Source of the DNA: Bacteroidales bacterium
Lineage (GTDB): Bacteria > Bacteroidota > Bacteroidia > Bacteroidales > P3
Length of the DNA stretch: 36,197 bases
Reading direction: 5' to 3'
Assembly: GCA_024400565.1 (NCBI GenBank)
Contig: JAKSMQ010000017.1
Coordinates: 1-36,197, forward strand
Of the stretch, positions 1-36,197 are shown piece after piece. Position numbers and translations under genes: made by a program. The first letter of the stretch is position 1, and each line of letters starts with the position of its first letter. The notes below the pieces were generated by a model. It was not told the DNA's origin, made no database searches, and saw only the letters and a list, made by a program, of their open reading frames with translations.

Positions 1-51
1 CCCGACAGGCTGATTACAAATCAGCTACTCTACCAACTGAGTTACATCGGC
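1..51 (-). tRNA. tRNA-Thr (anticodon TGT), 3' part cut by the window edge
   Basis: Read on the minus strand, the 5' end GCCGATG lies at 51-45, followed by a D arm (CTCAGTTGGTAGAG) and an anticodon arm with stem GCTGA/TCAGC and loop TTTGTAA. This places TGT at positions 34-36 and predicts a threonine tRNA reading ACA. The variable loop, T arm and acceptor 3' strand lie outside the window. A Bacteroidota-type promoter sits just upstream at 98-129. Confidence 0.93.
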
Positions 52-97
52 TTTTCGACAGCTTTTTCAAACAACTCTTTCTTGACGAATGACGGCG

Positions 98-129
98 CAA
101 AAGTACATCATTTTTCCAAACTGACCAAA
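98..129 (-). promoter_or_regulatory. Promoter of the tRNA-Thr gene
   Basis: On the minus strand TTTG (129-126) is separated by 20 bp from TACTTTTG (105-98), matching the Bacteroidota vegetative promoter TTTG-N19/21-TAnnTTTG. Transcription would begin near 91, about 40 bases before the tRNA 5' end. The same TGTACTTTTGC core recurs at three other promoters in this window. Confidence 0.8.
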
Positions 130-488
130 TCTTTTTTCTTCTTTTGGGTCACTTTTCTATTATCATACTGGTTTTCAATACTACTTTTCTGCATTTTTTT
201 CTCCTCCCCTACTCGATTCTCTCTCGATTACGCCCTGTTTCCATTCTGTTTTTTCTCAATTTTGCCCTTTTTCAACATCTGTTTCTGGTCGTTTTCTGCC
301 CATTTTCGATATATTTCTCTGAAATTAAGAATTTTAGCTATATTTCGAAACAAAACTATGTTTTCTCATATTCCGTATAACTACTCTAGTTGAATGGATA
401 TTATGAATAGTTCTTATAATAAATAGACGTATCTGTTTCATTTTATAGAAAACGACATAGGGTTGTTTCTTTTGGGGGCATTCTGATG
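130..488. other. Gene-free AT-rich spacer
   Basis: T-rich sequence between the tRNA promoter and the first 11-bp repeat array. The reading frames across it are low-complexity Phe/Ser/Leu runs with no recognisable domain and overlap the tRNA promoter. I see no gene in it. Confidence 0.5.
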
Positions 489-587
489 GCAGTTTGCCTG
501 CACCTAGAGTCCACATTGGGTCTGCATAGCGTCCATATAGGCTACCCCAAATGGTATTTTGATGCTGTTTATATGGGGGCTTTGTCG
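489..587. repeat. 11-bp-period repeat array, locus A
   Basis: From 500 the sequence breaks into 11-bp units: GCACCTAGAGT, CCACATTGGGT, CTGCATAGCGT, CCATATAGGCT. They are followed from 544 by units in the opposite sense (ACCCCAAATGG, TATTTTGATGC, TGTTTATATGG). The unit consensus is roughly GCAYATAGNGT, the same as at loci B (7589-7731) and C (24812-24932). The two halves are imperfect inverted copies. It lies downstream of the phosphatase gene. Confidence 0.7.
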
Positions 588-651
588 AAACAAATAGGAG
601 TCGTTCTGCTTCTTATGGTCCAAGGCCTCATCTGTTTTCAACAATCAGCAT

Positions 652-674
652 CGCCCTAACTACCAGTTAGAGCG
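652..674. other. Small hairpin downstream of the PP2C gene
   Basis: CGC-C-CTAACT, loop ACC, AGTTAG-A-GCG gives a nine-pair stem with one mismatch, 27 bases past the stop of the phosphatase gene. There is no T-run after it on the minus strand, so a role as terminator is only possible. Confidence 0.3.
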
Positions 675-700
675 ACGCCTGATCATTCTCATTGGAGACC

Positions 701-2035
701 TTATTCTTCTTTCTTATTGTCGGTTGCTTCCGGCTTGTTTGTTTCTTTTGGGGTATTGGGGTCCTTTGATTGTGCCTTCGGCATTTCGGCTTTTTCCGAC
801 TTGCTGTCTGATTTCTGAGACTTGGCCGATTCCTTATTATCTTTCAAGGCCCTTTCTTTTGCTCTCCTCTCTATCTCTTTATTTTCTACAGTTTTCTTGT
901 CTGAATCGCCTGTAATCTGTTCTATCGTTCTGGAAAGATCTTCGTTGGGGACCGAAGCATCCTTATTGGAATCATGGTTTTTCTTATCTACTACCTCTTT
1001 CCGAACCTTTTCCACTTTACTTTGATGTTTCTGTTTAGGATTGATAACCAACAGCCAGACCAAAGCCAAGATAGCAGCCAGCAACACCAATATTAAAGGT
1101 AGGTTAGACTTGGGGGACTTAGGTTCAGCCGGTATGTGAGCATCAGGTCTGTTATTAGGAGCATTAACCGCTACAGGTCGGGTTGCATGGGGGACAGGAG
1201 TACTCCTCTTTGTTTTATCGTCAGACTCGACTACATATGCTGAGATTTCTTCTGCGTCATCGGTCTCGACCACACCTGTGACCTCCTGGATAGGAATAAG
1301 ATAGGCCGTATAATTGTCTCTAGTCTTATCCTTGCTTTCTTTCTCTAGAAGCGCTATTTTTTCTCGGTCAGGCAAATCGAGTGCAAGAATCTCGACCAGA
1401 CGGTCGTTCGAAACCTGCTCCAATACGCCATCGGAGCAAAGGAACAGGTAATCACCCGACTGAATATCGGTAAGGTTATGAACTTCTGCCTTAAAATGTT
1501 CAGCATGAGGCTGAATAGCCTTTGTAATGACATTCTTTCGGGGGAAGGTCTTAGCCTCTTCGGGTGTAAGTTCTCCTGCCTGTACCAGCATATTAACCAG
1601 ACTATGATCCGAGCTCTGGTACATCATACCGGTTGCAGGGCGGATAAGATAGATTCGGCTGTCACCCATGTGGGCCGCAAGCACGCCATTCTCATGCAGA
1701 CATACTACGGTCAGGGTAGTCGCCATCGTGCAACGAGAGCCATCCCCTTTGTCTATTGACTCCAGATATTCATATGCATTATCTATTGCCAATTGGACAT
1801 CAGTTGCATCCAACACCGGTTTTGTCATCATGATATCCGTAAGGGTCTCGCCGATAACACGCGAGGCATTCTGAGATGCCACTTCGCCTTGGTCGCTACC
1901 ACCCACTCCATCGCAAAGGACAAAAACACGACCTTGGGCAGAGGCCTTTTCAAAGGCTGGCCACACGGCGTCTTCCTGATCTTCTTTACGTCCTATATAA
2001 CTATAGCCTAAAGGCTGGCGTAATATAAATTGCAT
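701..2035 (-). CDS. Membrane-anchored PP2C-family serine/threonine phosphatase
   Basis: 444 residues. Residues 1-250 form a bacterial PP2C (Stp1-like) domain that should remove phosphate from Ser/Thr using two metal ions. Visible metal-site motifs are GRKEDQED near 15-22, CDGVGG at 41-46 (D42), HMGDSR at 122-127, CSDGV at 200-204 and RDN at 239-241. A linker of about 60 residues rich in Pro and Asn leads to one membrane segment (about 312-331), then about 110 residues very rich in Lys, Glu and Ser that probably lie outside the membrane. It is the last gene of the minus-strand signalling island and the natural eraser for the phospho-threonine read by the two FHA proteins upstream. A gap of 144 bp with an inverted repeat separates it from the FHA gene, so it may have its own control. 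The phosphatase assignment is firm; substrates are unknown. Confidence 0.92.
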   Translation of the reverse strand: MQFILRQPLGYSYIGRKEDQEDAVWPAFEKASAQGRVFVLCDGVGGSDQGEVASQNASRVIGETLTDIMMTKPVLDATDVQLAIDNAYEYLESIDKGDGSRCTMATTLTVVCLHENGVLAAHMGDSRIYLIRPATGMMYQSSDHSLVNMLVQAGELTPEEAKTFPRKNVITKAIQPHAEHFKAEVHNLTDIQSGDYLFLCSDGVLEQVSNDRLVEILALDLPDREKIALLEKESKDKTRDNYTAYLIPIQEVTGVVETDDAEEISAYVVESDDKTKRSTPVPHATRPVAVNAPNNRPDAHIPAEPKSPKSNLPLILVLLAAILALVWLLVINPKQKHQSKVEKVRKEVVDKKNHDSNKDASVPNEDLSRTIEQITGDSDKKTVENKEIERRAKERALKDNKESAKSQKSDSKSEKAEMPKAQSKDPNTPKETNKPEATDNKKEE

Positions 2036-2109
2036 TTCAATTATTTTTTAGTTACTCTTTTCGATTAACAAAAGCCAAGGTTGTTGCTAATCTGGTATTT
2101 CTATATAAA

Positions 2110-2162
2110 GAATATTACCCTGGCGAGACAAATGTTTCTAAGTAATACCTGGAGTAATATTC
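2110..2162. repeat. Inverted repeat upstream of the PP2C gene
   Basis: The 9-bp arms GAATATTAC (2110-2118) and GTAATATTC (2154-2162) are perfect inverted copies 35 bp apart, in the only sizeable gap between the FHA gene (stop at 2180) and the phosphatase start (2035). It could be an operator or a hairpin in the operon mRNA. No clear TAnnTTTG element was found next to it. Confidence 0.45.
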
Positions 2163-2179
2163 TTCATATACTTTTCAAT

Positions 2180-2743
2180 CTAACAGTCAATCATGGTTCC
2201 CTCCTGGTAAAGACCGGGGCGTTCGAAGAGCAATTCAGTATGGCCGAAACGCAATCTATCGCCAAAGTTCAGTACCATAATTGAGGAGTTTTCTATCTTG
2301 TTCCCGTTGATGACAATAGGATTTTTGGGATTGGTAGGTTCTATCATGTGACGCAAACCAGCTTCGGTCTGTTTGATAATGATGCGGGCATGATTGCGAC
2401 TCATAAACCTGTCTCCATTATCTATCTTCACTTCTGCCTGACATCCTACGCCTAAACGGCCAAAAGAGGTAGAACCGATATGAAGACCATATTCCTTTTC
2501 TCCCAGATAAAGAGAACCGACGGTATTATCCATTTGCCCGAAGTTGACCTGAGTGGGTTCTGCATCACCCTTAGGATCATTAGAATTATACCCCGAAAGA
2601 GCAGCCATTCTAAATTCCGATACTTTAGCCCTGTACTTACATTGGGGGCAAGAAAGCATCTTGTCGTTAATCCCTGGTTTATCCCCGATCAGCAGATCGC
2701 TTTTACAATTGGGACATTTGGCTTTGAAACGATTATCTTCCAT
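2180..2743 (-). CDS. Zinc-ribbon plus FHA domain protein
   Basis: 187 residues, no signal or membrane segment, so cytoplasmic. The N-terminus carries a zinc ribbon with Cys pairs CPNC (10-13) and CPQC (32-35). Residues from about 72 to the C-terminus form an FHA domain, the phospho-threonine-binding fold, with FGRLG, MSRNH and a late VINGNK segment as the usual binding-loop motifs. The start codon follows the stop of the upstream gene by two bases, so the two are translated from one message. The neighbour gene at 4838-5521 has the same two modules in the reverse order (FHA first, zinc ribbon last). The likely role is adaptor that docks on phosphorylated partners; the partner is unknown. Confidence 0.85.
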   Translation of the reverse strand: MEDNRFKAKCPNCKSDLLIGDKPGINDKMLSCPQCKYRAKVSEFRMAALSGYNSNDPKGDAEPTQVNFGQMDNTVGSLYLGEKEYGLHIGSTSFGRLGVGCQAEVKIDNGDRFMSRNHARIIIKQTEAGLRHMIEPTNPKNPIVINGNKIENSSIMVLNFGDRLRFGHTELLFERPGLYQEGTMIDC

Positions 2744-2745
2744 AA

Positions 2746-3951
2746 TTATACTATAGATGCATCGTTCATATAATCGGGCATTCCGCTATCGTCCATTCCG
2801 TTATAGGCCATATCGTTGCCTACTTCAGAATAGTTATCTATCGTCATCTCAGGTCCCTGGGGCATTTCTACTCCCGAGCCGGGAACCATATAGACCTCAT
2901 TATCGTCTACTACAGAATTACCATTTTCGTCAACTACCAGTACGTCTACATAGCCATCCTGGTCTGCATCAACTACAACAGCCTCAACGCCACCTACATT
3001 TAATGAGGCAACATCAACCTGAACATCGTCGTCAATCGTTACATTATGAGCAACTCCTATTACTTCAACCTCTATGTCATCATTATTCGAAGCCATATTT
3101 GCGGTTCCATGGCTACCGAAGACAGATTCATTGTATGCCGCACGTTCTGCTGAAGACATCGAGTTCCACTCGGTCTCATAATAGGTTCCATACAGTTTGC
3201 CATGCCATTCAAAAACGCCGCCTGCGCCAACCTCACTACGGGCAGAAGCAAAAGCTTGGCTAAAGCTCATGCTATCGTTTACATTATCTGCCATCGGAGC
3301 TGTGCCATGATATTCAACATCATTATAATGATGAGCCACAGGTGCAGATGTATGTGCTGCCGAAGTAGCTTGTGAAGCATGGTCTGTATGAATATGAACA
3401 TGTGTAGTATGAGAGTTGGCACCCATTGCTGCAGAATTACTGATCTGAGACTCTTCGGCGCTGGTCGAAACCGCAGGGGTAAGTTCCTCCTCCTGAGCAT
3501 GACCATGATACTGAGCTACTCTTTGCTCTACCGCAGAGTTGTATTGCATACGCTCTTCGGGAGTCATCTTCTCCCACTCGTCCTGCATATAGGTTCCATA
3601 AACTTTTCCGTGCCACTCAAAAACGCCATAAGGGCCAACCTGCTCACGTGCCGAAGCAAATGCCTCATTAAAACTCATATCATCGGAAACAATACCTGCA
3701 GGAGCAGGAGCCGCCTGACCCATGACTGAGGCCTCAACCTCTTCGGTCTGCTCTTCACCACCATGAGTATTCATAGCATAGGCTGTACCTCCGACAATGG
3801 CACCTGCGCCAGCTACAGCAGCTGCAGCTATTGCAATCTTCTTGCCATTATTACTTTTCTCTTTTGCTGCAACAGGTTCTTCGGAACGGGTAGTTTCTTC
3901 GTTGTTGTAAACCTCTGTACGTTCGTTGTCAAAAATAGTTTCGTCGTTCAT
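2746..3951 (-). CDS. Membrane protein with a duplicated FEWHGKxYGTY module and EF-hand-like loops
   Basis: 401 residues from the start at 3951. A longer frame to 3999 exists, but its first codon lies inside the promoter -7 element, so 3951 is preferred. Order: acidic N-terminal tail (1-35), one Ala/Gly-rich membrane segment (39-59), module 1 (about 90-143), a His/Ser/Thr-rich linker with HTTHVHIHTDH, module 2 (about 226-277), then an acidic C-terminal domain. The two modules share MSFxxAFASAR, VFEWHGKxYGTY, EW, ER and YN. The C-terminal part contains DADQDGYVD (about 328-336) and DENGNSVVDDNE (341-352), which resemble calcium loops. It is first in the promoter-proximal half of the island and shares a message with the zinc-ribbon FHA gene. 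I do not know a named family for the module and cannot assign a biochemical role. Confidence 0.75.
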   Translation of the reverse strand: MNDETIFDNERTEVYNNEETTRSEEPVAAKEKSNNGKKIAIAAAAVAGAGAIVGGTAYAMNTHGGEEQTEEVEASVMGQAAPAPAGIVSDDMSFNEAFASAREQVGPYGVFEWHGKVYGTYMQDEWEKMTPEERMQYNSAVEQRVAQYHGHAQEEELTPAVSTSAEESQISNSAAMGANSHTTHVHIHTDHASQATSAAHTSAPVAHHYNDVEYHGTAPMADNVNDSMSFSQAFASARSEVGAGGVFEWHGKLYGTYYETEWNSMSSAERAAYNESVFGSHGTANMASNNDDIEVEVIGVAHNVTIDDDVQVDVASLNVGGVEAVVVDADQDGYVDVLVVDENGNSVVDDNEVYMVPGSGVEMPQGPEMTIDNYSEVGNDMAYNGMDDSGMPDYMNDASIV

Positions 3952-3996
3952 TGTAATATTGTTTTTATGTTTAATTTTTCCGTTTGATTGATGATG

Positions 3997-4027
3997 CAAA
4001 AGTACATCTTATTTTTCAAATAGCAAA
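3997..4027 (-). promoter_or_regulatory. Promoter of the repeat-module/FHA genes
   Basis: On the minus strand TTTG (4027-4024) lies exactly 19 bp before TACTTTTG (4004-3997), a full match to the Bacteroidota promoter. Transcription should start near 3990, leaving a leader of about 40 bases to the start codon at 3951. This rules out the longer reading frame that begins at 3999. It shows that the island has an internal promoter in addition to the one upstream of the LytTR gene. Confidence 0.85.
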
Positions 4028-4121
4028 GATATCAAATCTATACTTTACGAAATTATCGTTTTGGATGGTCAAACGCCACTTTCCTTATGCGAATAGTTCT
4101 GGGCCTTTTGACAAAAATCTG

Positions 4122-4850
4122 CTATTTGAGAGAGGAAATTACCATATTATTATTAAATTTGCCCCACATTACAGGGTGCTGTCTGTTTCGGGATGAACTC
4201 TTTACATTTCTGCTCACATAAGAGAAAATCTCCTGAGCTGTAACATACTTGTCGCCATTATAATCAGCATTCCCGCGAAGCCCATTTACAAGATTTATCG
4301 TAAACAGGCCTCCACCTCTGGGCGACTCTATAGAATATTCGCTTCCTCTGGAGGAGAGGAAAAACATTACGCTTGAACTCTTGACCTTGCTTGTGGCATT
4401 CGACTTATCCTGCCTCATGCCTCCACTATGGCAGGCATCAGCAAAAACCATCTTCCTCCTTGCCAGGCTGGTCTTGAAGACCCGTTGCATCTCGCCATAG
4501 GTTAGCAGATTTGCACCCGTTGACGTAATATCGTAAGGGCAGAATCCTCCTTGCAGACCATGACCAGAGAAGAAGAAAATTACAGCATCCTCTCCACTTG
4601 CCATATTGCAGACCTTTCTCAAGGCAGCCAGAATATTGGCCTTAGTAGCCGAATTGCCGGTATATCGATATACTACAGCCCCCTGGCGTTGCATAATGCT
4701 GCAAAAGTTAGCCACATCAGTCTCGCAATAGCGAAGCCGACTGCCATTGGCATACTTGTTGATACCTGCTGCCACGACATAGGTTTTTGCGTGAGCCACA
4801 GGCACGAAGGCCAGGAAAAGGGCAATAATAACAAGTCTTACTCTTTCCAT
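4122..4850 (-). CDS. Exported caspase-like (C14/metacaspase) peptidase with EF-hand-like loop
   Basis: 242 residues from the ATG at 4850; a start at 4871 is possible but puts charged residues ahead of the signal peptide. Residues 1-21 look like a signal peptide (RLVIIALFLAFVPVAHA), so the enzyme probably acts in the periplasm or beyond. The caspase fold is shown by FFFSGHG (catalytic His97) and FADACHSGG (catalytic Cys140), the His/Cys dyad of family C14. Near residues 200-212 DYNGDKYVTAQE fits a 12-residue EF-hand loop (D, N, D, Y, T, E at positions 1, 3, 5, 7, 9, 12), so calcium control is plausible. The gene overlaps the end of the FHA membrane protein gene by 13 bases, so the two are translationally coupled. 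Metacaspases usually cut after Arg or Lys; the substrate here is unknown. Confidence 0.9.
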   Translation of the reverse strand: MERVRLVIIALFLAFVPVAHAKTYVVAAGINKYANGSRLRYCETDVANFCSIMQRQGAVVYRYTGNSATKANILAALRKVCNMASGEDAVIFFFSGHGLQGGFCPYDITSTGANLLTYGEMQRVFKTSLARRKMVFADACHSGGMRQDKSNATSKVKSSSVMFFLSSRGSEYSIESPRGGGLFTINLVNGLRGNADYNGDKYVTAQEIFSYVSRNVKSSSRNRQHPVMWGKFNNNMVISSLK

Positions 4851-5521
4851 TCTGCTTTGCCACAACTGCATTTCCCTTGAGCCACAAGTCCCTCGTAGGG
4901 GGTAAATCCTAAAAACTTTTTACATTTAGGACATACATAATCCACCTGGAACTTATTGTTAAGATCGTTCATTTTAACAGGCAACTCCATCGAGGCAGAA
5001 CTCGATTTCTTAAACATAACTATCATCAATACCAAAGATAGCACAACACCTGATACTTTTAGAACACTCATAATCGGGTCGTTGCTCTGGCCTACAAAAG
5101 CAAAGACGACGGCTATAACCATTGGTATCAAACTGGGAATACGCATCATCATCTGTTTCTTAGTATTGTCTTGCTGCAGACGAATCTTCTCCTCGTTATA
5201 GTTATCCCATACCTTTTTCAGATGCCTGATGCTTACCTGCTCTGGTCCTGATTGTTTAGCAGGGCAGACGACAGGTTTGGTTTGTGGGAACAGTTTTGCG
5301 AGTGGCAGCTGATAGTTTGAGCCCAGCATCACAACGCTATTCATATCCACCTCTTTCCTTACAATCTGCATGCCGTTTACATAAGTACCTCCGGCCGAAC
5401 CCAAATCTTCCAACTGTATCTTTCCGTTGGGAAGAAGCGTGCATTTAACATGCTTTCGGCTTACCGAACGGTCATTAATCTGAAAAGGCTGATTACCTTC
5501 ACGTCCAACAATAAATTCCAT
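4838..5521 (-). CDS. FHA domain membrane protein with C-terminal zinc ribbon
   Basis: 227 residues. The first 75 form a canonical FHA domain with VGREG at the start, SVSRKH (about 19-24) and GTYVNG (about 45-50), the loops that hold phospho-threonine. A charged, Gln-rich linker leads to two membrane segments (about 127-145 and 153-171, the second ending in VLMIVMF). The C-terminus is a zinc ribbon with CPKC and CSC, probably cytoplasmic like the FHA domain because two membrane passes return the chain to the same side. It sits between the LytTR gene (2-base gap) and the metacaspase gene (13-base overlap). It may be the membrane dock of the system, linking cytoplasmic phosphorylation to the exported peptidase; that link is inference. 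Confidence 0.88.
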   Translation of the reverse strand: MEFIVGREGNQPFQINDRSVSRKHVKCTLLPNGKIQLEDLGSAGGTYVNGMQIVRKEVDMNSVVMLGSNYQLPLAKLFPQTKPVVCPAKQSGPEQVSIRHLKKVWDNYNEEKIRLQQDNTKKQMMMRIPSLIPMVIAVVFAFVGQSNDPIMSVLKVSGVVLSLVLMIVMFKKSSSASMELPVKMNDLNNKFQVDYVCPKCKKFLGFTPYEGLVAQGKCSCGKAEWKE

Positions 5522-5523
5522 AT

Positions 5524-5892
5524 CTATCTTTCAGTATTTTCACTAAGAGTTTGTTTGAGCGATTTCAAGGCCTCCTTCGAGACAGAGAGACGGATTGGCT
5601 GAATCACATCCCAGTCGGTCAATATCAGATGTTGTTTGGGAATGTTAATTTGAGCCACATATCGACGATCAATAATAAAACGGCGGCCGATACGGATAAA
5701 GCGCCCCTGCACATCGGGAGTTCCATATTTCTGAATTGTATCTTGAATCTGCTGGAGCGAAAGCATCACAACCGGACTCATACCATTACGAAAATGAAGG
5801 TGAACGTAATTACTGTCAGCCTCAGCATAAATAAGCTTATCCAGATCGACCTTCAATAACTCGTCACGGGTTTTATAAATAATAGGAATCAT
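5524..5892 (-). CDS. Stand-alone LytTR DNA-binding regulator
   Basis: 122 residues, almost entirely one LytTR domain: IYAEADSNYVHLHF in the first half, then VQGRFIRIGRRFIIDRRYV with the basic stretch typical of the DNA-contact strands. There is no receiver domain, membrane segment or sensor, so its activity must be controlled by expression or a partner. It is the first gene of the minus-strand island, two bases ahead of the FHA membrane protein gene, and has a promoter element at 5960-5967. It may regulate the island itself, with the inverted repeat at 2110-2162 and the region 3952-4060 as possible targets (inference). Confidence 0.88.
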   Translation of the reverse strand: MIPIIYKTRDELLKVDLDKLIYAEADSNYVHLHFRNGMSPVVMLSLQQIQDTIQKYGTPDVQGRFIRIGRRFIIDRRYVAQINIPKQHLILTDWDVIQPIRLSVSKEALKSLKQTLSENTER

Positions 5893-5959
5893 AAACCACT
5901 AAATACTTGCTATATTCTGTCGCAAATGCAACTTTATTTATATAATCTCTATCAGAGTG

Positions 5960-5967
5960 CAAAGATA
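5960..5967 (-). promoter_or_regulatory. Promoter -7 element of the LytTR operon
   Basis: TATCTTTG on the minus strand matches TAnnTTTG and lies 68 bases before the LytTR start codon. The expected TTTG about 19-21 bp upstream is not evident, so the promoter may be weak or activator dependent. Confidence 0.55.
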
Positions 5968-6040
5968 CGATATTTTTTTGAATGAAGGATGAAAAAGTTA
6001 TTTTATTGAACCATAACATCTCTCTCTCAATCTCTGGAGG

Positions 6041-6061
6041 GATAGAATGCATTATTCTATC
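6041..6061. other. Perfect 8-bp stem hairpin
   Basis: GATAGAAT and ATTCTATC are separated by five bases. It lies downstream of the broken gene ending at 6203 and upstream of the LytTR promoter. With no T-run on the minus strand it is not a standard terminator; it might be a binding site. Confidence 0.35.
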
Positions 6062-6202
6062 GATTGATTTTGAGGAATTTTTATTATTTTTATATCTTCC
6101 TATATATTATAGTTTCTTTCTTGTTAATAATACGTACTAGGGGGCTTTATGTTTCAGCGAAACGAAACTTTATCGTATCTATGAGAGGAACTATGGGTGG
6201 GG

Positions 6203-7294
6203 CTATTTTTGGACGCGGGGGCAGCCTTTGCTTTCGAGCCACTCCCAGATGATGCTGATTGGGATATGCTCCTCGGACGAGATGCGGGCTACCTGTTGGT
6301 TCATATAGTCCACGAAGGCCTTGCGTCCCTCTTTGCGCTTTTTGGTGAATGGCGTCAGCATTCGCTGGTACTCGTCGCTTGAAAGCTCGCCCGTTTCGAA
6401 TAGGACTCGGCAGGAACTCTTGTCTAGCTGAAACTGCTCTTCTGACGCCATATAGGCATCACGTCTGACACGATATTCTTCGACCAATGGCTCTAACAGA
6501 AACTCGCAGAGTCGAAGACTTACCTCCCTGTAGCTCTCTTCCAGTTGTCTGGTCTTATCCTTCTACTGTTCAAGGTGCTGCTGGGCAGACTGGCATCGGC
6601 TCTCATGCCACTCTATCTCCTTCGATAGGCGTACGGCATCGGGAAGCTCGCGAGAGGCCAGCACGTCGGCAACCTCCTGGAGCGTATAGGCCTGATACAT
6701 CTGCTTGGCTTGATTGTATCGGCTGTTGATGGGGGCAAAACTACTCCACACCTCTATGAATTTATTGAAGATAATCTGCTCGCTGGTTCCGTTGGGATAG
6801 ACGCAACGGCATCGGTTGCTCCCCGAGAGGGGACTGCCCAGGATGAGATAGGTCAGAGCCTCATTCCCGGCGAGATCTCTGCATACAAGCTGTTCGTTTC
6901 GGAGCCACCATTCGATATATACGCCCAAGGTGGGAGAAGCAAATCCGCTACCCCCTGAGTAGGCAAGCCCCGAATGGACGGGCACGGGAGCAAGAAACAT
7001 ACGGCTGTCCTTGAGGATAGCTTCGGCATTACGATAAAACAGGAAAGCATGGTCTAAAAAGAACTGAAGGTCTTCGTCCTCCTTTCTGTTTAGCATAGAA
7101 CGGGTGTCCGCCTCGATCTTCTTGGCAGAACGTTTGTCCTTGAGTCGGAAAAATGTGCCCGTAGCATCCAGATTCATCTCGTCGTCGAGCAGGGTCTTCT
7201 GGACGGAATCCTTGCGATAACATTTCAGAATCGTGCCGTCGATAAGCTGAATGAGGTCTCTTGTCTGCTCTTTTTCTTGTTCCTTGTTTTTCAT
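6203..7294 (-). pseudogene. Gene of unknown function interrupted by one in-frame TAG codon
   Basis: The frame opened by ATG at 7294 runs 243 codons to a TAG at 6565-6563. It then continues in the same frame without another stop for 25 codons (KDKTRQLEESYRE...) to a Met at 6487 and on to the true end at 6203, about 363 codons in all. The protein around the stop is Gln/Glu/Lys-rich and helical (SAQQHLEQ, stop, KDKTRQLEES), as in a coiled coil, so a single CAG-to-TAG change would explain the break. The first part has a charged N-terminus, a Gly/Ser-rich patch (SGLAYSGGSGFASP) and WWLRNE; the last part is charged and helical. No signal peptide. I do not recognise the family. TAG ends several intact genes nearby (murA, rnc, the flippase), so recoding is unlikely. 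A truncated 243-residue product remains possible. Confidence 0.72.
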
Positions 7295-7588
7295 AATCCG
7301 ATTTTCGAAAGGTTATTGATTGTGTATGTCTTGACTGAATAACAGGCGTGCTGCAGAGCCTTCGAAAGACTCCTGCTTTACACCCGCTATTTATTCTCTT
7401 CTATAATAGACGGCATTTGTATGCATTTGTTACAATAGTCTCAATATTTCTAGAAACGTCGAAAAATGTTGAGGATGGGTTCTGTCCGATGTATGGGGAA
7501 CGGGAGCATCTGCTTTCCGTCCCACTTGCGTCGGAGTAGAATCTCCTTTCGGGACTCATCTGCGAGGCTACTCGGGCGCAAAACAAAG

Positions 7589-7731
7589 GCTACTCATAGG
7601 CATCCAGACAGCATATAGCGTCCATATAGGGTGCACATAGCGTCCACGAAACGGCCTTCTGGTGGAGGCTATATGCTGTTTGTATGCTGGCTATATGCTG
7701 CCTATATGGACGCTAAGACCTGTCTGAAAGG
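7589..7731. repeat. 11-bp-period repeat array, locus B (inverted halves)
   Basis: Consecutive 11-bp units from 7589: GCTACTCATAG, GCATCCAGACA, GCATATAGCGT, CCATATAGGGT, GCACATAGCGT, CCACGAAACGG, then an 11-bp centre. Opposite-sense units follow from 7666: AGGCTATATGC, TGTTTGTATGC, TGGCTATATGC, TGCCTATATGG, ACGCTAAGACC. The inverted arms include a perfect 14-bp pair (7617-7630 with 7701-7714) and a perfect 7-bp pair (7605-7611 with 7720-7726), so the RNA could form a long imperfect hairpin. Bases 7605-7636 match locus C bases 24828-24859 at 30 of 32 positions. Confidence 0.85.
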
Positions 7732-7960
7732 AGTCAAGAACGTAAAATGAAATCCTCTAGGATTGACCCAAGAACCTGGCCCTACTTATGCCTATATGGA
7801 GAATTATTTTAATACGCTATAATGAATATATAGTTTAGACACGTTTTCTGCTAGTTTCTCAGAGGTTTCATTCCTTGAAGGCTTGCCTTCTCAAAGAATA
7901 GTAAAATCATTTACTTTACAAATAGATATAGCAATATAGATTTACAATTACACATCTAAA

Positions 7961-8011
7961 CAATAACAAAAAGAACTCCTATTAGGCATTCAAAAAGTGA
8001 CTGGAGTTCTT
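7961..8011 (-). terminator. Possible minus-strand terminator without an obvious gene
   Basis: The arms GGAGTTCTT (8003-8011) and AAGAACTCC (7971-7979) are inverted copies 23 bp apart. Read on the minus strand, the second arm runs into TTTGTTATTG. The loop is long and no minus-strand gene precedes it, so either it ends a short untranslated RNA or it is fortuitous. Confidence 0.3.
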
Positions 8012-8142
8012 CGACGCTATTACGCAATATTGTATATAGATTACTCTAGCATTTTTAGCTTGTTTTCAAAAAAAATATTCCCGTTTCGGCAATAATAAGG
8101 AGGGTTGTACGTTATTAATTGTATTAATAATAAATTTCGTGT

Positions 8143-8691
8143 ATGAACTACATTAAAAAACATATCCTCCTTGTGCTTCTTGCCATGATGGCCACCTCGG
8201 GATGCCTGGCTCAATATAAGCCTGGCAAACAGCTCTCGAGCCGCGACGTGGAGATGGCTGCCGATGCCGACACATCGCGATTGAAGGTGCATGGGTCAAT
8301 CTTTACCGGACTATACTCCGGCTACGGATTTACGCAGAGCTACCTTGGGGCCGCTCCTACTCTGACCTATCAGGCCAGCGACAATCTGTGGATTGCCGGA
8401 ACAGTATTTGCCGTTGCCGGCGACCGCATGCCCAGCTATGCTCCCTACAGAAACGGCCGTCCCCCTATGTGTCCGGAGTTTCATCCCGGCCAGATGGGGC
8501 TTGCCGCCTATGGCGCCATTGTCTCGATGCGCTACAAGACATCGAAGCATAACTATTGGGACCTCCACCTCTCGATTATGAACGACCGCGGAGGACTGCT
8601 GACTCCCATGTTTATGAATCCCTATTGTCCTATGGGCGGATACGGATTCGGCATGTTCGGCAGTTTCGGCGACGGGATATTTGGATTCTAA
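8143..8691 (+). CDS. Small exported protein, probably outer-membrane associated
   Basis: 182 residues. The N-terminus is a signal peptide (KKHILLVLLAMMATSGCLAQ); cleavage could be after CLA-Q in the style common in this phylum, or at Cys if SGC serves as a lipobox. The mature part has alternating hydrophobic and aromatic stretches (HGSIFTGLYSGYGFTQSYLG, LWIAGTVFAV, WDLHLSIM) that suggest beta strands. It ends in a Gly/Phe-rich tail with a final Phe, as in outer-membrane barrels. The gene is 24 bases ahead of the DUF4290 gene. I do not recognise a named family. Confidence 0.75.
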   Translation: MNYIKKHILLVLLAMMATSGCLAQYKPGKQLSSRDVEMAADADTSRLKVHGSIFTGLYSGYGFTQSYLGAAPTLTYQASDNLWIAGTVFAVAGDRMPSYAPYRNGRPPMCPEFHPGQMGLAAYGAIVSMRYKTSKHNYWDLHLSIMNDRGGLLTPMFMNPYCPMGGYGFGMFGSFGDGIFGF

Positions 8692-8715
8692 CCCTTTTAC
8701 TACCAACACTCTACT

Positions 8716-9363
8716 ATGGAATACAACACTCAACGTGAAAAAATAAAGATTACCGACTACGGCCGCAACGTATACAAGATGATTGAGCACGCCAAGACGC
8801 TTCCCACCAAGGAGGAGCGCACGACGGCTGCCGAAGTCATCGTTAACGTGATGGCAACCGTTAACCCCAGCGTTCGTTCAACCCACGACTACCGTCAGCA
8901 ACTCTGGGAGCATCTGATGATTATGGCCAACTGGCAGCTCGACGTGAACTGCCCCTACAAGCTGACCCCTAAACCCGACGTGGTCTTCAAACCCAAGCCC
9001 CTCCAACACAACACCGAGCACATCCGCTTCCGCCACTATGGACGCAGCATGGAGTCGATGATAAGAAAGGTTGCAGCTATGGAGGACGGCGAGGAGAAGG
9101 AACTGCTTACGGCTCTGATTGTGGCCCAGATGAAAAAATCGTATATGATCTGGAACCGTACGGTAGCCGACAACGCCAAAATCGACGACTACAACGACGT
9201 GGTATTGAAACAGCTCGAAATACTCTCGGGCGGCAGGCTAAAAGAGGGAGAACTCAAGCTGGAGGTCAACTCATTCCTCAACAGGCCTATAGACATGCTG
9301 CGCTCGAATGGCAACAACAAAAAGAAGAAAAGAAAGAAGAATCCCCAGCAGAAACGCTCCTAA
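8716..9363 (+). CDS. DUF4290 domain protein
   Basis: 215 residues, cytoplasmic, mostly helical, opening with MEYNTQREKIKITDYGRNV and ending in a Lys/Arg-rich tail (KKKKRKKNPQQKRS) that could bind nucleic acid. The N-terminal pattern and its place directly before murA match the DUF4290 family, which is confined to Bacteroidota and regularly sits there. The function is not known. It lies 34 bp before murA and is probably co-transcribed with it. Confidence 0.8.
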   Translation: MEYNTQREKIKITDYGRNVYKMIEHAKTLPTKEERTTAAEVIVNVMATVNPSVRSTHDYRQQLWEHLMIMANWQLDVNCPYKLTPKPDVVFKPKPLQHNTEHIRFRHYGRSMESMIRKVAAMEDGEEKELLTALIVAQMKKSYMIWNRTVADNAKIDDYNDVVLKQLEILSGGRLKEGELKLEVNSFLNRPIDMLRSNGNNKKKKRKKNPQQKRS

Positions 9364-9397
9364 ACCAACATAAACTCCTTATTTCCAAACCCCAACT

Positions 9398-10738
9398 ATG
9401 GCATCATTTGAAATAAAGGGCGGCCATCGTCTACATGGAGAGATTACTCCCCAGGGAGCCAAGAACGAAGCGCTTCAGGTAATATGCGCAGTCTTGCTCA
9501 CAAACGAGAAGGTGGTAATAGAGAACGTGCCCGATATACGCGATGTAAACAAGCTGATAGAACTGCTTATGCTGATAGGCGTAAAAGTAAAATGCACCTA
9601 CCAGGATGAGAACGAGCGTACCTTTGAATTCCAGGCCGACCAGGTGAACATGGAAGCGCTACGCAGCCCCGAATTTGCCACCCAGGCTACAGCCCTTCGT
9701 GGCAGCATTATGCTGGTGGGGCCCCTGCTTTCGCGCTTCGGATGGGCCATCGTGCCCCAGCCCGGCGGCGACAAGATAGGCCGCAGACGTCTCGACACCC
9801 ATTTCATCGGAATGGAACAGATGGGTGCCAAGGTGACCTATCACTATTCACGATACGAGGTAAGCGCCCTCTCCGAAGATGGAGCCACAAAACATAAGAA
9901 CCTGAAGGGTACCTACCTGCTGCTCGACGAAGCCAGCGTTACCGGTACGGCCAATCTCATAATGGCTGCAACTATGGCCGAAGGCGAGACCACCATCATG
10001 AATGCCGCCTGCGAGCCTTATGTCTACCAGCTTTGCCACATGCTCAACCACATGGGTGCTCAGATACGCGGCCTGGGTTCCAACCTGCTCCACATCCACG
10101 GCGTACGCAAACTGCGTGGCTGCAACCACCGTCTCCTTCCCGATATGATCGAGGTGGGTTCCTTTATCGGAATGGCAGCCATGACCCAGAGCGACATTAC
10201 CATCAAGAATGTTCAGGTAGAACATCTCGGACTCATCCCCCAGGTATTCCGCCGCTTGGGTATTGAAGTATGGCAACAGGGCGACGACCTTTTTATTCCC
10301 GCCCAGGAGCACTATAAGATAGAACGCTTTATGGACGGCAGCATCATGCACATAGCCGATGCCCCCTGGCCCGGATTCACACCCGACCTTATCAGCATAG
10401 CCCTTGTGGCAGCCATCCAGGCGAAAGGCAGCGTGCTGATACACCAGAAGATGTTCGAGAGCCGACTCTTCTTTGTCGACAAGCTTATCGACATGGGTGC
10501 CCAGATTATACTCTGCGACCCCCATCGTGCTACCGTTATCGGCCTTGACCACGAGCATGCCCTGCGCGGCGTACGTATGACTTCGCCCGACATACGTGCC
10601 GGCGTTGCCCTGCTTATAGCAGCTCTTTCGGCCAATGGTGTAAGCCGTATCGACAATATTGAACAGATAGACCGCGGATATCAGCATATCGACGAGCGCC
10701 TGCGTGCCCTCGGAGCCGATATCCGACGTATTGAATAG
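9398..10738 (+). CDS. murA: UDP-N-acetylglucosamine 1-carboxyvinyltransferase (MurA)
   Basis: 446 residues, normal for the family. It catalyses the first committed step of peptidoglycan synthesis, transfer of enolpyruvate from PEP to UDP-GlcNAc, in the cytoplasm. QGAKNEAL (about 19-26) is the Lys/Asn active-site motif. The PEP-loop motif reads PQPGGDKIGRR, so the position of the usual catalytic Cys (Cys115 in E. coli) is Asp125, codon GAC at 9770-9772. Asp-type MurA enzymes are active but are not alkylated by fosfomycin, so intrinsic resistance is expected. The gene starts 34 bp after the DUF4290 gene. Confidence 0.97.
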   Translation: MASFEIKGGHRLHGEITPQGAKNEALQVICAVLLTNEKVVIENVPDIRDVNKLIELLMLIGVKVKCTYQDENERTFEFQADQVNMEALRSPEFATQATALRGSIMLVGPLLSRFGWAIVPQPGGDKIGRRRLDTHFIGMEQMGAKVTYHYSRYEVSALSEDGATKHKNLKGTYLLLDEASVTGTANLIMAATMAEGETTIMNAACEPYVYQLCHMLNHMGAQIRGLGSNLLHIHGVRKLRGCNHRLLPDMIEVGSFIGMAAMTQSDITIKNVQVEHLGLIPQVFRRLGIEVWQQGDDLFIPAQEHYKIERFMDGSIMHIADAPWPGFTPDLISIALVAAIQAKGSVLIHQKMFESRLFFVDKLIDMGAQIILCDPHRATVIGLDHEHALRGVRMTSPDIRAGVALLIAALSANGVSRIDNIEQIDRGYQHIDERLRALGADIRRIE

Positions 10739-10784
10739 ACCACAATTAACAGACCAACAATTCATAAATCAGGAATATAAGACC

Positions 10785-11519
10785 ATGTTCGATTTTCTGA
10801 AGAAAAACAAGAAACCCGACCCCATATTCTCGGTTCTTGGTACCGATATGCATTGTCACCTTGTTCCTTGCGTAGATGATGGTTCCAAGAGCCTTGAAGA
10901 AACAATAGAATGTATCAACACCATGTACGAAGTGGGCTATCGCCGCATGTACATCACTCCCCATTTCCAATTCCCGCGATTCCCCAACAAGGAGGACGTG
11001 ATTACCCGTCTGTTCGAGGAACTGAAAGAGAAGCTTAAAGAGAGTGGCATTCCTATGGAGCTGGTAGGAGTAGGCGGAGAATACCGTATCGACGACTCTT
11101 TTGCAAAACGATTGGAGAATCCCAACTTTTTGCGTGTAGGCGACAAGGTGCTGGTAGAGCTGTCGCTCAATCAGCTTCGTATGGGAGTTGAAGAGACACT
11201 CTTCGAACTCTCGATGCAGGACTACGAAATCATCCTGGCCCACCCCGAGCGCTATTCCTATTACAACCAGCATAGCGAAACCCTCTCCCAGCTGTACGAA
11301 CAGGGCGTACATTTCCAGGTGAACGTGCTTTCCATTAGCGGATTCTACGGACCTACAGCCCAGGAGAAGGCAATCCAGTACATCAAGAAAGGATGGGTTG
11401 ACTATCTTGGAACCGATATGCACAATACTATGTATGCCGCCGCTCTGCGCGATGCCACCAAGAACAAGAAAGTACGCAAGATACTTGAAGAATACAAATT
11501 CAAGAACTGCGAGCTCTAA
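10785..11519 (+). CDS. CpsB/CapC-family PHP-domain tyrosine phosphatase
   Basis: 244 residues from the ATG at 10785; an upstream start at 10704 would overlap murA and adds residues without family resemblance. The protein is a PHP-type metallo-phosphatase: TDMHCHLVPCVDDG (metal ligands near the N-terminus), TPHF, GGEYRIDD, LAHPERY and GTDMHN are all present. The nearest known group is the CpsB/YwqE protein-tyrosine phosphatases that dephosphorylate polysaccharide co-polymerase kinases and so control capsule or exopolysaccharide chain length. A flippase and a glycosyltransferase occur further along, but no tyrosine kinase is in the window. A histidinol-phosphatase-like role is a less likely alternative. 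Confidence 0.85.
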   Translation: MFDFLKKNKKPDPIFSVLGTDMHCHLVPCVDDGSKSLEETIECINTMYEVGYRRMYITPHFQFPRFPNKEDVITRLFEELKEKLKESGIPMELVGVGGEYRIDDSFAKRLENPNFLRVGDKVLVELSLNQLRMGVEETLFELSMQDYEIILAHPERYSYYNQHSETLSQLYEQGVHFQVNVLSISGFYGPTAQEKAIQYIKKGWVDYLGTDMHNTMYAAALRDATKNKKVRKILEEYKFKNCEL

Positions 11520-11583
11520 TCCTTCCCGTTTTGCTGTCCGCATACCAACCATTTGAAACAAAAATATTAAAACACAATACAAT

Positions 11584-12930
11584 ATGCTCAATGCCATCAG
11601 CCCTATCGACGGGCGCTATCGCAGCAAAGTCGAGTCATTAGCCCAGTATTTCTCCGAGAGTGCACTCATCCGTTACCGCGTTCGCGTAGAAGTTGAATAT
11701 TTCATCGCCCTCTGCGAACTGCCTCTTCCCCAGCTGGCAGACCTCAACAAGCAGCTTGACACCCTTGCTCCCAAACTGCGTGCCATCTACGAAAACTTTA
11801 CCGACGAGAATGCTCTTGAGATTAAAGAGATCGAGGCTACTACCAATCACGATGTGAAAGCCGTTGAGTATTTCCTCAAACGCCATTTCGACGCTCTTGG
11901 ACTACAGACCTACAAAGAGTTCATCCACTTTGGTCTTACCTCTCAGGACATCAACAATACCTCTGTGCCACTCAGCATCAAGGAATGCCACGAGCAGGTG
12001 CTTCTTCCCCGCTACGAAGCCATCCTCAACATGATAGAAGAGAAGGCTCAGGAATGGAAAGATATTCCCATGCTGGCCCATACCCATGGCCAGCCTGCTT
12101 CTCCTACCTCATTGGGTAAGGAAATGGAAGTATTTGCTTATCGTATGCGCCAACAGATGAAACAGTTTGAGCAGATTCCATTCGGAGCCAAATTCGGCGG
12201 AGCTACAGGTAACTACAATGCACACCTGGCAGCCTATCCCGACCGCGACTGGAGAGAATTCGGTAATGCCTTCGTGAAGAATCATCTTGGTCTCGAGCGC
12301 CAGCAATACACTACCCAGATTGAGAACTACGACAATATGGCCGCATATTTTGACCTCTGCAAGCGTCTCAATGTTATCCTGATCGATTTCTGCCGCGATA
12401 TCTGGACCTATGTGTCAATGGAATACTTCAAACAGCGTATCAAAGCTGGCGAGGTAGGATCTTCAGCTATGCCCCACAAGGTTAATCCTATCGATTTTGA
12501 GAATGCCGAAGGCAACCTGGGTCTTGCAAATGCTATCTTTGAGCACCTGAGCCACAAGATGCCTATCAGCCGTATGCAACGCGACCTTACAGACTCTACC
12601 GTAAGCCGTAACGTTGGTGTGCCTATCGCTCATACTCTCATCTCCCTCGCAAGCATCGAGAAGGGTCTTGGCAAACTCCTGCTCAACGAACAGGCAATCG
12701 CCAACGACCTCGAGAACAACTGGGCCGTAGTAGCAGAGGCTATTCAGACCATTCTCCGTTCTGTAGGCTATCCTAACCCCTACGAAACCCTTAAGGGTCT
12801 TACCCGTACCAATACAAAGGTTACCGCCCAGACTATTGCCGAGTTCGTAGAAACTCTTGAAGTTGCGCCCGAAATCAAGGAACGCATCCGCAAGATTACC
12901 CCCAGCAACTATCTGGGTTATAAACTCTAA
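11584..12930 (+). CDS. purB: Adenylosuccinate lyase
   Basis: 448 residues. It cleaves SAICAR and adenylosuccinate in purine synthesis, releasing fumarate. The lyase signature GSSAMPHKVNPIDFENAEGN is present, as are HTHGQPASPTSLGKE (catalytic His) and the N-terminal SPIDGRYR. The length and N-terminus match the longer E. coli type. The gene is followed by a strong hairpin terminator, so it is transcribed separately from the exporter gene. A second purine gene, purN, occurs at 28882. Confidence 0.97.
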   Translation: MLNAISPIDGRYRSKVESLAQYFSESALIRYRVRVEVEYFIALCELPLPQLADLNKQLDTLAPKLRAIYENFTDENALEIKEIEATTNHDVKAVEYFLKRHFDALGLQTYKEFIHFGLTSQDINNTSVPLSIKECHEQVLLPRYEAILNMIEEKAQEWKDIPMLAHTHGQPASPTSLGKEMEVFAYRMRQQMKQFEQIPFGAKFGGATGNYNAHLAAYPDRDWREFGNAFVKNHLGLERQQYTTQIENYDNMAAYFDLCKRLNVILIDFCRDIWTYVSMEYFKQRIKAGEVGSSAMPHKVNPIDFENAEGNLGLANAIFEHLSHKMPISRMQRDLTDSTVSRNVGVPIAHTLISLASIEKGLGKLLLNEQAIANDLENNWAVVAEAIQTILRSVGYPNPYETLKGLTRTNTKVTAQTIAEFVETLEVAPEIKERIRKITPSNYLGYKL

Positions 12931-12944
12931 TAACTTAACATCTG

Positions 12945-12980
12945 CGACTGCCGCTATCTGTGGCGGCAGTCGTATTATTT
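12945..12980 (+). terminator. Rho-independent terminator of purB
   Basis: A perfect 10-bp stem CGACTGCCGC (12945-12954) / GCGGCAGTCG (12963-12972), 8-base loop, followed by TATTATTT. It also argues against a TTG start at 12979 for the next gene. Confidence 0.88.
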
Positions 12981-12996
12981 GAAAACAGCCATCAGT

Positions 12997-14790
12997 ATGA
13001 ACTTTACCCGCCGACATATCAGACCCTATACACTACGTTGCGTAGTCTATGGAGCGTTTATGGTTCTGTCTGTGGTATTTACTATGGCTACAGCCCTATC
13101 CGTTGCCGACTTCCTGAAGATACTCTTCGGAGAAGGAGACATGGGTATGGGAGTTCCGTCAGGAAATCTGATCAGTCAGGCTCTTCAGGGACTCTACGTC
13201 TGGTTGATCGGTTTCGGCACAAGGAAGGCTTTGCTATACTTCTCCCTCCTTGTGTTTATGCTCTACGGGCTGAAGAATGTGTTTACCTATCTTGCCAATG
13301 TTGAGATAAGTATCATACGCTCGTTTGTGGTCCGCGATGTAAGAAATGCTCTTTTCAGAAAGGCGATGCTCTTGCCCATGCCTTATTTCCACAAAAACAG
13401 ACAGGGCGATATGCTGTCGCGATTCAGCAACGATATGGTTGAGTATGACGAAAATATTCTCGGATCGCTACAGATGCTGGCTACGGCTGTCATCAGCATC
13501 GTACTCTATCTGGCTATGCTTCTCTACATCAACGCCAAGCTTACACTCGTCGTGCTGGCAGCCTTGCCTATTGTAGCATTTGTCATTAGCGGTATCTCCC
13601 GCAGTCTGAAAAAAAAATCGAAGGATGTACAGGAACGCCAGTCTTTCCTGATGAGCCTTATCCAGGAAACAATAGAGGGACTCAAGGTAATTAAGGCCTA
13701 TACAGCAATTGAATTCAGCAACGAGCGTTTCCGGCAATATAATGCCGAATATAATCGTCGGCGCACAAGGATGTTCCGCCGAATCTATCTGGCATCCCCC
13801 GTGAGCGACACTATGGGCAACATTATTGTTATCCTGGTACTCCTTTTTGGATCACATCTGGTTTTCAATCACGACGCCGGACTCACACCCGAACTGTTTA
13901 TCTCGTTCATTATGATGTTCGTGCTGATAATTCCGCCTGCCAAGGAACTGGCTACAGCCGTAAGTCAGATGAAAAAAGGTAGAGCATGCGCCGACAGACT
14001 GGAAGAATTTCTGAACGAAAAGGTAGAGGATGAATCTGTTTCCCATAATGATTCCATTACGATTAACTCGGGATTTGAATTCAAGAATGTCTGCTTTTCC
14101 TATCAGGAGGGAATACCTGTATTAGACAACATCTCCTTCTCTATTCCTAAAGGCAAGATTGTGGCATTGGTCGGTTCATCCGGATCGGGCAAGAGTACCA
14201 TTGCCGACCTCCTTACCCGCTACTACGCTCCTACATCGGGAGAAATACTCCTTAACGACAGGAGGATTGATTCTATCAATCTCTACACCTACAGAAGATT
14301 GCTCGGTATTGTAAACCAGGATACACTTCTTTTCAACGATAGCGTGTCGCGTAACATAGCCTTTATGGAGGTGCCCGATATGAGACGTGTGGAAGCCGCA
14401 GCCAAGATTGCCAATGCCCATGATTTTATATCAAATCTTGAGCAGGGTTATAACACGAATATCGGCGACGGCGGTTCGCTTTTGTCGGGAGGACAACGCC
14501 AGCGAATCAGCATAGCACGCGCACTCTATAACGATCCCCAGTTTCTCATTTTAGACGAAGCGACATCGGCCCTTGATACCGAAAGCGAACACCTTGTACA
14601 GCAGGCATTAAATAGTGCCATCCAGGGACGTACTACTCTCGTTATTGCCCATCGGCTCAGCACCATAATGAACGCCGACAAGATACTGGTATTGGAGAAA
14701 GGCTCAATAATCGAAAGCGGGACACACCAGGAACTGATGAACCTGGGAGGACGCTATAGTCAATTGGTAAAACTGCAAGAATTGAAATAA
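12997..14790 (+). CDS. MsbA-type ABC exporter (fused membrane and ATPase domains)
   Basis: 597 residues from the ATG at 12997; an in-frame TTG at 12979 lies in the terminator tail. The N-terminal half has six membrane segments (first at about 15-35) and an SFVVRDVRNALF-type coupling region. The C-terminal ATPase has Walker A GSSGSGKST, signature LSGGQRQRIS, Walker B FLILDEATSALD and the H-loop IAHRLS. Half-transporters of this layout act as dimers in the inner membrane and export lipids or drugs; the closest model is the lipid A flippase MsbA. The following T9SS gene begins one base after the stop, so the two share a message. Confidence 0.92.
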   Translation: MNFTRRHIRPYTLRCVVYGAFMVLSVVFTMATALSVADFLKILFGEGDMGMGVPSGNLISQALQGLYVWLIGFGTRKALLYFSLLVFMLYGLKNVFTYLANVEISIIRSFVVRDVRNALFRKAMLLPMPYFHKNRQGDMLSRFSNDMVEYDENILGSLQMLATAVISIVLYLAMLLYINAKLTLVVLAALPIVAFVISGISRSLKKKSKDVQERQSFLMSLIQETIEGLKVIKAYTAIEFSNERFRQYNAEYNRRRTRMFRRIYLASPVSDTMGNIIVILVLLFGSHLVFNHDAGLTPELFISFIMMFVLIIPPAKELATAVSQMKKGRACADRLEEFLNEKVEDESVSHNDSITINSGFEFKNVCFSYQEGIPVLDNISFSIPKGKIVALVGSSGSGKSTIADLLTRYYAPTSGEILLNDRRIDSINLYTYRRLLGIVNQDTLLFNDSVSRNIAFMEVPDMRRVEAAAKIANAHDFISNLEQGYNTNIGDGGSLLSGGQRQRISIARALYNDPQFLILDEATSALDTESEHLVQQALNSAIQGRTTLVIAHRLSTIMNADKILVLEKGSIIESGTHQELMNLGGRYSQLVKLQELK

Positions 14791-14791
14791 T

Positions 14792-16489
14792 ATGCGTTGC
14801 CAATTGAAACATCTCAAACTGTTTGTTCTGCTCTTGATAATGATTGTGTCCATTGTCAAAACAGAAGCACAGAACTTTGAAGCCCAGAACTGCGACAACC
14901 TATACGTATCGCTATCCTGGAGCCCTGAAGGAGGATCATACCGGTTATTGAGGATGTTCTCCTCTCAAACCGGATGGGACACCCTTGCTCACACCTCTGC
15001 GACATCCTACAACGATACTATATTCCGCACATTGTGTAACGATACCATACGATACAAGCTACTCTCTTCTACCAACGCAATCTATCCCGAACGCAAGGTC
15101 CCCTTTACCGACGCCCTGCCTACAAATCCTCCTACCCTTGACGTATGTACCGTCGACCCTATAACCCAGAAAATAACCCTCAAGTGGCATCCTAGCCCAG
15201 ACCCCGATATAAGAGGCTATTTCATTTGCAGCCGAGATCAGGAATCTCAGCCTTGCATGGCTTTAGATACCCTCTGGTCTGCAACAGACACCCAATATAC
15301 CTCTGCCCATAGTATATCAGACCCACACTACTACCGTATTTATGCTTTCGACAGCTGCTTTACGGCCAGTCCCTTTACAGAATCTTTCTGTAATATGGCT
15401 TTGAGCGTAGAAGGCCAACCCTGCGGCACGACCCTTCACGCCTCCTGGAATGCTTATAAAGGAATGGGATTGCGAAACTATAATCTGCAGATGATCATCT
15501 ATAATCGGGCCGGCCAGACAAATATAAGCCACTCGAATATTCAGGACCTTTCATCCGACATAGAGGTACCCGACGATGCTCTTAGACTTGAGATATGGGT
15601 GGAGGCAATCAGCCAGGATGGTAGAGTTGCAAGAAGCAATATGGTCAACTACAACTTCCAGACCGCCGATACAATCCAATATTTAGAGATTCTTTCTGCA
15701 AATGTACAGGAAGACAGCAAATCCATAGCATTAACCTTCCGGGCAGACCCGACATTCCCAGCCAACTTTTACAGTCTCTATCGTAGCGCCAACGGAATGC
15801 CCTTTCAGGAAATAGCCCGATTGCCGTTCCTAAACGAAAGCGAGTTCAGCTATACCGATAAAAGCTGTTCGCCCAGCCAGACGCGATACAGCTACAGATT
15901 AGGTGTGTTGGATGGGTGTGGCCGCAACGAGAAATATTCCAATACAGCCACGTCAATACTATTGACTTTAGAAACTACGGAGGAAGGGAAAGACGGCATC
16001 TCTAACGAATTGAGATGGACCTCTTATGCCAATTCCTCGTCAGCCACTCATGATTACAATCTTCAACGTAAAGTAGGAGCAACAGGAATATGGCAAACCA
16101 TAGCCACAACTTCTGAAACGTTTTATAAAGACCGGATAGAGAATCCTTCAGAAATACTCTATTATCGTGTAAACTGCCTTAATGCCAATTCAAATATTGT
16201 AATCTGTACCGTACCCACAAAAGTATGGATACCCAATGTCTTTACTCCCTCTCTGGAAACCAATAACAAACTGTGTCTGTCGGCTCATGGCGTAAGAGAA
16301 TATACCTTTACCATCTACAACAGACAGGGGCTACTGGTATTCCAGAGCGAGACCCCATCCGAATGCTGGGACGGAAACGGTCCCAACAACATTCCTGCAC
16401 CCGAAGGTTCTTATGTCTATCAACTTACCTATAAGGACAACCACGGAAGCACCCAGATACAAAATGGAACTATTTTATTAATCCGATAA
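14792..16489 (+). CDS. T9SS cargo protein with gliding-motility-associated C-terminal domain
   Basis: 565 residues. Signal peptide at 1-26 (LKLFVLLLIMIVSIVKTEAQ). The body contains several fibronectin-type-III-like stretches, for example LKWHPSPDPDIRGYFICSRD and LRWTSYANSSSATHDYNLQR. The last 85 residues carry the type B sorting domain: IPNVFTPSLETNN, YTFTIYNRQGLLVFQS, CWDGN, GSYVYQLTY and a final GTILLIR. Such proteins cross the outer membrane by the type IX secretion system and stay at the surface or are released. It is directly coupled to the exporter gene (1-base gap) and 10 bases ahead of nadK. The specific function is unknown; adhesion is a reasonable guess. Confidence 0.88.
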   Translation: MRCQLKHLKLFVLLLIMIVSIVKTEAQNFEAQNCDNLYVSLSWSPEGGSYRLLRMFSSQTGWDTLAHTSATSYNDTIFRTLCNDTIRYKLLSSTNAIYPERKVPFTDALPTNPPTLDVCTVDPITQKITLKWHPSPDPDIRGYFICSRDQESQPCMALDTLWSATDTQYTSAHSISDPHYYRIYAFDSCFTASPFTESFCNMALSVEGQPCGTTLHASWNAYKGMGLRNYNLQMIIYNRAGQTNISHSNIQDLSSDIEVPDDALRLEIWVEAISQDGRVARSNMVNYNFQTADTIQYLEILSANVQEDSKSIALTFRADPTFPANFYSLYRSANGMPFQEIARLPFLNESEFSYTDKSCSPSQTRYSYRLGVLDGCGRNEKYSNTATSILLTLETTEEGKDGISNELRWTSYANSSSATHDYNLQRKVGATGIWQTIATTSETFYKDRIENPSEILYYRVNCLNANSNIVICTVPTKVWIPNVFTPSLETNNKLCLSAHGVREYTFTIYNRQGLLVFQSETPSECWDGNGPNNIPAPEGSYVYQLTYKDNHGSTQIQNGTILLIR

Positions 16490-16499
16490 CACCTGACCT

Positions 16500-17312
16500 A
16501 TGAGAATAGCTATTTACCATCGAAAACTTGAGGAGGCCGCTCAAAAACAACTGGAGAACCTGATGACGATTCTTCGCAACAACCATATTGATGCTTATGA
16601 GATAGATCCTCTTTCTCCCGAGAATCTTGATGCCGATATGTTGTTCTCGATAGGAGGAGACGGAACCTTGCTCTCGAGTGTTCACCTGATTGGAGATAGC
16701 GGAATTCCTGTCATAGGCATCAACTACGGACATCTTGGATTTCTTACTACCGTAGGACAGGATGATAGTCCCGAGACTTTTGTCCACGACTTGCTTGCCG
16801 GAAACTATACCATCGAGGAACGGACCATGCTTCATATCTCCAGTCCCCAGCTATCTGGCCTTCAGCATACGGCTCTGAATGAGGTATATCTCCGACGGGA
16901 GAGTGCAGATCTGCTACGCGTAAGCCTTTATGTAGATGACGAGTTTGTTGCCACTTACGAAGGCGATGGCGTTCTGGTTGCCACACCTACCGGAAGTACA
17001 GCCTATAACCTCAGCTGTGGCGGACCCATTCTTACCCCCAATAGCGGATGCTTCGTTGTTACGCCAATAGGAGCACACAACCTTACCCTTCGTCCCATGA
17101 TAGTTCCAGATAGCGCAAAGATACGACTTGAACCCCACTATTGCCGTGGTATCTATACACTCGGTATAGACTCAACTTCTCAGCCCCTGCGTGAGAGCGC
17201 CCTTATCTCATTATTCCGCGAGAGCCATACCGTTAGACTGGTCCGTATGCACAACCAGTCGTTCTTTACCGCCATCCATGAGAAACTAGCCTGGGGAACA
17301 GAATTAAGATAA
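16500..17312 (+). CDS. nadK: NAD kinase
   Basis: 270 residues. It phosphorylates NAD to NADP in the cytoplasm. The diagnostic motifs are SIGGDGTLL (about 50-58), NYGHLGFLT, ALNEVYLRR and TPTGSTAYNLSCGGP. Length is normal. The gene lies 10 bases after the T9SS gene and 9 bases before the NERD-domain gene, inside a dense plus-strand operon. Confidence 0.96.
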   Translation: MRIAIYHRKLEEAAQKQLENLMTILRNNHIDAYEIDPLSPENLDADMLFSIGGDGTLLSSVHLIGDSGIPVIGINYGHLGFLTTVGQDDSPETFVHDLLAGNYTIEERTMLHISSPQLSGLQHTALNEVYLRRESADLLRVSLYVDDEFVATYEGDGVLVATPTGSTAYNLSCGGPILTPNSGCFVVTPIGAHNLTLRPMIVPDSAKIRLEPHYCRGIYTLGIDSTSQPLRESALISLFRESHTVRLVRMHNQSFFTAIHEKLAWGTELR

Positions 17313-17321
17313 CGCCATCCG

Positions 17322-18080
17322 ATGAATCTTCTTGTTGCACATATTCCTGGAGGTCTGAATAGCCTGGAAGGCTGGCCCACCGAGCTAATACTCTTAGTCT
17401 TGCTGGTCAACTTGACTATATGGATATTGTGGAGAAAGCATCATAAGAAGAACAAGAAGAAATCAGGAAAATCCCATCAATCGCTCAAAAGATTCGACCC
17501 CCGGAGAGGTAACGCCAGCGAAAGGGCAGCCCTCAAGGAGCTAGTAGCGTGCGGACTTCCTCCTCAAGATATCTTCCACGATCTCTATGTGGTCCATCCC
17601 AATGGGAAGACCTCGCAGATAGACCTGGTGGCAATGACGCGTATTGGACTGATTGTTATTGAGGTAAAGGATTATGCCGGACGCATCATAGGGAAAGGAA
17701 CAGATGAAGAATGGACTCAGAAACTAAGTCACGGAAGAATTAAGAACAAGCATCAGAATCCATTCTTGCAGAATGAGCGACATATTAAGGCCCTCCGGAC
17801 GCTATCCAGACAGATGGCCTCGTTGCCTATGTACTCTCTTGTCGTCTTCTTCGGCGATTGCGACCTTAGCGAGATAAAGAATCTTCCTGCAGGATGCTAT
17901 CTTATTAAGGAATACCATATCAGGCAGACAATCCAGGCTCTTATCAAAGCCAAACCCGACGCAAAATATACCAATAAGAAAGAAATACGCACGCTTCTGG
18001 ATGAGGCCGTCCAACACGGAAGTTCCCGAAAGGTACGCCAGTCTCATGTCAGACAGATTCAGGAACTGGTCAGTTCCTAA
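17322..18080 (+). CDS. NERD-domain (nuclease-related) membrane protein
   Basis: 252 residues. One membrane segment near residues 22-37 (LILLVLLVNLTIWILW) is followed by a very basic stretch (HHKKNKKKSGKSHQ). From about residue 60 there is a NERD domain with ASERAALKEL, QIDLVAMTRIGLIVIEVKDYAG and QNPFLQNERH. The D...E-K spacing (IDLVAM...VIEVKD) fits the PD-(D/E)xK nuclease fold, and the Q-N...N-E-R segment is characteristic of NERD. Nuclease activity has rarely been shown for such proteins, so DNA processing is only probable. It follows nadK by 9 bases. Membrane tethering with the domain on the cytoplasmic side is inferred from the basic flank. Confidence 0.87.
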   Translation: MNLLVAHIPGGLNSLEGWPTELILLVLLVNLTIWILWRKHHKKNKKKSGKSHQSLKRFDPRRGNASERAALKELVACGLPPQDIFHDLYVVHPNGKTSQIDLVAMTRIGLIVIEVKDYAGRIIGKGTDEEWTQKLSHGRIKNKHQNPFLQNERHIKALRTLSRQMASLPMYSLVVFFGDCDLSEIKNLPAGCYLIKEYHIRQTIQALIKAKPDAKYTNKKEIRTLLDEAVQHGSSRKVRQSHVRQIQELVSS

Positions 18081-18159
18081 TCAAACGTAAGTTCCGACCG
18101 AGAAATCTGAATAAAAAACTATAGCACAACACCCAAGCACACATCTGAAATAACAAACC

Positions 18160-21100
18160 ATGTCAGTTAATATTAAAAACATAGTCAATAGGGTTCTGAC
18201 CTTGATCACGATGATGATTCTCTTCGTCGTTGCCATCCCTTCGGTTTATGCGACTCCCGATGGTGAGACTATAGGGAAAGGGTCTTCCAAACACCTTACC
18301 ATGGTACGCGACACTATCTGTCCTTCACAGTTGCCCTACACAATGGGTCGGGTTACCTTCAACTCGGGAGGAGTCATCCGCGATACTCTCGTTGGCGTAG
18401 ACCTTACCGACAGTATCGTCGTATATACCCTGGTGGTAAATCCCAATACCTTCGCCCGAATCGGACACGTTATCTGGGAGTACTCTCTTCCCTATACCTT
18501 TAATGGTATTACCTACACCCTCTCGTCGCCCTGGATAAGAATCAACGACCGGTCGGCCCATATTGTGGATACCATACATATATCTAATGTCTATGGCTGC
18601 GACAGTACCATCTTCCACGATATCGAGATTCTATGGAACGTATTCGATACCGTAGAGCGGACTATCTGCGCCAATCAGTTGCCCTATACCTGGAACGAAT
18701 ATGTATTCACCCATGCCGGGACACACTCCGTGACACTCTATCATGCTGGCCAGATGCTCGTAGACAGTACAGTCACGATGACCCTCAACGTAAATCCCAC
18801 TACGACGGGCGACACTATTGCTATGGGATGTGACAGCTACGAATGGTACAATAACAGCTATACCATCTCCGGCAACTATCCCCACACCTTTGTGGGAGCC
18901 AACCATTATAATTGTGACAGTATCGTTACCCTTCATCTGACCATCAACAGAAACAGCTATTCTCTGGTAAGGGATACCGTAATAGAGAACAACCTTATCA
19001 ATTATGTATTCAATAATACACCCTTGCGCGACAGCGTCTCAGATACCATCATCATTATCCCGAATGCTGCCGGATGTGATAGCATAATCAATTTCTCGCT
19101 CTTTGTACATTGGAACAAGGAGACACACCTTTACGACACCATCTGCGAGAACAGTCTCTCCTCCTATAGATGGCAGGACTCCACTTTTAACGGAAGCGAA
19201 ACCAAATCTATCGTATATACCGCCGCAAGCGGGGCTGACAGCACGGTTTATATGCATCTTACCGTCAATCTGAATACCATCCTGATAGCCCGCCATACCG
19301 TAGTCGAGAACTCACTCCCTTACTCATTCCTCTATACCCAATTTGGTTCTGACAGCCAATACGACATCACGACTCCAAGTTATTCTCAGGTCGACACAAC
19401 GCTAATCATCCCCAACGTAAACGGATGCGACAGCCTGGTACTCTACACCCTGAAAGTGTTCTGGAATATCCACGACACCCTCGACTCGACAATCTGCCAG
19501 AACTCCTTGCCGTTCAGCTGGAAAGGGAATACCTTCTCCGAAGCCGACACCCAGACCGTAGTTCTTCCGTCAGCAGGAGCCAACAGCGTGGACAGCATTC
19601 TCGTTCTACAACTGAATGTCAACCACAACACCCACGCCGTTTACCTCGATACCTGTACCGAAAACCAGTTACCCCGAACCTATCTGGGTACAGACTTTAG
19701 CGATAGCATATCCCACCAGCAGCTAATCATCTCCAACGCGCTAGGATGCGACAGTATTGTAGACTACAGCCTCTTTGTACATTGGAATATTGCTACCGAC
19801 GAATACGATACCATCTGCGAGAACCAATTGCCTTTCATCTGGAAAGACAGCATATTCTCGGCACCCTCTCCCACCCCGACTGGAGCCTATACGCTAGTTA
19901 AGAGCCGTCTATATCAAACCATACATCACGCAGACAGCCTGGTAACGATGCATCTGACCATCAACCGCAACACCTTCCAGTCCCTTTACGATACGATTAT
20001 AGAGAACCAGTTGCCTTACCATTGGGAAGACACTCTCTTTGCCGCAGGCGATACCTTGTCAAAGATCAAGAATATTCCCAATACCAACGGATGCGACAGC
20101 CTGATAACTCTCAATCTATTTGTATGGGAGAACAAGACCACCCAGGCCGACAGTCTTGTCTGCAACAAGACCCTACCCCTGATCTGGAACGACAGCATCT
20201 TCACCCAGACCGGACAGAAGAGTACCACGCTCCACACAATTCATGGGGCCGACAGTATCGTCAATATGAATGTCACGGTGGCTATGGAATCATGGGGAAC
20301 AGACAGCCTTGCTGCCTGCGGACAATACACCTGGATTAACGGAACAACCTACACGGAATCCTGCAACACGGACAGTACCATCATCCTCAACAGATTCGGC
20401 TGCGACAGTACCGTCTACCTGAATCTTACCATCAATCTGTCCACCATAGCAGAAGCTTGCTTCGATACCGTCTGCATATCAGGTTTGCCCTACATCTACG
20501 AAGATACTATATTCATGGAAGGTACCCTGTCGGGTCAATACAATATCTTTATGACCGACACCAACGGATGCGACAGCATTATTCCTCTCAATCTCTACGT
20601 AATGCCTCTGCCGGTAGTCGCTATCGAGCAGGTCGACTTCAATTGCGCCACATGGCAATATTCCCTTGCGGCCAGCCATACCGATGCCGTAGACTATATA
20701 ACCTGGAGCTCCACGCCTGGAGACACTACTCTGACAGGCCAGGAGAACAACGATACCATCTGGGTGTCGCCCTATCAGAGCACGACCTATTCAGCCACAG
20801 CCTCGGTAGACCGGTTCAACTGCGGCAACAGCCAGAGTATTACCGTACAGACCGGACTCCCCATCGAGGCACGCATCAGCTATAATCCTCCCTACGCGAC
20901 CGCCGACCAGCTTGAGCTGACCTTTACAGACGTAAGCATCGGCAATATTGCTTCCCGCCTCTGGCTTACCGAAGACCGCGAATATACCGAACGCAGTTTC
21001 TCCTACATCTATCCCATCTCCGAAGACTCCATCTGGGTCACCCTTATTGTATACGAAGACCAGCACCAATGCAACGATACAGCAACGGTATGGATTCCCT

Positions 21101-21384
21101 ATAAGACAGGACTTCTCTGGGCTCCCAACGCCTTTACCCCCGACGGCGACAACAACCAGCGGTTCGTTATCGTATGCCACAATGTCCCCGAGTTCGAGAT
21201 CTACATCTACGACCGCAAAGGGGCATTGGTATACCATTCGACCGACCCTAACGAAGGCTGGGACGGAACCTATAAGGGGATGCCCTGCATCCAGAATAAT
21301 TATGTATACAAGGTCTACTACTCTACTATCGACGATCCCAATACCAAGCATACCCTCGTAGGTAGCGTCCTGCTGCTCCGTTAA
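18160..21384 (+). CDS. Large T9SS cargo protein built from GCDS/ADS modules
   Basis: 1074 residues. Signal peptide at 1-31 (LTLITMMILFVVAIPSVYA). The body has about a dozen modules of roughly 45-60 residues. Each has an opening like TICENQLPFIW or TVIENSLPY and a closing NGCDSLVxL or ADSxVxMxL strand with VN/INxNT. Cys-containing (GCDS) and Cys-free (ADS) closings largely alternate. Residues from about 985 form the type B sorting domain: WAPNAFTPDGDNN, EIYIYDRKGALVYHS, GWDGTYKG, YVYKVYY and a final GSVLLLR. This is expected to be a long surface or secreted fibre carried by T9SS. The nearest known theme is the repeat-rich surface adhesins of this phylum; ligand unknown. It has a 79-bp leader region after the NERD gene. 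Confidence 0.88.
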   Translation: MSVNIKNIVNRVLTLITMMILFVVAIPSVYATPDGETIGKGSSKHLTMVRDTICPSQLPYTMGRVTFNSGGVIRDTLVGVDLTDSIVVYTLVVNPNTFARIGHVIWEYSLPYTFNGITYTLSSPWIRINDRSAHIVDTIHISNVYGCDSTIFHDIEILWNVFDTVERTICANQLPYTWNEYVFTHAGTHSVTLYHAGQMLVDSTVTMTLNVNPTTTGDTIAMGCDSYEWYNNSYTISGNYPHTFVGANHYNCDSIVTLHLTINRNSYSLVRDTVIENNLINYVFNNTPLRDSVSDTIIIIPNAAGCDSIINFSLFVHWNKETHLYDTICENSLSSYRWQDSTFNGSETKSIVYTAASGADSTVYMHLTVNLNTILIARHTVVENSLPYSFLYTQFGSDSQYDITTPSYSQVDTTLIIPNVNGCDSLVLYTLKVFWNIHDTLDSTICQNSLPFSWKGNTFSEADTQTVVLPSAGANSVDSILVLQLNVNHNTHAVYLDTCTENQLPRTYLGTDFSDSISHQQLIISNALGCDSIVDYSLFVHWNIATDEYDTICENQLPFIWKDSIFSAPSPTPTGAYTLVKSRLYQTIHHADSLVTMHLTINRNTFQSLYDTIIENQLPYHWEDTLFAAGDTLSKIKNIPNTNGCDSLITLNLFVWENKTTQADSLVCNKTLPLIWNDSIFTQTGQKSTTLHTIHGADSIVNMNVTVAMESWGTDSLAACGQYTWINGTTYTESCNTDSTIILNRFGCDSTVYLNLTINLSTIAEACFDTVCISGLPYIYEDTIFMEGTLSGQYNIFMTDTNGCDSIIPLNLYVMPLPVVAIEQVDFNCATWQYSLAASHTDAVDYITWSSTPGDTTLTGQENNDTIWVSPYQSTTYSATASVDRFNCGNSQSITVQTGLPIEARISYNPPYATADQLELTFTDVSIGNIASRLWLTEDREYTERSFSYIYPISEDSIWVTLIVYEDQHQCNDTATVWIPYKTGLLWAPNAFTPDGDNNQRFVIVCHNVPEFEIYIYDRKGALVYHSTDPNEGWDGTYKGMPCIQNNYVYKVYYSTIDDPNTKHTLVGSVLLLR

Positions 21385-21408
21385 CCCTCTTAACCATTAC
21401 TCCCAGTC

Positions 21409-23499
21409 ATGCAACTTATAAGCGATTTCCCTTGGTATTTCATTTTCCTCTGCCTCCTGGCAGGAGCCGCCTATAGCGCCATACTTTATTTCTACGGACG
21501 CAACCGCGACGGAATGTTCTCCAAACCCACCCGCTGGGGACTGGCTGTATTGCGATTCGCCGGCATCTCTATTATTGCCTTCCTCCTGCTGGCCCCGCTT
21601 GTCAAGAGGACTCTCCAGCAACAGGAGAAGCCCATTGTGATAGTAGCCCAGGACTATTCCCAGTCCATTCTCCTCTGCAAAGATTCTGCCTTCTATAAGG
21701 GCGAATATGCCCAGAACCTGGCAAAGACCATAGAACAGCTGAAGAAGGACTACGATGTACAGCTCTACGCCTATGGATCGGAGGTACGCAATTCGAAGGA
21801 TGGCGACACGATGTATCAGGACCCCTCTACGGATATAGCCTCTCTCCTTTCGGAGATACAGATGCGCTACGACAGCCGCAATCTGGGTGCACTCATCCTG
21901 ACCGGAGACGGCATCTTCAACCAGGGACTCAATCCCGTCAGCCTGACCGAAGGCCTCCCCTATCCTATCTATACCGTAGCCATGGGAGATACCTCCGTGC
22001 GACGCGATGCGCTTATAGCCAACGTGAGGTTCAACCGCATAGCCTATCTCAACAACCAGTTTCCCATCGAGATAACCCTCAACGCCAACCGTCTCAAGGG
22101 CGAATCCAAGACCCTCTCGGTCCTGCACAACGGGAAGACGCTCTTTTCGAAATCCGTCAGCTATTCCTCTAACGATTTCTCCCATACCGAGCAGGTTCTC
22201 ATTGACGCCGACCAGGCAGGTCTGCAGACCTATACCATCCAGATTGCGGCATCCGACGGAGAGGCCTCCATCCGAAACAACAGCCGAACAATCAATGTGG
22301 AGGTTATCGACGGACACCAGAAGGTCGCCATCATAGCAGCCGCTCCCCATCCCGATGTGGCCGCCATACGGCAAAGCCTGGAGGACAACCAGAACTATGA
22401 GGTCTCCTCTATGCTTATTGGCGATTTCAAGGACAAGCCCTCCGACTACGACCTCCTTATTCTTCATAATCTGCCCCAGAAGGGAAGCAATCTGCCGTCC
22501 TCTCTCAATCCCTTGCCCCAGGGAACACCCGTAATCTTCGTTCTGGGAAGCCAGACCGACCTGGCCCGCTTCAATTCGCTCCATACCGGACTGGAGATAC
22601 ACTCCCGAATCAATCAGTTCAACGAATCCACACCCGTGAGCAATGGCGGATTTGCCCTTTTCACGCTCGACGACGAGAAGCGCTCGCAGATAGAACACTT
22701 CCCTCCCCTCTCGGCTCCGTTTGGCGACTATAAGCCTTCGGGCAACACCCAGAGCCTGTTCACAGCCCGGGTGGGTACTGTTCAGAGCGGGCTTCCCCTC
22801 ATAGCCTTCTCCCAGCAGCAGGCCACCCGTTATGCCTTCATCTGCGGAGAAGGAATATGGCGCTGGAGAATGGCCGATTTCGGAGCCAACCAGTCGCACG
22901 AGACCTTCAACACCCTCCTCACAAAGATTGCCGTCTATACCTCTACCAGGATGGACAAGGACCAGTTCCACGTTGAAGCCAAAAACATCTACCGCATGGG
23001 AGAGAGCGTAACTATCGAGGCCTCGCTCTACAACGACAACTATGAACTCATCAATACCCCCGAGGTTGAGATAACCCTAAGCAATCACGACGGCAAGGCC
23101 AACAGTTACCTCTTCAACCGTACCACCAATGCCTACTCGCTCAATGCCGGCGTTCTCGATCCCGGCCGCTATTCCTATACGGCAAAGACTACTTTCAACG
23201 GAACCGCCCTCTCCTCTTCGGGCTCCTTTGTCGTAGAGGAACTCAACCTCGAGGACATCAGCCTAGCGGCCAACCATGCCCTGCTCAACACCCTGGCACA
23301 GAACACGGGCGGAGCGCTTCTTATGCCCCAGCAGGTGGCACAATTGCCCGAACTCCTCAAGGCACGCGAGGACATCAAACCCATAGTCTTCAGCCAGACC
23401 CGCTATACCGAACTGCTCAATCTCCCCTGGCTGTTCATCCTCATCGTGCTGTTGCTGGGAGCCGAATGGGTATTGAGAAAATACAACGGAGAACTGTAA
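21409..23499 (+). CDS. VWA-like membrane protein with GATase-like region
   Basis: 696 residues. Two N-terminal membrane segments (about 8-28 and 44-64) and one C-terminal segment (about 671-690). After the second segment IVIVAQDYSQSIL carries DxSxS, the first half of a metal-ion-dependent adhesion site, and GALILTGDGIFNQG fits the later VWA strand with Asp. Around 300-370 VAIIAAAPHPDV and YDLLILHNLP suggest a class I glutamine-amidotransferase-like fold without a visible catalytic Cys. Proteins of this layout are common in Bacteroidota and uncharacterised; the bulk is probably periplasmic. It starts 24 bases after the large T9SS gene and ends 19 bases before the flippase gene. Confidence 0.72.
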   Translation: MQLISDFPWYFIFLCLLAGAAYSAILYFYGRNRDGMFSKPTRWGLAVLRFAGISIIAFLLLAPLVKRTLQQQEKPIVIVAQDYSQSILLCKDSAFYKGEYAQNLAKTIEQLKKDYDVQLYAYGSEVRNSKDGDTMYQDPSTDIASLLSEIQMRYDSRNLGALILTGDGIFNQGLNPVSLTEGLPYPIYTVAMGDTSVRRDALIANVRFNRIAYLNNQFPIEITLNANRLKGESKTLSVLHNGKTLFSKSVSYSSNDFSHTEQVLIDADQAGLQTYTIQIAASDGEASIRNNSRTINVEVIDGHQKVAIIAAAPHPDVAAIRQSLEDNQNYEVSSMLIGDFKDKPSDYDLLILHNLPQKGSNLPSSLNPLPQGTPVIFVLGSQTDLARFNSLHTGLEIHSRINQFNESTPVSNGGFALFTLDDEKRSQIEHFPPLSAPFGDYKPSGNTQSLFTARVGTVQSGLPLIAFSQQQATRYAFICGEGIWRWRMADFGANQSHETFNTLLTKIAVYTSTRMDKDQFHVEAKNIYRMGESVTIEASLYNDNYELINTPEVEITLSNHDGKANSYLFNRTTNAYSLNAGVLDPGRYSYTAKTTFNGTALSSSGSFVVEELNLEDISLAANHALLNTLAQNTGGALLMPQQVAQLPELLKAREDIKPIVFSQTRYTELLNLPWLFILIVLLLGAEWVLRKYNGEL

Positions 23500-23518
23500 A
23501 AGACAGGAATTATCAGAG

Positions 23519-24790
23519 ATGAAACTACCCAGGATAGTACAGGACGGCGTCAAGCTCATATCGGGCAACATCTGGGCCCAGGCCATTGCTTTTGCGGCCT
23601 ACCTGATTCTTGCGCGCATATACACGCCCCAGGACTTTACCGTCTTCAACATCTTCTACTCCTATATTGAGGTACTCGTCATCGTCAGCACCTGCAAATA
23701 CGAACTCTCCATTATAGTAGCCTCAACCGAACGCGAGGCGGCAGCCTGCTCAAAGCTGGCCCTGAGACTCAACACCCTCGTCTCAATAGCACTTCTGCTA
23801 CTTATCGTCATACTCCATTTTACACCCCTGGCCGAAAGGATTCTGCTGTTGGGAGACTATTTCCCGATAGCGCTCATGATACCTCTTATGGTGTTCTTCT
23901 GCGGAACCTCGCGCGTATATGCCTCCCTGTTCAACCGATTCAAGCAATTCGGACAGATTGCCCTTTCAGAGGTCATAACCTCTACAGCCGGAGTTGCAGC
24001 CAAGATACTCCTGGCCTTTTCTCATATTCTGCATGGAGCAGGACTTCCCCTAGGTACCGTCATCGGCAAGATGGCAGGCAACATCAACTATCTCTGCCTG
24101 ATGCGCAGACTCAACCTTCCCAAAGACATCTCGGCCCAGGAACGGCGAACAGCCGCAGCCCGACATCGCAATTTCCCCCTCTACAATATGCCCAAGGAGC
24201 TCCTCAACAGCTTCTCCTACAACCTGCCCTTCCTCTGGCTGGCACTCTATTTCGACAAGGATCCGGCCGTCGGCCTCTTCGGAATGGCCCTCACCTTTAC
24301 CTTCAGACCGGTCAACATTCTCAATAGCGCCTTCGAAAAGCTTCTCTTTGTGCGTGTTGCCGAGAAAGTACGCCAGGGAGAGAGTATCCGGAAAGACATC
24401 AGCCGTTTTCTGCTCCTGCTCAATGCCACAGCTTTGCCCCTCTTCGGACTGCTGTTCCTTTGCGCAGAGCCCCTATTCAGCTGGCTTTTCGGGGCCAAGT
24501 GGACGGGGATAGGCTACTACATCCGATGCCTGCTCCCATGGGTATTTCTGGCGCTTTCGGCCACCTCCATATCATTCCTGGCCAACGTGTTCAACCGCCA
24601 GCGTGGCGAGTTCCTGTTCTACGTCGTTATGCTTCTGCTGAGAGCGGCAGCCGTGGTCTATGGCATCATGGCCCACGACTATCCCTCGTCCATCCTGTTC
24701 TTCTCCATTGCCAGCGCCTCCGTCGTGATGGTCCTCCTGGTGTGGTATCTGGGTCTTGTATGGCGATACGAGAAGAAGCGACAGGCATAG
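23519..24790 (+). CDS. Wzx-type polysaccharide/oligosaccharide flippase
   Basis: 423 residues, strongly hydrophobic with about 11-12 membrane segments. The N-terminal pattern SGNIWAQAIAFAAYLILARIYTPQDF is typical of the polysaccharide-transport branch of the MOP (MATE-like) superfamily, which moves undecaprenyl-linked glycans across the inner membrane. Charged loops such as NLPKDISAQERRTAAARHRN separate the segments. It is the last gene of the plus-strand block and probably belongs with the CpsB-like phosphatase and the GT4 enzyme in surface glycan work, although no complete locus is in the window. O-antigen or capsule specificity cannot be told. Confidence 0.85.
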   Translation: MKLPRIVQDGVKLISGNIWAQAIAFAAYLILARIYTPQDFTVFNIFYSYIEVLVIVSTCKYELSIIVASTEREAAACSKLALRLNTLVSIALLLLIVILHFTPLAERILLLGDYFPIALMIPLMVFFCGTSRVYASLFNRFKQFGQIALSEVITSTAGVAAKILLAFSHILHGAGLPLGTVIGKMAGNINYLCLMRRLNLPKDISAQERRTAAARHRNFPLYNMPKELLNSFSYNLPFLWLALYFDKDPAVGLFGMALTFTFRPVNILNSAFEKLLFVRVAEKVRQGESIRKDISRFLLLLNATALPLFGLLFLCAEPLFSWLFGAKWTGIGYYIRCLLPWVFLALSATSISFLANVFNRQRGEFLFYVVMLLLRAAAVVYGIMAHDYPSSILFFSIASASVVMVLLVWYLGLVWRYEKKRQA

Positions 24791-24811
24791 TCCCCTGGGA
24801 AAGTCCTGCGG

Positions 24812-24932
24812 GCATACAATCAGCATACAGACAGCATATAGAGTGCATATAGGGTGCACGGAATGGGTAAAACGCCCTGCCTGAGTGCTACTTATGTGCT
24901 GCCTAAGTGCTACCAATGTGATTGCTGAGAGC
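24812..24932. repeat. 11-bp-period repeat array, locus C (inverted halves)
   Basis: Consecutive 11-bp units: GCATACAATCA, GCATACAGACA, GCATATAGAGT, GCATATAGGGT, GCACGGAATGG, then a centre unit at 24867. Opposite-sense units follow from 24878: TGCCTGAGTGC, TACTTATGTGC, TGCCTAAGTGC, TACCAATGTGA, TTGCTGAGAGC. It directly follows the flippase gene. The first half is nearly identical to part of locus B. Confidence 0.82.
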
Positions 24933-25115
24933 ACGCATCCCCGAACATCAAACACCCCTGAAGGTGGTTCCCGCTACTTGAATTGCTACGGAATCCGAAA
25001 CTTTTCTCAGCCAATATGTGAGCCTCAAAAGGGGAAAAAACAGCCGAAAGAGGGGTTCGGAAAGGCCAAAAGACGCCCGTATTTATACTTTTTGGAGGCA
25101 TTTTGACCCCTTCTT

Positions 25116-25419
25116 TGTGACAGGCTTCATAGGAGAATCAGATTCATGGATGCCGTATTCTGCTGATAACCTGCTCTTTCAACCCAGACATATCATCCGT
25201 TTGTGACAGTAAACAGTTGTGACAGTTGTTTTTTGGACTACCCCCATACTTCTATTATCTTATATATTTATTTAATTATTAATTAGTTATAAAGATTTAA
25301 GAAAGAGGGTATATGCATTTTTTTAACTGTCACAACTGTTTACTGTCACACTTGTGCCTTAACTATTTCTCTACCAAGCACTTTGCATACGGACAATATT
25401 GTGACAGATATGTGACATC
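25116..25419. repeat. Seven TGTGACA boxes, four of them in a perfect 26-bp inverted repeat
   Basis: Plus-strand copies begin at 25116, 25202, 25218, 25400 and 25411; minus-strand copies lie at 25326-25334 and 25342-25350. The arms 25202-25227 and 25325-25350 are perfect 26-bp inverted copies, each holding two TGTGACAGT boxes spaced 16 bp apart. They flank 97 bp of very AT-rich DNA. The layout resembles iterons or clustered operator sites around an easily melted stretch; function unknown. Confidence 0.85.
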
Positions 25420-25448
25420 CCCTATTTAGGGGGTAAAACCTAGCGGAA

Positions 25449-25471
25449 AAGCAGATATTCTGCTTCTTTTT
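25449..25471 (+). terminator. Rho-independent terminator with no gene upstream
   Basis: AAGCAGA (25449-25455), loop TAT, TCTGCTT (25459-25465), then CTTTTT. The nearest plus-strand gene ends about 660 bp earlier at 24790, so it may end a small RNA transcribed across the TGTGACA region. Confidence 0.6.
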
Positions 25472-25572
25472 GGCCCCTATGACTCCCGTTCTACGATTTT
25501 TTATGGGTTCCGTGAAACAAATCTGATGTTACGCCGTTATTATATGAGAAAAAATGAAGTATTGTATAGGAT

Positions 25573-25588
25573 GGTATCGGCCGATACC
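25573..25588. promoter_or_regulatory. Perfect 16-bp palindrome, candidate operator
   Basis: GGTATCGGCCGATACC is a perfect palindrome centred 47 bases before the start codon at 25628. Its position and symmetry suit a dimeric regulator of the hydrolase gene. No regulator was identified. Confidence 0.4.
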
Positions 25589-25627
25589 CTTGTCTGGCAT
25601 AGCTTCTCTACACCTAATATCTATCGC

Positions 25628-26449
25628 ATGAGAAGACACCCATTGTTTACCTTATTGCTTGCGGCATTAATGCTGCTTACATCCTGCTCGCATCATTATA
25701 TCGTCAAGGGTCCACAGGGAGGCATAGCCACCAAGGTGGTTCTGCCCAAGGGGTTCGACCAGCAGCACGACAGCTGCGACCTGGTGATACTGATGCATGG
25801 AATCTTTTCGAGCAAGGACTATCCTCCTATGCCCCGCATAGCTCGACATCTGGCCAAGGAGGGTATAGCCACCATAGCGCTCGATTTCGGCGGCCACGGA
25901 AAGAGCGAGGGAGCCATGCAGCAGATGACCATTGCCAACGAGCTGGAGGAGGCACGCCAGGTGTGGGAGTATGCCCGTAGGCTGCCCTATGTGCGCAACA
26001 TCTCGCTACTGGGACATTCGCAGGGGGGCGTGGTGGCAAGCATGCTGGCCGGACGGCTGGCTCAACAGAACGATGCCCCGGCTTCGCTCGTCCTGCTGGC
26101 TCCGGGATCTGTCATCAAGGAGGCCACCCAGGCGGGTCATTTCTTCGGCAACACCTACGATCCTGCCAATCCGCCCGAGTATATCAAATGCTTCCGCACA
26201 TACAAGCTGGGACGTGAATACATGGTCTCGACCCAGCTGCTCGACATCTATGGAGAATCGGGCCACTATCAGGGACCTGTGTGTATCGTTCACGGAACCA
26301 AGGACGGTATCGTTCCTCTATGGTGCAGCCAGCGCTACGACGAGATTTATAACAACTCCACTCTCCATCTGATTGAGGGCGAGAACCACCTTATGGTAAC
26401 CCACCTACGCGAAACGCTGGGCATCATTACGCCTTTCCTGAAGAGATAG
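25628..26449 (+). CDS. Lipoprotein alpha/beta hydrolase (S33-like)
   Basis: 273 residues from the ATG at 25628; the reading frame opens earlier (25526), but this start gives a clean lipoprotein signal (LFTLLLAALMLLTSC, Cys20). The enzyme part has the alpha/beta-hydrolase marks: LMHGIFSS (oxyanion loop), LDFGGHGKSEG, GHSQGG with the Ser nucleophile, VHGTKDGIVP with the acid, and EGENH with the catalytic His. The closest families are serine aminopeptidase S33/lysophospholipase-like esterases. It would be lipid-anchored in the cell envelope. It is a single gene convergent with the OmpA-family gene. Substrate not predictable. Confidence 0.85.
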   Translation: MRRHPLFTLLLAALMLLTSCSHHYIVKGPQGGIATKVVLPKGFDQQHDSCDLVILMHGIFSSKDYPPMPRIARHLAKEGIATIALDFGGHGKSEGAMQQMTIANELEEARQVWEYARRLPYVRNISLLGHSQGGVVASMLAGRLAQQNDAPASLVLLAPGSVIKEATQAGHFFGNTYDPANPPEYIKCFRTYKLGREYMVSTQLLDIYGESGHYQGPVCIVHGTKDGIVPLWCSQRYDEIYNNSTLHLIEGENHLMVTHLRETLGIITPFLKR

Positions 26450-26486
26450 AAAAGTAGCCAATCCGGATTGGGTTTACCTTCTTTGC

Positions 26487-26541
26487 AGTCAGATTTGCCT
26501 CTTCGGAGAACGAATTTCGCCTGAAACGGGAGATTCTGACT
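26487..26541. terminator. Possible hairpin between convergent genes
   Basis: AGTCAGA (26487-26493) and TCTGACT (26535-26541) are inverted copies in the 123-bp space between the convergent hydrolase and OmpA-family genes. The loop is long and there is no T-run, so this is a weak call. Confidence 0.25.
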
Positions 26542-26572
26542 AGCCCTTATGAATGGAAAGGGAACAGGCCAT

Positions 26573-27742
26573 CTACATAGAGAGAATCTTGAACTCTACT
26601 CTACGGTTGCGTGAGCGTCCGGCTTCGGTATCGTTGGTGGCGATGGGTTTTGTCTTGCCATAGCCTTTATATTGCAGACGGCGGGGTTCGATACCTTTTT
26701 CTATCAGATAGTCGACCACCTCCTTGGCACGGCTCTCGGAAAGACGCTGGTTGTAGTCGACCGACCCGCGACCGTCGGTATGGCCTCCCACCTCGATCTT
26801 CATTTTGGGGTAGCGTCGCAAAATCTCGAGCAGAGACTGGAGTTCCTTGAACGACTGTTGCAGAAGAATACTCTTATCGTAGTCGAAGAAGATATTCTCG
26901 AGCACAAATGTTGAACCGACCTGATAGGTTACCGAATCCTGGGCCTTAGAAGGGGTTTCTGTCTTGACGACGGGCTTGGGGTTGTCGCACGACAGGCATA
27001 CGAGACGCACGTCCTCGATATAATAGTATGCTCCCGGGAGGAGATAAGTAAGAGAATCGAGGTCTCTTACGTTGGACTTTGATGCAGGGAAGAAATTGCC
27101 GATGGTGAGATATTCTTCGCCTCCCTGGGCTACAAACGTGCCCGAGATGGGAGTCCATCCTTTGGTATCAGTAAGCACATCGTCGAAATGGTTTACGACC
27201 TGAGGCACATAGTAGGAGGCCACCACCTGGTCTATGCCCTGGGCGATATGACGGACCTCCTTGTTCATAAGCACACCACGGACGGTATCCTCGATACGCT
27301 CCCTGGTAAGAAGGCCACCTATGGTTGCCACCGATCCGGAAGAGTATTCGGAAAGGCTTACATAGAAGGTGAGCTGATAGGTATCGCCTGCGCTAAGGGG
27401 TTCGCGCAGCTGGGTCTGAAGGTATTCGCGATATTCGGTCTTGGAACAGTAGATGCCGCAATAGCCAAGGCCTGTACGGGGAGACTGGATGCCGAGTTTG
27501 TTGTTAGGCACACCACAGTCGCGCGAGCCGCATACATTGTAATAATCGGCCGAACCCTTGGTGGGCTGGAACCAGGCGTCCACAATGGTGAGGGTGCCCA
27601 GGGCATCGATCTTACGCGGACACTCGCGATAGTCTTCAAACGAGCCGTTATAGATAAGGTTTTTGCGGGGTTTTATCTCCGTCTGGCTCCAACTGGCAAC
27701 ACAGACCAGCAGAAACAGGATGAAAATACTATTTCTCAACAT
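26573..27742 (-). CDS. OmpA-family outer-membrane protein with N-terminal beta domain
   Basis: 389 residues from the ATG at 27742, which overlaps the glycosyltransferase stop by 7 bases; a longer frame lacks a good signal peptide. Signal peptide LRNSIFILFLLVCVASWSQ. The first 260 residues begin with NLIYNGSFEDYRECP and have a jelly-roll-like pattern, seen in other Bacteroidota OmpA fusions. Residues from about 285 form the OmpA peptidoglycan-binding domain with FDYDKS, EVGGHTDGRGS, NQRLSESRAKEV and NRRVEFKI. It should tie the outer membrane to peptidoglycan, with the N-terminal domain perhaps binding glycan. Confidence 0.88.
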   Translation of the reverse strand: MLRNSIFILFLLVCVASWSQTEIKPRKNLIYNGSFEDYRECPRKIDALGTLTIVDAWFQPTKGSADYYNVCGSRDCGVPNNKLGIQSPRTGLGYCGIYCSKTEYREYLQTQLREPLSAGDTYQLTFYVSLSEYSSGSVATIGGLLTRERIEDTVRGVLMNKEVRHIAQGIDQVVASYYVPQVVNHFDDVLTDTKGWTPISGTFVAQGGEEYLTIGNFFPASKSNVRDLDSLTYLLPGAYYYIEDVRLVCLSCDNPKPVVKTETPSKAQDSVTYQVGSTFVLENIFFDYDKSILLQQSFKELQSLLEILRRYPKMKIEVGGHTDGRGSVDYNQRLSESRAKEVVDYLIEKGIEPRRLQYKGYGKTKPIATNDTEAGRSRNRRVEFKILSM

Positions 27743-28869
27743 TGCTGAATGGTTTTGGACATCGACTCCCAAAGCAGGGTAGCCGTACGGTCCCAATTAA
27801 AGAGATTGCGACGGCTGAGACCGCGTTCTACCAGGGTCGAACAGAGCTCATCGTCAGTTGCTATGCGGGCAAAGGCCTCTGCCATGGCATCTGTGTCGTA
27901 GGGGTCTACCAGAAGAGCCGCATCACCTGCTACCTCGGGCATGGAGGTCAGATTGCTCGTCACCACAGGGGTATGGGCATTAAAAGCTTCAATAATGGGA
28001 ATTCCGAACCCCTCGAACAAGGAACAATAAAGCAAGGCACGGGCAGAGCCCAGAAGGAGCGACAGCTCGTCGGCCTCGGCACGTCCTAGAAAGACTACAT
28101 CGTCCTTGAAGCGCATGTTCTCGTAGGCCTCTACCACCTCGCCTTCCCACCAGAACTTGTGGCCCACCACGACGAGCTTTTCCTGAGACTGGGGAGTGGC
28201 TGCACGCATCTTATCGTATGCCAACAGGATATTGGTAATATTCTTGCGTTTGGAGATGGTTCCGATAAAGATGAAATAGGGTTTGCCCTGGGTATATTTG
28301 AGACGGGTTGACTGTTGCTGTTCCTCGCTCACGGGCTGGTAGTTGGAATGGGATCCGTCGTAGACCACGTCTATCTTCTCAGCCCCAATACCATAGGTAT
28401 CGACGAGGTCCTGCTTCGAGAATTCTGAAACAGTAGCCACTCGGGTAGCCTTCCGGGCAAAACGGGGGAAGAAACGGGTCATATACCGTTGATGAGAGGG
28501 ACGCAGATAGTCGGAGGCATGCTCGAAGTTGAGGTCGTGGATAACCGTAAGGGTAGGCACCTTGGTCCGCAGACTCATCCATCCGTCGGGCGACAGAAAG
28601 AGATCTGCCTTATATCGGCGCAGGACCCTGGTAACGCTCCATTCAAAGAAGAGATACCACAGAACGGGATGCCGCGCCTGAGGGCAAAGAACAAGGAGCT
28701 TTACGTTGGGTGCAAAGAGGAACTGGGGATCGGGCTTGCGGTCGAAGAGGAAAAGGAACTCGTGTTCGGGATGGGCTGCAACGATACGACGCAGAGACTC
28801 GTAGGAAAACCAGCCTATTCCGTCGAGACGACCAGGGAGAAGCAATCGGGTATTTACAGCAATACGCAT
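27736..28869 (-). CDS. Glycosyltransferase, GT4 family (GT-B fold)
   Basis: 377 residues, cytoplasmic. The N-terminal Rossmann half starts MRIAVNTRLLLPGRLDGIG, whose Gly-rich loop binds the acceptor side. The C-terminal half contains YFIFIGTISKRKN and the E-x7-E motif in FEGFGIPIIEAFNAHTPVV, which holds the nucleotide sugar. It would transfer a sugar from an activated donor to a surface glycan or glycolipid. It lies 12 bases after purN (minus strand) and overlaps the OmpA-family gene by 7 bases, so all three may share one message. Donor and acceptor unknown. Confidence 0.9.
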   Translation of the reverse strand: MRIAVNTRLLLPGRLDGIGWFSYESLRRIVAAHPEHEFLFLFDRKPDPQFLFAPNVKLLVLCPQARHPVLWYLFFEWSVTRVLRRYKADLFLSPDGWMSLRTKVPTLTVIHDLNFEHASDYLRPSHQRYMTRFFPRFARKATRVATVSEFSKQDLVDTYGIGAEKIDVVYDGSHSNYQPVSEEQQQSTRLKYTQGKPYFIFIGTISKRKNITNILLAYDKMRAATPQSQEKLVVVGHKFWWEGEVVEAYENMRFKDDVVFLGRAEADELSLLLGSARALLYCSLFEGFGIPIIEAFNAHTPVVTSNLTSMPEVAGDAALLVDPYDTDAMAEAFARIATDDELCSTLVERGLSRRNLFNWDRTATLLWESMSKTIQQC

Positions 28870-28881
28870 GGTTGCAAGGGT

Positions 28882-29466
28882 TTAGAGTTTGCCTTCGATA
28901 AACTGATGGATAACGCGAGGATAATGTTCCTTCTCAAGCAGATGTACTTTATTAGCCACATCCTCGGCCGTGTCGGCAGGCTCTACGCTACACGAAGCCT
29001 GAAAAAGGACACGCCCGTGGTCGAACTCCTCGTCGACAAGATGTATGGTAATGCCTGTCTCCTTTTCGCAAGCAGCCACAACGGCCTCGTGCACATAGTT
29101 GCCATACATTCCCTTGCCTCCGTATTTGGGCAACAAAGCCGGATGGATATTGACAATATGCCCAGGATAGGCCTTGAGAAGGCTGGGAGGGATCAGGAGA
29201 AGGAAACCCGCCAGGATGACATAATCAATCTGACGCTGGCGCAGAAGGTCGACAACCCGGTTGCCGCCGAAGAAATCGTCCTTATTCATATAGAATGCCT
29301 CTACTCCCAGCTTCTCGGCACGGGTGGCCACATAGGCCTCTTTCCTATTATATATAATACAGTCCACCACAATGCCCGAATCAGGGTTACTCTGGAAGTA
29401 TTCTGTAACCTGCTGAACATTAGTACCATTACCAGAAGCTAGTAGAGCTAATCTTTTAATTTTCAT
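28882..29466 (-). CDS. purN: Phosphoribosylglycinamide formyltransferase (GART)
   Basis: 194 residues from the ATG at 29466; the frame extends to 29520 but that part lies in the promoter. It formylates GAR with 10-formyl-THF in purine synthesis. Motifs: LLASGNGTNVQ, VNIHPALLPKYGGKGMYG with the catalytic His, and IHLVDEEFDHGRV with the catalytic Asp. It is divergent from acpP, an arrangement common in Bacteroidota. Confidence 0.95.
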   Translation of the reverse strand: MKIKRLALLASGNGTNVQQVTEYFQSNPDSGIVVDCIIYNRKEAYVATRAEKLGVEAFYMNKDDFFGGNRVVDLLRQRQIDYVILAGFLLLIPPSLLKAYPGHIVNIHPALLPKYGGKGMYGNYVHEAVVAACEKETGITIHLVDEEFDHGRVLFQASCSVEPADTAEDVANKVHLLEKEHYPRVIHQFIEGKL

Positions 29467-29508
29467 AAAGTTAACGATTCTGCACCAAATATCTGTCTTT
29501 TCGAGGTG

Positions 29509-29516
29509 CAAAATTA
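29509..29516 (-). promoter_or_regulatory. Promoter -7 element of purN
   Basis: TAATTTTG on the minus strand matches TAnnTTTG and lies 43 bases before the purN start codon at 29466. A TTTG at the expected distance is not clear. It shows that the start at 29520 cannot be used. Confidence 0.55.
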
Positions 29517-29657
29517 GCAAAAAATACCATATCCGAAGTAAAAAACCACACTTTTTTGAAGGAAAAACGGCACTTTCGGCATCAAAAAATTCATATACAC
29601 TTGATTGTATTACATATTCTTAACAAATTTAACATTAGAAAAAGTAATGAAAAAGTG

Positions 29658-29687
29658 TTGCTAATTCAAAAAAAAGTCGTTAATTTG
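29658..29687 (+). promoter_or_regulatory. Promoter of acpP
   Basis: TTG (29658-29660), 19 bp, TTAATTTG (29680-29687): close to the Bacteroidota consensus. Transcription would begin near 29694, giving a leader of about 25 bases. Confidence 0.6.
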
Positions 29688-29718
29688 CACTTTGTTTAAC
29701 TCATAAATTTTATTAAAA

Positions 29719-29952
29719 ATGTCTGAAATCGAAAGCAAAGTTAAAGCAATCATCGTTGACAAACTTGGTGTTGACGAGAAAGACGTTACCCCCGCAGCTA
29801 GTTTCACCAACGACCTCGGTGCTGATTCCCTCGACACCGTTGAGTTGATTATGGAACTTGAAAAGGAATTCAACATTCAGATCCCCGACGAGGCAGCTGA
29901 GAAAATCCAGACCGTTGGTGATGTTATCAACTACATCGAAAACAACAAATAA
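29719..29952 (+). CDS. acpP: Acyl carrier protein
   Basis: 77 residues, the standard length, acidic. [11 protein letters not shown] holds Ser38-type attachment of 4'-phosphopantetheine. It carries growing acyl chains for fatty-acid synthesis and would also supply acyl-ACP to the cysteate acyltransferase encoded at 31924. In most relatives fabF comes next; here rnc follows instead after two hairpins. Confidence 0.97.
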
Positions 29953-30002
29953 TCAGGTATACCCTTTACCTTTTTATTTTCAGATCTGAAAAGGTAGTAA
30001 TC

Positions 30003-30038
30003 TCGGCAAAGGGTTATCCTCCCGATAGCCCTTGCCGA
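30003..30038 (+). terminator. Hairpin downstream of acpP
   Basis: The arms 30003-30018 and 30024-30038 pair along about 15 bp with one bulge and one wobble, loop of 5, followed by TTTG. Upstream at 29972-29987 there is also a perfect palindrome TTTTCAGATCTGAAAA. Either may stabilise or end the acpP message. Confidence 0.5.
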
Positions 30039-30100
30039 TTTGACTAACCGAAATGACTTCCCCTCGGGACTTTGTTTCCCTTAGGAAAAAGCCAACAACG

Positions 30101-30128
30101 AAGTCGCTCTCTGGCGACTTTTTGTTTT
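30101..30128 (+). terminator. Rho-independent terminator between acpP and rnc
   Basis: AAGTCGC (30101-30107), loop TCTCTG, GCGACTT (30114-30120) then TTTGTTTT. It is a canonical stem and T-tail and lies inside the longest reading frame of rnc, which argues that rnc starts further downstream. Confidence 0.82.
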
Positions 30129-30145
30129 ATAGTTGCCTTGCTGTT

Positions 30146-30865
30146 TTGGATAAAAAGAAGATAAAGAAATGGTTGCACGCCACTCTTGGGCTACGCCCCA
30201 GGAAGTTGGAGTTGTACCAGATAGCTCTCACCCACAAGTCGCTCAGTAGCGATGTGAACGGCCATAAGATTAACAACGAACGCCTTGAATTTCTGGGTGA
30301 TGCGGTATTGGACCTCGTAGTGGGCAACTATCTCTACCAGCGATATCCTTTTCAAGGCGAAGGCTTCTTGACCGAGATGCGTTGCAAGATTGTGAGTCGG
30401 GCCAGTCTTAACGAACTTGCCAGCAAAATTGGACTCAACGAGCAGATGATCTACGACCGCTCACATCAGAATGTCGGCAAATGTATGGGCGGAAACGGGC
30501 TTGAAGCGCTCATCGGGGCTGTATATCTCGACCGGGGATACCGACGAACCAACCGATTCATTGTCAAGAAACTGCTAAACCGATATATGGACATCAGCTC
30601 TATCGAAACGAAGGGCTGGAACTACAAAGGAAAACTAATTGACTGGGGACAACGCCATCATAAGAGGATTACCTTTGAGGTAGCAAGGACCATCAAGGCC
30701 AACCGCCGTTCGCCCCTTCAATATGAGGTAAATCTCCTGATCAACGACCGCAAAGCCGAGACCGCTACTCACGACACCATAAAACAGGCCGAACAGCTGG
30801 CAGCCGAAAAAGCATTCCTCAAGATTCAGGCACGCGAGACGAAAGCCCATCAAAACAAGGAATAG
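30146..30865 (+). CDS. rnc: Ribonuclease III
   Basis: 239 residues from a TTG at 30146. The frame opens at an ATG at 30053, but the first 31 residues then cover a clear terminator and resemble no RNase III, so the later start is preferred with moderate confidence. The catalytic domain has the signature NNERLEFLGDAVLDLV and GLEALIGAVYLDRGY with the metal-binding Asp and Glu. The C-terminal double-stranded-RNA-binding domain runs from KGKLIDWGQ to QLAAEKAFLKI. It processes ribosomal RNA precursors and cleaves structured RNA. Neighbour acpP is on the same strand; fabF is absent between them. Confidence 0.93.
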   Translation: MDKKKIKKWLHATLGLRPRKLELYQIALTHKSLSSDVNGHKINNERLEFLGDAVLDLVVGNYLYQRYPFQGEGFLTEMRCKIVSRASLNELASKIGLNEQMIYDRSHQNVGKCMGGNGLEALIGAVYLDRGYRRTNRFIVKKLLNRYMDISSIETKGWNYKGKLIDWGQRHHKRITFEVARTIKANRRSPLQYEVNLLINDRKAETATHDTIKQAEQLAAEKAFLKIQARETKAHQNKE

Positions 30866-31061
30866 TCCCCTACCCCATCTGCGTCCTTCCGAAAATGTTT
30901 TATTAATCCCGTACATCTGTAACGTAAGGGAAAAATAGGACGTGCAGAACTTATTCTTGCACTATTACCGAAAGACGAACCGATGACTTATCGGCCGACT
31001 AAAGGAAACAGACTCCTAATCTGACCTCTTATCTGAAAATATTCTTTCTGAAAAAGGAATT

Positions 31062-31097
31062 AAAAAAACTGCAGACCGGCCTGAAGACCGATCTGCA
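31062..31097 (-). terminator. Rho-independent terminator of the Cys/His-rich lipoprotein gene
   Basis: On the minus strand a 10-bp stem TGCAGATCGG / CCGGTCTGCA (one T-G pair), 8-base loop, followed by GTTTTTTT. It lies 28 bases after the stop codon at 31126. Confidence 0.85.
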
Positions 31098-31125
31098 TAG
31101 GAGTTGTCAATCTTAAAGAATTGGC

Positions 31126-31590
31126 TTATTTGCCTTCGCAGCAACCGCCATCTTTGTGCTCGTGTTTGCAACCTTCGTGGTCGTGGCCACAACCTTCGTG
31201 ACCTTCGCAGCAACCTTCGGTAGCCTTGATTTCCTTAGCCTTAGCTACGAGCTCCTGCATGTGAGCAACGTCTACATACTTAGCAAGGTTTTCGCCATTT
31301 TCGGAGATGAGGTTTTCAACCTTAGCAGCTACCTTAGGAGCCATGCCGTTTGCGGTCTCAACGAGTTCAGCCAACTTGGTCTCAACCTTTGCCCAGTTCT
31401 CAACAACAGCTGCGCTATCGTTAGCCTCAAGGCCCTTTGCAATCATGCTGAAGGGGCAATTGCCTTCACATTGTTCCTGCTGAGCAGCGGTATCGGTGCT
31501 GGTAGTATCAGCAGCATTTTCGTTGTTGGAGTTGCAAGCTGCAAAGCACATAGCAGCTACACATGCCATAGCAAAAAAAAGTTTTTTCAT
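31126..31590 (-). CDS. Lipoprotein with Cys/His-rich metal-binding tail
   Basis: 154 residues from the ATG at 31590; a longer frame to 31629 adds residues before the signal. MKKLFFAMACVAAMCFAAC is a lipoprotein signal with Cys19 as the lipid site. A Thr/Asp linker with CEGNCP follows, then a helical Ala/Glu/Lys-rich part (about 55-125), and a tail dense in Cys, His and Glu (GCCEGHEGCGHDHEGC and more to the end). The tail looks like a chelator of zinc, copper or nickel. It has its own promoter and terminator, so it is a single-gene unit, divergent from the sulfonolipid genes. No named family recognised. A role in metal binding at the envelope is inferred. Confidence 0.82.
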   Translation of the reverse strand: MKKLFFAMACVAAMCFAACNSNNENAADTTSTDTAAQQEQCEGNCPFSMIAKGLEANDSAAVVENWAKVETKLAELVETANGMAPKVAAKVENLISENGENLAKYVDVAHMQELVAKAKEIKATEGCCEGHEGCGHDHEGCKHEHKDGGCCEGK

Positions 31591-31706
31591 GTCTTCTTTA
31601 ATAATAATTGAGGGTTCGAAAGGTTCCAATAAATCATTAATTACAAACGCCTTATGTGGATGCGAACCCTGACAGACACCCCTTCAGACGTTGGTTTTTC
31701 GAAATG

Positions 31707-31714
31707 CAAAAGTA
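31707..31714 (-). promoter_or_regulatory. Promoter -7 element of the lipoprotein gene
   Basis: TACTTTTG on the minus strand, in the same TGTACTTTTGC context as the tRNA and island promoters. The -33 region is only T-rich. The leader would be about 110 bases. Confidence 0.65.
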
Positions 31715-31841
31715 CACATTTATTTTGATTAAAAACCCTATTTAATAATATTTAGCATTCTGGTTCATGCGAATAGCCCATTATTTGCCCCGAACAAAGT
31801 GTAACGGAAATGTTAAATTATTAGGTTCAAACGTAAATAAT

Positions 31842-31873
31842 TTTGGTCATATTAGTATTTATGCGTACTTTTG
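31842..31873 (+). promoter_or_regulatory. Promoter of the sulfonolipid acyltransferase gene
   Basis: TTTG (31842-31845), 20 bp, TACTTTTG (31866-31873): a full Bacteroidota consensus. Transcription should begin near 31880, 44 bases before the start codon. Confidence 0.85.
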
Positions 31874-31923
31874 CATTCTCGCATTTAATTAGAGTAATAA
31901 ATAATAAAAAAATATAACGCTTT

Positions 31924-33183
31924 ATGAAAGATATTTTTGCAAGAATCAAAGAGTCCACTGGCGGTCCTTTAGGTCAGTATCAGAAGTTAGCAGACGGTTA
32001 TTTCTACTTTCCTAAACTGGAAGGCGAATTAGGTCCCGAAATGATGTTCAACGGCAAGCCCGTTCTTAACTGGAGTCTGAACAACTATCTTGGCCTTGCC
32101 AACAATCCCGAGGTACGTGCTGCCGACGAAGAGGGCGCTCGCCGCTGGGGTCTTGCTTACCCTATGGGAGCCCGTATGATGAGCGGTAATACCGCCCTTC
32201 ACGAAGAGGTTGAGGCTATGCTCTGCGAATATACTCACAAGAAACACGGATACCTCCTCAATTTCGGTTACCAGGGACAGATTTCTATTCTTGACACTAT
32301 CGTTGGCCCCCGCGACGTTATCGTTTGGGACAGCGAAGCTCATGCATGTCTTATCGACGGCTTCCGCGTAACCGGCGCCAAGCGTTTCAAATATCAGCAC
32401 AACGACATCGAGAGTCTGCGCAAACAGCTCGTTCAGGCTACCGCTCTGGCAGAAAAGCAGGGTGGCGGTATCCTCGTTGCTACCGAAGGCGTTTATGGTA
32501 TGGAGGGCGACCTGGGTGCTCTCGACAAGATTTGCGCTCTCAAGAAGGAATTCGACTTCCGTATCCTTATCGACGATGCTCATGGTATGGGCGTTATGGG
32601 TCCTGAAGGACGCGGTACCCACACCCATTTCAAATGCGAAGACGACATCGACCTCTACTTCTGCGCTTTCGCAAAGACTATGGCCTGCATCGGTGGCTTT
32701 ATTGGCTGCAACGACCCCGATATCATTATGTATCTCCGCATGAACATGCGTAGCCAGATTTACGCAAAGAGCCTTCCCATGCCTATCGTATATGGCGTTA
32801 AACGTCGTCTCGAGATCATCAACCAACATCCCGAGTATCGCGAAAAACTCTGGGAACTCTCCAGCTACCTTCAGAAATCTCTCCAGAACGAGGGTTTCAA
32901 TACCGGTGTAACCGAGAGCCCCATCACTCCCGTATTCTTCCCCGGCGACGTAAATCAGGGTACCAATTGTGTTGTTGATCTCCGCGAAAACTATGGTATC
33001 TTCTGCTCCATCGTAGTTTATCCCGTTGTTCCCAAGGGCCAGATTATGCTCCGCATCATTCCTACAGCTGTTCATACCAAAGAGCATGCTGACCGCACCA
33101 TCTCCGTATTCAAGGAAATCAAGAAGAAACTCGATGCTGGCGAATACAACAAGCCCATGCCCAATATGCGTCTTGCAAAATAG
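31924..33183 (+). CDS. PLP-dependent alpha-oxoamine synthase, probable cysteate acyl-ACP transferase (capnine synthesis)
   Basis: 419 residues. The fold I PLP enzyme of the alpha-oxoamine synthase family is shown by WDSEAHACLIDG (His140 stacks on PLP), LIDDAHGMGVMG (Asp217, His220), GRGTHTHF and FAKTMACIGGF (Lys251 forms the Schiff base). Members join an amino acid to an acyl thioester with loss of CO2: serine palmitoyltransferase, KBL, BioF, HemA and the cysteate acyl-ACP transferase of sulfonolipid synthesis (SulA/CapA). The following genes, a threonine-synthase-like enzyme with zinc ribbon and an SDR, favour the last: cysteate plus acyl-ACP gives 3-ketocapnine. acpP lies 2 kb upstream. Serine palmitoyltransferase or KBL are the alternatives. 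The gene has its own strong promoter and a terminator after it. Confidence 0.82.
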   Translation: MKDIFARIKESTGGPLGQYQKLADGYFYFPKLEGELGPEMMFNGKPVLNWSLNNYLGLANNPEVRAADEEGARRWGLAYPMGARMMSGNTALHEEVEAMLCEYTHKKHGYLLNFGYQGQISILDTIVGPRDVIVWDSEAHACLIDGFRVTGAKRFKYQHNDIESLRKQLVQATALAEKQGGGILVATEGVYGMEGDLGALDKICALKKEFDFRILIDDAHGMGVMGPEGRGTHTHFKCEDDIDLYFCAFAKTMACIGGFIGCNDPDIIMYLRMNMRSQIYAKSLPMPIVYGVKRRLEIINQHPEYREKLWELSSYLQKSLQNEGFNTGVTESPITPVFFPGDVNQGTNCVVDLRENYGIFCSIVVYPVVPKGQIMLRIIPTAVHTKEHADRTISVFKEIKKKLDAGEYNKPMPNMRLAK

Positions 33184-33195
33184 TGACCTGTGAAT

Positions 33196-33242
33196 AGTGA
33201 TTAGTGACCCGAAGAATTTCTTCCCGTCACTAATCATTTTTT
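33196..33242 (+). terminator. Terminator between the acyltransferase and cysteate synthase genes
   Basis: TGATTAGTGAC (33198-33208) pairs perfectly with GTCACTAATCA (33226-33236), followed by TTTTTT. The loop itself can pair (GAAGAA with TTCTTC). Nearby AATCACTATT (33269-33278) can also pair with AATAGTGATT (33193-33202), an alternative fold that would reach the start region of the next gene. Confidence 0.85.
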
Positions 33243-33284
33243 CGTCATATTCCATCTCACTATTCCATAATCACTATTCCCTCA

Positions 33285-34508
33285 ATGAAATACAAACTAG
33301 TTTGTAAGAAATGCGGCGAAACCATCGGTTCTTTCAAAGAGTGGTTCGCCAATGACCAGAAATGTCAATGTGGGTCAAACTACGCTGAGATAATATACCC
33401 CAAAGCCGACTATAGCCGTCTGCCTGAATCTTTTGAGGATGACGTCCACAGCCATTTCCATTATTTTGACTACCTTCCTCTCGAAAACAAGGAGAACGTC
33501 ATATCCTTCAACGAAGGTGCCATCCCTATGGAGCGCTGGGAACATATGGAGCGCGAAGCCAAAGAGAAATATGGTATCGACTGCAAAGTATACATGTACC
33601 GTAACGACCTCAATGGCGGAACCCATTCCTTCAAGGATGTAAGCGGATCGCTCGCAGCCTCTGTAATGAAGGAACATGGCGTAAAGGAATATTGTCTCGC
33701 TTCAACCGGTAATGCCGGAACAGCTTATGCTACCTACCTTGCCAAAGCAGGCATCAAGTTTACCTGTTTCAGTCCCAAGTGGGTAGATGAGAATACCAAG
33801 AAGTCCATCCTCGAAACAGGACAGACCCTTGTTGTAAGTCAGGGCTCCTATGGCGACGCCAAGAACGAAGCAGCTGAATACCACAAAAGTCACGGCGTAA
33901 TGATGTCGTGCGGAAATATTGACCCCATTCGAGTAGAATCCAAGCGTACTATCGTCTTCGAATGCATGCGACAGCTGGGCCAGCTCCCTACAGTCTACAT
34001 GCAAGCCGTAGCAGGCGGTACCGCCCCTATCGCCCTTGAGAAAGGATACCGCGACGTCCGCAACGATTTCCCCGAGCTACGTATGCCCCGAATGATACTC
34101 GTTCAGCAAGACGAATGCGACCCTATGGTTACCGCATGGGAATGGGCCAAAGAGCACAACTGGCCCGTCGGCTTTGAGAACCGCTATGAAGCCAAGAAAG
34201 ACTGTCATACCCGAATCGGAATCCTTACCGCAGCCAATCCCGGCAACTACCCCATCGTAGCTCCCTTGGTACGTCAGAGTGGCGGCGATTTCGTACGCGT
34301 AGAAGAGGCAAGCCTTCCCCAGTTCGGCAAGCAGATGCAGAGAGAGAACGGAGTCCTCATGGGACCCGCCTCCATGGTATGCTATGCAGGATTCTACAAA
34401 GCTCTTGAACAAGGACTTATCAAGCAGAACGACATCATTCTACTCAACGCCGGAGAGGGTACCGACCGCGCTCAATGGTTTGTTGATGAAGTCAACAAGA
34501 TACAATAA
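33285..34508 (+). CDS. Threonine-synthase-like PLP enzyme, probable cysteate synthase
   Basis: 407 residues. The N-terminus carries a small zinc ribbon (Cys7, Cys10, Cys27, Cys29). The fold II PLP domain has NGGTHSFKDVSG with the PLP Lys117, ASTGNAGTA for the phosphate loop and a final LNAGEGTD. This matches the threonine synthase superfamily and, in length and zinc ribbon, the cysteate synthases that replace the phosphate of O-phosphoserine with sulfite. Its place between an alpha-oxoamine synthase and an SDR supports cysteate synthase over threonine synthase, and no other threonine-pathway gene is nearby. It has no clear promoter of its own; expression may depend on read-through of the terminator at 33196-33242. 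The SDR gene follows after 26 bases. Confidence 0.8.
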   Translation: MKYKLVCKKCGETIGSFKEWFANDQKCQCGSNYAEIIYPKADYSRLPESFEDDVHSHFHYFDYLPLENKENVISFNEGAIPMERWEHMEREAKEKYGIDCKVYMYRNDLNGGTHSFKDVSGSLAASVMKEHGVKEYCLASTGNAGTAYATYLAKAGIKFTCFSPKWVDENTKKSILETGQTLVVSQGSYGDAKNEAAEYHKSHGVMMSCGNIDPIRVESKRTIVFECMRQLGQLPTVYMQAVAGGTAPIALEKGYRDVRNDFPELRMPRMILVQQDECDPMVTAWEWAKEHNWPVGFENRYEAKKDCHTRIGILTAANPGNYPIVAPLVRQSGGDFVRVEEASLPQFGKQMQRENGVLMGPASMVCYAGFYKALEQGLIKQNDIILLNAGEGTDRAQWFVDEVNKIQ

Positions 34509-34534
34509 CCGACTAATCGTTTTACAACCCAACT

Positions 34535-35332
34535 ATGATGTTTCAAAACAAGGTCGTTTGGATAACAGGCGCAAGTTCCGGAATCGGAGAACAGACCGCA
34601 TACCGATTTGCACAGGAAGGGGCTCGCATCATCGTAACAGCCCTGGAGTCAGACCTGTTGGAAAAGGTGGTAGAGAAATGCAAGCAATTGGGAGCTCCCG
34701 ATGCCGCATCCTTGCCCTTCGACCTCTCCAAGACTGACGAACTGGAGGCGCTTGCAGATAAGGCATGGAACACCTTCAACGGCATCGATGTCTTCTATAA
34801 TAACGCAGGCATCTCCCAACGCGGAACTACTGTAGAGACCGAAATGCGCGTCATCCGGAAAGTGATGGACGTTGACTATTTTGCTCCCGTTATCATGACC
34901 AAAGTCATCCTTCCGCGCATGATAGAACGAGGTGGCGGACAACTGGTTGTTACCACCAGCATAGCAGGACTCTTCGGATTTCCCCAGCGTTGTGCCTATT
35001 CTAGCGCCAAGCATGCCCTCTATGGCTTCTTTGAGACCATCGCGGCCGAAGAGTATGACCACAACATCCGGGTTACCATCGTATGCCCCGGTCGCGTGAA
35101 GACCAATATTTCCCTTTATGCCCTCGAGAAGGACGGAAAACAGCATGGGAAGATGGACGCCGGTCAGGCCGGAGGCGTAACGCCTCAGAAGGCTGCCAAC
35201 CAGATAGTAAGGGCCGTATACAAGAAGAAACGCGAGGTACGTATCGGAAGCAAAGAGCTCCTTATGGCCCAGATCAAGCGCTTCTTACCAGGACTTTGCG
35301 CCCGCCTATCCCGCACAATAGAACCTATGTAA
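34535..35332 (+). CDS. Short-chain dehydrogenase/reductase, probable 3-ketocapnine reductase
   Basis: 265 residues. Classical SDR: TGASSGIG (11-18) binds NAD(P), NNAG follows the fourth strand, and the catalytic residues are Ser142, Tyr155 and Lys159 (YSSAK). A basic, Arg-rich C-terminus (KRFLPGLCARLSRT) resembles the membrane-facing end of 3-ketosphinganine reductases. Following the acyltransferase and cysteate synthase, it would reduce the 3-keto group of ketocapnine to give capnine (inference from context). It ends 27 bases before a strong terminator, closing the three-gene unit. Confidence 0.82.
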   Translation: MMFQNKVVWITGASSGIGEQTAYRFAQEGARIIVTALESDLLEKVVEKCKQLGAPDAASLPFDLSKTDELEALADKAWNTFNGIDVFYNNAGISQRGTTVETEMRVIRKVMDVDYFAPVIMTKVILPRMIERGGGQLVVTTSIAGLFGFPQRCAYSSAKHALYGFFETIAAEEYDHNIRVTIVCPGRVKTNISLYALEKDGKQHGKMDAGQAGGVTPQKAANQIVRAVYKKKREVRIGSKELLMAQIKRFLPGLCARLSRTIEPM

Positions 35333-35358
35333 TCCAACATTCCATTGGATATTCTATC

Positions 35359-35396
35359 AATAGGAGCCATGGTTAATGGCTCCTATTCTGTTTTTG
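35359..35396 (+). terminator. Rho-independent terminator after the SDR gene
   Basis: A perfect 12-bp stem AATAGGAGCCAT (35359-35370) / ATGGCTCCTATT (35376-35387), loop GGTTA, then CTGTTTTTG. Confidence 0.92.
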
Positions 35397-35559
35397 TACA
35401 AAATTGCCATTAGTAATAACCCGTAGAAATCATAATAGAGTAATAAGAAAATCTATTGGATGAATTAATTTTAATAATTTCTATTAAACAATGAACTCGG
35501 CAGGGGCTTAGATCGAACCTTTTTATATTTTTTTCAGGTTATAGAGTAGATTAGCGAAC

Positions 35560-35658
35560 ATACCTATAAAATGCCTATTCTATGCCCATACAGTTTCTTA
35601 ACCCTCGGGGGTAGAACCAGTATAATGGCAGTATACAACCACTATAATCATATTGTAG
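35560..35658. repeat. 11-bp-period repeat array, locus D (inverted halves)
   Basis: Units in phase: ATACCTATAAA, ATGCCTATTCT, ATGCCCATACA, two diverged units, then AACCAGTATAA, TGGCAGTATAC, AACCACTATAA, TCATATTGTAG. The second half is roughly the reverse complement of the first, as at loci A-C. The units are more diverged than at those loci. Confidence 0.55.
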
Positions 35659-35881
35659 ATTCTAGAATTGTTTGCTTTTTGTTTGTAGATGTTCAGTAGA
35701 GAGCCCTTCTATCCCCCCTCGCAAATGATGTTTGCTTATTTTCAGAGATTACTGGAAATCGAATTCTTCCAACCGGTATCTCTATTCTTTCGATTATGCT
35801 TTTTCTTCTTTGGGAAACCGGTTGCCTTCCTTTTTCCGTAATTGAAAACTATTCAAATTGCGACCGGCGAATTGAATTTGG

Positions 35882-36034
35882 TTTTGTAGAGACGATTCAG
35901 TCCCGATATAGTGATTTTGTAGAGATTTTGTAGAGTCGATTCGGTGTCCATTCGGTGTTTTTGTAGAGATTTAGTAGTCTTTTTGTAGTGTTTTTGTAGT
36001 ACTTTTGTAGTCAAAACGGCCACTTTTGTAGTCG
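35882..36034. repeat. 11-bp-period tandem array, locus E (TTTTGTAG type)
   Basis: Fourteen consecutive units, all but one exactly 11 bp. TTTTGTAG starts units at 35882, 35915, 35926, 35959, 35981, 35992, 36003 and 36024 (the last after a 10-bp unit); TTTAGTAG at 35970. The positions between are filled by CGATTCAG, CGATATAG, CGATTCGG and CCATTCGG in the same phase. Two further units lie upstream at 35681 and 35692. All units point the same way, unlike loci A-D. Confidence 0.85.
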
Positions 36035-36197
36035 ATATCTCTTCCTTCTATATTTATCTTTCTGAGATACAGATTAATGATTCAGTAGAAAAGTTAATTT
36101 TTAAGCGGTAGGAGCCGTGATATTAAAGAAACCTATTGGATGAATCCTAAGTTCCAATTAGAAATGCAACTTTTGAGAAAGAAAAGCACGAGGAAAA

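Follow-up and report, generated by a model that had tools for sequence, protein, structure and literature searches.

Dispersed intergenic arrays of an 11-bp unit in a Bacteroidales genome and its genus: tentative binding arrays for a putative DNA-binding protein

The stretch of DNA analysed here (the window, 36,197 nt) is part of a draft genome of 1,894,204 bases in 57 contigs that is 71.6% complete. It carries a tRNA at positions 1-51, which is its only Rfam match at the gathering score, and arrays of 11-bp units that match no Rfam family at that score. Three of these (loci A, 489-587; B, 7589-7731; and C, 24812-24932) had been named in the original prediction, and a fourth, built of a different unit, had been missed. 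The parts of the arrays are as follows.

489-587, no strand assigned: locus A, a weak array with a degenerate inverted second half; four forward units scored (454-575), no reverse unit scored; seen by lag-11 autocorrelation
7601-7644, forward strand: left arm of locus B, forward units of the CAYNTAGCGTC type with degenerate outer unit(s); three units scored, 7612-7644
7645-7664, no strand assigned: centre of locus B, 20 nt (cacgaaacggccttctggtg), a length equal to that in 16 of 30 two-arm loci
7665-7719, reverse strand: right arm of locus B, reverse-complement units of the GAGGCTATATG type; four units by the profile, five at a looser cut
24812-24866, forward strand: left arm of locus C, forward units; includes the 32-bp core in common with B (30/32)
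24877-24931, reverse strand: second half of locus C, degenerate 11/22-bp repeats of the CTGCCTGAGTG / CTGCCTAAGTG type
35882-36030, no strand assigned: fourth array, with a different 11-bp unit (about TTTTGTAGTNN)

The periodicity claimed for the three loci is real, since lag-11 autocorrelation reaches 0.489 in A, 0.523 in B and 0.564 in C against shuffle means of about 0.25, and none of 5000 shuffles attained the observed value at any of them; lag-22 autocorrelation is elevated as well. The core reported for B and C was correct on recounting (starts 7605 and 24828), and locus A is weaker over the same 32 bp, with 25 positions in common with B and 22 with C. In B, forward units, the 20-nt centre and reverse units follow one another; no reverse unit was scored in A, and the second half of C is degenerate. 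Judged by the unit profile, only B of the three is a two-arm locus. Locus C falls under the three-unit rule of the profile and its periodicity was detected without it; locus A contains a 24-nt inverted repeat (516-539/570-593) at 71%. The TTTTGTAGTNN-like unit and its complement, mostly in direct order, form a second family of this genome, found also at about 1347-1437 of L079 and about 14766-14914 of L087. Separately, a 21-bp tandem repeat of 2.5 copies lies at 31168-31219 of the window.

Bacteria commonly carry dispersed repeats between their genes, and the family to which locus B belongs was found to be dispersed, as had been proposed. The pattern CAYATAGCGTCCAYATAGCGTC, with at most two mismatches, gives 114 tandem-pair matches in the 1.89-Mb draft (68 forward and 46 reverse), and the reversed control of this pattern gives none in the same genome. 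A scan for an excess of the 11-bp period, the check proposed along with the original prediction, covered 413 kb of DNA from this genome, namely the window and 20 further stretches of which many were picked for carrying matches, and found 30 arrays of period 11, 30 of period 22 and 15 of period 33, with 0 to 5 at the other periods from 7 to 39. Ten Markov-1 simulations of these 413 kb yielded no period-11 array in any run. Five stretches (90 kb) on contigs without a match known beforehand held five arrays at a looser cut of 28/44. The arrays extend over about 55-220 bp, and those of the window's own family have 3 to 16 scored units. Outside the arrays, runs at lag 11 did not clearly exceed those at other lags (4 in DNA of this genome, 18 in DNA of the genus), which counts against a plain slippage bias towards 11 bp, and a general bias of this kind was rejected.

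The profile describing the unit was seeded with eight hand-typed units, with at least three units required for a locus, and it is partly circular in that the loci behind it were found with the same profile. Its consensus over 350 score-filtered units, CAYNTAGCGTC, therefore looks tighter than in a recount, and for this reason 180 units were taken by position alone, without the score filter, beside the inner units of 30 loci. In this recount, which uses loci found with the profile and hence still carries selection, column 5 is T in 92% (1.53 bits), column 6 is A in 86% (1.35 bits) and column 3 is C or T in 94%, with column 4 nearly free at 0.20 bits. The constraint within the unit is thus position-specific.

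The 46 rows of clustered units contain one locus twice (L083 and L157) and so represent 45 loci, 30 with two arms and 15 with one scored arm. The order unit, centre, reverse unit is found in all 30 distinct two-arm loci. The gap between the innermost units measures 20 in 16 loci, 31 in 10, 42 in two, and 64 and 32 in one each, and it equals 20+11k in 29 of the 30, i.e. both arms stand in a single 11-bp phase. It had been suggested that a pitch close to one DNA turn would suit a protein reading one face of the DNA, and in this respect the suggestion is supported. Unit scores drop outward on either side of the two-arm loci, and arm lengths vary widely from locus to locus. Adjacent units are more alike than units of different loci (identity 0.73 versus 0.65), so that part of the likeness reflects recent duplication. 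The two-arm loci of this genome are also probably related by descent and consequently do not represent independent trials.

Duplication of this kind raises the question of a functionless satellite, in which slippage and fold-back synthesis would multiply the units wherever intergenic DNA tolerates them. The likeness of neighbouring units and the decay of the outer ones agree with such an origin, as do some single-arm arrays that look, by eye, recently expanded. The uneven constraint within the unit and the lack of a clear 11-bp excess outside the arrays weigh against it, and so do two observations in relatives, described below, namely a conserved core at a site common to two species and a single pitch maintained despite unlike units. 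We consider a neutral satellite improbable, and the least credible of the alternatives.

The original prediction also held that a transcribed array could form a long hairpin. In its wider form this explanation involves RNA or cruciform DNA, with the 11-bp repeat lying on one face of the helix and serving a double-strand-binding factor or the end or stability of a transcript. The elements do fold strongly in silico (mean z -4.85 for 26 loci, against mononucleotide shuffles), as would follow from one unit being present in two orientations. When arms were exchanged between the two-arm loci with a gap of 20 or 31 (26 of the 30), Watson-Crick pairing was 0.643 for arms of the same locus and 0.653 for swapped arms (p 0.74), and the folding energy of a locus' own arms had no advantage over swapped arms on either strand (p 0.88 and 0.77). 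Across all 30 loci, units in opposite arms were identical at 0.624 within a locus versus 0.653 between loci, and arm lengths were not positively correlated (rho -0.32, p 0.085). The arms of the window family do not co-vary within a locus, and the proposed covariation check thus speaks against the long RNA hairpin; a selected RNA hairpin is not supported in this family and was rejected there. Arms that share a unit without co-varying at the locus are, on the other hand, what one would expect if a single factor had inverted sites. Some relatives carry near-perfect palindromes (G026/G046 and G048/G072), which leave room for a hairpin in those genomes, and 14 of 37 arrays of the genus have their own inverted partner at 18/22 or better compared with 2.6% of swapped pairs.

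The arrays were found between genes, as claimed. With genes called by codon usage in the present analysis, each of the 32 array rows from this genome (28/44 cut, two of the rows being halves of one locus) shares at most 20 bp with any called gene, in DNA of which 82% is coding, and all 37 arrays of the genus lie outside called genes with a coding overlap of at most 1%. Gene orientation is disregarded. The 49 rows from this genome, in which one locus is counted twice, are divided into 18 divergent, 24 tandem and 7 convergent contexts, and the 34 rows from the genus into 15, 16 and 3; earlier gene calls on fewer stretches of this genome (26 rows) gave 5, 17 and 4. Divergent intergenic regions are not depleted of arrays under either set of gene calls, and enrichment there (p 0.08 and 0.11) is not claimed.

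Sense-strand pyrimidine skew was positive in 7 of 16 tandem contexts, whereas a Rho utilisation site is characterised by a pyrimidine-rich sense strand of the upstream gene. On the basis of this polarity and of the arrays between divergent genes, an intrinsic or Rho-dependent terminator was rejected, and both observations also weigh against the hairpin, which, with the missing co-variation and the uncorrelated arm lengths, we regard as quite unlikely. Of 23 arrays tried, 15 passed a 24/33-pair cut, and in 14 of these the arms are rich in pyrimidines when read inward, the exception being locus B of the window (0.49); the sign test on this tendency (0.0005) is optimistic in that related families were treated as independent. 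Upstream of DUF4290, 15 arrays (27/44 cut), often of unlike units, were found in 40 anchored stretches (39 from relatives and the window, L223 being omitted), and this enrichment (p 0.017 by share of non-coding bases) is suggestive only, because the gene calls are uneven and one negative interval was set to 0 bp.

Counterparts in relatives, whose absence would have counted as a refutation of the original prediction, are present with other units. Relatives were sampled in 58 stretches, 1.086 Mb in all; 45 genomes of the genus contributed 53 of them and other genera of the family five, with L058 and L061 excluded since they had been chosen for the repeat. The sample contained 37 arrays of period 11, all inside the genus, in 29 of the 53 stretches and 27 of the 45 genomes; periods 7 and 22 followed, with 22 and 20 arrays. 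A sample from across the order (40 stretches, 787 kb, of which 39 are from other families and one, G141, is from another genus of the family) contained two period-11 arrays.

The pitch is common to these genomes and the unit sequences vary among them, 43 arrays falling into 34 clusters at 9/11 identity. Among 13 genomes searched, the unit CTTCAGTAGTT gave 220 matches in G048, 111 in G072, three in G102 and none in the other ten, and CTACCGTTCCC gave 114 in G073, 26 in G088 and none in the other eleven. The spaced motif TAGCGTC-N4-TAGCGTC of the window family occurs 76 times in the window genome, 13 times in G065 and once each in G036, where it lies outside any array, and G101, and is absent from 116 of 120 genomes; G065 has TAGCGTC units and also, by eye, a centre-like sequence. 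The reversed control pattern produced eight matches in G112, which suggests another 11-bp family in that genome. A GTYC motif in the units of all species was convincing by eye and was rejected, since its presence in 9 of 34 clusters is not outstanding against 60 shuffles (mean 4.2, maximum 9).

Other periodic arrays were encountered along the way. Stretches from other genera of the family (L066, L069, L070) hold 22-bp arrays, some with inverted units, six in 100 kb, and no 11-bp arrays at the cut that yields the 22-bp ones. Heptamer arrays, mostly non-coding, occur in several other families of Bacteroidales (L240, L255, L258, L265, L266). Butyricimonas synergistica has an 11-bp array (L100, 4524-4620) that is inverted and built of a similar unit (ATGAACGCTAT). 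Two viral contigs with a common flank carry an 11-bp array of the CATATAGC type (L108 at about 10279-10490, L109 at about 649-825) directly upstream of a set of genes, that of the large terminase subunit among them, and the pattern scans also matched a Rhodobacteraceae record.

The age and movement of the arrays can be followed between G026 (RGIG2655) and G046 (RGIG6188). One site common to both aligns at 93.1% over 3.1 kb, and its 110-bp palindromic core has no differences, compared with 16 and 13 in the 60 bp on either side. At a second place, with flanks at 90% and 95%, G046 has a GTACGCTATAT palindrome; G026 carries another 11-bp palindrome, TTCTTATATCG, in a 1.3-kb interval together with further inserted sequence. 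At a third (L033 in G026) the corresponding region of G046 consists of pieces at about 70-78% identity, and no array was found in it within roughly 400 bp to the contig end, though one was expected there, which speaks for gain or loss. In the unit-sharing species pairs G072/G048 and G073/G088 an array occupies roughly the same position upstream of DUF4290 (in G048 as read from coordinates), suggestive of long residence.

Such differences in occupancy bear on a REP- or MITE-like non-autonomous mobile repeat, in which the units would be transposase-binding sites ending a short palindrome, with a different family in each species. This origin gains from the many intergenic copies, from families confined to one or a few species, from the G026 array that lacks a counterpart in G046, from the copies of these two genomes, which are about 110-120 bp long with similar ends, and from Y1 transposase family matches in 39 of 59 genomes of the genus. 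However, no Y1 match is present in several array carriers, namely the window genome, G046, G090 and G024; the arrays of the window's own family, with their variable number of units, have no fixed MITE-type ends; and the like-placed arrays by DUF4290 suggest long residence. A RAYT-driven REP was rejected on the grounds that the window genome has no match to the Y1 transposase (PF01797), a result that is not final for a genome that is 71.6% complete. A mobile repeat is in our view unlikely, but the most credible of the alternatives.

According to passages in PMC3733652, REPs are palindromes of 20-40 bp located mostly downstream of genes and tagged by GTAG or CGTC, and CGTC repeats are present also in Bacteroidetes, without a dedicated Y1 transposase. 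The arrays resemble REP/RPE families as so described in that many short palindromic repeats lie between genes. They differ in being tandem, with 11-bp units repeated along about 55-220 bp, and divergent contexts account for 18 of the 49 rows from this genome and 15 of the 34 from the genus (5 of 26 under the earlier gene calls). The window unit, CAYNTAGCGTC, happens to contain CGTC once per 11 bp and not as the tag of a palindrome. The unit families at 7612-7644 and 35882-36030 contain CGTC and GTAG, respectively, and this coincidence with the tags of known REP superfamilies may be due to chance.

The pho box, bound by PhoB/OmpR-type response regulators, consists of 11-bp direct repeats, in promoters and with few units. 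The head-to-tail sites at an 11-bp pitch are alike in both, and the present arrays are unlike such boxes in having many units, often inverted, and in ignoring gene orientation. In the part of PMC9426499 concerned with plasmid partition, ParR of plasmid R1 is stated to need at least two 11-bp repeats, and parC repeats to be usually direct and upstream of parM, with sequence and spacing differing between systems. As portrayed there, parC shares with our arrays the tandem sites at about one helical turn and a repeat sequence that varies between systems; in contrast, the arrays described here comprise about a hundred chromosomal matches, with inverted halves and one pitch. An 11-bp periodic bias across whole genomes (class A flexible patterns), in coding and non-coding DNA alike, is described in sections of PMC1242344 and PMC4132750; the period is the same, whereas discrete intergenic arrays of long units are found here. 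The bacterial 11-bp signal is, in the relevant section of PMC4132750, commonly attributed to the pitch of negatively supercoiled DNA. No account of arrays like the present ones was found in the open-licence literature, among the matches listed.

We tentatively favour the explanation that the dispersed intergenic arrays are binding arrays for a putative DNA-binding protein, with a confidence somewhat short of even; a mobile, hairpin or neutral origin is each considered less likely. Each 11-bp unit would be one site, and the sites would recur once per helical turn on one face of the DNA over about 3 to 16 turns; in two-arm loci two such arrays would face each other across a short centre in one phase. 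A sequence-specific protein may coat the arms and thereby form a wrapped or bridged nucleoprotein block, and its role would more likely be in chromosome architecture or segregation, as for ParR on parC, than in the control of single genes. Across the genus the geometry stays and the sequence of the unit differs by species. The uneven constraint in the unit, the uniform order and phase of the two-arm loci, the arms that share a unit without co-varying, the lack of a clear 11-bp excess outside the arrays, the high match counts of other units in G048, G072 and G073, the unchanged core at the site common to G026 and G046, the TAGCGTC units of G065, the avoidance of genes without regard to their orientation, the constant pitch with other units and the proposed relation of an 11-bp signal to the pitch of negatively supercoiled DNA (PMC4132750, in the section mentioned) are counted in favour of binding arrays. 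Weighed against them are the variable arm lengths, the one-arm loci (15 of 45), the circularity of the profile, the likely common descent of loci, the failure of a shared GTYC motif to stand out, the palindromes compatible with a hairpin, the recent duplication of units and the array missing in G046.

One may further speculate, as a bolder and in itself unlikely extension of the binding-array explanation, that the genus has a chromosomal site system in which only the geometry (pitch, facing arms and intergenic position) is kept and the sequence is replaced in each species as a DNA-binding protein evolves rapidly with it; such a system would be the bacterial equivalent of the fast-changing satellites of centromeres. 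If the arrays are a mobile or neutral repeat instead, the fixed 11-bp pitch still requires explanation. It would be unusual for a genus to keep one 11-bp layout in more than half of the sampled species and yet to change its letters. If the binding arrays are genuine, they would constitute a natural experiment on the joint change of a DNA-binding factor and its chromosomal sites, and possibly a new kind of site by which gut Bacteroidales organise or segregate their chromosome.
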